Assembly (NCBI RefSeq): GCF_000011105.1
Contig: NC_000961.1
Span: 1,412,662 to 1,476,661 of the forward strand
Direction: 5' to 3'
Length of the DNA stretch: 64,000 bases
Source of the DNA: Pyrococcus horikoshii OT3
GTDB taxonomy: Archaea > Methanobacteriota_B > Thermococci > Thermococcales > Thermococcaceae
Shown: piece by piece, positions 1 through 64,000 of the stretch
How the letters are laid out: every line of letters begins with the position of its first letter
Position numbering within the stretch: position 1 is the first letter of the stretch
Position numbers and translations under genes: made by a program
Notes under the pieces: generated by a model
What the model was told of the DNA's origin: nothing
What the model saw: the letters and a program-made list of their open reading frames with translations, nothing else
The model's database searches: none

Positions 1-856
1 GTAGTTCTTCATTGCTTATGTTCGTAGCTCCTGGGAAGTCCTTAACGCTTCCATGCTCCCTCTTCCACTTGAGAACCTCATCAGCGTTAAGGCCATCTGG
101 GTTGTAAATTCCACCCTTGCTGTCGCTTACGGCTACGACTTTCATTCCGTAATCTTCGCTCATTATCTTTGCTAGGTAGTAACCTGCGTTACCATAACCC
201 TGAATTGCGATTGTCTTACCCTTGAGTCCGTCCCATCCAAGAACCTTAGCTGCTTCCCTAATTGTGTAGCTTGCTCCTCTTGCGGTAGCCTCATTCCTTC
301 CAAGGGATCCACCGATGCTGAGGGGCTTCCCGGTTATTATACCAAAGGCTGGTGTCTTCCTCCTGGCAATCGTCTCGTATTCATCCATCATCCAAGCCAT
401 TATCTGTGGGTTGGTGTAAACATCGGGAGCAGGTATGTCCTCGTATGGGCTTATTATATCGTAAACGGCCCTAATGTAGCCCCTTGCAAGTCTCTCCTTC
501 TCTCTATCGGAGAGCTTCTTTGGATCAACTATAATTCCACCCTTACCTCCACCGTATGGGAGATCCATTACAGCAGTCTTCCAGGTCATCCAAGCTGCAA
601 GGGCCTTAACAGTACTTAGAGTCTCTTCGGGATGCCACCTAATTCCACCTTTAGTTGGACCCCTAGCCCAGTTGTATTGGACTCTAAATCCTGTGAAAAC
701 TTTTACAGAGCCATCATCCATTTCAACGGGGATTGTGACCTCAACAATCCTCTGAGGCCTCTTCAAGAACTCGAGAGCTTCTTCACTTATCTTCATGTGT
801 TGGGCAGCTCTCTCAAGCTGCTTAACTGCAATTTCAAAGGGATCCTGCTCAACCAT
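1..856 (-). CDS. gdhA: Glutamate dehydrogenase (3'-truncated by window)
   Basis: NAD(P)-dependent glutamate dehydrogenase, interconverting glutamate and 2-oxoglutarate plus ammonia. It is a central enzyme of amino-acid fermentation in Pyrococcus and would feed the kor operon at 51-57 kb. About 285 N-terminal residues are visible, starting [11 protein letters not shown], with the conserved [10 protein letters not shown] and PYGGGKGGI substrate-site segments and the Rossmann motif GYGNAGYY. The ATG at 856 follows a strong ribosome binding site (GGAGGTGTGGAT). The C-terminal third lies beyond position 1. Promoter and leader match what I recall of the well-studied Pyrococcus gdh promoter. Confidence 0.97.
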
Positions 857-904
857 ATCCACACCTCCAATTTAGTTGATTGGCGATACAAATTTGAGCA
901 ATAG

Positions 905-922
905 CCTATATAAAGCTTTCGG
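905..922 (-). promoter_or_regulatory. gdhA core promoter (BRE + TATA)
   Basis: On the minus strand a purine-rich BRE (CGAAAG, 916-921) directly precedes a TATA box (TTTATATA, 907-914). Transcription should start about 25 nt downstream, near 880-885, giving a short leader that contains the ribosome binding site. The arrangement is the classical archaeal strong promoter and resembles the gdh promoter used for Pyrococcus in vitro transcription (recalled, not compared). Confidence 0.85.
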
Positions 923-1088
923 TAAATGAGGGTGGAAATCCTTTCGTTAAGGAAATTCAAGGAGATGATCTTTCTTTCGATTTGAAAGTGGGACACAGGA
1001 GTATATCTTTATGAAAACTCCCTTTAAATCTCAAATTTTTATATACATCGATGAACATATTAAAACTCTGATGACTAAGGGATAAAAA

Positions 1089-1146
1089 GCCCTCAGAGGG
1101 AAGTCGGTCATCATGCATCAGCTCACTCCACTTCCAATCATCGGGC
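1089..1146 (-). ncRNA. C/D box sRNA (2'-O-methylation guide), 23S rRNA target predicted
   Basis: Reading the minus strand: terminal stem GCCC (1146-1143), C box GATGA (1142-1138), a guide, D' box CTGA (1121-1118), a 3-nt spacer, a perfect C' box ATGATGA (1114-1108), an 11-nt guide, D box CTGA (1096-1093), closing stem GGGC (1092-1089), then a T-rich tract. Size (58 nt) and spacing are typical of archaeal C/D sRNAs. The D guide CCGACTTCCCT is complementary to AGGGAAGUCGG, which I recognise as a conserved archaeal/eukaryal large-subunit rRNA segment; by the N+5 rule the first A of AAGUCGG would be methylated. The D' guide target is not assigned. The C box shares bases with the stop codon of the antiporter gene. 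Confidence 0.9.
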
Positions 1147-2415
1147 TTTCTTTTTTCTTTCAATTCTTTCTTTCCTACTCTCAAGCTTGGCCATCTTCTG
1201 GGCCTCAACTTCTTCCTTAAATGCCCACTTGAGGAGAGGTGGTGTTATCAATACTGAGACCGTGATAAAGATGAGGGTAGCCGCTATAAACTTCGGAACG
1301 TTACCCGATGATATAGCCCCTCCATGAATTGCCACCATGAGATCTACTAAAGCTACCTCAGTCCTTGGGATTGAACCTATACCCATTTGAAGAGACATTC
1401 TGAAGTTCTGTTTAGTGAATAAAAATCCTCTCCCTCTTCCCCAAGCCGTCAACCATGCTCCAAAGCCCCTTCCAATGACCTTTCCAACCACAGCTATCGT
1501 GGTTAAAACAAAGGCTAGCTTAAATGCCTCGATGTTCTTGAATACCGTTAGGTTTAACATCGCCCCTGTATGAACGAAGAAGAGTGGAATCAGAAAGCCA
1601 TATCCAATACTCCTTACCTCTTCCATTATCCTTTTTCCTTCGGGGAGCTTTGATAGTATAAGACCAGCCATAAATGAACCTTCTATTGCAGCAGCAAACC
1701 AATCCTCAGCTAAAGCTGCAAATATGAACATTAAACCTATAACTAAGCCAAGAACTCCCTTTTCCACATGTAGCTTTTCAGCGAACTTAATATAATGATC
1801 CACCAAATACCAGCCAAGAACGCCCGTAATTATAAAGAACACGATTATCTTGGCACTAAGCTCCAGAAGAGATCCAGAACCTACTGCGAAAATTATTAGG
1901 GCTATTCCAAGGAAGTCATCTATAACGCTAGCACTTAAAGAAGCAGCCCCAACCTCACTCCTAAGAGCACCAAGATCCATCATTATTCTAACGGTCAATC
2001 CGATACTTGTTGCCGTTAGTAAGACACCCCCAGCAAAAGCCTCCCTGTATCCATACCCCATAACCCTCAAGGCATAATAACCCAATGCAAGTGGAACGAA
2101 AACCCCCATAATCGTTGAAACGACTGCTGTCACTCCCGTTCGTTTAAGCTTTTCAATATCAGTATCAAGAGCTCCTAGGAACAACAGGAGGATTATACCT
2201 AATTTTGCCAAAAAGTCTATGACCTCACTAGATCCCATAGTTATGGGTAAATATTCACTCTTTATGAGCCCAAAATATACGAGATTCCCAAGTGCCATTC
2301 CCATTAACAGCTCACCAAGAACCCCAGGAAGTTCAAACCTCTCAACTATGGAATCTCCAATCTTCGCTATTATTATAGCAGTACCTATTGTGAAGAGGAT
2401 CCATGTTGCCTCCAT
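1138..2415 (-). CDS. CPA2-family cation/proton antiporter
   Basis: 425-residue integral membrane protein with about 12-13 hydrophobic segments, of the NapA/KefB-like cation:proton antiporter family. The motif SASVIDDFLGI carries the paired aspartates expected in the ion site of electrogenic antiporters. It probably exchanges Na+ or K+ for H+ across the cytoplasmic membrane. A basic tail (ESRKERIERKKKAR) ends the protein. It is the last gene of a three-gene operon after the MoaD-like and CBS genes, overlapping the CBS gene by 31 bp, which suggests the CBS protein modulates the antiporter. Its stop codon lies inside the C box of the sRNA at 1089-1146. Confidence 0.9.
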   Translation of the reverse strand: MEATWILFTIGTAIIIAKIGDSIVERFELPGVLGELLMGMALGNLVYFGLIKSEYLPITMGSSEVIDFLAKLGIILLLFLGALDTDIEKLKRTGVTAVVSTIMGVFVPLALGYYALRVMGYGYREAFAGGVLLTATSIGLTVRIMMDLGALRSEVGAASLSASVIDDFLGIALIIFAVGSGSLLELSAKIIVFFIITGVLGWYLVDHYIKFAEKLHVEKGVLGLVIGLMFIFAALAEDWFAAAIEGSFMAGLILSKLPEGKRIMEEVRSIGYGFLIPLFFVHTGAMLNLTVFKNIEAFKLAFVLTTIAVVGKVIGRGFGAWLTAWGRGRGFLFTKQNFRMSLQMGIGSIPRTEVALVDLMVAIHGGAISSGNVPKFIAATLIFITVSVLITPPLLKWAFKEEVEAQKMAKLESRKERIERKKKAR

Positions 2416-2903
2416 TCCTCACCACCCACCCTCAAAAGTCTTAGAAATTCAGTTATTAGCAGTCTCAAGCTGACCTCTCCCTTGAGCCTCCCCTCTTCAT
2501 CTACTACAGCCAATATTCCAACTTTATACCTTCTCATCTTTTCAAGCGCGTCAAGAATGGTGGCATCCTCCTCGATTGTTAGAACATTCCTTTCCATGAT
2601 CTCTCCAACTTTTTCTGCTCCGCCAAATATTGATTTAAATAGAGGGCTTATACTCCCGAGTCTTGCCCTTTTTGGCGGCATTAGGATATAGAAAACATCA
2701 AAATACCTTATCACACCAACCAGCTTCATCTCTTTCCTGTCATTAACTACCCAAACGTGATGCCTAGTTCTGAGTATTTTAAGAGCATTAATTATTGAGG
2801 AATTCTCCTCTAAAATGGGCATCTGAGTCAAAGGTGGAGTTATCTGAGTTAGTTTCATTGAATGAAAAGCATTTAAAGCTCTTTCCAGCTCCATTTTTCT
2901 CAT
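2385..2903 (-). CDS. CBS domain pair protein, antiporter-linked
   Basis: 172 residues containing two CBS motifs (about 30-75 and 105-155), a Bateman module that in other proteins binds adenine nucleotides or SAM. No catalytic domain is attached. The ATG at 2903 overlaps the stop of the MoaD-like gene (ATGA), and its 3' end overlaps the antiporter start by 31 bp, so the three genes are translationally coupled. A role as nucleotide-sensing regulator of the antiporter is inferred from the operon only. Confidence 0.85.
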   Translation of the reverse strand: MRKMELERALNAFHSMKLTQITPPLTQMPILEENSSIINALKILRTRHHVWVVNDRKEMKLVGVIRYFDVFYILMPPKRARLGSISPLFKSIFGGAEKVGEIMERNVLTIEEDATILDALEKMRRYKVGILAVVDEEGRLKGEVSLRLLITEFLRLLRVGGEEWRQHGSSSQ

Positions 2904-3127
2904 CCTCCGCTTACTACTGGCATTACCTTAACGAAATCTTTATCCGTTACCTCCGCATCTTCTGTAGCTATCTTACCATTTATAATAATTATCTTCCCTT
3001 TGATGTCATCAAATCTAGGTATAGTTTCCCTAAGGATATCCCCAACTCTCTTCTTTCCTGAAATTTTAACCTCAATCTCCTGGGAACCGGCTAAATGAGA
3101 GAAAACTCCCATGAGCTTAATTTTCAT
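2900..3127 (-). CDS. Ubiquitin-like MoaD/ThiS/SAMP-family protein
   Basis: 75 residues with a beta-grasp pattern and the C-terminal Gly-Gly (PVVSGG) needed for adenylation by an E1-like enzyme. Such proteins act as sulfur carriers for molybdopterin or tRNA thiolation, or as SAMP protein modifiers. The start ATG follows GGAGGTGGGG. It opens the operon with the CBS protein and the antiporter, an unexpected pairing. A moeA homologue lies far away at 41.5 kb. Whether it is MoaD, a tRNA-thiolation carrier or a SAMP cannot be decided from sequence alone. Confidence 0.88.
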   Translation of the reverse strand: MKIKLMGVFSHLAGSQEIEVKISGKKRVGDILRETIPRFDDIKGKIIIINGKIATEDAEVTDKDFVKVMPVVSGG

Positions 3128-3175
3128 CTCCCCACCTCCGGAAGATATTTAACTACTTAAGTTAAATTTATTTTT

Positions 3176-3823
3176 ATGTTGGGACACAATAAAATCTCGG
3201 TGATAATTCCAGCCTATAATGAAGAGAGGCGTATTGGGAATGTATTGAAGGGAATACCTGATTTTGTCGATGAGGTCATAGTAGTTGATGATGGCTCAAG
3301 TGATGGAACGTCAAAAGTTGCTATGGAATTGGGGGCTACAGTTATTCGATTAAATAAAAATTCTGGAAAGGGGGCCGCTATGAGGGAAGGGCTAAAAATC
3401 TCTACTGGGGATATTATAGTTTTTATGGATGCTGATGGTCAACATAACCCTAAAGAGATATACAGGTTAGTAAAACCCATAGTTGAGGGTAGAGCAGATT
3501 TAGTCATAGGTAGGAGAATTATAACAAGAGGAAAAAGGCCAATGTCGAGAAAAATAAGCAATTTCATAACAACAAGGTTAATCACGCTCAAAACTAGAAA
3601 GAAAATTCTAGACACCCAAAGTGGTTTTAGGGCAATTAGGAGAGAGTTTGTACCCGTAATAGAAAGTGATAGATATGAGGTAGAGACGGAAGTTCTCATA
3701 AAAGCAATAAAAAAGGGAGCAAGAATCTTAGAAGTGCCCATATCAACTAGATATGATGTAGAAACTGGACACTTTAAGATGATCGATATTTTTAGGTTTC
3801 TCTTCGCATTAATTAAGTATTGA
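3176..3823 (+). CDS. Family 2 glycosyltransferase (dolichol-phosphate mannosyltransferase-like)
   Basis: 215-residue GT-A enzyme with the family 2 signature: VIIPAYNEERRI at the N-terminus, VDDGSSDGT, the metal-binding FMDADGQHNP (DAD), and RRIITRGKRPMSR as in polyprenyl-phosphate mannose synthases. No C-terminal membrane helices are present, so it corresponds to the soluble DPM type. It would make a lipid-linked sugar for protein glycosylation, possibly used by the PMT-like protein at 42.7 kb (inference). Start at 3176 has no obvious ribosome binding site and fits a leaderless mRNA. Confidence 0.88.
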   Translation: MLGHNKISVIIPAYNEERRIGNVLKGIPDFVDEVIVVDDGSSDGTSKVAMELGATVIRLNKNSGKGAAMREGLKISTGDIIVFMDADGQHNPKEIYRLVKPIVEGRADLVIGRRIITRGKRPMSRKISNFITTRLITLKTRKKILDTQSGFRAIRREFVPVIESDRYEVETEVLIKAIKKGARILEVPISTRYDVETGHFKMIDIFRFLFALIKY

Positions 3824-3835
3824 GGTGTTGAAAGA

Positions 3836-5347
3836 ATGAGGGCAAAAGTAAAAATTCTGAAAATAAAGACTGGTAGCTTCAACGTTTTTATAAGCCCAAG
3901 AGACGCTGAAGAATGGAAGCTTCATCCAAACGACTTAGTAAAAATAGAAAGTGGAAAAAGATCGATATATGCAAGTGTAGCTATTGGTGATTTCATTGAG
4001 GATGGAGAAGTTGGGCTATCCCAGGATATACTATCAAGCTATCAATTTTCCGAGGGTGAAGTAGTTTCAATAACACCTAGTGGAACCCCCGAAAGTGTAA
4101 AATACATAAAAAAGAAGATGAAAGGAGAGAAATTAAGAAAAGTAGAAATTGAGACAATAATTAGAGACATCGTGGATAGAAAGCTTAGGAATACTGAAAT
4201 AAGTGCTTTTATTACAGCTATAGAAATTAACGGGCTTAGCATGGATGAGATAGCAGCATTGACAATCGCAATGGCCGAGACGGGAGACATGCTTGACATA
4301 GACAGGAAACCCATTATGGATGTTCATAGTATTGGAGGGGTACCAGGGAACAAGACCAACATCCTCGTCGTACCTATTGTAGCAGCAGCTGGTCTAACGA
4401 TACCAAAGACAAGTTCAAGGGCAATAACAAGTGCAGCAGGAACAGCAGATGTAGTTGAGGTCTTAACAAATGTTAAGCTAAGTTTAGATGAGATTAAGAG
4501 GATCGTTGAAAAGATAGGGGCCTGCCTCGTATGGGGAGGGGCTTTAAATTTGGCCCCAGCAGATGATTTAACTATTCATGTTGAGAGGAGGCTAAGCCTA
4601 GATCCAAGGGGATTAATGCTGGCAAGTATTATGTCAAAGAAATATGCGATTGGCAGTCAGTATATCCTAATAGACATTCCCACAGGAAAAGGGGCAAAGG
4701 TTGAAACAATGGATGAAGCTAGAACACTGGCTAAGGATTTCATTGAGCTTGGAAAGAAACTAGGACAGTACGTCGAAGTTGCCATAACATATGGAGGTCA
4801 GCCAATAGGATACGCTATAGGCCCCGCCCTAGAAGCTAAGGAGGCATTAGAAACACTAATGACAGGAAAAGGTCCAGGGAGTCTAGTTGAGAAAGCCACT
4901 GGATTAGCGGGCATATTACTGGAGATGGGTGGAGTTGCTCCAAAAGGTATGGGAAAGAAAGTGGCTAAAGAAATCCTGGAAAGCGGAAAAGCATACGAGA
5001 AAATGAAGGAAATTATAGAAGAGCAGGGAGGAGATCCTAATATTAAGCCTGAAGATATTCCCATTGGAGATAAAACCTATACAATCCACGCTCAGACCGG
5101 AGGATATGTAACTGGAATAGATAATAGGGCCATAACAGCTATAGCCAGGGAAGCAGGGGCACCAGAGGATAAAGGAGCGGGTGTAAGGTTACATGTAAAG
5201 GTAGGGGAGAAAGTCAAAGAAGGGGATCCCTTAATAACAATACATGCAGAAAGTGAAAGCAGACTGGAAAAAGCAATAGTCCTGGCAAGAAGGCTTGAAC
5301 CTATAAAGATAGAAGGAATGGTTCTTCAGGTAATTGGAAACATTTAA
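3836..5347 (+). CDS. deoA: AMP phosphorylase
   Basis: 503 residues. Archaeal AMP phosphorylase, converting NMP plus phosphate to base plus ribose-1,5-bisphosphate; with ribose-1,5-bisphosphate isomerase and form III Rubisco (not in this window) it channels AMP into central carbon metabolism. An archaeal N-terminal domain (1-85) precedes a nucleoside phosphorylase core; the phosphate-site region [16 protein letters not shown] (about residue 185) is clear. The length equals the usual 503 for the family and separates it from bacterial thymidine phosphorylases (about 440). Start 12 nt after the GT2 gene, with GAGGTG upstream. Confidence 0.95.
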
Positions 5348-5739
5348 TGCTTCCCATGCCTTTCATACCATCCCCATTCTTTTTTCGGGCCAAACGCCCT
5401 GACTCCCTTGTGAACCAGGGTTACCCTAAGGGCCTTTGCCATTTCAGGTGTAATTTCACCCTGCTTTTCTAACCAGTTTATTATTTCAAGAGCTTCCTCT
5501 TCGGTGTCACACCTACGAAGAAAGTCTATTACTGTTGGATTGTAACCTGAGAAATCTATTTTTTCCTCCTCTTCTTCCTCAAGCACCTGATACTCGTCCA
5601 ATCTTATCCCTGTAATCTCTAAATCACCAAAGTTTTCCTCTAACTCTTTAGCTAAAGCTGGGAATTTCTCTTTAAACTCCTCAATATCGTACTCCTGCCA
5701 TGGAAGCTCGTCTATAGGCTTCTTTTTCTTTTTTGTCAT
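5344..5739 (-). CDS. DUF2095-like archaeal protein
   Basis: 131 residues, acidic, starting with a lysine run (MTKKKKK) and containing a Glu tract near residue 50. I recognise it as a conserved archaeal protein of unknown function (DUF2095, from memory). The ATG at 5739 is preferred over upstream possibilities because a TATA-like element (AAAACTATTTTAG) lies about 25-35 nt before it, consistent with a leaderless mRNA, and the upstream extension is low-complexity and unlike protein. Its 3' end overlaps AMP phosphorylase by 4 bp, convergently. Confidence 0.75.
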
Positions 5740-5900
5740 GGCTTTGATTATTACACCGAACTGCCTAAAATAGTTTTCGGAACTTAACATTAGAAAGTTA
5801 TTCTTTGAGCTCTTCTCTAATGAAATAGAAAGTAGAAAGATATTTAACTTTAGGAATGAAATTTGCTTAGAAGGAACGTAATCTCTAGGGGTGATAGATC

Positions 5901-6683
5901 TTGGAAGGAAGATCAATAGTCTTCGCATCTGGAAAAGGAGGTACAGGTAAAACCACAACTGTCGCTAATATTGGCGTTGCATTAGCTCAATTCGGGAAAG
6001 AAGTAATAGTAATTGACGCAGATATAACGATGGCAAACCTAAGCTTAATCCTTGGAATGGAGGATATTCCAGTAACACTTCATGATGTTTTAGCGGGAGA
6101 AGCCGAGCTAAAAGATGCCATTTATGAAGGGCCCGCTGGTGTAAAGGTAATTCCAGGAGGGTTAAGTCTAGAAAAAGTGAAGAAGGCAAGGCCCGAGAGA
6201 CTTAGGGAGTTAATTAGAGAAATAAGCCAGATGGGAGATTTTATATTAATAGATGCCCCTGCGGGTCTCGAGTTAACATCTGTTACAGCCCTACTAATTG
6301 GAAAGGAATTAATTATCGTGACAAATCCAGAGATTGCAGCGATTACAGATTCATTAAAAACCAAATTAGTTGCTGAAAAGTTAGGAACTTTACCTCTAGG
6401 CGCTATTCTTAATAGGGTTACCAATGAGAAGACTGAACTCAGCAGAGAGGAAATTGAAGCCCTTCTTGAGGTTCCAGTCCTGGGAATTGTACCGGAGGAT
6501 CCAGAGGTTAAGAGAGCTTCAGCATATGGAGTTCCCCTGGTGGTTAAGAATCCAACTAGTCCAGCAGCTATAGCTTACAAGCAAATAGCAGCGAAGCTCG
6601 CAGGGATTAAATGGAAGCCTCCCGAGCCAGAGAGCCCAGTTAAAAGGATATTTAAAGCCTTATTTGGGGGGAGGAGAAGATGA
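5901..6683 (+). CDS. minD: MinD/ParA-family P-loop ATPase
   Basis: 260 residues. Deviant Walker A FASGKGGTGKTT with its signature lysine, switch I DADITMANL, and Walker B-like DFILIDAPAGLE. The C-terminus ends in a basic stretch (RIFKALFGGRRR) resembling a membrane-targeting helix. MinD homologues in Pyrococcus are several and their targets are mostly unknown; division-site placement is not implied. The start is TTG at 5901 after the ribosome binding site GGGGTGAT. The stop overlaps the next gene by 4 bp (ATGA), suggesting a functional pair. Confidence 0.9.
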   Translation: MEGRSIVFASGKGGTGKTTTVANIGVALAQFGKEVIVIDADITMANLSLILGMEDIPVTLHDVLAGEAELKDAIYEGPAGVKVIPGGLSLEKVKKARPERLRELIREISQMGDFILIDAPAGLELTSVTALLIGKELIIVTNPEIAAITDSLKTKLVAEKLGTLPLGAILNRVTNEKTELSREEIEALLEVPVLGIVPEDPEVKRASAYGVPLVVKNPTSPAAIAYKQIAAKLAGIKWKPPEPESPVKRIFKALFGGRRR

Positions 6684-6928
6684 ACTCCCTAATACTCATC
6701 GCCTTATTAATTTCAATAATCCTGAACATAATAATTGGAATGTTATACTTATCAGCTAGAAGAAACCCCTATTATGTTATATATGATGAAGAAACAAAGA
6801 GCCAATTAAAGAGACGTGTCATGAACCTTAAAGAGGATTTAGAATCTGAGCTTGAGGAATTTGACGTAACAGAGTGGGAAAAGCAACTAGAAAAATCCAT
6901 AGAAGAGGAAATCAAGGATATCAAGTAG
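6680..6928 (+). CDS. Small membrane-anchored coiled-coil protein
   Basis: 82 residues: an N-terminal transmembrane helix (about 3-24) followed by a charged, Glu-rich helical tail likely to form a coiled coil. No family recognised. It is translationally coupled to the MinD-like ATPase (ATGA overlap), so a membrane partner or anchor of that ATPase is a reasonable inference. The 3' end overlaps the RNase P gene by 8 bp, convergently. Confidence 0.7.
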   Translation: MNSLILIALLISIILNIIIGMLYLSARRNPYYVIYDEETKSQLKRRVMNLKEDLESELEEFDVTEWEKQLEKSIEEEIKDIK

Positions 6929-7283
6929 CCTTTTTTCTTTTCTGTTTAACCTCCCTAAGGTAGGGATACCTCATGATGTAACCACACTCTAGGCAGGTAA
7001 TAACTACGTGAGGCATTCTTTTTGTTCTCAATCTAACTCTAGCATTCACCCCAGGAATTAGAAAAGTGTGACACCTCTTACAATATCTTCTCTTCCATTT
7101 TCTTGGTATTTTTACCTTGGCTTTCTTTTGAATTTCAAGGGCAAGTTCAACGTATCTTTTAGCCAAATCTGGCGAATATCTAGCAACCCTCTCCGCAAGG
7201 GTAAAAAGGGTGTCTATCCTTTCTATGGCAATTTTCTTTTTTTCTTTCTTCTCCCAATCCCTCCTCTTCACAATATCCACCAT
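6921..7283 (-). CDS. rnp4: RNase P protein component 4 (Rpp21)
   Basis: 120 residues, highly basic. A helical N-terminal part is followed by a zinc ribbon with CKRC (about 69-72) and CLEC (about 97-100) cysteine pairs. Rpp21 with Rpp29 binds the specificity domain of archaeal RNase P RNA and assists tRNA 5' maturation. It lies 25 bp downstream of rtcB on the same strand, a pairing of two tRNA-processing genes. Matches what I recall of P. horikoshii PH1601. Confidence 0.95.
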   Translation of the reverse strand: MVDIVKRRDWEKKEKKKIAIERIDTLFTLAERVARYSPDLAKRYVELALEIQKKAKVKIPRKWKRRYCKRCHTFLIPGVNARVRLRTKRMPHVVITCLECGYIMRYPYLREVKQKRKKAT

Positions 7284-7308
7284 CCATAAAAAATAAAGTA
7301 AAAATATC

Positions 7309-9924
7309 TCAACCCTTCGCTACACCTATAGGCCTCATTCTAGCAACTAGCTTAGCTATTCCAGCTTCACTGACTACCTTAACTACATTATCAACATTCT
7401 TATAAGCCCCTGGAGCTTCCTCAGCAACAACCCTCATTGAAGCCGCTCTAACATAGATTCCCCTGTTAAGAAGTTCCTGTCTAATCCTATCTCCCCTATA
7501 CTGTCTCGTTGCCGCTTTCCTGCTCAATACTCTTCCAGCTCCATGACAAGTGCTTCCAAAAGTTTCTTTCATGGCCCCTTCTGTTCCCGCTAGTATATAA
7601 CTTGCAGTGCCCATGCTTCCTGGGATAAGAACCGGTTGCCCAACATCTCTATAAAGCCTTGGAACCGCTTCATGCCCCGGTGGAAATGCCCTCGTAGCAC
7701 CTTTCCTGTGGACTATAACTTTAACCCTCTTCCCATCCACTTCGTGTTCTTCAACCTTACCAATATTGTGAGCAACATCGTAAACTATATCCATGCCCAA
7801 GTCTCCCTCGGGATCCTGTTTAAACACTTCTTGGAAGCTTTCCCTGACCCAATGCGTTATCATCTGCCTATTTGCCCAAGCAAAGTTAGCAGCTGCTTTC
7901 ATAGCACTGAAGTACCTCTGCCCCTCTTCACTCTGGAAGGGAACGCTTACCAACTCCCTATCTGGCCAAGGTATCCTATACTTTCTTATGGCCCTCTCCA
8001 TTATCCTAAGGTAATCACTTGCAACTTGATGTCCAAGCCCTCTAGATCCCGTGTGAACCATGACGACAACTTGACCTTCGAAGAGCCCGTAAGCTTTAGC
8101 CACTTCAGGATCAAATATCTTATCAACTACTTGAACCTCAAGGAAGTGATTTCCGGAACCTAGAGAACCAAGTTGAGGAGCACCTCTCTGCTTCGCTCTT
8201 TGGCTTACGGCCTCTGGATCAGCACCTTCCATCCTTCCCCCTTCTTCAAGCCTCTCTAGGTCTCTCTCCCATCCATAGCCGTTATCAACGGCCCATTTTG
8301 CTCCATCTACAAGGACGTCATCAATTTGAGTCCAATGGAGTTTTATCCTTCCCTGACTACCCACACCGGATGGAACATTCTTGAAGAGTGTATCAACGAG
8401 TTGCTTTATCCTGGGCCTTACTTCCTTCTCGGTGAGGTTAGTTCTTATTAACCTCACACCACAATTATGAACGACGATACCGTTGGCTATGAAATTATGG
8501 GCACTATGGTAAACACCGATGTCGTAGAACTTATCGTATTCAGGTTTAACGCTTTTAACCTCAATGACCTTTTCTGCAACGAATCCACCTTCGTATCCTC
8601 TATCCCTTGCAAATTCTTCAAATGTCATGAGATTCCCTTTCATGAGCTCCTTGAACTTAAGGTAAGCGTAAGCGATAAGTCCCCTGGCCTTTTTCTCAGG
8701 ATCGTACTCATAGTTAATTCTACCCAGGAAGTTCCTTATGCTGTCCTCATCCTCAATGACCAGTTGATAGCTTCCATTTTTCCCCATCTTTATTTTTGCC
8801 CTTACTTTGAAGCCCTCAAGGATCCTTGATACATCATTTAATAATTCCCTAGAGTGCGTCAAGGTTATTGGAAGCGGGACATCACCTTTAAATTCGACTA
8901 TGCTTCCATTCGCACCAAAAAGTCCAGCTAAAAAGTTCCTTTTGATCCAGAGAGGACCTTCAATTATCCATTCTGGGATACTATCATGAGCCATCCCAAG
9001 TTTCTCAAGTAGGAAAGCAAATTCTCTCGACGTAACTTTCAGTTTATCCTCCTCAGCTACTATAGCCTCAATACCTAACTCTTCGAGATCCTTCCTAACC
9101 TCTCTAAGTACTTCTTCCTTACCATGGAATGTTAAGTTATCATTTTCACTAATGTATCCATTGGCCAAAGCAAACCCGAGGATCCTTGCAAGGATTCCAA
9201 CCTTTGGATCTTTCCACTGAAGCGGAATAAGATTCCTCTCTCTAAGAAACTTCACAACCTGAGGATCCTCACCTTCAAAAGCACTTTCATCTAGAATAAC
9301 ACCTTTCTTTTCCTCGTATGGAACACCCTCAAAGGGATACACCAGAATATAGTCTCCCTCTTTAACATTTCTGAGATAAACATAACCCTCTGGGGTTAAA
9401 ACGGGATGATCCTCGCTTCCCTCTATAACTTTCCCGCTTTCGGTAACTATTCTAATAGCTTTCTCCTCACTCCCAACCTCCCTCTCAGCTACAAAAACTA
9501 CCTTTGAAAAGTCGTTATGTCCTTCCTCAATATTATAAACCCTCAATCTCTGAAGTTTGAACTTCTCAGGCATCTCTTCGATTTTTAACCAGTAACCATG
9601 CTCTGTTAAGACTCTAGTACCTGGAGCAAGACAGTTAATGTCGTAACCAATTCCTCCTGGGCTGATAACTCCCTCTTTGACATCAAAGGCCGCTACACCG
9701 CCTATTGGAAATCCATAACCCTGATGACCGTCAGGCATTACGATGGAATACTTATATATCCCCGGAAGCATTGCAACGTTAGTAGCTTGCTCAAGGGTTC
9801 TATCGTTTTTCATTTTTTCAAGAAGTACTTCATCAGCATACACCCTTCCTGGGACTCTCATTCTCTTATCAAACTTTGGAATCTCCCACCGAATCTTATC
9901 TATCCTCTTTAGGGGAACCACCAT
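7309..9924 (-). CDS. rtcB: RtcB tRNA-splicing / RNA ligase, intein-containing precursor
   Basis: 871-residue precursor giving a 481-residue RtcB after removal of a 390-residue intein. RtcB joins 2',3'-cyclic phosphate and 5'-OH RNA ends using GTP and Mn2+, sealing spliced tRNA halves. Metal ligands are visible: Asp and Cys of YDIN/C (95, 98), His of GNHFLE (203), VHTGSRG (234), VAHN (329); the guanylylated His is in CHGAGR (404). The ATG at 9924 ([10 protein letters not shown]) is chosen over a TTG 12 nt upstream because GGGGAT stands just before it. The TATA-like CTTTAAAAG is at about 9957-9967. Confidence 0.97.
8464..9633 (-). mobile_element. RtcB intein (390 aa) with degenerate LAGLIDADG endonuclease
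   Basis: In-frame intein between extein residues 97 and 98 of RtcB. It begins CLAPGTRVL (Cys1), has block [10 protein letters not shown] (His76), and ends with IVVHN before the extein Cys, so the splicing residues Cys1, His76, penultimate His389, Asn390 and Cys+1 are present. The endonuclease region has both dodecapeptide motifs, LGFALANG (about 152-159) and LAGLFGANG (235-243), but the catalytic Asp position is Asn in each (158 and 242). Splicing is expected to work while homing cleavage is probably lost. The +1 nucleophile is the RtcB metal ligand Cys98. Confidence 0.95.
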
Positions 9925-10086
9925 TTCTATCCCCAACTGTAGACTTTAATGTGCAACTTTTAAAGGTTAAGCTCCCAGATTGATCGAAAAAATTTACACA
10001 AAATTTTTACTTTACCAAGTAATTGACAGTTTTACAATTATATATCCATGAATTAACAAGATTTATGTCAAATATCCTGCGAAAAA

Positions 10087-10113
10087 CTTATAACCATTTC
10101 AGTCTTATAAATA
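10087..10113 (+). promoter_or_regulatory. Candidate promoters of the inositol-phosphate synthase gene
   Basis: Two TATA-like boxes lie here: CTTATAA (10087-10093), preceded by the BRE-like CGAAAAA, and CTTATAAATA (10104-10113). Start sites 25 nt downstream would leave a leader of about 55-75 nt, longer than the many leaderless genes of this window, and the leader would include the hairpin at 10151-10174. Confidence 0.5.
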
Positions 10114-10150
10114 AATCGGCTTACTTTGTCTCTTGTACCCAAGCTTGTCA

Positions 10151-10174
10151 GGACTTAGAGGGCTTTCTAAGTCC
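10151..10174 (+). promoter_or_regulatory. Perfect 9-bp hairpin in ino1 leader
   Basis: GGACTTAGA (10151-10159) and TCTAAGTCC (10166-10174) form a perfect inverted repeat around a 6-nt loop GGGCTT. It sits immediately upstream of the ribosome binding site AGGGAGGTGGAG (from 10177) of the inositol-phosphate synthase gene. It could be an RNA stem-loop controlling translation or a DNA dyad bound by a regulator; the sequence does not decide. Confidence 0.55.
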
Positions 10175-10190
10175 TAGGGAGGTGGAGAAA

Positions 10191-11342
10191 ATGGTGAGGG
10201 TAGGCATTATTGGCCAGGGGTACGTAGCCAGTATTTTTGCCATAGGTCTCGAAAGGATAAAACTCGGAGAATTAAACTACTATGGAGTTCCACTAGCCAA
10301 TGAATTACCAATAAAAATAGAGGATATTCAGATAGTAACCTCATATGATGTTGACAAGAGTAAGATAGGGCTACCTCTGTCGGAGGTTGTCAAGAGATAC
10401 TGGGAAGGGCACATTCCAGAAAGTTTACAGGAGATCTACGTAAAGAAGGGAATTCACCTAAGGAGCTTAAGGAACCTACCAATAGAAGCTAGTGGACTCG
10501 AGGATGAGATGCCGCTGAAGGAAGCCGTTGAACAACTAGTCAGCGAATGGAAAGATGCTAAAGTAGAGGTGATATTAAACGTCCCAACTACTGAATCATT
10601 CGTTCCATTTGAAAAGCTTGAGAATCTTGAGAAGGCTATAAAAGAGGATAATAGGGATAGATTAACGGCGACCCAGGTTTACGCTTACGCTGCAGCCCAA
10701 TATGCAAAGGAAGTTGGAGGGGCAGCATTTGTAAATGCAATACCCACTTCAATAGCAAACGATCCAGCGTTTGTAGAGCTTGCAAAGGAAAGCAACTTAG
10801 TAATCTTTGGCGATGATGGAGCTACAGGAGCTACACCTTTAACGGCCGATATTCTGGGTCACCTAGCGCAAAGAAATAGGCACGTTTTGGACATAGCACA
10901 ATTCAACATTGGAGGTAATAACGACTTCCTAGCACTAACCGACAAGGATAGAAATAAGAGCAAAGAGTCTACGAAGTCAAGTATTGTTGAAGACATACTA
11001 GGTTATGACGCTCCACATTACATAAAGCCCACCGGTTATTTGGAACCCCTGGGAGACAAGAAGTTTATAGCAATGCACATTGAATACATAAGCTTCAACG
11101 GAGCTAGAGATGAGCTAGTAGTTACAGGAAGAATTAACGATAGCCCAGCTTTAGCTGGATTGCTCGTTGATTTGGCAAGGTTAGGAAAGATCGCCATTGA
11201 TAGGAAAGAATTTGGAACCGTATACCCCGTCAATGCATTCTATATGAAGAACCCAGGGCCAAAGGATGCAAGGAATATTCCGAGGATAATAGCGTATGAG
11301 AAACTAAGGGAGTGGGTAGGGTTACCTCCAAGGTACCTTTGA
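10191..11342 (+). CDS. ino1: myo-Inositol-1-phosphate synthase
   Basis: 383 residues. Converts glucose-6-phosphate to 1L-myo-inositol-1-phosphate with NAD+; in Pyrococcus it supplies inositol for di-myo-inositol phosphate, a heat and salt compatible solute, and for inositol phospholipids. Rossmann motif GIIGQGYVAS at the N-terminus, then the family segments GDDGATGATPLTADIL and FNIGGNNDF. The ATG at 10191 follows a strong ribosome binding site (GGGAGGTGGAG); the upstream in-frame extension covers the promoter and hairpin and is not expected to be translated. Confidence 0.93.
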   Translation: MVRVGIIGQGYVASIFAIGLERIKLGELNYYGVPLANELPIKIEDIQIVTSYDVDKSKIGLPLSEVVKRYWEGHIPESLQEIYVKKGIHLRSLRNLPIEASGLEDEMPLKEAVEQLVSEWKDAKVEVILNVPTTESFVPFEKLENLEKAIKEDNRDRLTATQVYAYAAAQYAKEVGGAAFVNAIPTSIANDPAFVELAKESNLVIFGDDGATGATPLTADILGHLAQRNRHVLDIAQFNIGGNNDFLALTDKDRNKSKESTKSSIVEDILGYDAPHYIKPTGYLEPLGDKKFIAMHIEYISFNGARDELVVTGRINDSPALAGLLVDLARLGKIAIDRKEFGTVYPVNAFYMKNPGPKDARNIPRIIAYEKLREWVGLPPRYL

Positions 11343-11385
11343 CCTTTCCATTATATTTTTAAATCGAAATCGCTATTACTAAAAT

Positions 11386-12729
11386 GTGAAGAAAATAAAG
11401 ATATCCGGTATAATTATTTCAGCAATATACACTTGTATTATGCTATATTTAACTTATAAGATTTATAATGGATTAAGGTACAGGAGTTTAGATCTCGGAA
11501 TATTTGCCCAATCACTTCACTCACTAAGCGGAGGTAAACTCTTCTATAACACTGTAGAATTTCAACTTTATAATGTTCAAACTCACTTTGGCGTTCATTT
11601 CCAACCAATCCTCTTTCTTCTTTTCCCTCTATTGTTCCTAATAAAGAAAACGACCTATGCTCTAGTAGTGTCCCAAACGATTGCTTTGGGCACTTCAGTA
11701 TACTTAGCATATCGGTTAGCTACGGAGGAACTTGGAGAGAAGAAGGGAGTTGCACTAACTATACTCTACGCCTGCAACTCCTCATTAATAGGCATAAATA
11801 TTTTTGAGTTTCACCCAGTATCTCTAGCTGTCCCCCTCTTTCTACTAGCATATAAGTTCCTTAAGAGGGGAAGTCCCCTGTTTTACATAATTTCAACCCT
11901 AATATTGCTGACAAAGGAGGATGCTTTTCTTGGGGTAATCAGCATTATAGCATGGAAAATACTTAAAGAGGGGTTCTCCGTTGAGATATTAAAGAAGAAC
12001 AAGAAGATAATTTTCTTTGCGTTTCTTGCACTAGTTTACGGAATATTAACGATTAAGGTGATAATACCAAAATTTGGAGGCAAATATATATACAGTAGCT
12101 TGTATACGAAGTTCAGCATAGATAGAAGGAAACTCCTATATTTCCTGCTCTTTAACTTAACTTTCGCTTTACTTCCAATGTTGGACTTCATTGGCATGCT
12201 TTCTTTAATACCACCTTGGCTCGAATGCTTACTAGCCTCTAGAGAAACCCAAACAATGTTCGGCTTTCACTATCCATACATGCTCGTTCCTCTATCTTTT
12301 GTTGCATCTTTGGAGGTAGCGAGACAACTCAAATGGAGAATTGTTAAAAAACTAGTAATCATTGGAATCTTAGCTTCACTCGCAACTTTACCAATAGCAA
12401 AACTCCCTCCAGAAAAACCAAATCCCCTAATTTATCTCACGGTTATAACCCCAGTTCCAGGAAAAGAAGCCTCCTGGGAGGCTATAGAAATTGTTAAAGG
12501 GTTAAAGGGTCCTATATACACCCAACCAGAGTTTTATCCTCCCCTAGCTATAAGATCCGACGTTTACATATATCCTAAAAACGTAAACCCTAGGGTCATA
12601 CTGGTAAATCTCAACACATACTACGGAAGGAGAGCCTTAAAGAGACTTAGAGACTTCAAGGTAGAGCTAACAAGGTATAAGAAGATATTTGAAAAGGATG
12701 GTGTGATTATAATGCTTAGAAAGGATTAA
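11386..12729 (+). CDS. DUF2079 polytopic membrane protein (GT-C-like)
   Basis: 447 residues with about 9-10 transmembrane helices. I recognise the DUF2079 family by the N-terminal loop SLDLGIFAQSLHSL after helix 1 and FHPVSLAVPLFLLAY. The layout (long first extracytoplasmic loop with acidic residue, many helices, soluble C-terminal tail) resembles GT-C glycosyltransferases using lipid-linked sugars, but no activity is established. Start is GTG at 11386 with a TATA-like element (TATATTTTTAAA) about 30 nt upstream, suggesting a leaderless mRNA. Confidence 0.8.
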   Translation: MKKIKISGIIISAIYTCIMLYLTYKIYNGLRYRSLDLGIFAQSLHSLSGGKLFYNTVEFQLYNVQTHFGVHFQPILFLLFPLLFLIKKTTYALVVSQTIALGTSVYLAYRLATEELGEKKGVALTILYACNSSLIGINIFEFHPVSLAVPLFLLAYKFLKRGSPLFYIISTLILLTKEDAFLGVISIIAWKILKEGFSVEILKKNKKIIFFAFLALVYGILTIKVIIPKFGGKYIYSSLYTKFSIDRRKLLYFLLFNLTFALLPMLDFIGMLSLIPPWLECLLASRETQTMFGFHYPYMLVPLSFVASLEVARQLKWRIVKKLVIIGILASLATLPIAKLPPEKPNPLIYLTVITPVPGKEASWEAIEIVKGLKGPIYTQPEFYPPLAIRSDVYIYPKNVNPRVILVNLNTYYGRRALKRLRDFKVELTRYKKIFEKDGVIIMLRKD

Positions 12730-12754
12730 AAAGGAAAGAGTCCTGTGAATATCC

Positions 12755-13504
12755 ATGATCATATATTTTATAGGAACTGGGGGAAGTGAAGGAATACCTG
12801 TCCACCTCTGTGACTGTAACACTTGTAATGAGGCTAGAAAATTCAGATTCGCTCAGAGAAGACCTTCAACCCTCGCTGTAATTGGAGAAAATGGGGAAGT
12901 AATTCTCTTTGATGTTGGAACGGATATTAGGGAATTCCTAAATGTTCCCCTCGACGCTATCTTCCTTACCCATTGGCATCACGATCACATTTATGGTCTC
13001 TATAAGCTCAGGTGGATAGCAAGGGAAACAAACCTTTACGCTCCAGAGGGGCATGCAGATGCTTTAATACTCCAAGATCCCAAGAATTTGAGACCAAAGA
13101 TAATTAAAGCTGGAGAGAAAATAAGGATCGGAGATATAAAGGTAACAAGCGTAAAATTAAATCATCAAATCGAGACCCTTGGATACATCATTGAAGAGGA
13201 TGGAAAAAGGGTTGCAATATTATATGACACCAAGGGTTTACCTCCCGAGACGAGAGAGTACCTGGAAGATATATCCCCACTTAGGGTTGCGATTGTTGAT
13301 GCAACGTATCCCCCAGGATTTGTAGATCCTTACCATAACAACGTTAATGAAGCCGTTGAGATGTCCATTGATATCGCTGAAAGAATAGTTCTAAGCCACA
13401 TCTCCCATAAAAATTTACCATTTCTGAAACTCGTCAACTATACGAGAAAAATGTGGGGAGGGAAAGTTCTTGTGGCCTATGATGGAATGGTTTTCTATGT
13501 ATAA
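12755..13504 (+). CDS. PhnP-like metallo-beta-lactamase-fold phosphodiesterase
   Basis: 249 residues. The metal motif THWHHDH (about 69-75) and downstream acidic/His residues (LYDTKG, HISHKN) define the beta-lactamase fold of the PhnP/RNase Z side. The N-terminal HLCDCNTCNEA cysteine set resembles the structural zinc site of PhnP. Likely hydrolyses a cyclic nucleotide-like or sugar phosphodiester; the substrate is unknown. Starts 25 nt after the DUF2079 gene, so possibly cotranscribed. Confidence 0.85.
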   Translation: MIIYFIGTGGSEGIPVHLCDCNTCNEARKFRFAQRRPSTLAVIGENGEVILFDVGTDIREFLNVPLDAIFLTHWHHDHIYGLYKLRWIARETNLYAPEGHADALILQDPKNLRPKIIKAGEKIRIGDIKVTSVKLNHQIETLGYIIEEDGKRVAILYDTKGLPPETREYLEDISPLRVAIVDATYPPGFVDPYHNNVNEAVEMSIDIAERIVLSHISHKNLPFLKLVNYTRKMWGGKVLVAYDGMVFYV

Positions 13505-13550
13505 TCATTAAGGCGAAAAAGAGATAAAGGTCCATTCAAAAGATAATAAT

Positions 13551-13650
13551 GCCCGACGAGTATTTGGGTTGCGATGACGTCGGGACCCCCAGGGGGCCGA
13601 CAGTTTACATGGCCCCCAAACTTTTTAACCCCGCCGGCGGTTCTTTTTTC
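13551..13650 (+). ncRNA. GC-rich structured RNA element, candidate ncRNA or leader
   Basis: A sharply GC-rich island in AT-rich DNA. Stem 1 CCCGACG (13552-13558) with CGTCGGG (13578-13584), loop containing GCGATGA; stem 2 GGGGGCC (13592-13598) with GGCCCCC (13611-13617), 12-nt loop, followed by AAACTTTTT. A competing fold pairs TTTGGG (13563-13568) with CCCAAA (13615-13620) and GTCGG with CCGAC. A further CCGCCGGCGG (13631-13640) precedes TTCTTTTTTC. A TATA-like GATAAAGG lies at 13523-13530, about 25 nt before 13551. In AT-rich hyperthermophiles such islands usually mark stable RNAs. It may be an H/ACA-like sRNA, another ncRNA, or a regulatory leader of the PP-loop gene starting at 13651. Confidence 0.7.
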
Positions 13651-14436
13651 ATGCTTAATAACGTCATAAGGGAACTTAAAAGGTTTGGAGAAGAAACTAA
13701 GATAATAAACAAGAGGATAATTTTAATGTTTTCTGGGGGAAAAGATTCCAGCTTAGCATTATATCTACTTAAAGAAGCTGGGTATAACGTTTCCGCCTTA
13801 ACATTCTTCCATAAATGGAGCTGGCCTGAAGTATTAAGGTGGGGAATGAAATTTACAAAAAAGCTAGGAGTTACGCATTATTTGATAGATATAACAGAAG
13901 GACTAAAAAGAGAAGCGATAGGAAGAAAAGGTCCAATATGCATTCACTGTAAGAAAGTGATGCTGTGGAATGCAAAATGGTTTGCAGTTAACAATGGATT
14001 TGAACTCATTGCAAAAGGTGATAATGCAAATGATAAGATCATTGGAACGCTCCTTGATCAATGCCCTGGAGACATTAGGATATGCGAGATCCCTAAGATA
14101 GGAATCCCAATATTCAGGCCACTAATAAAGTACAAGGCTAGGGAAATTGAAATGCTTACCAATGAAGCGGGAATAAAGCCTTATAGGATGTATGAGCATG
14201 GAAGGAGGAAACAGTGGAGAGAAGGGTGCCCGTTACAGTATATAGATGAAGACACCAGAATAACAGAAGAACTAATGGATCTAGCGTTCAGGGTTAACTA
14301 TAAAGTGAGCAAAATAGCGAGGGAGAGAAAAGTTAGAATAAGCGTTAGGGTTCCAAGCTTTGAGATAATGTGTTGGAACTGTGATAATGAAACTCTTAAG
14401 GAAGTGAAGAAAGTAATTAATAAGGAAACATTATAA
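13651..14436 (+). CDS. PP-loop ATP pyrophosphatase family protein (tRNA-thiolase-like)
   Basis: 261 residues from ATG 13651. PP-loop LMFSGGKDSSLA activates a substrate as adenylate, as in TtuA, TilS and PAPS reductase-type enzymes. Cysteine pairs CIHC (mid-protein) and CWNC (near the C-terminus), plus CPLQY, suggest a metal or Fe-S site. KGDNANDK occupies the position of the GHNxDD motif of tRNA thiolases. A role in tRNA or cofactor sulfur chemistry is inferred. The frame stays open upstream to 13549, but that extension would translate the GC-rich RNA element and looks unlike protein; another possible start is ATG 13726 just before the PP-loop. 3' end overlaps pdaD by 20 bp. Confidence 0.8.
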   Translation: MLNNVIRELKRFGEETKIINKRIILMFSGGKDSSLALYLLKEAGYNVSALTFFHKWSWPEVLRWGMKFTKKLGVTHYLIDITEGLKREAIGRKGPICIHCKKVMLWNAKWFAVNNGFELIAKGDNANDKIIGTLLDQCPGDIRICEIPKIGIPIFRPLIKYKAREIEMLTNEAGIKPYRMYEHGRRKQWREGCPLQYIDEDTRITEELMDLAFRVNYKVSKIARERKVRISVRVPSFEIMCWNCDNETLKEVKKVINKETL

Positions 14437-14893
14437 CAGCCGCAACCGCTGCAGCTGGCTTCTCTTTAACAGTTATCTCAGCTGATACAACTTTAAACTC
14501 CTTAAGCTTCCAACCTCTAACTTTAAATCCCTCTTCAACCATCTTCCTAACCATGTCCTCAGCTTCCTCCCTTTTACAATAACCTGCATATTCGTATATC
14601 AATCCCCCCTCGTTACCCTCACTAATTCCGACGCCCAAAGCAGCGCTTATTGTTGATCCTGGCTCATCACTCTCTATATGCGCATAAACAGTTGGAAGTA
14701 ACATTCCAATCGGGATATTCTTTGGCAATTCATCTAACCATTCTATATGAGCTGGGATAACGCTGCTAAGCTTCACGAGATTTACGTTTCCAATTCCCAT
14801 CTTTAATAGGGCATTATCAAAAGCATTAAGCTTTGTTCCACCTTCAGCAGCAGCGGCCAGCATTATGGCCTTTTTAGGCGTTATCCAGGTCAC
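14417..14893 (-). CDS. pdaD: Pyruvoyl-dependent arginine decarboxylase proenzyme
   Basis: 158 residues. Decarboxylates arginine to agmatine, the first step of archaeal polyamine synthesis. The proenzyme self-cleaves within KLSSVIP (Ser-Ser, about residues 43-44) to give the pyruvoyl group on the larger chain; that motif is intact. The GTG start at 14893 follows GGAGGGATAAGA. The 3' end overlaps the convergent PP-loop gene by 20 bp. Confidence 0.95.
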   Translation of the reverse strand: MTWITPKKAIMLAAAAEGGTKLNAFDNALLKMGIGNVNLVKLSSVIPAHIEWLDELPKNIPIGMLLPTVYAHIESDEPGSTISAALGVGISEGNEGGLIYEYAGYCKREEAEDMVRKMVEEGFKVRGWKLKEFKVVSAEITVKEKPAAAVAAVIMFPY

Positions 14894-14996
14894 TCTTATC
14901 CCTCCTATAACTTCTCGCTAAACGGATGACAAAACAATTATCTTTTAAAATTTTCGTAAATATTGGATATTAAATCTGAGCAGGGATAAAGATTTA

Positions 14997-15548
14997 ATGA
15001 AGTTTAACAAGGCAATGGGTATGAAGTACCTTAAATGGTCAGGAACTGTTGGTGGACTTGCCTATTGGTTCTTTGTCTATTGGAGTATTTCTAATAATCC
15101 ATGGTTCTCATTCTTCAAAAACGCTCTCAGCGATCTAGGTGATCCAGCAAAAGCTTCCCATCCGTGGATATATAATTACGGGTTGATAGTGACATCTCCA
15201 TTTGTCCTAGCCTTCTCTATATACCTAATAATAGCCGCAAAAAATAAGATCCAGACCGTTGGAGGAGCATATATAAGTATATCTTCATTGTTTCTTGCTC
15301 TCATAGGAATTTTCCACGCAGGAACAAGACCTCATGTTTTCGTCTCAACGTATTTCTTTATACAGTTCTTCCTTGGAATGTTAATCTATGGAGTAGGGAG
15401 TAAAACAGCTATACGCTTAACTTCCATTATAATATTCATTCTCGCCCTTCTAGGACTTTTCATTCCTTGGCCCTCTGTAGCATTAGAGGAAACTTACGAG
15501 ATAGTCTTGATAATGTTGTTCACATTCTTCGTAGCAGTAAGAGGATAA
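14997..15548 (+). CDS. DUF998-like membrane protein
   Basis: 183 residues with about six transmembrane helices. The loop NALSDLGDP after helix 1 is typical of DUF998 family proteins, whose function is unknown. The TATA-like TATTAAATC at about 14970 would allow an almost leaderless mRNA. The last 29 bp overlap the convergent secreted-protein gene. Confidence 0.75.
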   Translation: MKFNKAMGMKYLKWSGTVGGLAYWFFVYWSISNNPWFSFFKNALSDLGDPAKASHPWIYNYGLIVTSPFVLAFSIYLIIAAKNKIQTVGGAYISISSLFLALIGIFHAGTRPHVFVSTYFFIQFFLGMLIYGVGSKTAIRLTSIIIFILALLGLFIPWPSVALEETYEIVLIMLFTFFVAVRG

Positions 15549-16497
15549 TTATAACACTGATCATTCCCAGGATAAGAAAAATTGTGTTAAGATTGCCTTC
15601 AGAGCACCCTGGATAATCAAACACCCTGTCCATCTTTGAATAATCAACATTAACTCCCCAAGTGAACTTCGGATTGTAGGGAATTAAGGCTTTGAGGCGC
15701 CACCCATCATAGTAAAGTATTGGAATTTCAGAGAACTCCTTAATCTGGGTCTTGTTTTCATCAAAGTGATGATTATAGGGATAATAAAGCAGAACCTTAT
15801 TTTTACCGATTATTGCAGCTTTTAGATGATAAATGTCCTCTCTAACCTTGTAATACTTGGCGATCTTATCCACAGGTATCCTAAACGTTTTAACACCATC
15901 CGTAACTTCGAGGAACTCTCCCTTTACTTCTACCCTCACAGAGAGTGTCCAGTTAATTGGAGAATGTAAAGGCTCATTTACCCTAAACATTCCAGTTTTG
16001 TTAACCTTATATATCTCTATGGGCTCTTCACTAGTTATGTTGATTAAATATATGTATGGAGGAGAAACAACAATTCTTACTGTACTTGCATTCAGATAGC
16101 CCAGAGTTTTTATGCACTTCCACCTCTTATTGAACCAGAATACCTTTGAGTCGTTCACAACCACTATCCATGAATCATTGTAAAGCCCTAACATATTCTT
16201 AGGAACGAAAGCCACGGGAATATTCCTAACGTACTCGGACTTCCCAACATAAAACAAATTCTTCCCGTCAAAATAGTATATATCTAACTGGCCTGAGATT
16301 GGATACAAAAGTTCAGGACACGTTATCTGGTAGTTTCCTGGACACATTCCTTCATAATCATAAAGCCACACTTCAGCAATGACGAAGGCATCTTCTTTCC
16401 CTGGAATGACTTCTATTGGGCCAACTCTAAACTCCTCTGCTTTAACTACTGAGGCTAAAAATAATACAAGCAAAAAGGGAACCATTGTTCTTTTCAT
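15520..16497 (-). CDS. Secreted, C-terminally membrane-anchored protein, unknown
   Basis: 325 residues: signal peptide (about 1-20, ending VVKA/EE), a large extracytoplasmic region rich in beta-strand-like Tyr/Ile/Val stretches with N-glycosylation sequons (NDS, NAS, NIT, NKT), and a C-terminal hydrophobic helix ending in RRM. No family recognised. RBS GGTGAATGAAAA before ATG 16497. It converges on the DUF998-like gene with a 29-bp overlap. Confidence 0.75.
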   Translation of the reverse strand: MKRTMVPFLLVLFLASVVKAEEFRVGPIEVIPGKEDAFVIAEVWLYDYEGMCPGNYQITCPELLYPISGQLDIYYFDGKNLFYVGKSEYVRNIPVAFVPKNMLGLYNDSWIVVVNDSKVFWFNKRWKCIKTLGYLNASTVRIVVSPPYIYLINITSEEPIEIYKVNKTGMFRVNEPLHSPINWTLSVRVEVKGEFLEVTDGVKTFRIPVDKIAKYYKVREDIYHLKAAIIGKNKVLLYYPYNHHFDENKTQIKEFSEIPILYYDGWRLKALIPYNPKFTWGVNVDYSKMDRVFDYPGCSEGNLNTIFLILGMISVIIILLLLRRM

Positions 16498-16669
16498 TTT
16501 TCATTCACCATAGTGGACAAATTTTGTATTCCATTCCACCATAAAGAAAAAAGTTACCATTTTAATCACCTTTGTTATATCTTTCCAATTTGAATTAATA
16601 ATACATCCTTAAATATTTCCCTTTAGAGAGCTTTTAAAAATGAGCACATATTTTTAGGGAGGGATTAAA

Positions 16670-17056
16670 ATGCTAAACACGATAGTGCTGATTAGAACGG
16701 ATAACTTTAAGAAGGCATTAACAGCGCTAGCTGACCTTGTTAGGTATGGAGGAATGAAAATAAGGGGAACTCCCAGAATAATACCTCCAGCTTTATCTGA
16801 CTGGGCATTTGAGCAGATAGTAGGGGAAAAGCCCAGGAAAAGAGTTAAAGCCCATGTAGTTGCCCAAGTTGATCTACCTGCATCGAAGGCAATAGGAAGG
16901 ATAAGAGACATTCACCCTCCAGCCCACATAATTGTAATTCCAGTCGGAAGTCCCGTCCACAAGGAACTCCTTAGGCTATGGGGAACATTTAAAGAGTTAA
17001 AGGGATTTCATCCACCAAAGGAAACGAAAAGGACATCTGAAGACGGGCTAGAGTGA
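16670..17056 (+). CDS. DUF356-like archaeal protein
   Basis: 128 residues, conserved in euryarchaea (DUF356, from memory). The N-terminal alpha/beta half (TIVLIRTDNFKKALTALADL) resembles a small ferredoxin-like fold; the middle holds a basic strand segment. No enzymatic motif seen. RBS AGGGAGGGA before ATG 16670. The end overlaps the convergent DUF402 gene by 9 bp. Confidence 0.75.
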   Translation: MLNTIVLIRTDNFKKALTALADLVRYGGMKIRGTPRIIPPALSDWAFEQIVGEKPRKRVKAHVVAQVDLPASKAIGRIRDIHPPAHIIVIPVGSPVHKELLRLWGTFKELKGFHPPKETKRTSEDGLE

Positions 17057-17548
17057 GTACTCCCAAACAACTTTAGGAGGGAACTTTCCCCCTTCTATCT
17101 CACTAATAATCCTCTCAGCTGTTCTATATGCCTTTAGAAACTTTTCTCTTGAGATTAAACCATAGTTTAAGGCCATCTCCAGTTCATCCTCGTCCAGAAG
17201 GAAGTACTCCCCACTCGGAAATATAAATATGTCAAGAAAGAGATCCAGCATCTCTATCGTGTTCCCGCTCCTCCTCGTGTAGTCCAAGACGTCAATGTAC
17301 AGACCCTTGAAGGTTCCTTTCCTGTCGTATATTTTCAACACATCAAAATCCTTTCCTATAAAAGCGAAATAAACCATTTTATAGCCGTTATTTATTACCT
17401 CAACCCCATTAACCTTCAAAGGTGCAAGCATGCCGCTGAACTCTGACCTTGCAACTATTAAATCCCCTAAATCTGCTATTACCTCATCCTCTCTCCTTAG
17501 GATGCGATTTGGTATCCGTTTATAGATTAAGGTGATCCTCCCAACCAT
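17048..17548 (-). CDS. DUF402 domain protein
   Basis: 166 residues. The central KIYDRKGTFKGLYIDVLDY and the following DLFLDIFIFPSGEYFLLDEDELE are characteristic of DUF402 (FAU-1/Ntdp superfamily), a beta-barrel domain found in nucleotide phosphatases and in an archaeal RNA-binding ribonuclease. The N-terminal S1-type domain of full FAU-1 is absent. It follows glyS by 6 nt on the same strand, so it is translated from the glyS mRNA. Confidence 0.8.
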   Translation of the reverse strand: MVGRITLIYKRIPNRILRREDEVIADLGDLIVARSEFSGMLAPLKVNGVEVINNGYKMVYFAFIGKDFDVLKIYDRKGTFKGLYIDVLDYTRRSGNTIEMLDLFLDIFIFPSGEYFLLDEDELEMALNYGLISREKFLKAYRTAERIISEIEGGKFPPKVVWEYSL

Positions 17549-17554
17549 TTTAAA

Positions 17555-19267
17555 TCATCCAAATATTAGTTCTTTAAGCTTCCTGGGAAGTTCCTCTATC
17601 TTTACCCTTATCTGCTCCCTGGTATCTCTATCCCTTATGGTTACAGTTCCATCCTCTGGCGTTTGATTATCGACGGTTACACAGTAAGGTGTTCCAATTT
17701 CATCGTAGCGCATGTACCTCTTTCCTATGCTGTCCTTTTCATCGTAAACTACTATGAATCCCTCCTTCTGAAGCGTTCTATAGATTTCATAGGCTATTGT
17801 TGTTAAGGGTTCCTTAGCTACCAATGGAAGGACTGCAACCTCAATTGGGGCCATATCCTTCTTTATTTTCAAGTAGATCCTCCCATCTTCATCAACTGTT
17901 AGCGAGTTCTCTAGGAGTAAATAGAAGGGCCTGTCAATTCCAAAGCTAGGCTCTAAAACGTGAGGAACTATCTTCTCACCAGTAATCTTTTCTTCAACTT
18001 CTTTAACTATAAAATCTTCCTTAGAAAGTTCATAACCTTCAATCGTGACCTTTCCTTTCTCATTAAGATCCTTTACAAGCTTTTCTAGCTCTTTTTGATC
18101 CATTGACTTTATAATTTCATTTATTTTCTTTGCATCCGCCTTGAGCTTTGGTCCAACCTTCTTCATGTTCAAGGAAACTTGAATTCTCTTAACGACCTTC
18201 GGTTTGTCATAATGGATCATTACCGTCAAATCGGCCCCGCTCATTTTCATGTGCCTACTCAGATCGTAATCAGTTCTATAAGCTAATCCTACACATTCTA
18301 CCCAACCGAAGCGCTCGCTGTACACCTCGGCATCCCACGTATCTGCCGAGTAGTGAGCTCTCTCCTCGGGTAATTGTTGCCTGAATCGTATCTTATCCTC
18401 TGGAATGCCTATATCGAGTAAAATCTTCTTTATCATGACCATATAATATGCAAAGAACGAATTCATAACGTAGCCTCTCTTCACTGCTTCTTCAGCTGTT
18501 ACCTCAACTTCCCCTAACTCCTTAAGCTGGTTTTCTATTGGGTATAGTTTAAGCTTTTCGTGCTTAACTTCATTAAAGTGAGGATGCTCGGTTTCGTTAG
18601 GATTGAAGAATATCTCAGCTTCAGCCTGGGTGAATTCTCTAAGCCTTATCATTCCCTGCCGGGGAGATATCTCGTTTCTATAAGCCTTCCCTATCTGGAA
18701 AACTCCGAAAGGAAGTTTATTTCTTGCAAAGGCATTCAAGCGCTTGAAGTTTACGAATATTCCCTGGGCCGTTTCAGGCCTTAGATAAGCCTTCTTATCC
18801 TTGTAAGGGCCGATGTAAGTCTCGAACATTAAGTTAAAGTAAAAGACATCGCTTAGCTCCCCCCCACATTCGGGGCACTTCAAACCATGTTCCCTAATTA
18901 TCCTACTCATCTCCTCAGCGGACTTACCTTCAACATCAATTCCCAGGAATTCCTCTATTAAATGATCCGCTCTAAACCTCATTCCGCACTTCTTACACTC
19001 AACTACGGGATCAACGAATTTCTCCACATGACCGCTAGCAATGAAGACTTGCTCCGGTGTTATGTCGGGAGTTTCAATTTCGAAAAACCCCTCTCTTATA
19101 AAAGCTTCCCGTATCTTTCTCTCAATTTTCCTTTTTATTGTAGCTCCAAGAGGCCCATAATCATAGAAACCCCTAGATCCTCCATATATCTCAAAACTTC
19201 CCCATGCAAATCCTCGCCTCCTCATTAGATCCTGAAGATATTCATACTTATCGAACTTCCCATTCAT
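17555..19267 (-). CDS. glyS: Glycyl-tRNA synthetase (class II, alpha2 type)
   Basis: 570 residues. Charges tRNA-Gly. Class II motif 2 FRNEISPRQGMIRLREFTQAE-like region (about 200-220), motif 3 FGIDRPFYLLLENS, and a C-terminal anticodon-binding domain (about 470-565, VAVLPLVAKEPL). Two cysteine pairs CKKC and CPEC around residues 95-140 form the insertion zinc site. Archaeal/eukaryotic type. ATG 19267; divergent from the radical-SAM gene. Confidence 0.97.
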   Translation of the reverse strand: MNGKFDKYEYLQDLMRRRGFAWGSFEIYGGSRGFYDYGPLGATIKRKIERKIREAFIREGFFEIETPDITPEQVFIASGHVEKFVDPVVECKKCGMRFRADHLIEEFLGIDVEGKSAEEMSRIIREHGLKCPECGGELSDVFYFNLMFETYIGPYKDKKAYLRPETAQGIFVNFKRLNAFARNKLPFGVFQIGKAYRNEISPRQGMIRLREFTQAEAEIFFNPNETEHPHFNEVKHEKLKLYPIENQLKELGEVEVTAEEAVKRGYVMNSFFAYYMVMIKKILLDIGIPEDKIRFRQQLPEERAHYSADTWDAEVYSERFGWVECVGLAYRTDYDLSRHMKMSGADLTVMIHYDKPKVVKRIQVSLNMKKVGPKLKADAKKINEIIKSMDQKELEKLVKDLNEKGKVTIEGYELSKEDFIVKEVEEKITGEKIVPHVLEPSFGIDRPFYLLLENSLTVDEDGRIYLKIKKDMAPIEVAVLPLVAKEPLTTIAYEIYRTLQKEGFIVVYDEKDSIGKRYMRYDEIGTPYCVTVDNQTPEDGTVTIRDRDTREQIRVKIEELPRKLKELIFG

Positions 19268-19328
19268 GTCAAACCCCTTACTGAAGAAGGTTAAGACCTA
19301 AAAAGCTTTGTCTCTACATCTGGGCGAG

Positions 19329-20591
19329 ATGATCAAGTTAAGGTTACCTAACTCCCACTTTGAGGATCATGGAGATATGATCAGGTTAGTGTGGAGAAGA
19401 ACGCTGATTGCCGACTTCAAGAAGAGGGATATTGAACTTGCAATAAAGAGGAAGTTTAGAGTTTCTCCAAGTGTAAGGGTCGAAGATGGATATCTACTAA
19501 TAACAACCGATAATGAGGATATTGAAAGGTTCGTTGCATTTTATATTCAAAGCAATTTAGGAGGATTACTCAGAAATAAGTACACAAAGAGGAGGGTTAT
19601 CTACATACATGAGGGTATGGAAGTACCACTTCTAGGCTACAACGCCTTTGGTTTAATAGACAGGGGTACCAACCTGATCCAGGTAAGAGGATCAACTGGA
19701 TGTAACATGAGTTGCATATTCTGCTCAGTTGATGAGGGTCCATACTCCAGAACGAGGAAGCTTGACTTTGTCGTTGATATTGATTATCTCATGAAGTGGT
19801 TTAACTTGGTTGCGAAGGAGAAAGGGAAGGGATTAGAAGCTCACTTGGATGCCCAGGGAGAACCCCTGATGTATCCTTTTATAGTGGAACTAGTTCAAGC
19901 ACTAAGAGATCACCCCCACGTATCCGTGATCTCCATGCAGAGCAATGGAGTTCTCCTGGATGATAAACTAGTGGAAGAGCTTGCTGAAGCGGGGCTCGAT
20001 AGGGTAAACTTGTCAATTCACTCTTTAGATCCGAAGAAAGCCAAGATGCTCATGGGAATTAAAGATTACGACCTGAGTCATGTATTAGAAATGGCCGAAG
20101 CTTTGGTAAATGCAGGCATAGACGTTCTGATAGCTCCAGTAATAATCTTCGGAATTAACGATGACGAAGCCGAAGCATTTATAGAGTTCGCAAGGAAGAT
20201 TGGAGCTGGGAAAAGATGGCCTGCACTGGGCTTTCAGAATTATGTCCCCTACAAATTTGGAAGAAATCCAGTTATAGCTAAACCGATATCATTTAAGGAA
20301 TTTTACGAGTGGTTAAGGAAGCTAGAGGAGAAGACGGGGATGAAACCCTTGGTTCTAAAGCCCCATCACTTTGGAATGCACCCAAGGCCGTTTATACCAC
20401 TAGCCTTCAAGAGGGGGGAAGTCGTGAAAGCTGAAGTTGTACTTCCTGGGAGAATTGAGGGTGAGATGATAGCTAAGGCCAGGAACAGGTTAATACAGGT
20501 GATAAATTCTAATGCCAAGGTAGGAGATAAGATCAAAGTTAGGATCGTAAGGACGAGACATGGAATATACATTGGCACTCCTCATGGTTAG
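19329..20591 (+). CDS. Radical SAM protein with C-terminal TRAM domain
   Basis: 420 residues. Radical-SAM cluster motif CNMSCIFC (about 125-132), an AdoMet-side GEP motif (AQGEPLMYP), and a C-terminal TRAM domain (last 60 residues, FKRGEVVKAEVVLPG...GDKIKVRIVRTRHGIYIG) as in RNA-modifying enzymes such as MiaB/RumA. This suggests an RNA-modifying enzyme; the substrate is unknown (COG2100-type, from memory). ATG 19329 is chosen since a TATA-like CTAAAAAG stands about 30 nt upstream, giving a leaderless mRNA; TTG 19308 is the alternative. Confidence 0.87.
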   Translation: MIKLRLPNSHFEDHGDMIRLVWRRTLIADFKKRDIELAIKRKFRVSPSVRVEDGYLLITTDNEDIERFVAFYIQSNLGGLLRNKYTKRRVIYIHEGMEVPLLGYNAFGLIDRGTNLIQVRGSTGCNMSCIFCSVDEGPYSRTRKLDFVVDIDYLMKWFNLVAKEKGKGLEAHLDAQGEPLMYPFIVELVQALRDHPHVSVISMQSNGVLLDDKLVEELAEAGLDRVNLSIHSLDPKKAKMLMGIKDYDLSHVLEMAEALVNAGIDVLIAPVIIFGINDDEAEAFIEFARKIGAGKRWPALGFQNYVPYKFGRNPVIAKPISFKEFYEWLRKLEEKTGMKPLVLKPHHFGMHPRPFIPLAFKRGEVVKAEVVLPGRIEGEMIAKARNRLIQVINSNAKVGDKIKVRIVRTRHGIYIGTPHG

Positions 20592-20636
20592 CGTTAGCCT
20601 TTTAAATTCCAAAATTTTAGTAATTCTGGCGGGCTC

Positions 20637-20693
20637 GTGATGAGCTTTCCCTACGGCCCGAGCTTAGGCGATGAGGAATACAGCCAGGGCTGA
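20637..20693 (+). ncRNA. C/D box sRNA candidate
   Basis: C box GTGATGA (20637-20643), 14-nt guide, D'-like CCGA (20658-20661), spacer, C' box GCGATGA (20668-20674), 15-nt guide GGAATACAGCCAGGG, D box CTGA (20690-20693), then TTTT. Total 57 nt and spacing fit archaeal methylation guides, and the segment is GC-rich against AT-rich flanks. A TATA-like CTTTTAAAT (about 20600) would start transcription near 20630, so it may have its own promoter. D' deviates from CUGA by one base. Guides are complementary to GCCGTAGGGAAAGC and CCCTGGCTGTATTCC; I could not assign targets. It ends 14 nt before the phosphoesterase ATG. Confidence 0.8.
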
Positions 20694-20707
20694 TTTTGGT
20701 GATATCT

Positions 20708-21400
20708 ATGCCAATTGCTTTAATCTCGGATATTCATTCAAATTATGAGGCATTAAAAGCCGTTTGGAAGGAAATAAAAGACATAGACAAGATAGTATGC
20801 CTGGGAGATCTGGTAGGCTATGGAGCAAGCCCTGATGCAGTTGTTGAACTAATAAGAAAGGAAATGAAAAGGCGAGAAATCTTGTGCATAAGGGGAAATC
20901 ATGACAATGCAGTTGCCTTTGGAACTGACTGGGGTTTCAATCCCTATGCTAGATACGCAGTTAGGTGGCATCAGAGAACGATGAAGAGTGAAAACTTAGA
21001 ATTTTTAAGGAACCTCCCAGTAAGGTTATTTTTTAAGTACGGAGAAAGAAGCTATCACATTATCCATGGTTCTCCCAGGGCCCCTTTAGATGAGTATTTA
21101 TTTCCCTGGCTCCCAGATTCGGAGTTCGCCGACTGTCTAAGGTATATTAGGGAGGATGATCTAATAGTTGGGCACACTCACGTTCCAATGCTAAAAATTA
21201 TCGGGAAAAGAAGGGTCATAAACCCAGGATCAGTTGGACAGCCTAGGGATGGAGATTGGAGGGCCAGCTACGCTATCTTATACGAGGATGGGAAAGTTGA
21301 GTTTTTCCGAGTGGAATATGACGTTGAAACCGCTGCAGAAAAAATCTTAAAGGCCGGACTCCCAGAATTCTTGGCATACAGACTCTTCGAGGGATTATGA
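20708..21400 (+). CDS. Calcineurin-like metallophosphoesterase
   Basis: 230 residues with the dimetal motifs in order: ISDIHSN (D-x-H), CLGDLVGYG (GD), RGNHDN (GNHD), HIIHGSP, and GHTHVP (GHxH). Similar to the YfcE/ApaH-like group acting on phosphodiesters or phosphoproteins; substrate unknown. ATG 20708 is preferred over a TTG 12 nt upstream, with GGTGAT as ribosome binding site. Confidence 0.9.
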   Translation: MPIALISDIHSNYEALKAVWKEIKDIDKIVCLGDLVGYGASPDAVVELIRKEMKRREILCIRGNHDNAVAFGTDWGFNPYARYAVRWHQRTMKSENLEFLRNLPVRLFFKYGERSYHIIHGSPRAPLDEYLFPWLPDSEFADCLRYIREDDLIVGHTHVPMLKIIGKRRVINPGSVGQPRDGDWRASYAILYEDGKVEFFRVEYDVETAAEKILKAGLPEFLAYRLFEGL

Positions 21401-22531
21401 TAGGAAGTTCGAAGCCCTAACTTTTAGCTTGCCGCTCTCCCATAGGGTTATGAGAATGTTAACTATTCTTTCCCCTGATTTTCCATCCCCAAAAGGATTC
21501 TTAGCTGAGGACATTCTCTTATAGAACTCTTCATCTTCGATTAGTTTCCTAACGTATCTCAAGGCTATATCCTTCTCAAGGCCAACTAAAATGTTACCCC
21601 CAGCTTTAAGAGTTTCCGGCCTTTCAGTATTGTAGCGGAGGGTTAAGCAGGGAACGTTTAGGATTATCGCTTCTTCCTGGATTCCTCCCGAATCCGTCAT
21701 TATTATAAAAGCATTTTTTTCAAGCTTTAAAAAGTCCAGATAACCAAGGGGTTTTAACAGCATAACATTTGGTGCTGATTTTAAAGCATCCCAGAGTCCA
21801 AATTCTCTTAGCCTACTCTCAGTTCTAGGATGAACTGGATAAACGACTTGCATGGGGAGGGAGGTCAATATCTCAACAAGCTTCCTTAGCTTATCCTTGT
21901 CGTCAACATTTTCCTTTCTATGGGCCGTGACTAGAATGTACTCCTTCGGGCTTAACCCAAGCTTCGTCAAAATTTTACTCTTCTTCTCCGCGATCTTGGA
22001 GTTCTGGAGGACGGCATCAACTATAGTATTTCCAACCACGAATACATTTTCCCTTATTCCTTCCCTTTCCAAATTAGCCTTGGCCTCCAAGGTAGGGGCG
22101 AACAAAACTTCACTACTGTGATCCGTTAAAATCCTATTTATCTCCTCGGGCATCGTTCTATCAAAGCTTCTCAATCCGGCCTCAACGTGAGCAACCGGAA
22201 TTAATAGTTTCACGCTGGCTAAAGCTCCAGCTAGAGCGGTATTTGTATCTCCTTGAACTATGCTCACATCAGGTTTTTCTTCAATTAAAACTTTCTCTAT
22301 TTTTATCATTCCTATTCCAGTCTGCTCAGCTTGAGTTCCAGATCCAACTTCCAAATGATAATCTATTTCTGGAAGTTCCAGCTCTTCTAGGAAGATATTA
22401 CTCATCTCATAATCGTAATGCTGACCCGAGTGGACTAGAATTGGAGAAATACCCTTCTCCAGGAAGGCCCTTATAACTGGAGAGAGCTTTATTATTTCAG
22501 GCCTAGTTCCAAATATTACTATTGGCCTCAA
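21395..22531 (-). CDS. wecB: UDP-N-acetylglucosamine 2-epimerase (non-hydrolysing)
   Basis: 378 residues. Interconverts UDP-GlcNAc and UDP-ManNAc. GT-B fold with FGTRPEIIKLSPVI at the N-terminus, the HVEAGLRSFDRTMPEE catalytic segment and SDSGGIQEEA-like TDSGGIQEEA UDP site. It overlaps wecC by 4 bp (ATGA), so the pair converts UDP-GlcNAc to UDP-ManNAcA for N-glycans or surface polysaccharide. The 3' end overlaps the phosphoesterase by 6 bp. Confidence 0.96.
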   Translation of the reverse strand: MRPIVIFGTRPEIIKLSPVIRAFLEKGISPILVHSGQHYDYEMSNIFLEELELPEIDYHLEVGSGTQAEQTGIGMIKIEKVLIEEKPDVSIVQGDTNTALAGALASVKLLIPVAHVEAGLRSFDRTMPEEINRILTDHSSEVLFAPTLEAKANLEREGIRENVFVVGNTIVDAVLQNSKIAEKKSKILTKLGLSPKEYILVTAHRKENVDDKDKLRKLVEILTSLPMQVVYPVHPRTESRLREFGLWDALKSAPNVMLLKPLGYLDFLKLEKNAFIIMTDSGGIQEEAIILNVPCLTLRYNTERPETLKAGGNILVGLEKDIALRYVRKLIEDEEFYKRMSSAKNPFGDGKSGERIVNILITLWESGKLKVRASNFLS

Positions 22532-23784
22532 ACGTCCCCCCTCCCAATACCCCTAAATATAAAGCCAACTGGAGGCTCTTTAATAATGTTCCTCCCATCA
22601 ATTATTATTTTATGCCTCATCGACTTTCCAATGCTTTCCCAATTTACACTCTTAAACTCAGGATGATCCGTTGCTATAACAATTGCGTCAGCTCCTTCAA
22701 CAACTTTCTCCAGGGAATCATGAGTTCCCCTAACGTATGGATCGTAAGTTCTAACCTCCTTTACGGAGTTGCGAATTATCTCTACAAACTTAAGAGCTGG
22801 AGAATTCCTAGTATCATCGGTCCCTCCCTTATATGCGAGACCAAGAACAGCAATGATAGCCTCGGAAGGCTTTATATTCGCCTTCTCTAATGCTTCAAAA
22901 AGTAAACCAGCAGCAAATGCTGGCATTCTCTCATTTATTCTTCTCGCGATTCTTATCAAACCAAAATCTTCTTTGGCGTTAGACAATAATAGATAAGGAT
23001 CCTTTGGAAGACAATGACCTCCAACTCCTATTCCCGGGGTGTGGATCTTAACCCTTGGATGCGTGTTTGCTAGCTCTATAGCTTCATAGACATTAACTCC
23101 ATACTGATGAGCAAGCAGGGCAAATTCGTTTGCCAATGCAATGTTAACATCCCTAAACGTATTTTCCATTAGCTTAACCATTTCAGCGGTCGTTGCATTC
23201 GTCAAGAATATCCTACCCTTAACGAATGATCTATAAAGCTTCTCGGCCAAGTTCGCTGCTTTTTCACTAACCCCACCGATGATCCTTGAGTTATAAACGA
23301 GTTCCTTAAATATCCGACCCGGCATCACCCTCTCAGGGGCATGAGCAACATAAAAGTCAACCCCTTCCCTTAATCCTGTTAAGTTTTCCAAAAGCCTGGC
23401 CATTTTCTCTGTCGTGCCTGGAGGTATAGTACTTTCAATGATAACTAGAGCTCCCCTATCCATAACCTCCGCAACGGTTCTAATAGCTCTTTCCAAGTAG
23501 CTTAAGTCGGGGTCATCTCCTGAAAGTGGAGTCTGAACACAGATTATGAACACATTAGAACCCTTTAGGTCTTCCACCCTATCAGTAACCTTAAGCTTTC
23601 CAAGTGATAATACCTCCTTTAACCTCCTATCTATTTCGGGCTCTATTATGTGGGCAACTCCAGAGTTTATCTTTTTGATAACCTCAGATCTTATGTCATA
23701 GCCAACGACATCATATCCAGATGATGCAAACATTATCGCGGTTGGAAGGCCAATATAACCCAACCCTAAAACTGCTATCCTCAT
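22528..23784 (-). CDS. wecC: UDP-N-acetyl-D-mannosamine dehydrogenase
   Basis: 418 residues. Oxidises UDP-ManNAc to UDP-ManNAcA with two NAD+. N-terminal Rossmann motif LGLGYIGLPTA, catalytic cysteine in GVGGHCLPKDP (about 256), central helix and C-terminal UDP-binding domain (LGLAYKGGTDDTRNSP). ATG 23784 (MRIAVLGLGY) is chosen because GGTGGGAG lies just upstream; a TTG 15 nt earlier is unlikely. First gene of the wecC-wecB operon. The 246 bp upstream hold only AT-rich promoter-like sequence. Confidence 0.95.
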   Translation of the reverse strand: MRIAVLGLGYIGLPTAIMFASSGYDVVGYDIRSEVIKKINSGVAHIIEPEIDRRLKEVLSLGKLKVTDRVEDLKGSNVFIICVQTPLSGDDPDLSYLERAIRTVAEVMDRGALVIIESTIPPGTTEKMARLLENLTGLREGVDFYVAHAPERVMPGRIFKELVYNSRIIGGVSEKAANLAEKLYRSFVKGRIFLTNATTAEMVKLMENTFRDVNIALANEFALLAHQYGVNVYEAIELANTHPRVKIHTPGIGVGGHCLPKDPYLLLSNAKEDFGLIRIARRINERMPAFAAGLLFEALEKANIKPSEAIIAVLGLAYKGGTDDTRNSPALKFVEIIRNSVKEVRTYDPYVRGTHDSLEKVVEGADAIVIATDHPEFKSVNWESIGKSMRHKIIIDGRNIIKEPPVGFIFRGIGRGDV

Positions 23785-24030
23785 TCTCCCACCTGGCAAG
23801 ATTAGACTAACGCTTAATTTTAAGGATTTCTTGTCCTATCCATAAACTGGAAGATTTTCAGCTTAATCCTTGTAATATGCTTGCTAATTCCTTATTTACC
23901 CTGAAATTAAAAGGAGATAGCCATAAAATGCATCTGAAAGGATGAGAAATTTATATAAATTAACAAAGAAAGCGACCAAGTGAGAATCCTTATAACTTGA
24001 TAAATTACAGTTTAATTGTGGTAGATAACA

Positions 24031-25143
24031 ATGAAAGTCTGGATAGACATCATGAATTCCCCCCACGCTCACTTTTTCAAAGGTATAATCAGGGAATTGG
24101 AGAAGAGGGGATTTGAAGTACTAGTTACAACTCGAGAATTTGATGGGTTAACTCAAATATTAGATATGTTGGGGATAGACTATATATCCATAGGAAAGCA
24201 TGGGGGAGCTACACTGGAAGGAAAGTTACTTGCAAGTGCTGAAAGGGTGTATAAACTTTCAAAACTTATAATAGAGGAGAAACCGGATTTAGCCATTTAT
24301 AAGAATAATCCAGAAGCTCCAAGGATAGCATTTGGATTGAAAATACCTTCAATTGGATTCGTGGATAATGAAACTGCAGTTCCTCAAAACAAGCTTATGT
24401 TTCCATTTACAAATAGGTTACTATATCCAAAGCCAATAGATGCATATGAATTGCTTAGGTGTGGGGCGGATCCTAACTCTTTGAGGCCTGTAAATGGAAT
24501 CGCCGAAATAGCTAACATTTATGGTTTTAAGCCGGAGGATACCGTTCTCAAAGAACTTGGGGTTAAGAAATACTCGTACATAGTGATGAGGCCCGAACCG
24601 ATTAAAGCAACATACTTTAATGGAGACAGAGAAAGGAGCATTCTTGAGGATATCATTCCACTACTTCCAGATCTTCCAATAATCCTGTTTCCAAGGACTG
24701 ATGAACAGAGGGAAATATTTGAGAAATTTGACAACATTATAATTCCCGAGAAAGCTGTAGATACATTAACACTTCTATTCTACGCTAAGCTCATGGTCGG
24801 TGCAGGGGGAACTATGAACAGAGAAGCCCTTGCACTAGGAACACCTGCGATCTCTACATATCCTGGAAAACTACTGGCCGTGACAAAATGGTTAATAGAT
24901 CTAGGAGTTCTTTACCACTCAACAAATCCAATAGAAGTTGGAATGAAGGTTTGGGAGATAGTTAGAAAGAATTCAGTTTATAGGAGGAACATAAGAACAG
25001 TTATGAGTTCTATGGAAAATCCTGTGGAAGCTATAATTGAGGAAGTTGAAAACTTAACTTATCCCGGCCAATTTAGGAGTTATGAAAGCTTCTATAAGAG
25101 CAGCTATAAAGAGAAGGGATATGGCCAGTATCAAAAACCTTAA
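24031..25143 (+). CDS. DUF354 protein (glycosyltransferase-like)
   Basis: 370 residues. Two Rossmann-like halves; WIDIMNSPHAHFF at the N-terminus and GAGGTMNREALALGTPAIS in the C-terminal half (nucleotide-sugar site-like) are typical of DUF354, related to GT-B transferases and epimerases. Probably handles a surface sugar, in keeping with the neighbouring wec genes. The last 30 codons (from about YPGQFRSYESFYKSS) are hydrophilic and run antisense to the 3' end of the SpoIIM-like gene, an unusually long 90-bp convergent overlap. Confidence 0.85.
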   Translation: MKVWIDIMNSPHAHFFKGIIRELEKRGFEVLVTTREFDGLTQILDMLGIDYISIGKHGGATLEGKLLASAERVYKLSKLIIEEKPDLAIYKNNPEAPRIAFGLKIPSIGFVDNETAVPQNKLMFPFTNRLLYPKPIDAYELLRCGADPNSLRPVNGIAEIANIYGFKPEDTVLKELGVKKYSYIVMRPEPIKATYFNGDRERSILEDIIPLLPDLPIILFPRTDEQREIFEKFDNIIIPEKAVDTLTLLFYAKLMVGAGGTMNREALALGTPAISTYPGKLLAVTKWLIDLGVLYHSTNPIEVGMKVWEIVRKNSVYRRNIRTVMSSMENPVEAIIEEVENLTYPGQFRSYESFYKSSYKEKGYGQYQKP

Positions 25144-25611
25144 CATTATTTTGAACCCTCGCTTAAACCTATTCTCAAGCTCTCCTTCTCCCTTTACTAC
25201 CTCCAGAAACCAGTTAATACCTCCAATTCCAGCTATAATAAAGGCGGGTATTTCTACTATTCCATGAGGAATTATTGAGAGGAGGATCTTAGAACCAGGA
25301 ACTCCTCTTGATGCTGTATATGAGATCACGATTCCAACTACAATACCGTTGAATAGTAAGACTAAAAAGGGTACGATCCCCAGGATTATCCCACCAAAGG
25401 CTATGATAGTGGCAACCCTCACATTATTAAGGAAGATTAAGATGAACAGTTCAAATCCTTCCGGTAGTTTATTACCTCCTAACAATTTCCTGAGAACCAT
25501 GTAAGCATGTTCAGCAAGATTTGGATCTAGAAGTCCCACTATCCATCCGATAAGGGTTCCGAAAATAAAGACCCCAAGCAGAATTATGAACAGCTTTAGA
25601 TTTCTGCTCAT
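25054..25611 (-). CDS. SpoIIM / DUF95-like membrane protein
   Basis: 185 residues with five to six transmembrane helices. NNVRVATIIAFGGIILGIVP, PHGIVEIPAFIIAG and the last-helix motif FIAALIEAFITP are the conserved elements of the stage II sporulation protein M family, found widely in non-sporulating archaea. Function unknown. It is coupled to the LplB-like gene by ATGA. Its conserved last helix lies in the 90 bp shared with the opposite-strand DUF354 gene, so both reading frames appear genuine. Confidence 0.88.
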   Translation of the reverse strand: MSRNLKLFIILLGVFIFGTLIGWIVGLLDPNLAEHAYMVLRKLLGGNKLPEGFELFILIFLNNVRVATIIAFGGIILGIVPFLVLLFNGIVVGIVISYTASRGVPGSKILLSIIPHGIVEIPAFIIAGIGGINWFLEVVKGEGELENRFKRGFKIMLRFLILAISLLFIAALIEAFITPKLAGIS

Positions 25612-25889
25612 TTCTGTTTCACCAGAGCTTTTCTGATTGCCATCTTGAAATCCTCAACAGAAAGGTAGGGCATCTCAACGTCATCCCTACCCGAGAAAAA
25701 TTCCTCTACTTTTTCTTCAAGTTTAGAGATTTCACCACCCCTTAGAGCTTTCTCAAGGTCATTTACAATATCCTCAGGGTAAATAAAGAAGTCACCTGAA
25801 ATTTTTACATCCTTGGCAATACCATTCTCCTCTTCAATCTCTACCCTAATAAGACCCTTCTTCGCCTTATGCTCTCCGACTAGTCTCAT
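25608..25889 (-). CDS. LplB-like protein (lipoate-protein ligase C-terminal domain)
   Basis: 93 residues. The pattern EHKAKKGLIRVEIE ... VKISGDFFIYPEDIVNDLEKALRG resembles the C-terminal domain of lipoate-protein ligase A, which in archaea such as Thermoplasma is a separate LplB subunit. No large LplA domain is in this window. ATG 25889 (MRLVGEHK) follows GGGAGGG. Operon with the SpoIIM-like gene. The partner ligase and a target lipoyl protein would have to be elsewhere. Confidence 0.78.
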   Translation of the reverse strand: MRLVGEHKAKKGLIRVEIEEENGIAKDVKISGDFFIYPEDIVNDLEKALRGGEISKLEEKVEEFFSGRDDVEMPYLSVEDFKMAIRKALVKQK

Positions 25890-26011
25890 AAACCCTCCCA
25901 AAAATAGAGAGTTTGACTATCTAAAAAATATTTCTCCACCTAGATATGGAAACATTTGGTTTTAGAAATTGTTTTAGGTAAAACCGAGAAGACTCAACTG
26001 GGGAATGCAAG

Positions 26012-26443
26012 ATGCCCCAGTTCAAAGATATGGAAATTAGAGTCATTGGAAAAGCCGTCTCTTCCACAAAGACTCTAATAAAAGCTGGAAACTTCGAGAT
26101 TTATATCGACAAGCTTGGAGGAGAATACCCCAGCCCCTTAGACTATACGCTTGCAGCCTTAGCGGGATGCATAAACATAGTAGGTCATATGGTTGCTAAA
26201 GAAATGGGATTCGAAATAAATTCTCTTGAAATTGAAGTCAATGGAACGTTTAATCCGGCAAAGTTTAAAGGGTTTGATGGGGATAGAGCAGGATTTAAGT
26301 CAATAGAGGTCACCATAAGGGTTGACGCAAGGGTTGATGATGAGACCTTAAAAGAATGGATAAAGAGAGTTGAAGAGAGATGCCCAGTTAGCGACAACCT
26401 GATCAATGAAACTCCCACTGAAATAACCGTCAAAAAAGCTTAG
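26012..26443 (+). CDS. OsmC-like family protein
   Basis: 143 residues. OsmC/Ohr fold: SPLDYTLAALAGCINIVGHMVAKEMG carries the first cysteine on the central helix, and VEERCPVSDNL the second, the pair used by organic hydroperoxide reductases. Likely a thiol peroxidase or a related stress protein. ATG 26012. Monocistronic, upstream of lig. Confidence 0.9.
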   Translation: MPQFKDMEIRVIGKAVSSTKTLIKAGNFEIYIDKLGGEYPSPLDYTLAALAGCINIVGHMVAKEMGFEINSLEIEVNGTFNPAKFKGFDGDRAGFKSIEVTIRVDARVDDETLKEWIKRVEERCPVSDNLINETPTEITVKKA

Positions 26444-28928
<2,485 letters not shown>

Positions 28929-28932
<4 letters not shown>

Positions 28933-29936
28933 CTTGAAACCTCCTCTATTCTCAATCCTTCCCTACTTACCCTCGTTATCATTGGAATTCCACCAGCTAT
29001 CTTTATTGCCGTGGCGACTTCCCTCTGTCTCCCAGGGGCCAAGGCATACATACACCCTCCACCACCAGCACCCGTAAGTTTTGCCCCAATTGCACCAGCC
29101 GTTCTAGCAGCGTAAACTAACTCACCAAGCTTCTTCGTAGACACCCCCAAAGCATCTAAAAGCCCATGATTTATGTTCATTAACTCTCCAAGCTTAGTAA
29201 GCTTCTCCTCTTCATCGAGCTTTGAAAGTATTATCTCCTTGGCCTTATCCACTAATTTTCCCATTGCCTCCAATATAGGCTCCACAAGTTCGGGCATTTC
29301 CTCGTACCTTTTCCTTACCATTGCCACTAATTCTTTAGTTGAACCAGTAGAGCCGGTGTAACCAACGACTATGGGAAGCTCCATGAATGGGAGAGGCTCA
29401 AACTTTCCTTGCTTATAATAGAGGAAGCCTCCCACTGCAGAAACTGTAGGATCAATGCCACTTGAAGCTCCCTGCACTAGAAGTTCAACTTTATGCCCAA
29501 GCTTTGCTATTTCCTCCTTACTCAATTCAAGGCCAAGTAACCTAGAGACCGCACCAATTGTAGCAACTGCAACCGCTGCTGAGGAACCCAATCCGGCCCC
29601 AACTGGAATTTGAGAGGTTATTGAAACGTCAATACCAACCCTCTTATCAGACTCCTCCAGGGCAAGTTCTATGGCATACCTCACATAGCTCAAAACTTCA
29701 GCGGCCTTTCCATAGTCTGTTTCAAAGTATATCTTATCCTCGGAAAACGAGACTATCAATCCAGGAGTTTTTATATCATGAGCTTCTATTTTTATATTAC
29801 CCGAATCATTGAATTGAGCTCTAACATATGTTCTAAGTTCTATAGCAGAAGCTATAGCCGGTTTTCCATAGACTACGCTATGTTCCCCGAAGAGTATTAC
29901 CTTTGCAGGAGCTGAAGCTAAAACGTACTTAACCAT
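28929..29936 (-). CDS. mvk: Mevalonate kinase
   Basis: 335 residues, GHMP kinase. ATP-binding [16 protein letters not shown] (about 105-120), catalytic Asp in [13 protein letters not shown], and motif 3 [14 protein letters not shown]. Phosphorylates mevalonate for isoprenoid ether lipids. ATG 29936 with GAT-rich leader GGGGTGAGATCCT. Directly upstream of ipk. Confidence 0.97.
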
Positions 29937-29966
29937 AGGATCTCACCCCGCAAAAAATAGCAAAGA

Positions 29967-30842
29967 CTAACGCTTCATGATTATACTCGCATAGCCAACG
30001 ATAGCGTCAGGGGATCTGCTTACCTCAAAGCTAGTTGTATAATGCAAGAGCTCCGCCTCCTTAGCTTTCATTAACCTGGAATATATTATTCCAGCACCTA
30101 CCCCTCCAGGACCACACATGGTGTGATTCATTTCCCTTATCTCGGAGAACATCCCATCTAGATCAAAATCCAGGATCCTTCTTATTATTCTCATATCCCA
30201 ATCCCTCACCATGTTTGGCAATTCCTCGGGCCTCCCCCTAAACGGTACGTATCCGTAAAAAGATCCATAATGCATGAAATCCGTGCTAGCTATGATTATT
30301 GTATCCCTCCCCAGGGAAGTGGAAGCCTCAAAGATGGATCTCCCAAGGGATCTTGAAACCTCTTCATCCTGAATTCCCAAAGTGATAGGGACTATCTTCA
30401 CTTCAACGCCAGCTTTCTCAGCTATGTATTGGATGAAGGGGAGCTGAACCTCTATTGAATGCTCGTACTTATGAGCCAGATCATCTAAATCCGCAATACC
30501 GGAGCGTTTGACTATTTCCTTAGCAAATTTAGAATCCACCTTAATGCTACCCATGGGCGTTATCCATTCTCCCTCGGGATACAGCGCTATTGGTGAGCCT
30601 AGTCCTGTATGATTAGGGCCAAATATTACGAACACCTCTGGGAGGCCATCTTCATATATTGCCTTATAAGTTCTTGAAGCGGTAAAGCCAGAAAATACGT
30701 AACCTGCATGGGGCGCAACTCCAGCTGTAATTGTTCTTTTTGTTCCCTCTTCCCCTAGATCCTTAAAGAAGCTACTAAGCATCTCAATTAGGGCATCTCC
30801 CTCAGGATAAAACTGTCCAGCAACGGCGGGATACCTTCTCAT
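29967..30842 (-). CDS. MEMO1 family protein (AmmeMemoRadiSam system protein B)
   Basis: 291 residues. MEMO family hallmarks: [39 protein letters not shown] and [12 protein letters not shown], with His residues that in homologues bind metal. The gene is often next to mevalonate genes in archaea, but its reaction is not settled. ATG 30842 (MRRYPAVAG) is preferred, with GAGGTGG five bases before it; GTG 30851 is the alternative. Confidence 0.9.
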
Positions 30843-30874
30843 CTTTGCCACCTCATATAGGATTAAACATATAG

Positions 30875-31906
30875 CTAAAAACTCTTAGCCGAACCCGTTA
30901 ATAGTAATAATGAAGAACCTTTTACTAATCCTTTTTCCCTTGCCTTCCAGTAACCAGCAAGAGCGGTTGCCGATGTTTCTTCAATAAAGAAACCATTTCT
31001 CCTAAGCCAATGATATCCTGCCAGCGTTTCTTCTTCACCAACACTAATGCAAAAACCAGAGGTCTCCCTCAGAGCAACTTTCATTTCCTCAATTCTCGGA
31101 GGATTGGGAATTGCTATTCCGTCTGCAAGTTTGTTAACACTCTTAGATCTCTTGCATAAGCTTTCATATCCCTCGGCCTGGACTGCAACGAGGGATGGCA
31201 TTTTATTGATTTCCCCCATTTCAAGTAACTCTTTGAACCCTTTCCATATCCCTAAGAATGCCGTTCCACTCCCAACTGGAACGAATATATACCTAGGGAT
31301 TCCAATCTGCTCATATATTTCAAAGGCTATAGTCTTAGTCCCTTCCAGGAAGTAGGGGTTTAACCAATGAGATGCATAAGGAATACCTGTCCTCTCTGAG
31401 AACTTCACGGCCTCCTCATGGACTCTCATTCTATCCCCCTCAACGAAGTGCAATCTAGCGTTTACAGAATTTAATCTTGCTATCTTCTCTGGTTTTGCAT
31501 TGTAAGATAAGAACACATGAACCTTTATTCCTTCGGCCATGCCATAAGTGGCTAAACTCAATCCGGCGTTTCCAGAGCTATCAATGACTACTTCATCAAT
31601 TCCTTCTTCTTTTATCTTTGCAACTGTAACATAAGTCCCCCTATCCTTAAAGGAGCCAGTCGGTTGTAGATAGTCAAGCTTCAAATACACTTCGTCAGAG
31701 ATCTTACTTATGGGAGTGATACCTGGAGTTAATGATGGTAAAAACTTCTCATCAACAGGTAAGTAATCAATGTACCTTCTAATATCCAGAAACTTTCTTG
31801 GAGCAAAGCTATCGTACTTCCTTTTAACGAGTAAAGTCCCACCACAAGTGCATCTTAGTATAAATTTTTCTTCAAATTTCCTCCCGCATTTAGAGCAAAT
31901 TAACAT
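30875..31906 (-). CDS. Threonine synthase-like PLP enzyme
   Basis: 343 residues, fold-type II PLP enzyme. An N-terminal zinc ribbon (CSKCGRKF ... CTCGG) precedes the PLP Lys in [19 protein letters not shown] binds the PLP-substrate phosphate side and GSGTAFLG the cofactor phosphate. Family members include threonine synthase and related lyases; assignment to threonine synthase is likely but not certain, since Thermococcales carry more than one homologue. ATG 31906 after GGTGAT. Inserted between rps2 and the MEMO gene. Confidence 0.85.
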
Positions 31907-31937
31907 TAAAATCACCGAAAGAAAAAAGAAAACAAAT

Positions 31938-32546
31938 CTACCTCCTAACGATTTTCATTTCAAATTCTTCAACTGGAATCTTGAACTCTTCCCTGCTAGA
32001 TATTTCTCCCCTGTTATAAAGTATCTCCCTTGCCAAAATCCAATATATAAGGGCTAACGCCTTTCTACCCTTATTGTTAGTCGGTATTGCAAGGTCAACG
32101 TAGCTTAAGAGGTTCTCGGTATCAACTAGAGCAACTATTGGAATCCCAATCTCTATTGCTTCTTTCATTGCCTGGTGGTCGGCCCTTGGGTCGGTTATTA
32201 TTATAACCTCCGGCTCAAAGAAGTTTTTAACGGCTGGATTTGTCATTGTCCCCGGAAGGAATCTACCTGGTATCGCCCTTGCTCCCGTAACTTCCCCAAA
32301 CTTCTTAACTGGCTTCTGACCATAAAGCCTAACGCTTACGGCCAATATGCTCTGAGGCTCGAATCTGGCTAAGAATTTCCCTGCAACTTTCAACCTTTCA
32401 TCAGTCTTCCTAACATCCAGGACGTAGAGGCCATCCTGCCTTACCCTGTAAATGAACTTCTTCATATCCTTGGTTTTCTGCTGAGTCCCTATATGCACTC
32501 CGGCCGCCAGGTATTGATCAAGGGGTACCAAATACTCATCAGCCAT
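31938..32546 (-). CDS. rps2: Ribosomal protein uS2
   Basis: 202 residues. [32 protein letters not shown] and [13 protein letters not shown] are standard uS2 segments. Component of the small subunit. ATG 32546 with GGAGGTGTGTGAT upstream; an upstream GTG is not needed. Follows the enolase-like gene by 12 nt in the minus-strand operon. Confidence 0.98.
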
Positions 32547-32558
32547 ATCACACACCTC

Positions 32559-33584
32559 CTACTCTTCAAACGTTATTATTCTTCCCCTTTCCCCCAATTC
32601 CTCAGCAATTCTATTCAATTCGTTTATCTTCTCAATTGAGCTCCAACTTATTAACATAGCAGGGCACCTTAAACCCAATGCAATGTGTGGAAATGTTTCA
32701 TCGGCGGGCTCGTATTTCGCCTCGGCTAAAATTGGTGTTATTTTTTCGGCCTTTACATCATTCACGAAGTTATACAAATCGGTGAGCGTTCCAAGGTTTA
32801 TAGGCTTTATTGATAATGCATTATAGTACCTCCTATCAAGTACGCTGTTAGTTCTAAAGAGGTATTCCCCATCAATGAAAACTCCATGGGTACCAGCTAT
32901 TAGCTCTAAAAAAAGTTCAGGTGGCCCTATCGGTTTTATGTATGCCACATTATAATCTTCAACCAAATTTAATACCTTCTCAATATCCATTTCTTTTTTC
33001 ATGCCAATTCCCAAGGCCACCTCAAGTCCAAGTTCAACCCCCACATCTTCGGAAGCTTTCGATAAGTTCTCAAGGTTTATCTCCTTCACAATCTCTCTGA
33101 TCTTATTGGTGGCATCTATTATATCGGTAACCTCTAGAAGGTCTTTAACTACCAGATAATAATCAAACATGTCATCCTGGGCAAAGCTCAAAACTGGAAC
33201 CGGCAATTCAGTAGCAAATGTCCCACCAATGTATGAATATAGGGGCATGTCTCTTGAATTCGCAGCAGCCTTTGCTATCGCTGTAGAAACGGCCAACGCT
33301 GTATTAGCCCCTATGTGGCTGAAATCTTCCGTTCCATCTATCTCCCAAAGGTAACTATCTATTAACTCCTGCTCCGAGGCATCAAATCCTATCAATTCTG
33401 GCCCTATTATTTCATCCACTTCACTTACCGCCCTTCTAGCCTCGGCAATATGGAGCATTGGATTGTCATCTATGGGGGAAGTGAATCTACCAAAACCCTC
33501 GTCTGTTGCAACATCTACCTCAACCGAATATTTTCCACCTCTCAATACGGCAATTCTGCCGATAATGTTTTGTATCACACTCAT
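32559..33584 (-). CDS. Enolase-like pseudoenzyme in ribosomal operon
   Basis: 341 residues, about 80-90 shorter than active enolases. Enolase similarity is clear in the N-terminal capping domain (ANTALAVSTAIAKAAA) and in SIKPINLGTLTDLYNF, equivalent to the KPNQIGTLTE Lys segment. The SHRSGET loop is replaced by AEAKYEPADET, and the region that should carry the metal-binding Glu reads YNVAYIKPIGPP. The catalytic His and acidic residues are therefore missing, and catalysis is unlikely. Active enolase genes commonly sit in this place (rpoN-rpoK-eno-rps2) in archaea, so this is probably a decayed or repurposed copy with the true enolase elsewhere. Confidence 0.85.
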   Translation of the reverse strand: MSVIQNIIGRIAVLRGGKYSVEVDVATDEGFGRFTSPIDDNPMLHIAEARRAVSEVDEIIGPELIGFDASEQELIDSYLWEIDGTEDFSHIGANTALAVSTAIAKAAANSRDMPLYSYIGGTFATELPVPVLSFAQDDMFDYYLVVKDLLEVTDIIDATNKIREIVKEINLENLSKASEDVGVELGLEVALGIGMKKEMDIEKVLNLVEDYNVAYIKPIGPPELFLELIAGTHGVFIDGEYLFRTNSVLDRRYYNALSIKPINLGTLTDLYNFVNDVKAEKITPILAEAKYEPADETFPHIALGLRCPAMLISWSSIEKINELNRIAEELGERGRIITFEE

Positions 33585-33590
33585 TATTCA

Positions 33591-33764
33591 TCAGCTCGGC
33601 CTTATTACTGTTATTGGAATTACTCCCTTTTCAAATTCCATTATAGCTGCTTCAAGAGGGGTTATTCCTTCGGGAACATCTATAAGCACTGGAGCGCCCA
33701 TGGCAATTTGAAGGGCCCTTGCACCTATAATTCTAGCCTTCTCAAACCTCGTGTACTTAAACAC
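33591..33764 (-). CDS. rpoK: RNA polymerase subunit K (Rpb6/omega)
   Basis: 57 residues, reading [20 protein letters not shown] from GTG 33764, containing the omega/Rpb6 motif [17 protein letters not shown]. It promotes RNA polymerase assembly. Strong ribosome binding site GAGGTGGTG. It lies between tRNA-Pro (21 nt upstream) and the enolase-like gene (6 nt downstream). Confidence 0.96.
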
Positions 33765-33785
33765 TCAGCACCACCTCAAGTATTT

Positions 33786-33862
33786 TGGTGGGGCCGCCGG
33801 GATTTGAACCCGGGTCTCCGGCGCCCCAGGCCGGGAGGATAGCCAAGCTACCCCACGGCCCC
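33786..33862 (-). tRNA. tRNA-Pro (GGG)
   Basis: 77 nt including an encoded CCA (33788-33786). Acceptor GGGGCCG (33862-33856) pairs with CGGCCCC; T arm CCGGGTTCAAATCCCGG; anticodon stem CCGGC/GCCGG with loop CTGGGGC gives anticodon GGG. It stands between rpoN and rpoK on their strand. Confidence 0.97.
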
Positions 33863-33885
33863 ACTTAAACAGAGAAAGGATGTTT

Positions 33886-34083
33886 TTAATAGACCTTATA
33901 ATGCATTATGTCATCAATAAGCTCAACGTGACTAAGTAACATTCTTCTGCAGCAATACCTCTCTAAACCAAGATCATCCAACACCTTTTCTGGATCTTCC
34001 CCGGCCTCTACCCTTCTCTTAAACTCATAATACTTATCCCCAATGACTTTCCCACATGTGAAACATCTGACTGGAATTATCAA
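33886..34083 (-). CDS. rpoN: RNA polymerase subunit N (Rpb10)
   Basis: 65 residues, starting [18 protein letters not shown]; the paired cysteines CFTC and YCC(RR) bind zinc as in Rpb10. The start is TTG 34083 after GGGTGGGTCCC; a longer reading upstream reaches into rps9 and is not supported. Located between rps9 and tRNA-Pro. Confidence 0.96.
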
Positions 34084-34141
34084 GGGACCCACCCCACTTG
34101 TCTTCGATAATAAAAAAGTTTTTAAAATTAACGGAATATAT

Positions 34142-34549
34142 TCAACGATAACTCTTTTGTCTCTTAGCCCTTGGACCCTTAGTTGACCTATTTGGCTTGT
34201 GGGGCTCTGTTCTTCTTGGATCTCCGACCAACATTGTTCTATCATACTTGATGAACTTTTCCTTAAGGTTCATGTCTCCAGTCCATTCTACTAACGCTCT
34301 TGCTATCGCTATCCTTGCGGCCTCCGCTTGACCCATGAAGCCTCCTCCTTGAACCTTCACATCAATGTCAACGCTATTCCAAATTTCCTCCCCGGCCAAG
34401 ATGAGAGGTTCGAGGATCGTAAATCTTGCTATCTCTGGCTCTATTATCTCCACCGGCTTTCCATTGATTCTAACCCTTCCCCTTCCTTCCCTAATGACGG
34501 CCCTAGCGATTGCAGTTTTTCTCTTTCCAGTAGTTTGAATGATCCTCAT
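34142..34549 (-). CDS. rps9: Ribosomal protein uS9
   Basis: 135 residues, ending in the typical [12 protein letters not shown] tail that reaches the P-site t[20 protein letters not shown] at the N-terminus is diagnostic. Follows rpl13 by 10 nt. Confidence 0.98.
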
Positions 34550-34559
34550 CTATATCACC

Positions 34560-34988
34560 TCAGAACTTCCCTCCTAAGAACTTAGCAACCTCACCAACGG
34601 TTACATACTTAGGTCTCGATAACCTTGAAACGTGAGCCTCTACAATTGTTTCAAGTTGCTTATCTTGAAACTCTTTAGGAATGCCAACGTAAACCTTCAG
34701 TCTCCTGAAGGCCTTCCTTCCGCGATCTGTCTTCCAAGGAAGCATCCCTCTGATGGTTCTTCTAACTATTTCGTCACTTCTCTTGGGATAAAATGGACCT
34801 CTCCTGGGATTAGTTAGCGTTCTAAGTCCAGTTCTTTGCTTATATTTGCTGAATATAACCTCCCTATTCCCTGTAATTACTGCCTTTTCAGCATTTACTA
34901 TTACGACTTCCTCACCTTCAAGAAGCATCTTTGCAACTCTTGAAGCAAGCCTCCCAAGTATGAGTCCATCAGCATTAATAATCCTCAT
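34560..34988 (-). CDS. rpl13: Ribosomal protein uL13
   Basis: 142 residues with [15 protein letters not shown] and [18 protein letters not shown], conserved uL13 segments. Large subunit. Six nt downstream of rpl18e. Confidence 0.98.
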
Positions 34989-34994
34989 AACTCA

Positions 34995-35357
34995 TCACTC
35001 CATTATAATCACTCCACTACCTTTGGGATTCCTCTCAATGAGTTCCTCAATCGTTATTGCTTCTCCACCAGCCTCGGTTATCTTCTTCCTAGCAGTTTCA
35101 CTGAATTTCCATGCTGCAACGATGACCTTCTTCTCTAACTTGCCAGCTCCGAGAACACTTCCTGGGACAACTATCATATCTCCATCCTTAGCGTATCTGT
35201 TGATTTTACTGACGTTCACCTCTGCCCTCTGCCTTCTGGGTCTTTCGAGCCTCCAAGCTAAGTCTTTCCAGATCTTTACGCCTTCTTCATTAGATTTTTT
35301 CTTAAGGAAACGAATGAGCCTTCTAAGGTTTGGATCAGTTGGACCAGTCCTCTTCAT
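34995..35357 (-). CDS. rpl18e: Ribosomal protein eL18
   Basis: 120 residues, archaeal/eukaryal eL18: [46 protein letters not shown]. First protein gene after tRNA-Leu in the cluster. GGGGGAAT precedes ATG 35357. Confidence 0.98.
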
Positions 35358-35419
35358 GAAAGCATTCCCCCTTCTTGCAGTTAAATTCTCGCTGGAGACA
35401 AGATAATTAATGTAAATTT

Positions 35420-35507
35420 TGGTGCGGGGGCGGGGATTTGAACCCCGGAACCCCTACGGGACGGGACCCTAAATCCCGCGCCTTTGACCAGGCTCGGCAA
35501 CCCCCGC
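35420..35507 (-). tRNA. tRNA-Leu (UAG)
   Basis: 88 nt with encoded CCA (35422-35420). Class II tRNA with long variable arm (GTCCCGTAGGGGT). Acceptor GCGGGGG (35507-35501) pairs with CCCCCGC; anticodon stem CGGGA/TCCCG, loop TTTAGGG, anticodon UAG. Its 5' end is only 5 nt after the rpoD stop codon, so it is probably released from the operon transcript by RNase P. Confidence 0.97.
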
Positions 35508-35512
35508 TCAAT

Positions 35513-36292
35513 TCAACCAGCTAATCTTTGAAGCTCATTTATAAATCTATCGGCCTTCCTCATTAGTATTCTAAGCGCTATCTTGACTATTTCCTCAACG
35601 GGCAACTCTCCATTAGTCTCAACAACAAATACGTAAGTATCTGGCACTATTTCTTCCCAAATTTCCTTCCCTTCATATTCCTCAAACTCCTTGGGAATAT
35701 AAAATGGCTTTATAGTTTCGACTATTACCTCCTCTTCATTCTCCTTAGTAGGTAGACCCCTCTTTTTAGCTAGCTTTGCTAATTTTTCCCACCCATTAAT
35801 CTTTTTGCTTATATGAACCCTCGTAAAGTATTTATAATATGTGAAGCCAGGCTGCCATTTTGCATGATCCTTTCCCCTTCCAAGTTTTGCATATGCATTA
35901 AAAACCAGCCTTTGACCCTTGGCTAATTTTACGATTGGAATATCAGGAGTGACTGGCTTCACATCGGGGTCATCACTTTTTAGATCTCCTGAATACACAA
36001 TCCCAGGGCCTTCAGCCTCCAGTGAAAGTGTCACAGTGTAATCATCAAGCTCCAATGCATCTAACTCAAACCTATCTGTAGGTGTCTTTAATGGGATCAT
36101 TGCAAGCCTGTGCGCAATTATTTCATCAAACAATGCGGAGTCATTTTCATAGAATTCGACTTCATCAACGGCAAACGTCGGAACTTCACCCAATATCGTT
36201 CTCCTGAGAGCATTTGCAAAAGCGACACTAACACCTTCCAGGATAAAGGTTATTGAATCCTCAGTCTTTTTTAGAATTTTAATCTTAACCAT
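35513..36292 (-). CDS. rpoD: RNA polymerase subunit D (Rpb3/alpha-like)
   Basis: 259 residues; [25 protein letters not shown] and [11 protein letters not shown] are the alpha/Rpb3 dimerisation segments. In several archaea domain 3 carries a 4Fe-4S cluster; here the protein contains no cysteine, so the cluster is absent. ATG 36292 is used because GGAGG lies 8 nt before it; an ATG 6 nt upstream is too close and farther starts lie in rps11. Follows rps11 by 32 nt. Confidence 0.97.
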
Positions 36293-36324
36293 TTCCATTT
36301 CCTCCAAAATGGGAAAATGAAGAG

Positions 36325-36738
36325 TCAAACACGCCTTCCTCTCCTTCCACCCTTGGGCCTAGTTCCATCGTGTGGAATTGGAGTAACGTCCTCAACCCTT
36401 CCTATTTTAAGTCCTGCCCTAGCCAAGGCCCTAATTGCAGCCTGTGCACCTGGCCCAGGAGTTTTGCTTTTGCTTCCTCCTGGGGCCCTCACCCTAATGT
36501 GAACACCGACAATTCCCTTTTCCAATGCTTCTTCTGCTGCTCTCCTAGCAGCAAGCATTGCTGCATAGGGGGAAGGCTCATCCCTGTCAGCTTTAACTAC
36601 CATACCACCGCTCCATCTGCTTATCGTTTCCGCACCGGTGATATCAGTAATGTGAATAATGGTGTTATTGTAGCTTGAGTATATATGGGCTATACCCCAC
36701 TTCTCCTTTTTCTTTATGTTAACTTGTTCCTCGCTCAT
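36325..36738 (-). CDS. rps11: Ribosomal protein uS11
   Basis: 137 residues; [19 protein letters not shown] and [23 protein letters not shown] tail are diagnostic. Small subunit platform. ATG start overlaps the rps4 stop by 4 bp. Confidence 0.98.
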
Positions 36739-37277
36739 GCCTCACCACCCTGCTTAGCCTTCTCGATCATCATCCTCTCTGGATGTTGGGGATTAGCAAA
36801 TGGCGATGTTCTCGCATAGGTTATCTTATCTTCCTCCTCCTTTAGAACTAGATAACTTGGTGACCTTATTATCTGACCGTTAACTTCTATGTGACCGTGA
36901 ACTATCAACTGCCTAGCCTGCCTCATCGTCCTTGCAAGGCCCTTCTTGTAAACTATAGTTTGAAGTCTCCTCTCAAGGATATCCTCAACTGTCAAAGACA
37001 GTACATCGTCAAGAACAGCATCCTCTGGAAGCAGACCAAGTCTCTTTAGTCTAGACAAAAGTTGCTCTCTCTCAATCTCAGCTTGCTTACCTCTTGCAGC
37101 GAGCAACCTTCTAGCCCTTCTCCTGAAGTTCTTAAGCTGAGTCTCATGCTTCCAGAGCTCCTTCTTGTTCTTTAGTTCATACTTATCCATAAGAACTCTT
37201 TCTCTATCAAGTCTCTCCTTAATCCAGGGATGTGGCGGGGTTTCATACTTCTTCCTCTGCCTCTTAGGATCGCCCAT
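36735..37277 (-). CDS. rps4: Ribosomal protein uS4
   Basis: 180 residues, archaeal uS4 (S9e type). The S4 RNA-binding domain is at about 105-160 ([38 protein letters not shown]). Initiates 30S assembly. Ten nt after rps13. Confidence 0.98.
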
Positions 37278-37287
37278 TCATACCACC

Positions 37288-37734
37288 TCACTTCTTCTTC
37301 TTGCTCACGCCAACGGTTTGACCTCTCCTAAAGTTGGATCTAGTTCTCTGACCCCTAACAGGTAGGCCAAGCTCATGCCTTATACCTCTGTAAGCCCTTA
37401 TCCTCCTAAGTCTCATTATATCTTCTCTTATAGCCATGTCAAGCTTTGCCGTAATGAGGTGTAGATCCTTACCGGTTTCATAATCTTTAGGTCTGTTCAC
37501 GGCCCATCTGGGAATTCCATGGGACACTGGATCCTGGAGTATTTCCTCGATCTTCTTGACCTGCTCGTCAGTTAAGTAACCGGCTTTCATGAACGGATCC
37601 AATCCAGCTACCCTGCATACCATCGTAGCGAAATTAATGCCAACTCCTTTTATTGCAGTGAGCGCCCACCTTAATTGCTTATTTCCGTCTAAATCAACTC
37701 CCGCAACACGAACTATGTGTCTAAAGTCAACCAT
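37288..37734 (-). CDS. rps13: Ribosomal protein uS13
   Basis: 148 residues; [20 protein letters not shown] and [20 protein letters not shown] are typical uS13 segments with the basic C-terminal tail. First protein gene of the rps13-rps4-rps11-rpoD run, 29 nt after tRNA-Ser. Confidence 0.98.
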
Positions 37735-37763
37735 TTTATCCCCCTCCAGATTGAGTGAAATTC

Positions 37764-37850
37764 TGGCGCCGGGACGGGGATTTGAACCCCGGCGGGCAAA
37801 CGCCCACGGGCTCTCAAGGCCCGCGCCCTACCAGGCTAGGCTATCCCGGC
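37764..37850 (-). tRNA. tRNA-Ser (UGA)
   Basis: 87 nt with G73 and encoded CCA. Class II tRNA with long variable arm (TGGGCGTTTGCCCGC). Acceptor GCCGGGA (37850-37844) pairs with TCCCGGC; anticodon stem CGGGC/GCCCG, loop CTTGAGA, anticodon UGA. The first 15 nt are also the last codons and the TAG stop of the upstream methyltransferase gene. Confidence 0.97.
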
Positions 37851-38423
37851 ATACACCCTATACCCTGAACCTTTAGCTAACTCGACTACCTCGGTGAAGG
37901 TGTCCTGCATTAACTCTTTAATAAACTTTGCCCCTAACCTCGTCTTAATAACTAACTGTAGCATACCGTCATCGTGAAGGTAATTGGGAGCATTTATAAC
38001 TATTTCCCTCAGAACATCCTTTCCAGCATGAACGGGAGGATTAGTTATTATTGAGTTAAATTTTTCTCCTTCAACGGGCTCATAAAGGTTCCCAAGCCTA
38101 ACCTCCCCATTGCTCACGTTGTTGAGCTTCATATTCTTCCTTGCTATTGTTACGGCCCTTTTGTTTATATCCGTCATAACTACATACTCAACAAAACGTG
38201 AAGCTACGATACCTATTGGACCATATCCACAGCCCAGATCGAGAACCTTCCATCCGGGTTTTAAAATCATGTTTTTTATCAAGAGTTCAGTCCCTCTATC
38301 GAGCTTCCCAAAGGAGAAAACGCCACTAGCTGTTATAAATTTAAAACAATAACCTCTAATGCAAACTTCGATTAATTTAGTCTTCATTGGCGTTGATTGA
38401 TCCCTTGAGTAATAATGGGGCAT
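37836..38423 (-). CDS. RsmC-like class I methyltransferase
   Basis: 195 residues. SAM motif VLDLGCGYGPIGI (about 60-72), MTDINKRAV, and the NPPVHAGKD motif (N-P-P) of amino-methyl-forming rRNA methyltransferases of the RsmC type. Probably methylates rRNA or tRNA. ATG 38423 (MPHYYS) fits family N-termini and a leaderless mRNA from the TATA-like TTTTTAAC near 38450; ATG 38432 with GGAG upstream is the alternative. Its last five codons including TAG are the 5' end of tRNA-Ser, so mRNA and tRNA compete for the same transcript. Confidence 0.87.
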   Translation of the reverse strand: MPHYYSRDQSTPMKTKLIEVCIRGYCFKFITASGVFSFGKLDRGTELLIKNMILKPGWKVLDLGCGYGPIGIVASRFVEYVVMTDINKRAVTIARKNMKLNNVSNGEVRLGNLYEPVEGEKFNSIITNPPVHAGKDVLREIVINAPNYLHDDGMLQLVIKTRLGAKFIKELMQDTFTEVVELAKGSGYRVYAGIA

Positions 38424-38486
38424 CAAAAACATCAAGCTCCAAAATAGTTAAAAAGCTTGACGTAAAAGTTAAACTGAGGTGAGTAT

Positions 38487-38972
38487 ATGAAATTTAAACT
38501 AATATTAGTTATCACAATGGTTGCTATTCTCTTTGGCTGTTTAGCCCAAGAGGAAAAAACTGCATCAAAGTTTGGACAACTTCGAATGGGAACTAAAATA
38601 GAAGAAAGGGGAAATAACAAAGTCCTTGTGAGGATATTTATAAAAAACGTTGGAAATTCAACTGTTAGGGTGGCCATGCCCATATACTTCGTAACCTTAA
38701 AGTTCCAGCTTTATAAGGGAAATGAAACGCTGAAATTCAAGGGCCCTGTACCGACTTACCTACCATTAACGGAGAAGCAGACTAAAATTCTTAAACCGGG
38801 AGAAGGGTTGGAAACAGAATATCTAGTAGATCTCTGTTGGTGGAACGTGAGCAAGGGAAAATACACCCTTTCGGTAATTTACGATACGATTAACGTAGAA
38901 AGTAGGGGAACTGACTTCGTTAGGGTAAGATTTGAAGTAAAGCAAAACGTTACAGCTAATAAAACATGTTAA
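38487..38972 (+). CDS. Predicted lipoprotein, unknown function
   Basis: 161 residues. Signal peptide with a lipobox-like LFGC (Cys18), then a beta-rich extracytoplasmic domain with sequons (NST, NET, NVS, NVT, NKT). The layout (FIKNVGNSTVRV, KPGEGLETEYLVDL) resembles an immunoglobulin-like fold. RBS GAGGTGAGTAT. No family assignment; monocistronic. Confidence 0.8.
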   Translation: MKFKLILVITMVAILFGCLAQEEKTASKFGQLRMGTKIEERGNNKVLVRIFIKNVGNSTVRVAMPIYFVTLKFQLYKGNETLKFKGPVPTYLPLTEKQTKILKPGEGLETEYLVDLCWWNVSKGKYTLSVIYDTINVESRGTDFVRVRFEVKQNVTANKTC

Positions 38973-39031
38973 GCAAAAAGATGAGAGGATGCTTCCATTG
39001 GCAAAGACTTAGTGGAAAGTTCCATCAAAGC

Positions 39032-40036
39032 CTACCAAAGCTTTGGATACCAATCCCTGGGCATAAATACCTTTTCAACGTCTACCGCTATCCCCTTGCT
39101 TCTCTGCATCATTTCCTGGGAGGTCATCATAGCCTTTCCCAATGCTACCAGTTCATCCTTCAACGTCATTATGGCCACTAGATCACCTCTCTTAATCCCA
39201 ACGTTAAGCTTAACTATCCCAGGAACCGTTAAATTAGCACCATGAGCTACAGCAGCTACTGCTGAATCCTTAATCCAGATCTTCGGTAAGTGCTCGACGG
39301 CCTTCTCCATTGGCTGAATAGCCCTTCTGAGATACTTTTCTATTCCATCCTCCTTCCAGAAGTGATAATAATCAACTAGATCATGAAGCGTAACTAAAGT
39401 TTCATCCTCCTTAAAGGGTCCGCTCCTAGTCCTTCTCAACTCCGCCATGTGAGCACCCACGCCGAGGGCAAGGCCAATGTGATGGATCAAAGACCTTATA
39501 TACGTTCCGGCCTCGACTCCTACTTTAAATAAAACATCCCTACCATCTATTTCCAGAATTTCTATATAATAAACTTTCCTAGTTCTAAGTCTCCTCTTAA
39601 CGGCACTTCTTAGGGGTGGTCTCTGAATTATCTCTCCCTCAAATTCTTTCATGACGTCAATTATTTTATTCTCCGGGACATCTCCGTGAAGATGCATTAA
39701 AGCTACATACTCCTTTCCAGCTGGAAGTAAAGCTTGAACTACCCTAGTTGCTTTCTCTAAAGCAACTGGTAAAACTCCACTAACTTTAGGATCTAAAGTT
39801 CCTCCATGGCCAGCTTTCTCTAGATTAAGTATTCGCTTTATCCATGCAACTACCTCATGACTGGTAGGCCCAGGAGGTTTATCCAAATTTATAACTCCAT
39901 ATTGAATGTGCAACTCAATAGGCCTCTCGTAAGGAGGAAAACCCCATTTAGGGTTCGTTTCAGCATTTTCATCTTTTATTAACACTTCCCTTTTAATATC
40001 AGCGGGAAGCATCCTCCTTACCTCATCTCTCGCCAT
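39032..40036 (-). CDS. cbf5: Pseudouridine synthase Cbf5 (TruB family)
   Basis: 334 residues. Catalytic Asp in GHGGTLDPKVSGVLPVAL (about 86); KPPGPTSHEVVAW upstream; the C-terminal PUA domain (about 250-325) binds the ACA box. Catalytic subunit of H/ACA RNPs with Nop10, Gar1 and L7Ae, also able to act on tRNA U55. RBS GGTGAGGTGGT before ATG 40036. Divergent from ADP-PFK. Confidence 0.97.
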   Translation of the reverse strand: MARDEVRRMLPADIKREVLIKDENAETNPKWGFPPYERPIELHIQYGVINLDKPPGPTSHEVVAWIKRILNLEKAGHGGTLDPKVSGVLPVALEKATRVVQALLPAGKEYVALMHLHGDVPENKIIDVMKEFEGEIIQRPPLRSAVKRRLRTRKVYYIEILEIDGRDVLFKVGVEAGTYIRSLIHHIGLALGVGAHMAELRRTRSGPFKEDETLVTLHDLVDYYHFWKEDGIEKYLRRAIQPMEKAVEHLPKIWIKDSAVAAVAHGANLTVPGIVKLNVGIKRGDLVAIMTLKDELVALGKAMMTSQEMMQRSKGIAVDVEKVFMPRDWYPKLW

Positions 40037-40085
40037 ACCACCTCACCAGAGAAAATCTCCCGTCTAGTTTTATAAATTCTTGTTG

Positions 40086-40115
40086 AAAAATTTATAAGTT
40101 AAGAGATTATCTCTC
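40086..40115 (+). promoter_or_regulatory. ADP-PFK promoter with adjacent dyad
   Basis: BRE-like GAAAAA (40086-40091) and TATA TTTATAA (40092-40098), followed by the 13-bp palindrome AGAGATTATCTCT (40103-40115). Transcription should start near 40120-40125, placing the palindrome between TATA and start site, the typical position of an archaeal repressor operator. The TATCAC-N5-GTGATA glycolytic motif known from P. furiosus is not present here. Confidence 0.6.
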
Positions 40116-40148
40116 AGTTAATGTAGTGTGAGAAGGGGGTTATAGGAG

Positions 40149-41501
40149 ATGATACCTGAGCATCTCTCAATTTATACTGCATATAATGCAAATATTGACG
40201 CGATAGTAAAATTAAATCAAGAAACGATTCAAAATCTTATAAATGCCTTTGATCCAGACGAAGTTAAGAGAAGGATCGAAGAATATCCGAGAGAGATCAA
40301 TGAGCCCATAGACTTTGTTGCGAGACTAGTTCATACCCTTAAATTAGGTAAGCCAGCAGCTGTCCCCCTGGTCAATGAGAAAATGAACGAATGGTTTGAT
40401 AAAACTTTCAGGTATGAAGAGGAAAGATTGGGGGGTCAAGCAGGGATTATCGCAAATACCCTCGCTGGACTTAAAATAAGGAAGGTTATAGCATACACTC
40501 CATTCCTACCAAAAAGACTAGCAGAACTTTTCAAGAAAGGCGTCTTATATCCTGTCGTTGAAAATGGAGAATTACAGTTTAAACCTATACAGGAGGCATA
40601 TAGAGAGGGAGATCCCTTAAAAATAAACAGGATATTCGAGTTTAGAAAGGGATTGAAATTTAAGCTTGGGGATGAAACTATAGAGATTCCCAACTCTGGG
40701 AGGTTTATAGTTTCAGCTAGATTCGAAAGCATAAGTAGAATAGAAACAAGGGAAGACATCAAACCGTTTTTGGGAGAGATCGGGAAAGAGGTTGATGGAG
40801 CGATATTTTCAGGATATCAAGGCTTAAGAACCAAATATTCTGATGGTAAAGATGCCAACTATTACTTAAGGAGGGCTAAGGAAGATATAATAGAGTTTAA
40901 AGAAAAAGATGTCAAAATTCACGTAGAATTTGCATCCGTCCAGGATAGAAAGCTTAGAAAGAAGATAATTACAAATATATTACCATTTGTCGACAGCGTT
41001 GGAATAGACGAAGCGGAAATAGCCCAGATTTTAAGTGTTCTTGGATACAGAGAGTTAGCGGATAGAATATTCACCTATAATAGGCTTGAAGATTCCATAC
41101 TAGGAGGGATGATAATACTCGATGAACTCAACTTTGAAATCCTACAAGTACACACGACTTACTACCTGATGTATATAACCCATAGAGATAATCCCTTAAG
41201 CGAGGAAGAACTTGCCAAGAGCCTTGAATTCGGAACGACACTTGCTGCTGCAAGGGCATCACTTGGGGATATAAGGGGCCCGGATGACTACAAGGTTGGA
41301 CTTAAAGTTCCATTCAATGAGAGAAGCGAGTACGTAAAATTGAGATTTGAAGAAGCAAAATCGAGGCTTAGAATGAGAGAATACAAGGTGGTTGTTATTC
41401 CCACAAGGCTAGTTCAAAATCCAGTGCTAACCGTAGGTCTCGGAGACACAATCTCAGCAGGGGCCTTTTTAACGTACCTTGAATTTCTCAAGAGGCACTA
41501 G
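40149..41501 (+). CDS. pfkC: ADP-dependent phosphofructokinase
   Basis: 450 residues, ribokinase-like fold of the ADP-specific sugar kinase family. Phosphorylates fructose-6-phosphate with ADP in the modified Embden-Meyerhof pathway of Thermococcales. The catalytic GLGDTISAGAFL (GxGD) is at the C-terminus; YNANIDAI at the N-terminus and RLGGQAGIIAN bind the sugar. Sequence agrees with what I recall of P. horikoshii PH1645. ATG 40149 after GGGGGTTATAGGAG. Confidence 0.97.
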   Translation: MIPEHLSIYTAYNANIDAIVKLNQETIQNLINAFDPDEVKRRIEEYPREINEPIDFVARLVHTLKLGKPAAVPLVNEKMNEWFDKTFRYEEERLGGQAGIIANTLAGLKIRKVIAYTPFLPKRLAELFKKGVLYPVVENGELQFKPIQEAYREGDPLKINRIFEFRKGLKFKLGDETIEIPNSGRFIVSARFESISRIETREDIKPFLGEIGKEVDGAIFSGYQGLRTKYSDGKDANYYLRRAKEDIIEFKEKDVKIHVEFASVQDRKLRKKIITNILPFVDSVGIDEAEIAQILSVLGYRELADRIFTYNRLEDSILGGMIILDELNFEILQVHTTYYLMYITHRDNPLSEEELAKSLEFGTTLAAARASLGDIRGPDDYKVGLKVPFNERSEYVKLRFEEAKSRLRMREYKVVVIPTRLVQNPVLTVGLGDTISAGAFLTYLEFLKRH

Positions 41502-41539
41502 CTTTTTAATTAGATCTCCAATTCAAACTTGGTGGTGTG

Positions 41540-42727
41540 ATGGAGTTTAAGAAGTTAGTTCCCTATAGAGAAGCCTTGAAGCTTCTTCTAGATGACATCA
41601 ATGAAATTGAGGATACCGAAAAAGTTCCCTTGAGGGAGGCGGTGGGACGTGTTCTAGCTGAGGATATAGTAACTGAATTTGACATTCCCCCTTTTGATAG
41701 GGCAGCCGTAGACGGATATGCTATCAGAGCGGAAGATACATTCCAAGCTAGGGAGTACAATCCCATAGAGCTAACGGTTATAGAGGAAGTTCCCGCTGGA
41801 AACGTTGCAAAAGAGGAGGTAACAACCGGAAAGGCAATAAAAGTTCTCACCGGAACCAGAATTCCAAAAGGCGCTAATGCAGTTATAATGCAGGAAATGG
41901 TAAAAAGAGAAGGAGATAAAATTTACGTTTTAAGGCCTGTTGCTCCCGGACAAAACATAGCTTTCACTGGGGAGGACGTAAAAAAAGGGGAAGTGGTTCT
42001 TAGAAAAGGAACCATTTTAAGGCCTCAAGATGTAGCAATGCTGAAGGCCCTTGGAATAAAGAAAGTCCCAGTAAAGGTAAAACCAAAAGTTGGAATTATA
42101 ATAACGGGAAGCGAGCTCATAGAGGAGCCATCGGAGGAGGGATTTAAAGAGGGTAAGATCGTGGAGACGAATTCAATAATGCTCCAGGGGCTTGTCGAAA
42201 AGTTCTTTGGGGAACCAATTCTCTATGGAGTATTGCCAGATGATGAGTCAATTATAAAGGAAACCTTAGAGAAAGCCAAGAACGAATGCGACATCGTTCT
42301 AATAACGGGAGGCTCCGCATTTGGAGATAAGGATTATGCTCACAAGTTTGTAAATCTTCTCTTCCATGGAACAACGATAAAGCCAGGAAGACCATTTGGA
42401 TACGGAGAGAAAGTCTTCATAATGAGCGGTTATCCAGTATCCGTTTTTGCCCAGTTCAATCTATTCGTTAAGCATGCACTAGCTAAAATGGTGGGAGCTC
42501 AAAATTATGAAGTTAAGGTAAAAGCCATCCTTCAGGATGACATTCCAAGTCAATTGGGTAGATATGAGTTCATAAAAATCTATTATGAAAACGGGATAGC
42601 GAGAGTTATCAAGAAAAAGGGAAGTGGAATACTTTCATCCCTTCTGGCTAGCAATGCATACTTAGAGATCCCAGAGGACAGCGAAGGTTATAGGAGGGGT
42701 GAAGAAGTTTGGATTACTCTATATTAA
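41540..42727 (+). CDS. moeA: Molybdopterin molybdotransferase (MoeA)
   Basis: 395 residues. Inserts Mo or W into adenylylated pterin; in Pyrococcus it serves tungsten enzymes. N-terminal PFDRAAVDGYAI and the MoCF-type domain ITGSELIEEP ... LITGGSAFGDKD ... KPGRPFGYG; C-terminal domain from about 330. ATG 41540 with GGTGGTG ahead. Its 3' end overlaps the membrane transferase gene by 19 bp, and GGAGGGGTG inside moeA serves that next start. Confidence 0.95.
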   Translation: MEFKKLVPYREALKLLLDDINEIEDTEKVPLREAVGRVLAEDIVTEFDIPPFDRAAVDGYAIRAEDTFQAREYNPIELTVIEEVPAGNVAKEEVTTGKAIKVLTGTRIPKGANAVIMQEMVKREGDKIYVLRPVAPGQNIAFTGEDVKKGEVVLRKGTILRPQDVAMLKALGIKKVPVKVKPKVGIIITGSELIEEPSEEGFKEGKIVETNSIMLQGLVEKFFGEPILYGVLPDDESIIKETLEKAKNECDIVLITGGSAFGDKDYAHKFVNLLFHGTTIKPGRPFGYGEKVFIMSGYPVSVFAQFNLFVKHALAKMVGAQNYEVKVKAILQDDIPSQLGRYEFIKIYYENGIARVIKKKGSGILSSLLASNAYLEIPEDSEGYRRGEEVWITLY

Positions 42728-44217
42728 AAAGGGAGTGGAAGAAGATTTTCTCCATTTTATACCTATCGATCCTGGTAATTGCTCCATCCTATTACATGAT
42801 TAAAGAAGCTAGACTCAACGATTATATGGGGGATGAGGTCTGGTACGTTCCTGCAACAAGAAACATGCTTAACATGCTCGGGATAAGAACGCACTATATT
42901 GATAATAATTCCACCGGCGTTAATATATTTTTGAAGGAGCCCCTTTATGTTGGGAAGGTCGTTATTAACATTTATGGAATTAAAATAGAGAAGTCTGTAA
43001 GGGAGTATCCCAAGATCCCAGAATTGGTTAGAAAGCTAGGAATTAACATTGAGTATTTACCCTTTAACTATACAAAAAATGAAAGTTATTGGGAAAATCT
43101 AAAGCTAAAAATATGGGAGATAGCAGAAAGAAATGGGTTTTTAGAGTATGAAACATATTCAAAATTTCCCGGTGTTTATTATGTAATCCCAGTAGAAAAT
43201 TATGAAAGGTTTATGAAAGAACTGAGCAACTTTAGCGACATCGTTGTAGTTCCCGGCTATAAATATCCCGATGAAGAAAATATTCACAAGTACCTAAACA
43301 CCGAACACCCTTTTTTGGGGAAAGATCTTATCGCCTTAGGGATGCTAGCAAATGATAAGCCTCTTTACTGGAGGCTCCCAGGAATAATTGAACATGCATT
43401 GATAGTTTTAATAGTTGCCTTCGTATCCTACAAGATAGCAAGAAGCTACCTTGCTACTTTAATATCAGCGACGTTTGTAGCTCTAGATCCCTTGCTCTTT
43501 GCTACGGGAATAGTTGCAATGCTAGACATTCACGTTGCCTTCTTTGTTGCCCTCTTCATGCTATTCCTAACGATAAGGAGGCTTAGAATAAGTGGAATTT
43601 CCTTAGGACTTGCAGCGGCGACAAAGCTCAGTGGAGCATTTGTATTTCCAATACTCTGGGCCAAGATACTTAAAGAAGAGGACCTCAAGGAGTTCATAAT
43701 TTCTGGAGTAGTACTTCCGGTAATTGCGTTTCTAGTTCCGGAGATTCCAATAATAAAAGCGATCGGCTTTATACCTTGGCTTGAGGAATTTATGGGAAGC
43801 TTTTCCTGGCATCTCAGCTTTAAAGGGGAGCATCCCGCTGAAGCTCCATTCTGGCTATGGTTCATATCCCTCAAACCCTTCCCATTTCACTTTAATCCAG
43901 ACGTTTACGCTGTAACGGATCCTATACTCATGATATCCATGATAGCATTCATATTTGCAGTACCGTATGTTTCGCTTAGGAGAAAGGGATTAGGAGAGAT
44001 ATTCTGGATGTTCTGGTCGATAATAGGATTCTTTGCCTTACAGTACATTTTAGGAGGAAAAACACAATTCATATTCTACGCAACTCCGCTCGTCCCACCA
44101 GGAGCAGTTGCATTGGGTGTTATTAGCTATGAGATAATAAAATGGGAATATTTCGAGAGGTCAGTAAAAATTTACATGAACTACCTAAGATCACTTAAGG
44201 AATTTATCAAGCGTTAG
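42709..44217 (+). CDS. PMT-like (GT39/GT-C) membrane mannosyltransferase
   Basis: 502 residues with about 9-10 transmembrane helices. First loop DYMGDEVWYVP carries the GT-C acidic pair and TEHPFLGKDLIALG resembles the HPPLGK motif of protein O-mannosyltransferases. A large extracytoplasmic insertion (about 45-205) follows helix 1. Likely transfers a sugar from a polyprenyl-phosphate donor to protein or lipid at the outer face. Start TTG 42709 within moeA, preceded by GGAGGGGTG. Its last 27 bp overlap rnhB. Confidence 0.85.
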   Translation: MDYSILKREWKKIFSILYLSILVIAPSYYMIKEARLNDYMGDEVWYVPATRNMLNMLGIRTHYIDNNSTGVNIFLKEPLYVGKVVINIYGIKIEKSVREYPKIPELVRKLGINIEYLPFNYTKNESYWENLKLKIWEIAERNGFLEYETYSKFPGVYYVIPVENYERFMKELSNFSDIVVVPGYKYPDEENIHKYLNTEHPFLGKDLIALGMLANDKPLYWRLPGIIEHALIVLIVAFVSYKIARSYLATLISATFVALDPLLFATGIVAMLDIHVAFFVALFMLFLTIRRLRISGISLGLAAATKLSGAFVFPILWAKILKEEDLKEFIISGVVLPVIAFLVPEIPIIKAIGFIPWLEEFMGSFSWHLSFKGEHPAEAPFWLWFISLKPFPFHFNPDVYAVTDPILMISMIAFIFAVPYVSLRRKGLGEIFWMFWSIIGFFALQYILGGKTQFIFYATPLVPPGAVALGVISYEIIKWEYFERSVKIYMNYLRSLKEFIKR

Positions 44218-44853
44218 CTGATTTTTTCTAAACCTTTCCTCTATCTTCCTAGCGGTTTCCCAAGTTCTCCTAACTATTGGAGGAAAGTCACCATATTGTT
44301 TGTAATATTCTTCAAGCCACTCCTTAGTTCTCGGATCACTCGGATAGCCAGAACCAAATTCCCCATACTTTTGCTTTAGCTTCTCTATCTCTCTATCCCT
44401 AGTGACCTTTGCAATTATTGATGCTGCCGATACTATCTCATACTTTGCATCGGCTTTATGCTCGGCGATAACCGTGGCTTCATATTTCAACCCAGCCTTT
44501 ATTAGACTAGCAAACCTCTTAGGATCTACATCGGCAGAGTCCACATATATCTTCTGCGGCTTGATCCTTAAAGAATTCAAGGCTACAACGAATTTCTCAG
44601 CTTCTAGTTCATTCATAGAATGATGCCTCTCATCTATTTCCTTGGGGGTAACGAGAAGAACATAATAATCGTCTAGGATATCTATTAATTTGCTAAATAG
44701 TTTTTCACGTTGCCCAGGAGTTAATTGTTTGGAGTCTTTAACCCCAATGTCACGTAACCTCTCAATATTTTTCTCATCTATAACGGCTACTCCAATTACT
44801 AACGGGCCAATTACCGGCCCCCTCCCCGCTTCATCAACTCCAGCAACCTTCAT
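44191..44853 (-). CDS. rnhB: Ribonuclease HII
   Basis: 220 residues. Cleaves RNA in RNA-DNA hybrids and starts ribonucleotide excision. Catalytic acidic residues in AGVDEAGRGPVIGPL, the VKDSKQL motif, YVDSADVDPKRF and SAASIIAKVTRDREIE are all present. Overlaps znuB by 4 bp upstream, so it is the third gene of the znuC-znuB transcript. Confidence 0.97.
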   Translation of the reverse strand: MKVAGVDEAGRGPVIGPLVIGVAVIDEKNIERLRDIGVKDSKQLTPGQREKLFSKLIDILDDYYVLLVTPKEIDERHHSMNELEAEKFVVALNSLRIKPQKIYVDSADVDPKRFASLIKAGLKYEATVIAEHKADAKYEIVSAASIIAKVTRDREIEKLKQKYGEFGSGYPSDPRTKEWLEEYYKQYGDFPPIVRRTWETARKIEERFRKNQLTLDKFLK

Positions 44854-45680
44854 ATTATTTTCCTCCTGAGGGCAAGTACTCCATATATTGTTCCCAGGAA
44901 TATTGTAGCTAATCCACTTGGGGGAATATTAAAGTAGTAACCTAAAAAAGTCGATGATACTTGAATCGCCAAGGTTAATCCCAAACTTATACCAACGAAC
45001 TCTCTAATTCCCCTTGATATGGTTAAAGCTATGGCCCCAGGTAAAACAGCTAAGACTTGGAGGGTGATTAATCCTACGGTCTTAACGATCAACCCTCCTA
45101 CAGCACCAACCAGGAAGTAGAGTAGCATTAAGTAGAGCCTTACATTTCCACCGTGACTCTCTAACCCCTCAGGGTCGAAGCTCAAGTAAAGGAAGTCCCT
45201 ATAGAAGATTACCATTATTGTAAATACTAAAAAACCCCCAATAACCAGGAGAGTCAGATCGTCGAAAGTAATTAAGAAAATCTCACCCGTTAAGTAGCTT
45301 ACTATGCTTTCGGAGAGGGCGAAGTATGGCCTAGAGGCCATAACTTTATACAGAATACCAAACCCTAAAACCGTCAAACCAGCTATTATTCCCGCCATCG
45401 TCCCAACGGCCGTATCGGAGGAATAACCCCTAATCTCCATCTCAGCTATTCCAATGACCACTATTATGGCAATTAAGAGAGATATCCAGAATATTAAAGA
45501 GAGGTCACCCATGATTAATCCTAGAATCATTCCTAAAACAGCACCAAATAATAAAGCATGGAACGTGGCATGGGTGAGGAAGGCTACTCCTTTAACGTTA
45601 ATTAGAGGACTAAGTAACCCTAATAGTGTACTCACCATTAAGCTAGCTAACAGGGCCCTAAGGAGATACTCCTCAATCAT
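44850..45680 (-). CDS. Metal (Zn/Mn) ABC transporter permease
   Basis: 276 residues with about eight transmembrane helices; SPLINVKGVAFLTHATFHALLFG and TVGLITLQVLAVLPGAIAL are typical of ZnuB/MntB permeases (ABC-3 family). Works with the ATPase encoded directly upstream (adjacent, no gap). No substrate-binding protein gene is next to it. Confidence 0.92.
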   Translation of the reverse strand: MIEEYLLRALLASLMVSTLLGLLSPLINVKGVAFLTHATFHALLFGAVLGMILGLIMGDLSLIFWISLLIAIIVVIGIAEMEIRGYSSDTAVGTMAGIIAGLTVLGFGILYKVMASRPYFALSESIVSYLTGEIFLITFDDLTLLVIGGFLVFTIMVIFYRDFLYLSFDPEGLESHGGNVRLYLMLLYFLVGAVGGLIVKTVGLITLQVLAVLPGAIALTISRGIREFVGISLGLTLAIQVSSTFLGYYFNIPPSGLATIFLGTIYGVLALRRKII

Positions 45681-46463
45681 CTACCTCACCATTAAATGCA
45701 CATCTCCTATTATACAATACAGCTTCTTTCCAACTCTAACTGTCTTCGAAGCGGGCCCATAAACCTTCCCTATTATCTCATCCCTCAACACTTCGTCAGG
45801 AGTCCCAAAAGCTACAAGCTTCTTATTGATTAGCATTACCTTATCCCCAATCTCCGCCAATGGGTTGATATCATGGGTTGTTATTATCATGCTTATTCCA
45901 AATTTTTCTTTTATTCTAGATAGCACCGACGTTACTTCAAGTCTCGCCTTTGGATCCAATGCAGAAAGAGGTTCATCTAGTAAAAGGAGCTCTGGCTCCG
46001 ACATTAAGGCTCTGGCAATTATAACCCTTTGTTTCTGCCCCCCACTAAGCTCTCTAAATGACCTACTAGATAGATCTTTTAATCCCAAGAATTCGAGTAC
46101 TTTAATTCCTTTTTTAATGACCTCCCTGGGAACATTAAAGTGAACAATTCCCCTTTTATAGATAGCACCCATTGCCACAACGTCAAGAACGCTCAGAGGC
46201 ACCCTTGAGTTTATGGAGAATGTTTGAGGTACATAGGCAACCCTATCCTTAACCTCGAGCGGCGATTTACCAAATACCTTTAAATATCCCTTGTATTCAG
46301 TATGAAAGCCAGCAAGAACTCTTAATAACGTTGTCTTACCTGCACCATTCGGCCCCAATAATAGTAGCGTCTCTCCGCGCTTTAATTTAAACGTTAAATC
46401 TTCAACGGCATTCACACCATTATACATTATTGTTAGGTCTTTAGCCTCAATAACGTATTCCAT
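45681..46463 (-). CDS. Metal (Zn/Mn) ABC transporter ATP-binding protein
   Basis: 260 residues. Walker A GPNGAGKTT, Q-loop YVPQTF, signature ELSGGQKQR, Walker B LLLLDEPLSALD, switch TTHDIN. ATG 46463 (MEYVIEAKDL) follows GAGGGAT; TTG 46475 is a weaker possibility. TATA-like CTTTTTAAG near 46500. First gene of the three-gene znuC-znuB-rnhB unit. Confidence 0.93.
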   Translation of the reverse strand: MEYVIEAKDLTIMYNGVNAVEDLTFKLKRGETLLLLGPNGAGKTTLLRVLAGFHTEYKGYLKVFGKSPLEVKDRVAYVPQTFSINSRVPLSVLDVVAMGAIYKRGIVHFNVPREVIKKGIKVLEFLGLKDLSSRSFRELSGGQKQRVIIARALMSEPELLLLDEPLSALDPKARLEVTSVLSRIKEKFGISMIITTHDINPLAEIGDKVMLINKKLVAFGTPDEVLRDEIIGKVYGPASKTVRVGKKLYCIIGDVHLMVR

Positions 46464-46648
46464 ATCCCTCGCCAAAATTTGGTTGCCTTAATACTTCCTT
46501 AAAAAGGTTATGTAACTGAACATTCGACAATAATTCAAGAAATTGTGGAGTTTTATCCTCTGTGAGTTTTCAAAACGTCTAAAAGGATTGCCCAAAAATG
46601 CACAAGGTTTAAATTTAAGTTAAGCAAATATTAGCATGGTGATTCTTA

Positions 46649-47932
46649 ATGACCTACAGAGAGTATAGGGACAAGGTATTACACTTTATTGAGGAGCATG
46701 AGAAGTGGAGAAGCCATACGATAAATTTGATCGCAAGTGAAAACATAACATCGCCAAGTGTCAATAGGGCCGTGGCCTCAGGTTTTATGCACAAATACGC
46801 CGAAGGATGGCCAAAGCAAAGATATTATCAGGGATGTAAGTACGTTGATGAGGTAGAACTTATAGGTGTAGAGCTATTCACAAAGCTGTTTAAGAGTGAT
46901 TACGCTGATTTAAGGCCCGTTTCTGGAACGAACGCTAACCAAGCTGTATTCTTTGGCTTAGGTCAGCCAGGAGACAAAGTAATAGTTCTTCACACAAGCC
47001 ATGGAGGACATATAAGCCACATGCCCTTCGGTGCTGCTGGAATGAGAGGTTTAGAGGTTCACACATGGCCATTTGACTTTGAAAGCTTCAACATCGATGT
47101 AGATAAGGCTGAAAAGATGATAAGAGAGTTAGAGCCAAAGATAGTCGTCTTTGGAGGTTCACTGTTCCCATTCCCACATCCAGTAAAGGAACTTGCCCCA
47201 GTGGCTAAGGAGGTTGGGGCCTTCGTAGTTTATGATGCAGCCCACGTCCTTGGATTGATAGCCGGAGGAGAGTTCCAGGATCCACTTAGAGAGGGAGCAG
47301 ATATAATGACAGCTTCAACCCACAAGACCTTCCCAGGACCCCAGGGTGGAGTAATACTTTACAAGAAGTTCGCAGATGATGAGACGATAGCAAAGCTTCA
47401 GTGGGCAATATTCCCGGGAGTAGTGAGCAACCACCACCTCCACCACATGGCCGGGAAAGTAATTACAGCAGCAGAGATGTTGGAGTACGGTGAAGCTTAC
47501 GCAAAGCAGATAGTAAAGAATGCAAAGGCCCTAGCTGAGGCTTTAGCCGAGGAAGGCTTTAAGGTTATCGGAGAAGACCAAGGATATACAAAGAGTCACC
47601 AAGTTATAGTGGATGTAAGCGACTTACACCCAGCAGGTGGAGGATGGGCCGCTCCACTTCTTGAAGAGGCCGGAATAATCCTCAACAAGAATCTATTACC
47701 ATGGGATCCACTTGAGAAGGTCAACGAACCAAGTGGATTAAGAATTGGAGTCCAGGAAATGACGAGAGTTGGAATGATGGAAGATGAGATGAAGGAGATA
47801 GCCCACTTCATGAAGAGAGTCCTGATAGACAAGGAGGATCCAAAGAAGGTCAGAAAAGACGTTTATTACTTCAGGCTTGAATACCAGAAGGTTTATTACT
47901 CCTTCGACTATGGACTACCAATGAAGGAGTGA
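46649..47932 (+). CDS. glyA: Serine hydroxymethyltransferase
   Basis: 427 residues. PLP lysine in TASTHKTFPGPQGG (about 230); YAEGWPKQRYYQG and NLIASEN are substrate-site segments. Interconverts serine and glycine, in archaea using a modified folate. GGTGAT precedes ATG 46649. Monocistronic by position. Confidence 0.97.
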   Translation: MTYREYRDKVLHFIEEHEKWRSHTINLIASENITSPSVNRAVASGFMHKYAEGWPKQRYYQGCKYVDEVELIGVELFTKLFKSDYADLRPVSGTNANQAVFFGLGQPGDKVIVLHTSHGGHISHMPFGAAGMRGLEVHTWPFDFESFNIDVDKAEKMIRELEPKIVVFGGSLFPFPHPVKELAPVAKEVGAFVVYDAAHVLGLIAGGEFQDPLREGADIMTASTHKTFPGPQGGVILYKKFADDETIAKLQWAIFPGVVSNHHLHHMAGKVITAAEMLEYGEAYAKQIVKNAKALAEALAEEGFKVIGEDQGYTKSHQVIVDVSDLHPAGGGWAAPLLEEAGIILNKNLLPWDPLEKVNEPSGLRIGVQEMTRVGMMEDEMKEIAHFMKRVLIDKEDPKKVRKDVYYFRLEYQKVYYSFDYGLPMKE

Positions 47933-47992
47933 GCTTCTCCTTTTCTTTATATATTCATAAATTATATAAGCCTTTACCTTCTACAAGGTCTG

Positions 47993-48718
47993 ATGGTCAA
48001 GGTAATATTTTTTGACTTAGATGATACTTTAGTTGATACAAGTAAGCTAGCGGAAATAGCGAGAAAAAATGCCATAGAGAACATGATTAGACATGGGCTT
48101 CCAGTCGACTTCGAGACAGCATATTCCGAGTTAATAGAGTTGATAAAAGAGTATGGAAGTAACTTCCCATACCATTTTGATTACCTTTTAAGGAGGCTTG
48201 ATCTCCCCTACAACCCAAAGTGGATTTCTGCTGGAGTTATAGCTTACCATAACACCAAATTCGCATATCTAAGGGAAGTCCCCGGAGCGAGGAAAGTTTT
48301 GATAAGGCTTAAAGAGCTTGGTTATGAACTCGGGATAATAACCGATGGAAACCCAGTAAAACAGTGGGAGAAGATATTAAGATTAGAGCTAGATGACTTT
48401 TTTGAGCACGTTATAATTTCAGATTTTGAAGGGGTAAAAAAGCCTCATCCAAAGATCTTTAAAAAAGCATTAAAAGCCTTTAACGTGAAACCAGAAGAAG
48501 CCTTAATGGTTGGAGACAGGCTCTATTCCGATATTTATGGGGCCAAGAGAGTCGGGATGAAGACAGTCTGGTTTAGATATGGAAAGCATTCAGAGCGAGA
48601 GCTAGAGTACAGGAAATACGCTGATTATGAGATAGATAATCTAGAAAGTCTCCTGGAGGTGCTAGCTCGTGAAAGTAGTTCAAATAAGAAAGTTCATCCT
48701 CCTAGACAACAAATATAA
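47993..48718 (+). CDS. HAD-superfamily hydrolase
   Basis: 241 residues. HAD motifs: DLDDTLVDT (nucleophile Asp), [20 protein letters not shown] and [12 protein letters not shown]. Cap domain between residues 15 and 90. Phosphatase of unknown substrate. TATA-like TTATATAAG (about 47962) and no ribosome binding site indicate a leaderless mRNA at ATG 47993. Its last 50 bp are read in another frame as the start of the ASCH gene. Confidence 0.9.
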
Positions 48719-49244
48719 ATCAAAAGTGATCAGCGGAAAGAAAGTTACCACGATAAGATTTGGAAAATATGAGGCAAAGCCTGGGACTGAGGTTTACATC
48801 GTCATAACTCCAAGCGATACTGCAATAGCGAAGGCCAAAATAAAGGGAATAAGGACTAAAAAGGTAAAGGAATTAACAATAGAAGATGCCAAGCTTGATG
48901 GATTCTCTGATGTAAAAGAACTAGTTAGGGAATTATCCAGAATTTACGGCGAACTACATGGAGAGGATGAAGTTACTATAATCGAGTTTGAAGACGTGGA
49001 ACCTCTAAAAGAAGGAATTCCTCTGAAGTTGCTGAAGGGCCTTAATTACAGAGATCCTTATAGGATAGCAGAGCTCGCCCTGGAAAATTTCAAAGAGCTA
49101 AACCTGTCTGAGGACACTAAATTGATACTTTCAAAAGTTGTTCAAAATGGATTAAGAGAAGCTGCAAAGAGATTTGGACCAAAAAGGCTTCAGCAGGCAC
49201 TCTTAAAGGCATATCATTCCTTATACGAGGAGGGCATTATATGA
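48669..49244 (+). CDS. ASCH-domain protein
   Basis: 191 residues. N-terminal ASCH/PUA-like domain: [19 protein letters not shown] and [23 protein letters not shown], a fold linked to RNA binding. The helical C-terminal half (about 125-191) is unassigned. Start GTG 48669 inside the HAD gene with GGAGGTG 7 nt upstream, a same-strand overlap of 50 bp. Followed by PAP2 with a 4-bp overlap. Confidence 0.85.
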
Positions 49245-49795
49245 AAAAGCTGATACTCCTGGGAATACTTTCCCTTATCATAGGATTACTGGAAGCCCTT
49301 GAAGCCTTTAATAGCATAAATAATGTGATAAACGCTGAACTACCCTATGGAGGGAATTTAACATCCGCTACCACAAAGCTTGCAGATACATCTTCAATAT
49401 TGGGAATATTAACTTTAGTTGTAATTGTTGAGACCCTAAGAGGAAAAATAAAACCCAAAGATGCCATAAGACCCTATGTATCGATTTTTTTGGTTTTAGC
49501 AACCGTTGGAATCCTTAAAATTATTTACCATGTTCCGAGGCCAATATCCTATGGAAAGGGTATCGAGTCTCTTGCATTTCCCTCAGGACATACTGCTAAG
49601 GCTTCAGCACTTGCAAATTATTTGGGAGATTTATGGCCAAGAGCGAGATTTCTCATATACCTCTTTCCAGTGACAATAGGAATAACTAGAATACTACTTC
49701 ACGTTCATTGGTTCAGTGACGTACTTTTCAGCTTATTTTATGGGGCCTTTATAGATGAAAGTGTTAAGGTAGTATGGAGGAGGATGAGGGTATGA
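49241..49795 (+). CDS. PAP2-family membrane phosphatase
   Basis: 184 residues with five or six helices and the three PAP2 motifs KIIYHVPRP, FPSGHTAK and RILLHVHWFSDVL. Probably dephosphorylates a polyprenyl or lipid (di)phosphate at the membrane. Coupled to the ASCH gene before and the export-like gene after (ATGA overlaps). Confidence 0.93.
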   Translation: MKKLILLGILSLIIGLLEALEAFNSINNVINAELPYGGNLTSATTKLADTSSILGILTLVVIVETLRGKIKPKDAIRPYVSIFLVLATVGILKIIYHVPRPISYGKGIESLAFPSGHTAKASALANYLGDLWPRARFLIYLFPVTIGITRILLHVHWFSDVLFSLFYGAFIDESVKVVWRRMRV

Positions 49796-50253
49796 AATTC
49801 GTAGAGATCCTGCTGCTCTCTCTAGTTCCTACATTCGAAGGGAGATATGCTATAATCTATGGATTAGCAAAAGGTTATCCGATGTTAGAAACACTTTCTG
49901 CCTCGGTATTGGGGGTTCTCATATTATCGATCACCCTTCCGAAGCTTCTTCCCGTAATAGATGTTATTATGGATAAATTAAAAGGAACGGGACTCAAACC
50001 CTTTGCCGATTTATACACATCCTACCTGGAAAGAACAAGGAAAAAAGCAAAACCTTATGTCGAAAGATGGGGCTTCTTGGGATTAATGATCTTCGTTGCG
50101 ATCCCACTCCCAGGAACTGGAATTTGGACAGGGGCCTTAGCTTCCTATCTCCTTGGAATTAGTGAAAGAGCGTCAATTCCAGCACTACTTATTGGAGGAC
50201 TGCTCAGCGTCATGATAACGGCCTTTCCAGCTATAGGTTATCTAAAAATTTGA
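49792..50253 (+). CDS. COG2426-type small export family membrane protein
   Basis: 153 residues with four helices. SLVPTFEGRYAIIYGLAKG and FVAIPLPGTGIWTGALASYLLG are typical of the 'small multidrug export' family, whose activity is not proven. ATG 49792 overlaps the PAP2 stop; GAGGATGAGGGT serves as ribosome binding site, so the in-frame ATG at 49774 is not used. The 3' end is 2 bp from the convergent binding-protein gene. Confidence 0.85.
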   Translation: MKFVEILLLSLVPTFEGRYAIIYGLAKGYPMLETLSASVLGVLILSITLPKLLPVIDVIMDKLKGTGLKPFADLYTSYLERTRKKAKPYVERWGFLGLMIFVAIPLPGTGIWTGALASYLLGISERASIPALLIGGLLSVMITAFPAIGYLKI

Positions 50254-50255
50254 AA

Positions 50256-51293
50256 TCAGGAAGAAGCGCAAGCGATAGCTTTCGATTGATATGCATAGTT
50301 AAACACTTCAGGGTGTATGAAGTATGCCAACTCCTCAAGCCCAAGAACTATCCTGGGTCCAGGCCTAGATATTATGTTATCGTCACTGATCATGTAGATC
50401 CTTCCATTCTTAAAAGCGGTAGTCTTTGCAAGGGGGGTATTACATAGATCCTTTGGTGTTACCCCTGGGTGTTGAGAGAGTATTATGACTTCCGGATCCC
50501 TAGCGACGATCTCCTCCACACTTACAACCTTCCACCCCTGAATGTCATGGAATATATTCTCTCCACCAGCAAGAGATATTAGGCTGTCTATGAAGGTACC
50601 GTTCCCAGCTGTCCAGTAACCTTCATAGTAGCTAACTAGGTAAAACACCTTTACCTTTGTTGCATTCTCCGTTTTAGCTTTTATATCTTCAACAATGGCC
50701 TTCATGTAGTTCACAACGCCTTTAGCTTCTTCTTCCCTGTTAACGATCTTTCCAAGCTTTATTATCCAATCATAGATCTCATCGATATTCTTTGGGTCAA
50801 CGATAACGACTGGAGCTATCTCCTGAAGCTTATCTAGGTATTTTATGTGTAGAGATGTTCCGATAATTAAATCTGGCTTCAAAGAGGCAATAACCTCTAT
50901 ATTTGGATTTGAAAAGTCTCCAATAATAGTTCTACCCTTTTTAACCCCAGGAGGGAAATCATCAAACTTAGTAACTCCAACAACCTTGTCAAGGGCCCCT
51001 ATAAAGTAAAGCGTCTCAGTTATGCTCGGGGCGAGAGAGACTATCCTTTGAGGTTCTTTTTCTATTGTGACTCTCCTCCCTAAGGAATCGACTATTGTAA
51101 GGGGATAATGCGTTGGAGTCATTGTAATTGTTACAGTTTCCGTAATTGTACGGGTCATCTCCTTAGTCTTAGTTATGGTATGGGTAGATTGTGTTTGGGG
51201 AGTGGTGGTAGTGGTGGGGGTAGTAGAAGATCCTATGCACCCACTAACTAGCACTATTATAGCTAGGAATAGGGGTACAATTAACCTCTTCAT
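50256..51293 (-). CDS. Lipoprotein substrate-binding protein (BtuF/FecB-like)
   Basis: 345 residues. Signal peptide with lipobox VSGC (Cys19), a Thr-rich linker (about 23-60), then a cluster-A-8 type binding domain: PQRIVSLAPSITETLYFIG, GDFSNPNIEVIASLKPDLII. It should bind cobalamin, heme or a siderophore-like ligand at the cell surface for an ABC importer encoded elsewhere. AAGGAGG before ATG 51293. Confidence 0.92.
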   Translation of the reverse strand: MKRLIVPLFLAIIVLVSGCIGSSTTPTTTTTPQTQSTHTITKTKEMTRTITETVTITMTPTHYPLTIVDSLGRRVTIEKEPQRIVSLAPSITETLYFIGALDKVVGVTKFDDFPPGVKKGRTIIGDFSNPNIEVIASLKPDLIIGTSLHIKYLDKLQEIAPVVIVDPKNIDEIYDWIIKLGKIVNREEEAKGVVNYMKAIVEDIKAKTENATKVKVFYLVSYYEGYWTAGNGTFIDSLISLAGGENIFHDIQGWKVVSVEEIVARDPEVIILSQHPGVTPKDLCNTPLAKTTAFKNGRIYMISDDNIISRPGPRIVLGLEELAYFIHPEVFNYAYQSKAIACASS

Positions 51294-51371
51294 GTTAGAA
51301 CCTCCTTGGATTATTCGTCCAAATAATTAGGATCGTTGTTTAAAAAATTAATGGATAAAAAGTCCAAGTAA

Positions 51372-51920
51372 CTAGAGATATTTTTCAGCTAACTCAAAGC
51401 CTTTATAGAGGGCTTTTAGGTTTATTTGCTCAGTTCCTTTCGGAACAGCATCCAAAACGGCCTTTTCAATGCTCTCTTTTTTCACTATTTTCGTTAATCC
51501 AACGAAGAGTCCCAGGGTGAGTATGTTCATCGTGAGGCTTAATCCAGTGGTTTCTTCAGCTATCTCCGTTAATGGATAGGCATAAACTTTTCTACCTTTC
51601 TCAAGCTCTTCATTCCTATTTGGAACTAGATCCTCCTCAATTATAACCAATCCTCCATTTTTTACAAGGGGAAGATACTTATCGTAGGCCTGCTGGCTAA
51701 GTAAGATCGCATAGTCGGGTTCTATGACTTTCGGGTAATCAATAGGTTCGTCGCTTATTACGACCTCAGCTCTACTTGCTCCACCTCTAGATTCTGGCCC
51801 ATAGGCCTGAGTTTGAACTGCATAAAAACCTTCATATACCGCAGCGGCCCTTCCCAGAATTACACTAGCTAATATTACTCCCTGACCTCCAAAGCCGCCT
51901 ATCAAAATTTCCCTTCTCAA
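51372..51920 (-). CDS. korC: 2-oxoacid:ferredoxin oxidoreductase gamma subunit (set 2)
   Basis: 182 residues. GGFGGQGVILASVILGRAA and TQAYGPESRGGASRAEVVISD define the gamma (CoA/ferredoxin-side) subunit. Start TTG 51920 in a TTGA overlap with the beta stop, GGGGTGGG upstream; GTG 51929 is the alternative. Last gene of the seven-gene kor operon. Confidence 0.9.
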   Translation of the reverse strand: MRREILIGGFGGQGVILASVILGRAAAVYEGFYAVQTQAYGPESRGGASRAEVVISDEPIDYPKVIEPDYAILLSQQAYDKYLPLVKNGGLVIIEEDLVPNRNEELEKGRKVYAYPLTEIAEETTGLSLTMNILTLGLFVGLTKIVKKESIEKAVLDAVPKGTEQINLKALYKGFELAEKYL

Positions 51921-52762
51921 TCTTCCCACCCCATCATCTTCTTCGCCCTCTTTATGTACTCTCTGTACTCCCTAACCAATCCAGGCCTATTCCTATCAAC
52001 GAATTCACCAATGATTATTTTCCCCTCAAGTTCCTCGGGCTTCATCTTCTTAGCTTTGTTTATAGGAACAGTTATCTTTTGATACCATCTAATTATCTCC
52101 GGTGCTGTCTTCATTTTATTCCTCCTTCCGAAGCTTATTGGACAGGGTGAGAGAAACTCAACAAGGGAAAATCCTTCTTTAGTTAGGGCCTTCTTTATAC
52201 TGTTAATTCCCTGGATATAATTGAAAACAGTCCATCTAGCCACGTAGTTGGCCCCAGCAGCTACGGCCAATTGGGCTATGTCAAAGGGATTCTCAAATTG
52301 CCCATAGGGAGCTGTAGTGCCTCTTAATCCTTTAGGTGTAGTTGGAGCAACCTGACCACCTGTCATTCCATAGGTAAAGTTATTAATGAGTATTACAGTA
52401 ACATCGAGGTTCCTTCTTATTGCATGGATTAGATGATTCCCCCCTATAGCAGCGGCATCTCCATCTCCCATAAAAGCTATTATCTTGAGCTCGGGGTTTG
52501 CTAGCTTTATCCCGGTAGCGAAGGCTAAAGCCCTTCCATGAGTGGTGTGAAGGCCGTCGAAGTTTACAAAGCCGGGCACCCTAGATGAGCAACCTATTCC
52601 ACTCACCCAAACTATCTTATCAGGATCTAAGCCCAACTCATCTATAGCCCTAAGGGTGAACTGGAGAACTGAACCTATACCACAACCAGGGCAGAAGATC
52701 GTTGGAAGCATGTCCTTTCTGAGGTACTTATCCCTAATTTCATAAGCTGAGACTAGCTTCAT
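51917..52762 (-). CDS. korB: 2-oxoacid:ferredoxin oxidoreductase beta subunit (set 2)
   Basis: 281 residues. TPP-binding GDGDAAAIGGNHLIHAIRRN with NNFTYGMTGGQVAP, and Fe-S cysteines in FCPGCGIG and GIGCSS. Oxidatively decarboxylates 2-oxoacids to acyl-CoA with reduction of ferredoxin. The substrate (2-oxoglutarate or another 2-oxoacid) cannot be told from sequence. Overlaps alpha and gamma genes by 4 bp each. Confidence 0.93.
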   Translation of the reverse strand: MKLVSAYEIRDKYLRKDMLPTIFCPGCGIGSVLQFTLRAIDELGLDPDKIVWVSGIGCSSRVPGFVNFDGLHTTHGRALAFATGIKLANPELKIIAFMGDGDAAAIGGNHLIHAIRRNLDVTVILINNFTYGMTGGQVAPTTPKGLRGTTAPYGQFENPFDIAQLAVAAGANYVARWTVFNYIQGINSIKKALTKEGFSLVEFLSPCPISFGRRNKMKTAPEIIRWYQKITVPINKAKKMKPEELEGKIIIGEFVDRNRPGLVREYREYIKRAKKMMGWED

Positions 52763-53916
52763 GAGAGATCCCTCCTAATAAAGTCAATGATCTCCATTGG
52801 AGTGTGAACTTCGCCACCTATCTTACTTATCAATTTGACTTCGGCCTTTCCATTAGCTCCCTCCTTAACGAGATGATAGAGCTGACCAAGGTTCATTTCA
52901 GGGACATATATCCTCTCAACTTTTTCGGCGACCTTTTCTATTAGCTCAAAATCGAATGGCCAGATCGTATTTATCTTAAGCAATCCAGCCTTAATACCAA
53001 GGTTTCTTAGCTCTTTAATAGCCCTTAAGGCAGATCTAGCCACTATACCAGTAGTGACTATAGCTATCTCTGCATCATCAAGCTCTCTAGCTTCGTAATC
53101 AAAGATATCTTTCTTGTTTTTCTCTATCTTTTCGAAAATTCTCCTAATGAGTCTCTCATGAACCTCCCTCTCAACCGTTCTAGGCCTTCCCTTTTCATCA
53201 TGCGTCAATCCAGTAACGTAAGTTCTGTAACCCTTACCAAAGATGGGCATTGGTGGGACTCCGTCACCATGAGGATCACCAAAGGGAAGCTTAGCCTCCT
53301 CCTCACTCCCAGGAAGCTTCCTATTTACTATTTCAATTTCATCAGGCTCCGGGATGTAAACCCTCTCTCTCATGTGGCCGACTTCAGCATCACTGAGCAA
53401 TATCACGGGAGTTCTATATTTCTCGGCTAAATTAAAGGCCCTTATTGTAAAGTCAAAAGCTTCTTGAACTGTTGAAGGGCTCAAAACGATTAGGGTGTGA
53501 TCTCCATGAGTTCCCCAAATAGACTGCATGATGTCTCCCTGGGAAGGTAATGTAGGTTGTCCCGTTGAAGGACCTCCTCTCTGGACGTTTACTACGACTA
53601 TTGGGGTTTCGGTCATGACGGCATAACCAATATTCTCCTGCATCAAACTAAACCCAGGACCAGAAGTAGCAGTCATAGCTTTAACTCCGGCCCAGGAGGC
53701 CCCTATTACCGCAGCTATGCTACCTATTTCATCCTCCATCTGGATCACAACACCATCAATGAGGGGCATGTAGAGGGCCATAGCTTCAAATATCTCACTT
53801 GCTGGGGTTATTGGATAACCAGCATAGAATCTACAACCCGCTAAGATGGCAGCCCTAGCTATGGCCTCATCTCCCTGGATAAAGTCAGCTTTACCAACTG
53901 GAAAGGGAAGCCTCAT
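52759..53916 (-). CDS. korA: 2-oxoacid:ferredoxin oxidoreductase alpha subunit (set 2)
   Basis: 385 residues. GDEAIARAAILAGCRFYAGYPITPASEI-type N-terminus and MEDEIGSIAAVIGASWAG are typical. Two stretches (53579-53684 and 53245-53324) are identical at DNA level to set 1 while the surrounding sequence differs strongly, a sign of gene conversion. ATGA overlap with the preceding gamma gene. Confidence 0.93.
   Translation of the reverse strand: MRLPFPVGKADFIQGDEAIARAAILAGCRFYAGYPITPASEIFEAMALYMPLIDGVVIQMEDEIGSIAAVIGASWAGVKAMTATSGPGFSLMQENIGYAVMTETPIVVVNVQRGGPSTGQPTLPSQGDIMQSIWGTHGDHTLIVLSPSTVQEAFDFTIRAFNLAEKYRTPVILLSDAEVGHMRERVYIPEPDEIEIVNRKLPGSEEEAKLPFGDPHGDGVPPMPIFGKGYRTYVTGLTHDEKGRPRTVEREVHERLIRRIFEKIEKNKKDIFDYEARELDDAEIAIVTTGIVARSALRAIKELRNLGIKAGLLKINTIWPFDFELIEKVAEKVERIYVPEMNLGQLYHLVKEGANGKAEVKLISKIGGEVHTPMEIIDFIRRDLS
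53245..53324 (-). repeat. Identical tract A, copy in korA set 2
   Basis: 80 bp identical base for base to 55763-55842. It encodes RKLPGSEEEAKLPFGDP followed by HGDGVPPMP in both alpha subunits. Confidence 0.95.
53579..53684 (-). repeat. Identical tract B, copy in korA set 2
   Basis: 106 bp identical base for base to 56097-56202. It encodes KAMTATSGPGFSLMQENIG and the following residues up to VVVNVQR in both alpha subunits. Confidence 0.95.
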
Positions 53917-54425
53917 TCTTTACCCACCTCCAGACCTTTTCTAAAAGCCCTCAAGTTAATTTCCTCTGTTCCCTTCGGAACCCTCCTCCTTATCGCCTCT
54001 TCAACGCTCTCAGGTTTGACAATGCCTGTTTTTGCTATAAGGTAACCCAGGGCCACCATATTAACCGTGAGTGCGAGTCCCGTAGTTTCCTCGGCTATCC
54101 TCGTAAATGGTGCCCCTACGAAATCTCTATCCGGCTTAACCAAATCGGTGTCAATTATAAGCAATCCGTCGGGCTTAAGTTTTGACTTAGCCGTTTCATA
54201 GCCTAGTTGATGCAAGGCCACTAAAACATCGGCATGGGTAACCATTAGATCATATATCTCCCCATCTGAGATTATTACATCAGCTATTGAATGTCCACCC
54301 CTACTCGCCGAACTGTAATCCTGAGTCTGGAGAACTCTAAGTCCCTCTATAGCAGCGGCCTCCCCCAGGATTACTCCAGCCAAGACTACACCCTGACCAC
54401 CAATTCCAGCGAATCTAATCTGCAT
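53913..54425 (-). CDS. korC: 2-oxoacid:ferredoxin oxidoreductase gamma subunit (set 1)
   Basis: 170 residues; RFAGIGGQGVVLAGVILGEAA and TQDYSSASRGGHSIADVIISD. Paralogue of the set 2 gamma subunit. GAGGAGTGAGAT before ATG 54425; 3 nt after the set 1 beta gene. Confidence 0.92.
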   Translation of the reverse strand: MQIRFAGIGGQGVVLAGVILGEAAAIEGLRVLQTQDYSSASRGGHSIADVIISDGEIYDLMVTHADVLVALHQLGYETAKSKLKPDGLLIIDTDLVKPDRDFVGAPFTRIAEETTGLALTVNMVALGYLIAKTGIVKPESVEEAIRRRVPKGTEEINLRAFRKGLEVGKE

Positions 54426-54428
54426 ATC

Positions 54429-55283
54429 TCACTCCTCCTTAAGTCCAAACCTCTCTTGAACCTCATCGATAAGTTTGTTAAGTTCAGTTACAAACTCTGG
54501 CCTCTTTCTCTTCACAAATTCGCCCACAACAAATTTACCCTCAAGTTCTTCCTCACTCATGTTCTTAGCTTTGCTTATCGGGATAGAATTTTTCAAGAAC
54601 CAGCGAAGCATCTCAGCGGGTTCTTTCATTTTATTTCTCCTTCCAAACTGAACCGGACATTGGGAAATTACTTCGACTAGGGAGAATCCCTTAGTCATTA
54701 AGGCCTTCTTTATACTCTCTATCAGCTGATAAACATGAGCAGTAGTCCACCTTGCAACGTAGGAAGCACCAGCAGCTGCAACCGTCTCGGCTACCTTTAG
54801 GGGATGTTCAATGTTTCTATAAGGTGTTGTCGTTGTTATTGCGCCAAAAGGCGTTGTTGGAGCAACCTGACCACCGGTCATTCCATAGATGAAGTTGTTA
54901 ACCAGGATGACGGTTATATCTACGTTTCTTCTTGCAGCATGAATTAAGTGATTACCTCCAATGCTTGCTAAATCCCCATCTCCACTTATCACGACAACGT
55001 ACTTGTCGGGAAGGCCAACCTTAACGCCAGTTGCAAATGCTATCGCCCTTCCATGTGTTGTGTGGAGCGTATCCGCTAAGAAGTAGGGAGAGGCTATCCA
55101 AGCCGAGCAACCGATACCACTAACAACAACTAGATCCCTGGGATCTATTTTTAGTTGATCTATAGCATTTGCAAATGCATTTAAAACCGTTCCACCACCA
55201 CACCCCGGACAGAGAGCAGTAGGAAGTGCTTCTTTACGAAGATACTTTACCATTGGATACTTAGAATAAATCTTCGGCATCAT
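54429..55283 (-). CDS. korB: 2-oxoacid:ferredoxin oxidoreductase beta subunit (set 1)
   Basis: 284 residues; LCPGCGGGTVL, GIGCSAW, and TPP motif GDGDLASIGGNHLIHAARRN with NNFIYGMTGGQVAP. Parallels set 2 throughout, but without long DNA-identical tracts. ATGA overlap with alpha 1. Confidence 0.93.
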   Translation of the reverse strand: MMPKIYSKYPMVKYLRKEALPTALCPGCGGGTVLNAFANAIDQLKIDPRDLVVVSGIGCSAWIASPYFLADTLHTTHGRAIAFATGVKVGLPDKYVVVISGDGDLASIGGNHLIHAARRNVDITVILVNNFIYGMTGGQVAPTTPFGAITTTTPYRNIEHPLKVAETVAAAGASYVARWTTAHVYQLIESIKKALMTKGFSLVEVISQCPVQFGRRNKMKEPAEMLRWFLKNSIPISKAKNMSEEELEGKFVVGEFVKRKRPEFVTELNKLIDEVQERFGLKEE

Positions 55284-56470
55284 GCAACACCCCTAATTTC
55301 CTTTAGAATCTCCTCAACCGTTAAGGGAACTCCCCCTATTTTATTCACTCCTTTTAATATAACATCGTCGTTCACAAACCTCTGAACCTCAAGTACCATT
55401 TGACCCAGATTCATTTCAGGAACAAGAATTGCCCTAACTTTCTTTCCTAATTCCCTCATTCTCTCTCCTGGGAACGGATGAACTGTTTTAGGAACGAAGA
55501 GGCCAGCTTTTATACCTTCTTCTCTAGCCTTTAATACTGCTCCGAGAGATGGCCTTGCAGAAACTCCCCAGCTAACCACAAGTATCTCAGCATCGTCAGT
55601 GTAGTACTCTTCATACTTCTCATAAACATCTCTATTCTGCTCTATCTTCCTGTGGATTCTCCTCACAAGTTTATCATGAACTTCTTGGGTGTAAACATCT
55701 CTAAGCCCATTCTCCTTGTGAGTAGAACCCGTCACGTGAGTGAAGTACCCATGGCCAAATAGGGGCATTGGTGGGACTCCGTCACCATGAGGATCACCAA
55801 AGGGAAGCTTAGCCTCCTCCTCACTCCCAGGAAGCTTCCTATAAGTGATTTCGACTTCATCCGGATCTGGAATCCTTATCTGCTCCCTAGTATGTCCAAG
55901 AATTCCATCGAATAAAACAATGACTGGAGTTCTAAGCTTTTCAGCTATGTTAAAAGCCCTTATAGTTTCCCAAAAGGCATCCTCGACACTTATAGGGGAG
56001 ACAGCTATCATCGGATGGTCTCCATGCGTGCCCCACCTTGCCTGAAAGAAATCTCCCTGTGCTCCCTTAGTCGCCTGTCCAGTCGAGGGTCCACTCCTCT
56101 GGACGTTTACTACGACTATTGGGGTTTCGGTCATGACGGCATAACCAATATTCTCCTGCATCAAACTAAACCCAGGACCAGAAGTAGCAGTCATAGCTTT
56201 AAGCCCAGTCCAAGAAGCTCCTATCATTGCAGCTATACTTCCAATTTCATCCTCCATTTGCAGGTAATAACCTCCAACTTTCGGCAGTTCCCTGGCCATT
56301 GTCTCGGCTATTTCACTTGAGGGGGTTATTGGGTAACCTGCATAAAACCTGCAACCAGCAAATATTGCACCATAAGCTATGGCCTCATCTCCCATCATAA
56401 AATAGTTACCCGGTCTGTAGAGTTTTCTTAACAGGGCTTTTTGTTCCGGCTCATCTCCTCTAATTATCAT
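55280..56470 (-). CDS. korA: 2-oxoacid:ferredoxin oxidoreductase alpha subunit (set 1)
   Basis: 396 residues from ATG 56470 (MIIRGDEPEQKALL), which has AAGGTGGTAGTT upstream. GDEAIAYGAIFAGCRFYAG and MEDEIGSIAAMIGASWTG. Tracts 56097-56202 and 55763-55842 are identical to set 2. Follows the ferredoxin subunit gene by 2 nt. Confidence 0.93.
   Translation of the reverse strand: MIIRGDEPEQKALLRKLYRPGNYFMMGDEAIAYGAIFAGCRFYAGYPITPSSEIAETMARELPKVGGYYLQMEDEIGSIAAMIGASWTGLKAMTATSGPGFSLMQENIGYAVMTETPIVVVNVQRSGPSTGQATKGAQGDFFQARWGTHGDHPMIAVSPISVEDAFWETIRAFNIAEKLRTPVIVLFDGILGHTREQIRIPDPDEVEITYRKLPGSEEEAKLPFGDPHGDGVPPMPLFGHGYFTHVTGSTHKENGLRDVYTQEVHDKLVRRIHRKIEQNRDVYEKYEEYYTDDAEILVVSWGVSARPSLGAVLKAREEGIKAGLFVPKTVHPFPGERMRELGKKVRAILVPEMNLGQMVLEVQRFVNDDVILKGVNKIGGVPLTVEEILKEIRGVA
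55763..55842 (-). repeat. Identical tract A, copy in korA set 1
   Basis: 80 bp identical to 53245-53324, 2.5 kb away in the same orientation. Confidence 0.95.
56097..56202 (-). repeat. Identical tract B, copy in korA set 1
   Basis: 106 bp identical to 53579-53684, in the same orientation. Together with tract A it brackets a divergent interval of about 250 bp. Confidence 0.95.
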
Positions 56471-56472
56471 AA

Positions 56473-56742
56473 CTACCACCTTACGGCTATTGCAAAGTCT
56501 GGACATAGGAGTTCACATAACTTACACCTAACGCACTTCTCAACATGCACGGGGACTGGATAGTGGACACCTTTCTCGCTCAACTCCTTGCTCCATTCAA
56601 AGACCTTCCTTGGACACATTTCAACGCATATACCACAACCTTTGCATAGAAAAGTATCTATACTGATCTCTGTGGTCTTTGTTTTTCCGATAACTAGATA
56701 CCCTTCCTTTTTTACCTCAGTTTGAACTTCCGAATCTGTCAC
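56473..56742 (-). CDS. korD: 2-oxoacid:ferredoxin oxidoreductase delta (ferredoxin) subunit
   Basis: 89 residues with two 4Fe-4S motifs, CKGCGICVEMCP and CVRCKLCELLCP. Passes electrons from the TPP site to ferredoxin. It is the only delta gene for two alpha-beta-gamma sets, so the complexes may share it. GTG start at 56742; promoter and dyad at 56761-56791. Confidence 0.93.
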   Translation of the reverse strand: MTDSEVQTEVKKEGYLVIGKTKTTEISIDTFLCKGCGICVEMCPRKVFEWSKELSEKGVHYPVPVHVEKCVRCKLCELLCPDFAIAVRW

Positions 56743-56760
56743 TTATCATCCCCACTCTGA

Positions 56761-56791
56761 TGTTTACATTTGTCAACATTTAAAGCTTTTG
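56761..56791 (-). promoter_or_regulatory. kor operon promoter with 18-bp dyad
   Basis: On the minus strand BRE-like CAAAAG (56791-56786) and TATA CTTTAAA (56785-56779) are followed at once by TGTTGACAAATGTAAACA (56778-56761), an imperfect palindrome with arms TGTTNACA and TGTNAACA. Transcription should start near 56757, so the dyad covers the space between TATA and start, where a repressor would block the polymerase. A Lrp/AsnC-type (feast/famine) regulator would suit an amino-acid catabolic operon, but this is inference. Confidence 0.6.
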
Positions 56792-56936
56792 TAGATGGAC
56801 ATTAATGTTCAAAAAAGAAACAACGAGCAAAATGGGAGGATATTTGAAAGTTTATCAAAATTTTCGAGCATTTATGGAAGATGATTTGGATAAAAAGGTT
56901 AATTAACGAACCCAGAATCTTAGGATGGTGGTAGAA

Positions 56937-57905
56937 ATGCTAGGGAAATTAAAAGAAAAGCTCCAATCTTTCATAAGGAGGGTAGAAGAAAATGTCGAAA
57001 AAGAAGAGGATGAAGCGAAAAAGAAGGGTTTGCTTGACAAGATTTTGATGATTGAGATAAAGGAAAAGGATATTGAAGAGGCATTGGAAGATTTAGAGCT
57101 TGAATTACTTGAAGCCGATGTTGCATTGGAGGTCGTCGACGAACTCAAAGATAGAATAAAGAGGAACTTAGTTGGTAAGAAAGTTAGAATTGGAACTAAC
57201 AAAGAGAAGATCATTGAAGAAGCCGTTAGAAAGGCTGTCCTAGAAATTCTAACACCAGAAAAGAAAATGGACCTGCTAGAAGAGATAAAAAAAGCTGAAA
57301 AGCCCTACGTAATTTTATTCGTTGGCTTTAATGGTTCCGGTAAAACGACAACAATTGCAAAACTAGCACATTGGCTTAAGAAAAATGGATTTAGCGTTGT
57401 CATAGCTGCAAGTGATACATTCAGAGCTGGAGCTATAGAGCAGTTAGAGGAGCATGCTAAGAAAGTAGGTGTAAAGGTGATAAAGCATAAGTATGGAGCA
57501 GACCCCGCCGCAGTAGCCTATGATGCAATCCAACATGCTAAAGCTAGAGGGATAGACGTTGTCTTAATCGATACAGCTGGAAGAAGTGAGACTAATAGGA
57601 ATCTTATGGATGAGATGAAGAAGATAGCAAGAGTTACAAAGCCTAACCTAGTAATCTTTGTTGGGGATTCTTTAGCCGGGAACGCAATAGTTGAACAGGC
57701 TAGACAGTTCAACCAAGCAGTGAAGATTGATGGAGTTATATTGACGAAGCTAGACGCAGATGCAAGGGGAGGGGCCGCCTTAAGTATAAGCCATGTGATA
57801 AATGCTCCGATCCTATTTGTTGGCATTGGCCAAGGCTACGAAGATTTAATACCCTTCGATGAAAGGTGGTTCGTAGAAAAGATATTGGGTGAGGAAAGTG
57901 CTTAA
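56937..57905 (+). CDS. ftsY: Signal recognition particle receptor FtsY
   Basis: 322 residues. Short acidic/basic A-region and N domain (1-110) followed by the G domain: [15 protein letters not shown] (G1), [37 protein letters not shown] receptor for membrane protein targeting. ATG 56937 is chosen since GGATGGTGG lies 8-12 nt upstream; ATG 56925 overlaps that site. Confidence 0.96.
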
Positions 57906-58176
57906 GGAAACCAAAGATGGAACAATAATTCAAGTAATAGTCAGACCAAACTCCAAGGAGAACAAGATTGAAGGAGTTGACAATTGGAAAAATAGAATAA
58001 GGATAAGCATAAAAGCTCCTCCAGTTAAAGGGGAGGCAAATAAGGAACTTATAAAGTTCCTCTCAAAGATTCTTGGGGCAAAAGTCGAGATAATTAGGGG
58101 AGAAACCTCTAGAGAAAAGGATCTCCTGGTAAAAGGGATAAAATTAGAGGAAGTTAAAAAGAGACTAAAGCTTTAG
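57898..58176 (+). CDS. DUF167 / YggU family protein
   Basis: 92 residues. [14 protein letters not shown] and [21 protein letters not shown] are the DUF167 signature; function unknown. GTG 57898 has GGTGAGG 5 nt before it; GTG 57889 is the other candidate. Overlaps the ftsY end and converges on the next gene by 12 bp. Confidence 0.88.
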
Positions 58177-58842
58177 CTCTTCACCTGGCTTTAGTATTAC
58201 AACCTCCGCTTTGTCCCCAACTAACCTCTTGAACTCTTCAGGATCCGCGGATATTGGTGGCCATGTGTTGTAATGCATTGGAACAACCTTCCTCGGCTTG
58301 AGTAGCTCCACGGCCTTTGCAGCTTCCCTAACACCCATGGTGAAGTGCCCTCCTATTGGAAGGAGGGCAACGTCTATGGGGCCGTAAAGTTCAGCGAACA
58401 GCTCCATATCTTTGAAAACATAAGTATCCCCAGCATGATAGATGGTAACATCGTCGAGCTTTACTATGTATCCAGAGGGATTTCCTATGCTGTACTTTCC
58501 ATCGCTACTTGAGTGCCATGCAGGAACTTGAACTATAAATACTCCATCGATCTCAGTTGGGCCGTAATTCATCCCAATGGTTTCAACATCCTTGTACTTC
58601 TCGGAAATGTAGTTTGCAAGATCGTACATAGCTACTATCTTTGCCCCACTTATCCTTGCTATTTCACCAGCATCACCCAAGTGGTCTCCATGCGCATGGG
58701 TTACGAGAATTAGGTCAACATCCTTGAAGTCCTCCGGCCTTGCAGCGGCTTGTGGATTTCCAGTCAAAAATGGATCGATTAAGATCTTCTTGCTTCCCTC
58801 AATATAAAAGGCCGCATGTCCTAAAAACTTTACCTTCACCAT
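58165..58842 (-). CDS. UPF0173 metal-dependent hydrolase (beta-lactamase fold)
   Basis: 225 residues. KFLGHAAFYIEG, metal motif THAHGDHLGD, HAGDTYVF and PMHYNTWPPI are the UPF0173 pattern. Physiological substrate unknown. ATG 58842 follows GGGTGGGCGAAG. Confidence 0.9.
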   Translation of the reverse strand: MVKVKFLGHAAFYIEGSKKILIDPFLTGNPQAAARPEDFKDVDLILVTHAHGDHLGDAGEIARISGAKIVAMYDLANYISEKYKDVETIGMNYGPTEIDGVFIVQVPAWHSSSDGKYSIGNPSGYIVKLDDVTIYHAGDTYVFKDMELFAELYGPIDVALLPIGGHFTMGVREAAKAVELLKPRKVVPMHYNTWPPISADPEEFKRLVGDKAEVVILKPGEELKL

Positions 58843-58933
58843 CTTCGCCCACCCAGGAGTATAATAACAAAACATTACTTAAAACCTTACCTTTTAAAAA
58901 ACCGGATTATTAAATTAAACAGGAGGGAGTTCT

Positions 58934-60097
58934 ATGCCAACCAATGTAACAGCAGAATACCTAGCAGCGGAAGAGGAGTATAGAAATGCAAAGACAATTC
59001 CAGAGAAGATAAGAGCACTTGAGAAGATGTACGCCTTAGTTCCGAAACATAAAGGAACCGAAAAATTACGATTACAAATAAAGAGGAGACTTGCAGAGCT
59101 TAGGAGGGAATTAGAAAAGCAGAGACAACAGAGAAAGGGAGGAGGTTATTCTTTAGCGGTTAAAAAAGAAGGTGCAGCTCAAATAGTCCTGGTAGGATTG
59201 CCTAACGTTGGAAAGTCTGAACTTTTGAGAGCGTTAACTGGAGTGGACGTTGAAAGTGCAGATTATCCTTTTACGACCACGGAACCCGTTCCAGCGATGA
59301 TGAACTACAAAGATGTTCAGATACAACTTGTTGAAGTTCCTGGGCTCTTAGAAGGGGCAGCTCTTGGAAAAGGTATGGGCCCTCAACTTCTAGCCGTTAT
59401 AAGGAATGCTGATGCAATAGCTATAGTTATAGACCTAAGTGAGGACCCGATAAAGCAGATGGAAATCCTGCTTAGAGAATTTGAGAGGGCTGGAATTAAA
59501 GTGAATAAACGAAGACCTAGGGTAGAGATCAGAAAAACACCAAGTGGTGGGATAGTTATAAACGGGGCGGAGAACATAAAGGGTGATCTAAGTGAGGTAA
59601 TGAGAATGCTTAGAGAAGAGAAGATACACTCAGCAGAGATTACGGTAAAAGAACCCGTAACACTTGAGGAGTTTGCAGATGCTTTAGACGATAGCCTAGT
59701 CTGGAAAAAAGCTATAATAATAGCAAATAAAGGGGACAGCCCAGGAAGTAAAGAGAATTACCACAAATTGATAAATAAATATGGGGAGAAATTTAAGATC
59801 GTTCCAGTTTCAGCAAAGAAGAGAATAAACCTAGAAGCAGTGAAAGAGGCTATTTACGACGTTGCCGAAATAATAAGGGTATTTACCAAGAGTCCAGGAG
59901 AAGAGCCTGCATATCCACCAATAGCCCTAAAGAGGGGAGCAACGGTAATGGATGTTGCAGAAAGGATTCATAAGGATCTTGTAAAGAACTTTAGATATGC
60001 TAGAGTTTGGGGAAAAAGCGTAAAATTCCCAGGACAGAGAGTTGGCCCAGACCATGTTTTGGAAGATGGGGATATAGTTGAGATACATGCAAAGTAG
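58934..60097 (+). CDS. DRG/Obg-type GTPase with TGS domain
   Basis: 387 residues. Helical N-terminal region (1-70), G domain with GLPNVGKSELLRAL (G1), DYPFTTTEPVP (G2), EVPGLLEGAALGKGMG (G3), NKGD (G4), VSAKK (G5), and a C-terminal TGS domain (about 315-387). Archaeal developmentally-regulated GTPase homologue, thought to associate with ribosomes. GGAGGGAG before ATG 58934. Confidence 0.93.
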   Translation: MPTNVTAEYLAAEEEYRNAKTIPEKIRALEKMYALVPKHKGTEKLRLQIKRRLAELRRELEKQRQQRKGGGYSLAVKKEGAAQIVLVGLPNVGKSELLRALTGVDVESADYPFTTTEPVPAMMNYKDVQIQLVEVPGLLEGAALGKGMGPQLLAVIRNADAIAIVIDLSEDPIKQMEILLREFERAGIKVNKRRPRVEIRKTPSGGIVINGAENIKGDLSEVMRMLREEKIHSAEITVKEPVTLEEFADALDDSLVWKKAIIIANKGDSPGSKENYHKLINKYGEKFKIVPVSAKKRINLEAVKEAIYDVAEIIRVFTKSPGEEPAYPPIALKRGATVMDVAERIHKDLVKNFRYARVWGKSVKFPGQRVGPDHVLEDGDIVEIHAK

Positions 60098-61195
60098 TTA
60101 ACTTCCCACTCTCTTACTTCCCCGCTTCTTACCCTTCCAGCCTTCCCTTCCTCTATGAATATACCTCAACAATTCTCTGGCCTCGTTTACGTACTTAATT
60201 GCAAGTGAAATATTCCCCTGGTTTAACGCATCTTCAGCTTTCGCTATTAACTCCTTAACCCCTCTAACATCTACTCCTTGAGCTTCCAGTCTCATGGTGA
60301 GTAGCTTTAAAAATTTAATTTGAATTTGAAGCTCAAGCTTGGGAGGCATCTTAACTCTAGGTTTTGCAAAAATCCCAGTAGCGATTATCCTTTCAGCTTT
60401 AGCCCTAGCAAGATTGGCAAAGTTATAAGCCTTTAAATAATCCCCCTGAGAATATGCCTCCTTAGCAATGCCTAGGAATTTATAAGCACTTTCAAGCCCA
60501 AGGCTAAGACCACTTAACCTTGATATAACTTCGGCCCTTTTAATGGCCCTTTCTGCTTTCTCTATTGCTTCTTCTGCAACTTCCCTGGTTACGTTAGCCT
60601 TTACTATTATTGGCCCATATAAATGGAGCCTCCTAATGATGTTCTTAGAAAATGGGGTTTCAATGACGATAAGTTTTCCACTCCAATTTACGGGAACATT
60701 GGTTGAGTTATTCGAGATATAGACTGGAATTACGTTGTTTTCCCTCATTAATTCTCTTAGCTTTGATAACCCAGCCAGATCCCAACCATAAACTACTACC
60801 AGCTTCACGCCCTTGAAGAGGTGAGGATAATCTTTTCTTATGAAGTTTATCACACTAGTTGCCGTCTCAACCCTTGTAGCTCCCCAACGCCTTACATACG
60901 GAATTCCAACTGACTGGAGGTCAACTTCATATTGAGGACTAACGGCCTTAGGCCCACCTATTATCAAAACTAGAGATGGGTTTTTCTCTATTATCTCCAC
61001 GCTTATCGATTCATTATAAACTCCCCACGGAGTTACAACTACCTCCGCATTAAGAAGCTCGCCTACTTTCTGAGCTAAAGCCAGATCAGCTTCATTGTCG
61101 CTTACAAGTATTAAGGTATTCTGTACCTGGGCCAGAGTTGGGACTGCTGTACCTAGAATAATAAAAGATAGAAGGAGAGGAAGAAATTTTTTCAT
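60098..61195 (-). CDS. Secreted CWB2-like protein, paralogue A
   Basis: 365 residues. Signal peptide (1-22, ending LAQ), then a cell-wall-binding repeat 2-like region: LILVSDNEADLALAQKVGEL, LVLIIGGPKAVS, RWGATRVETA. A helical, basic C-terminal half (about 205-365) contains two TPR-like helix pairs and ends in a Lys/Gly-rich tail. Probably associated with the S-layer or envelope. Tandem paralogue of the gene 4 bp upstream. Confidence 0.8.
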   Translation of the reverse strand: MKKFLPLLLSFIILGTAVPTLAQVQNTLILVSDNEADLALAQKVGELLNAEVVVTPWGVYNESISVEIIEKNPSLVLIIGGPKAVSPQYEVDLQSVGIPYVRRWGATRVETATSVINFIRKDYPHLFKGVKLVVVYGWDLAGLSKLRELMRENNVIPVYISNNSTNVPVNWSGKLIVIETPFSKNIIRRLHLYGPIIVKANVTREVAEEAIEKAERAIKRAEVISRLSGLSLGLESAYKFLGIAKEAYSQGDYLKAYNFANLARAKAERIIATGIFAKPRVKMPPKLELQIQIKFLKLLTMRLEAQGVDVRGVKELIAKAEDALNQGNISLAIKYVNEARELLRYIHRGREGWKGKKRGSKRVGS

Positions 61196-61199
61196 TTAT

Positions 61200-62303
61200 T
61201 CACCCCCTCGTTTTATGCTTAGCTTTATGGAGTTCTCTTATATCCCTCCATAATTCCCTATGAATAAGTACTATTAATGTCTTTGCAAGCCTGAAATCAC
61301 CCTTACTTAGAGCACTCTTTGCTTGTAGCAATAGTCCTTCTTCAATTGAAACGTCAACTCCCCTTTCCTTGAGCTTATTTAGCACTCTTTCTAGAACCCT
61401 TATTTCTATTTTCAGCCTAATAACTCCAATGTTAAGCTTCTTTTGACTGTTCTCTGTAGCTGACTTTATTATCGCTTCTGAAATATTTCTAGCAGCTGTT
61501 GCAAGTCCAAATGCCCTTCCATATTTTCCTTCTTCATAGGCCTTCTTTGCTAATTCAAGGTCTCTTTCGGCATTTACAAGTAGTACGTCAACATTCGGTT
61601 TGCTAGAGTTTTTAGCAACCTCTTTGGCGACTTTTAATCTATCCTCAGCTAATTTAATAGCCCTCTTAGCAATTTCGGCCGTAACGTTGACAGTTACCTC
61701 TTTTGTGTTGTTTCCAAGCTTTTTCTTAAGCTCTCTCATTACCCTTTCGGCGTATCTGCTCCTAATTATCTTTATTTTCCTGAACTTCCTGAGATCCTCT
61801 ATTGTAGTGTTCTTAATTATTAGTGGAACAATACCCCTCTCCTTCAATGCTTCCATTAATGCTGGATAGTCCCAGCCGTACACTACTACAACAGTAACAT
61901 TCTCAAATGCCCTTGGAAATCTCTCCCTTATTATTTCAAAGGCCTTCTTGCATGTTTCCGCCCTATCCACACCACCTGCCCTAAGAACTGTGACGTTAAA
62001 GTCCTTCAGAGCTTCTTCATATATAGGTGGCACTGCTATTGGGCCTCCTATTATAATTACTAAATCTGGAGTAAGGTTTACTATCTCATCAAGCACTGTT
62101 TCATTGTACACACCCCATGGGGTTGTAACTAGAGTTGCATTTAGAATCTCTGCTATCTTTTGGGCTAGGGTCATGTCAGCTTCATTGTCACTACTTAGTA
62201 TCACTATGGTACTTGTTCCCTGATCCTGAGCACTTACTGCAGGGATAGCGGCTATGCTAAATGCCACAACTAATGCCACAAATATACCAAGTAGCCTCCT
62301 CAT
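61200..62303 (-). CDS. Secreted CWB2-like protein, paralogue B
   Basis: 367 residues with the same plan as paralogue A: signal peptide (1-25, VSAQD), VILSSDNEADMTLAQKIAEIL, LVIIIGGPIAVP, RAGGVDRAETCKKA, and a helical C-terminal half. Alignment by eye is collinear over the full length with moderate identity, so the duplication is old. RBS GGTGACG before ATG 62303. Confidence 0.8.
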   Translation of the reverse strand: MRRLLGIFVALVVAFSIAAIPAVSAQDQGTSTIVILSSDNEADMTLAQKIAEILNATLVTTPWGVYNETVLDEIVNLTPDLVIIIGGPIAVPPIYEEALKDFNVTVLRAGGVDRAETCKKAFEIIRERFPRAFENVTVVVVYGWDYPALMEALKERGIVPLIIKNTTIEDLRKFRKIKIIRSRYAERVMRELKKKLGNNTKEVTVNVTAEIAKRAIKLAEDRLKVAKEVAKNSSKPNVDVLLVNAERDLELAKKAYEEGKYGRAFGLATAARNISEAIIKSATENSQKKLNIGVIRLKIEIRVLERVLNKLKERGVDVSIEEGLLLQAKSALSKGDFRLAKTLIVLIHRELWRDIRELHKAKHKTRG

Positions 62304-62418
62304 TCTACGTCACCAATTATAACAAAACCTCAGGATCTATAAGAGGAATTTCACGTTCCTATATCGTCCCTGAATGTTTCAAATCCTCCCATTTGGATAA
62401 AAAGTATTCCAAAGCACT

Positions 62419-63552
62419 TTAAATGACTTTAACTAACTTTTCCATCCAGGGAGAAACCCTAACTCTAATGTATCCCTTGAATTTTTCATCGACATCTTCA
62501 TCTCCCGTGTACACTCTAACGAAGCCATCTTTGACCTTTGAAGGTGTTGCAACGACAATAACTCCTTCCTTTCCAACCTTTTTAAGGACTTCAGGAGAGA
62601 ACTGCTGATTGCCCCTTCCGAATAGGAAGTTAAGTCCGCCTATTATCGTGACTACTATCTTAGGTTTCTTATCAAGAAACTTTAAGAGATCCTTTTCGCT
62701 GGCATCTTTAACTAGAAGCTTAGCTTTCCCATTTTCAACTCTGACTACATCCACGCCGAGCAGAGTTCCCTCAATTCCGATCTTATCCTTTATCCTTTTT
62801 ATCGTGGATCCTGCACCGAGAAAGTATATCCCATCGCTACTAAGAATTTCCTCGGCAACAGCGTCAGCAAGTGCCTCTAATTCAGCACTTTCATCAATAG
62901 TTGTGGCTTCTTTACTACCTTGGACAAGCATTTCAACAATTGGGGTTATGGCTTCAGAAAATTTCTTTGCCTTAACCCTATCTCTCCTGTAAGCATTTTC
63001 GTCTAAATCCATGACAGGCCTCTCCTCAAGCTTAGCGTTTCCTTTCAAAAACTCAACGAGAATTCTAGCGGCATCTTCCGGAGATGTTGCAAAGACGCCT
63101 GAAAACATCTTAACACCAGTAGGAATACCAAGAATTGGAATATCTTTGTCAACAGCCTCGGTAACATCCCTTGCGGTTCCATCGCCACCAGCGAATAATA
63201 ATAGCTCAGCCCCGTTCTTTACAATTTCTTTAGCAAGCACTTTGGTATCTTCAGCTGAAGTGTCCGGGATTTTAACGCCCATAATATCTCTGTATCCAAT
63301 CTCCCTATGCTTAATAACTTCGTAGGGAAATTCAAACTTCTTGAGGGCATCTTCACCAAGAGGTCCCGGTCCCGTAAGGAATTCAACGGCAACGTTGTAA
63401 CTTTCTAGTTCCTTTAGGAATAATTCAACTAATTTCTGACTAATAGGACGAGCCCCTCTTTTCACTGCTTCTTCAACTACGCCATCCGTACCTTTTAAAG
63501 CAACCCTACCTCCCATTCCAGCAATCGGATTAATTATCAATCCAACTTTCAT
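62419..63552 (-). CDS. ATP-NAD kinase family protein (COG3199-like)
   Basis: 377 residues. GLIINPIAGMGGRVALKGTDG and LLFAGGDGTARDV (GGDGT) match the diacylglycerol/NAD kinase-like superfamily, in the AcoX/COG3199 branch rather than the canonical NAD kinase. The C-terminal half (about 215-377) is specific to that branch. Function in Pyrococcus unknown. Six nt downstream of the K+ channel gene. Confidence 0.85.
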   Translation of the reverse strand: MKVGLIINPIAGMGGRVALKGTDGVVEEAVKRGARPISQKLVELFLKELESYNVAVEFLTGPGPLGEDALKKFEFPYEVIKHREIGYRDIMGVKIPDTSAEDTKVLAKEIVKNGAELLLFAGGDGTARDVTEAVDKDIPILGIPTGVKMFSGVFATSPEDAARILVEFLKGNAKLEERPVMDLDENAYRRDRVKAKKFSEAITPIVEMLVQGSKEATTIDESAELEALADAVAEEILSSDGIYFLGAGSTIKRIKDKIGIEGTLLGVDVVRVENGKAKLLVKDASEKDLLKFLDKKPKIVVTIIGGLNFLFGRGNQQFSPEVLKKVGKEGVIVVATPSKVKDGFVRVYTGDEDVDEKFKGYIRVRVSPWMEKLVKVI

Positions 63553-63558
63553 AATTAA

Positions 63559-64000
63559 TCACCTCATATATTTCCTCGCAAACACTGTTAAGAAGACCGC
63601 CCACATGAACATTCCAAAGATTGCTTCTATTGAGGCTATGACCTTTCCCACACCTATTGGATGCAAGTCCCCATATCCAAGGGTCGTTGCTGTAACGATG
63701 CTAAAGTACACGTAATCAAAGAGAGAACTAGTCGGAACGACACTTTTAGTAAGTGCATAGAATACTGGGAAGACAAAGATTACAAGCCCCATCCATAGAA
63801 AAACGGGTCTTTTCCAATCTGTACCATACTTACAAGTTAAATCCGCAAACAAAAACTCAAACAACACTTCTAACAATTTAACCATCTTCTTTAACGTCCT
63901 GGGACCTTTTCTATAATGCTGTATAACTTTTTTCCTCCTAGCTAACATTTCAAGATAGTAATACTCGTCAGCATTCTCCTTATCCCCACTCCCCTCCCAT
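63559..64000 (-). CDS. Potassium channel pore protein (5'-truncated by window)
   Basis: Two transmembrane helices around the selectivity filter TATTLGYGD, as in two-TM K+ channels. Although an ATG lies at 63948, the frame stays open to the window edge, and the upstream codons (GDKENADEYYYLEM, then LARRKK) match the linker seen before the channel in pentapeptide-repeat-containing channels, as I recall. The true start therefore probably lies beyond 64000 and an N-terminal cytoplasmic domain is missing here. Followed closely by the NAD-kinase-like gene. Confidence 0.85.
   Translation of the reverse strand, partial: WEGSGDKENADEYYYLEMLARRKKVIQHYRKGPRTLKKMVKLLEVLFEFLFADLTCKYGTDWKRPVFLWMGLVIFVFPVFYALTKSVVPTSSLFDYVYFSIVTATTLGYGDLHPIGVGKVIASIEAIFGMFMWAVFLTVFARKYMR

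Follow-up and report, generated by a model that had tools for sequence, protein, structure and literature searches.

The closest described system is the small RNA sRk28 of Pyrococcus abyssi, placed at 527697-527833 with a 5' end at 527798 by primer extension (PMC3124441, Phok et al. 2011). It lies between PAB1991 and PAB1992, the latter being an ATPase with a QueC-like domain, and Northern blots revealed species of 70 and 100 nt that are hardly detectable in stationary phase (PMC3124441). Based on the QueC-like domain of this neighbour, a preQ1-riboswitch-like reading of sRk28 was suggested, and Phok et al. inferred that the RNA depends on the upstream gene (PMC3124441). In Thermococcus kodakarensis, sRk28 has been described as an orphan small transcript, and the gene located 3' of it has a separate promoter (PMC4247193).

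The genome of Pyrococcus horikoshii OT3 is a single contig of 1,738,505 bp, of which a stretch of 64,000 nucleotides, hereafter the window, was analysed. A preliminary description made from its letters had singled out positions 13551-13650 as an island of strong GC content and a possible independent non-coding RNA. The composition is indeed unusual, with 66% GC in the 67-nt core (13551-13617, forward strand) against 41.5% in the window, and 67-nt stretches as GC-rich as the core number only four in the 64 kb, the remaining three being tRNA genes. The folding energy of the core is ordinary for its composition (z = -0.43); stability alone is therefore no evidence and was dropped as proof of an RNA, and the case is built on comparison. 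Upstream of the core lies a PhnP-like metallo-beta-lactamase gene (12755-13504), and downstream a TtuA-like PP-loop ATPase gene (13651-14436, forward strand), a neighbour whose PP-loop nature had been recognised correctly. Elsewhere in the window, the C/D box RNAs sR19 and sR58 are known at 20633-20695 (forward strand) and 1091-1145 (reverse strand), and a tRNA gene with a long variable arm (35423-35507, reverse strand, 49.2 bits) was missed by the whole-window Rfam scan and found by a local scan.

The island is almost certainly an autonomous RNA gene and the orthologue of sRk28. In genome G004, which we take to be P. abyssi GE5, the core occupies 527797 to 527730 of the minus strand, in agreement with the published position of sRk28, whose 5' end is at 527798. 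Counted from that mapped end, 70 nt lead to just past the second hairpin of the RNA (P3, see below), and about 101 nt to the end of a T6 tract, found in P. horikoshii at 13644-13649 (forward strand). By analogy with the lengths published for P. abyssi (PMC3124441), the species of about 70 nt would end near 13620 in P. horikoshii and that of about 100 nt at the T6 tract, which is the T-rich end noticed at the outset; positions 13551-13650 coincide almost base for base with the published 100-nt species. The placement of the core itself is based on a covariance model and on the P. abyssi 5' end (PMC3124441). The existence of the RNA was already known, and what is added here is its autonomy, its pseudoknot, and the rejection of the leader model.

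Trained on 24 distinct sequences, the covariance model finds the RNA in 76 of 94 Thermococcaceae genomes, as a single copy in each and in all six genera, with a core of 66-70 nt; one of the 76 matches (G079) is a weak, decayed copy. The same search found no copy in 21 other genomes of the phylum. When the exact core pattern was searched across the genomes of 84,980 species, matches were confined to Thermococcales, and none occurred in the viral contigs or plasmids searched. BLAST with 13530-13660 returns strong matches within the same family, which outside Pyrococcus mostly end at about base 88 of the query (about 13617 in the window). Rfam 15 contains no family for this RNA, and the Rfam search that had been proposed yielded no match; permissive thresholds gave only chance miRNA matches.

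Loss and decay are also seen. A decayed copy lies near a contig start in G079 (L160:96-160), another stands beside the expected genes, including a conserved divergent gene, in G059 (L147:1633-1691), and a copy with internal deletions adjoins this same conserved divergent gene in G052 (L158:1915-1958). These three are pseudogenes of a noncoding RNA. Genome G078, which we take to be T. sibiricus, has no RNA detectable genome-wide with the covariance model, nor at the expected place with filters switched off, and none was found in G075, which like G078 is a single contig. Altogether, the RNA is lost or decayed in about ten genomes, hence its job is not essential: it is useful, but not indispensable. 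Comparative material comes from genomes that naturally lack the RNA, T. sibiricus among them, and from the decayed copies.

An alignment of 59 distinct sequences (58 for P3) supports both of the 7-bp hairpins first seen in the single sequence, and the covariance analysis that had been recommended among Thermococcales uncovered compensatory changes in each. All elements are on the forward strand. Hairpin P1 pairs CCCGACG (13552-13558) with CGTCGGG (13578-13584); its sixth pair is C-G, G-C, or U-A in 43, 14, and 2 of the 59 sequences, respectively, whereas the other P1 positions are near-invariant. Its loop comprises a segment with a nearly invariant AGTA followed by 2-4 variable nt (13559-13565), and then a near-invariant stretch of 12 nt, GGGTTGCGATGA (13566-13577), with one substitution in 59 sequences. 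This stretch holds GGGT (13566-13569) and, as had been noticed, a GCGATGA element (13571-13577). After a linker ACCCCCA (13585-13591), hairpin P3 pairs GGGGGCC (13592-13598) with GGCCCCC (13611-13617), its sixth pair being C-G in 25 and G-C in 31 of the 58 sequences; its loop of 11-14 nt (13599-13610) starts with [G/A]AC[A] and is otherwise variable. The compensatory changes thus comprise three pair types in P1 and two in P3.

The GGGU of the P1 loop can pair with the ACCC of the linker (13585-13588), forming 4 bp compatible with hairpin 1. This pseudoknot is probable, with modest support from the alignment: its strands are almost invariant, and the three changes they show (one C to U, two A to G) are all one-sided and all leave a G-U pair. 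In the first 24 sequences, P1, P3, and the pseudoknot together are paired in 99.5% of cells, versus 37-62% for slid versions. Two competing folds had been proposed for this region, and a rival fold among the alternative pairings already noticed, GGGUU.CGAU/GUCG.GACCC, is possible and even the thermodynamic favourite in silico. However, 14 of the 59 distinct sequences disrupt the innermost pair of this fold, and hairpin 1 is paired in nearly all; the covariation speaks for hairpin 1, with which GGGU/ACCC is compatible as a pseudoknot. Modelled at 95 C, neither of the nested folds is stable, and if the pseudoknot is left out the secondary structure is marginal, which suggests that the tertiary pseudoknot, ions, or a protein must help.

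Upstream regions aligned on the RNA (75, reduced to 32 that are each less than 60% identical to the others) share AA at -33/-32, a T-rich or TA stretch at -28 to -24, an A at -10, a T at -7, and only pyrimidines at -1, with little signal elsewhere. To judge from these positions, the signature is that of a canonical archaeal promoter with an initiator. In P. horikoshii, the BRE-like AA is at 13518-13519 (forward strand; 1.12 and 0.71 bits among the 32 regions), and the TATA-like box that had already been noted is GATAAA at 13523-13528 (forward strand; positions -28 to -23, with 0.8-1.2 bits each from -28 to -24), which starts 28 nt 5' of the RNA; A, T, and T stand at -10, -7, and -1. On these elements, the start is predicted at G13551. 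The promoter persists although the neighbours change, which argues for an independent gene. In many Thermococcus genomes (L105, L113, L099, and others), a palindromic element ACAAACTTCGCC...GCGAAGTTTGATCAA, with variants, directly follows P3 on its 3' side; it is possibly a terminator or a dispersed repeat.

The RNA adjoins the PP-loop gene only in Pyrococcus, where the two are co-directional in all eight RNA-bearing genomes. Outside this genus, the RNA is divergent from an uncharacterised gene of about 167 aa (c1) in 55 of 67 loci; c1 is typically followed by a small gene (about 89 aa) and then by a QueE-like radical-SAM gene, all on the strand opposite the RNA, while the genes downstream of the RNA are variable in these loci. 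The divergent pair of about 167 and 89 aa, conserved in L092 and 54 other loci, belongs to no known family and is unlinked from the RNA in Pyrococcus; searches of Pfam, NCBIfam, and PDB with c1 gave no match. Several candidate links between the RNA and a neighbouring gene were rejected. The RNA is present without the PP-loop gene in G001, G093, G049, and G056, and the PP-loop gene without an intact RNA in G050, G052, G054, G055, and G059, some genomes in these comparisons being drafts. Co-loss of the two is suggestive in one genus (g4), is contradicted elsewhere, and probably reflects one or a few events. All 74 good genomes carry the QueE-like gene, whether or not they have the RNA, and in Pyrococcus the two are unlinked; the proximity of this gene in other genera, where its transcription points away from the RNA, is a curious coincidence. 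As for c1, it is likewise unlinked in Pyrococcus and is kept in RNA-less genomes.

We regard as the probable account of these observations, taken as a whole, that sRk28 is an autonomous RNA acting in trans as a folded RNA with a protein partner, that is, as an RNP. It would be transcribed from its own BRE/TATA promoter starting at 13551 and would fold into P1 with its near-invariant 12-nt loop, the probable GGGU/ACCC pseudoknot, and P3. Extrapolating from P. abyssi, it would yield a stable RNA of about 70 nt ending after P3 and a form of about 100 nt ending at the T6 tract. The invariant P1 loop, the pseudoknot, which we infer to form in the cell, and the linker may constitute one surface read by a protein partner, with action in trans. 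Loop and linker are extremely conserved and covariation is confined to the stems, a pattern that fits such a binding surface.

The main rival is a trans-acting sRNA that would pair with mRNAs, using the exposed P1 loop or the linker as a seed. An autonomous gene, the growth-phase dependence of sRk28 (PMC3124441), and a near-invariant loop of 12 nt would all suit this explanation. Yet no perfect complement of the P1 loop recurs across Pyrococcus, and complements of this loop with one mismatch exceed the reversed-pattern control only slightly. Nor does complementarity to rRNA exceed that of shuffled RNA, the longest runs (12 and 13 nt, in stretches that include rRNA flanks) equalling the shuffled mean (12.3 each). 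Pairing with mRNAs is accordingly unlikely, though far from negligible, and the combination of a binding-surface pattern with the lack of a recurring loop target favours a folded trans-acting RNA with a protein partner.

Two further explanations tie the RNA to the PP-loop gene and depend on where that gene is transcribed. Immediately 3' of the RNA core lies a TATA box, CTTTTTAA (13621-13628, forward strand), identified by comparison with Thermococcus, where PP-loop orthologues that have no RNA upstream carry the same kind of box about 25-29 nt before the start. This same spacing places the start of the PP-loop mRNA downstream of the RNA, and the gene has its own promoter and a near-leaderless start at ATG 13651, which is its real start codon. 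Between the box and the start codon, a perfect palindrome, CCGCCGGCGG (13631-13640), is kept in all eight RNA-bearing Pyrococcus genomes; it is a possible operator. In the first of these explanations, the RNA would be promoter-associated, its form of about 100 nt reading across the PP-loop promoter in Pyrococcus and repressing the gene by transcriptional interference. A transcript of the published length (PMC3124441) would indeed cross the box at 13621-13628 and end at 13644-13649. As this arrangement is limited to Pyrococcus, it cannot explain the conservation of the RNA sequence elsewhere; interference is improbable as the function of the RNA and may be a local side effect.

The second explanation, and the published one, is that the RNA acts in cis on the PP-loop gene, as a preQ1-like riboswitch or leader; a switch-like leader had similarly been proposed in the preliminary description. 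In its favour are the co-directional adjacency in all eight RNA-bearing Pyrococcus, the pseudoknot potential, the weak QueC match of the neighbour, and the suggestion made for P. abyssi (PMC3124441). It is contradicted outside Pyrococcus, where the RNA does not precede the PP-loop gene and each occurs without the other, and by the gene's own promoter, which starts the mRNA 3' of the RNA and is also found where the RNA is absent. Furthermore, no Rfam preQ1 model matched 13480-13720 up to E = 10, and the neighbour is nearer to TtuA than to QueC: it resembles TtuA PH0300 and scores 30 bits versus a QueC equivalog cut-off of 150 bits. Finally, the QueE-like gene of Thermococcus is on the opposite strand, hence the RNA cannot be its leader. 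A leader function is decidedly improbable.

An H/ACA or C/D modification guide RNA, of which the H/ACA-like form had been considered early on, is a still poorer fit and highly improbable. GCGATGA resembles box C (RUGAUGA), the hairpins are GC-rich, and 25 of 75 genomes have an ACA after P3. However, GCGATGA deviates from the box C consensus, the ACA is absent in the other 50 genomes, and the variable P3 loop has no conserved bipartite pocket. By inspection, there is no positioned D box, and no opposed G-A tandem that could form a K-turn in either loop. No Rfam match was obtained, though sR19 and sR58 were detected in the same window, and there is no excess of rRNA complementarity.

The chance that the island encodes an N-terminal extension of the PP-loop protein is close to nil: the frame is open from ATG 13549, as had been pointed out, but this 295-aa ORF is a fortuitous extension, since the gap between RNA start and ATG varies from 100 to 104 nt and puts the RNA in all three frames among the eight Pyrococcus, in-frame stops occur in G007 and G008, only two of the eight are open as far as a start codon, and the Thermococcus proteins begin at the position corresponding to 13651.

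Having set these alternatives aside in favour of an autonomous trans-acting RNA, we tentatively raise the possibility, which we hold to be rather doubtful, that sRk28 typifies a class of its own among archaeal trans-acting RNAs, one whose members are compact and pseudoknotted, occur in Thermococcales only, differ from guides, riboswitches, and crRNAs, have a protein or ligand dedicated to them, and can be lost without killing the cell. A short RNA kept near letter-for-letter in six genera of hyperthermophiles has so far had no Rfam family, and the published preQ1-riboswitch suggestion would misdirect experimenters. Once the RNA is considered apart from the PP-loop gene, its action in trans can be put to the test in the genetically tractable T. 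kodakarensis.

Among known systems, sRk28 of P. abyssi shares with the RNA described here its locus, neighbours, and strand, a 5' end within 1 nt, and sizes of 70 and 100 nt that fit; pseudoknot potential was reported for it and is likewise proposed here, and its absence from T. sibiricus in published work has a counterpart in G078. The two accounts differ in that Phok et al. detected no promoter and took the RNA for a preQ1-like element derived from a 5'UTR (PMC3124441), whereas we describe a conserved autonomous promoter in a non-conserved context. The sscA/sRk33 RNA is also a conserved small RNA without known function in Thermococcales, but it was ruled out as the identity of this RNA because its locus is different: it lies in the 5'UTR of EF1-alpha (PMC4247193) and is listed apart from sRk28 (PMC3124441). 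Archaeal H/ACA sRNAs have GC-rich hairpins in common with it, and in some genomes an ACA; their defining pocket, ACA box, and K-turn are not those of this RNA. The preQ1 riboswitches, for their part, are likewise small RNAs with a possible pseudoknot, and in Pyrococcus the RNA is near a gene with weak QueC similarity. They are distinguished from it by the lack of any covariance-model match, by the lack of a conserved downstream gene, and by its independent transcription.
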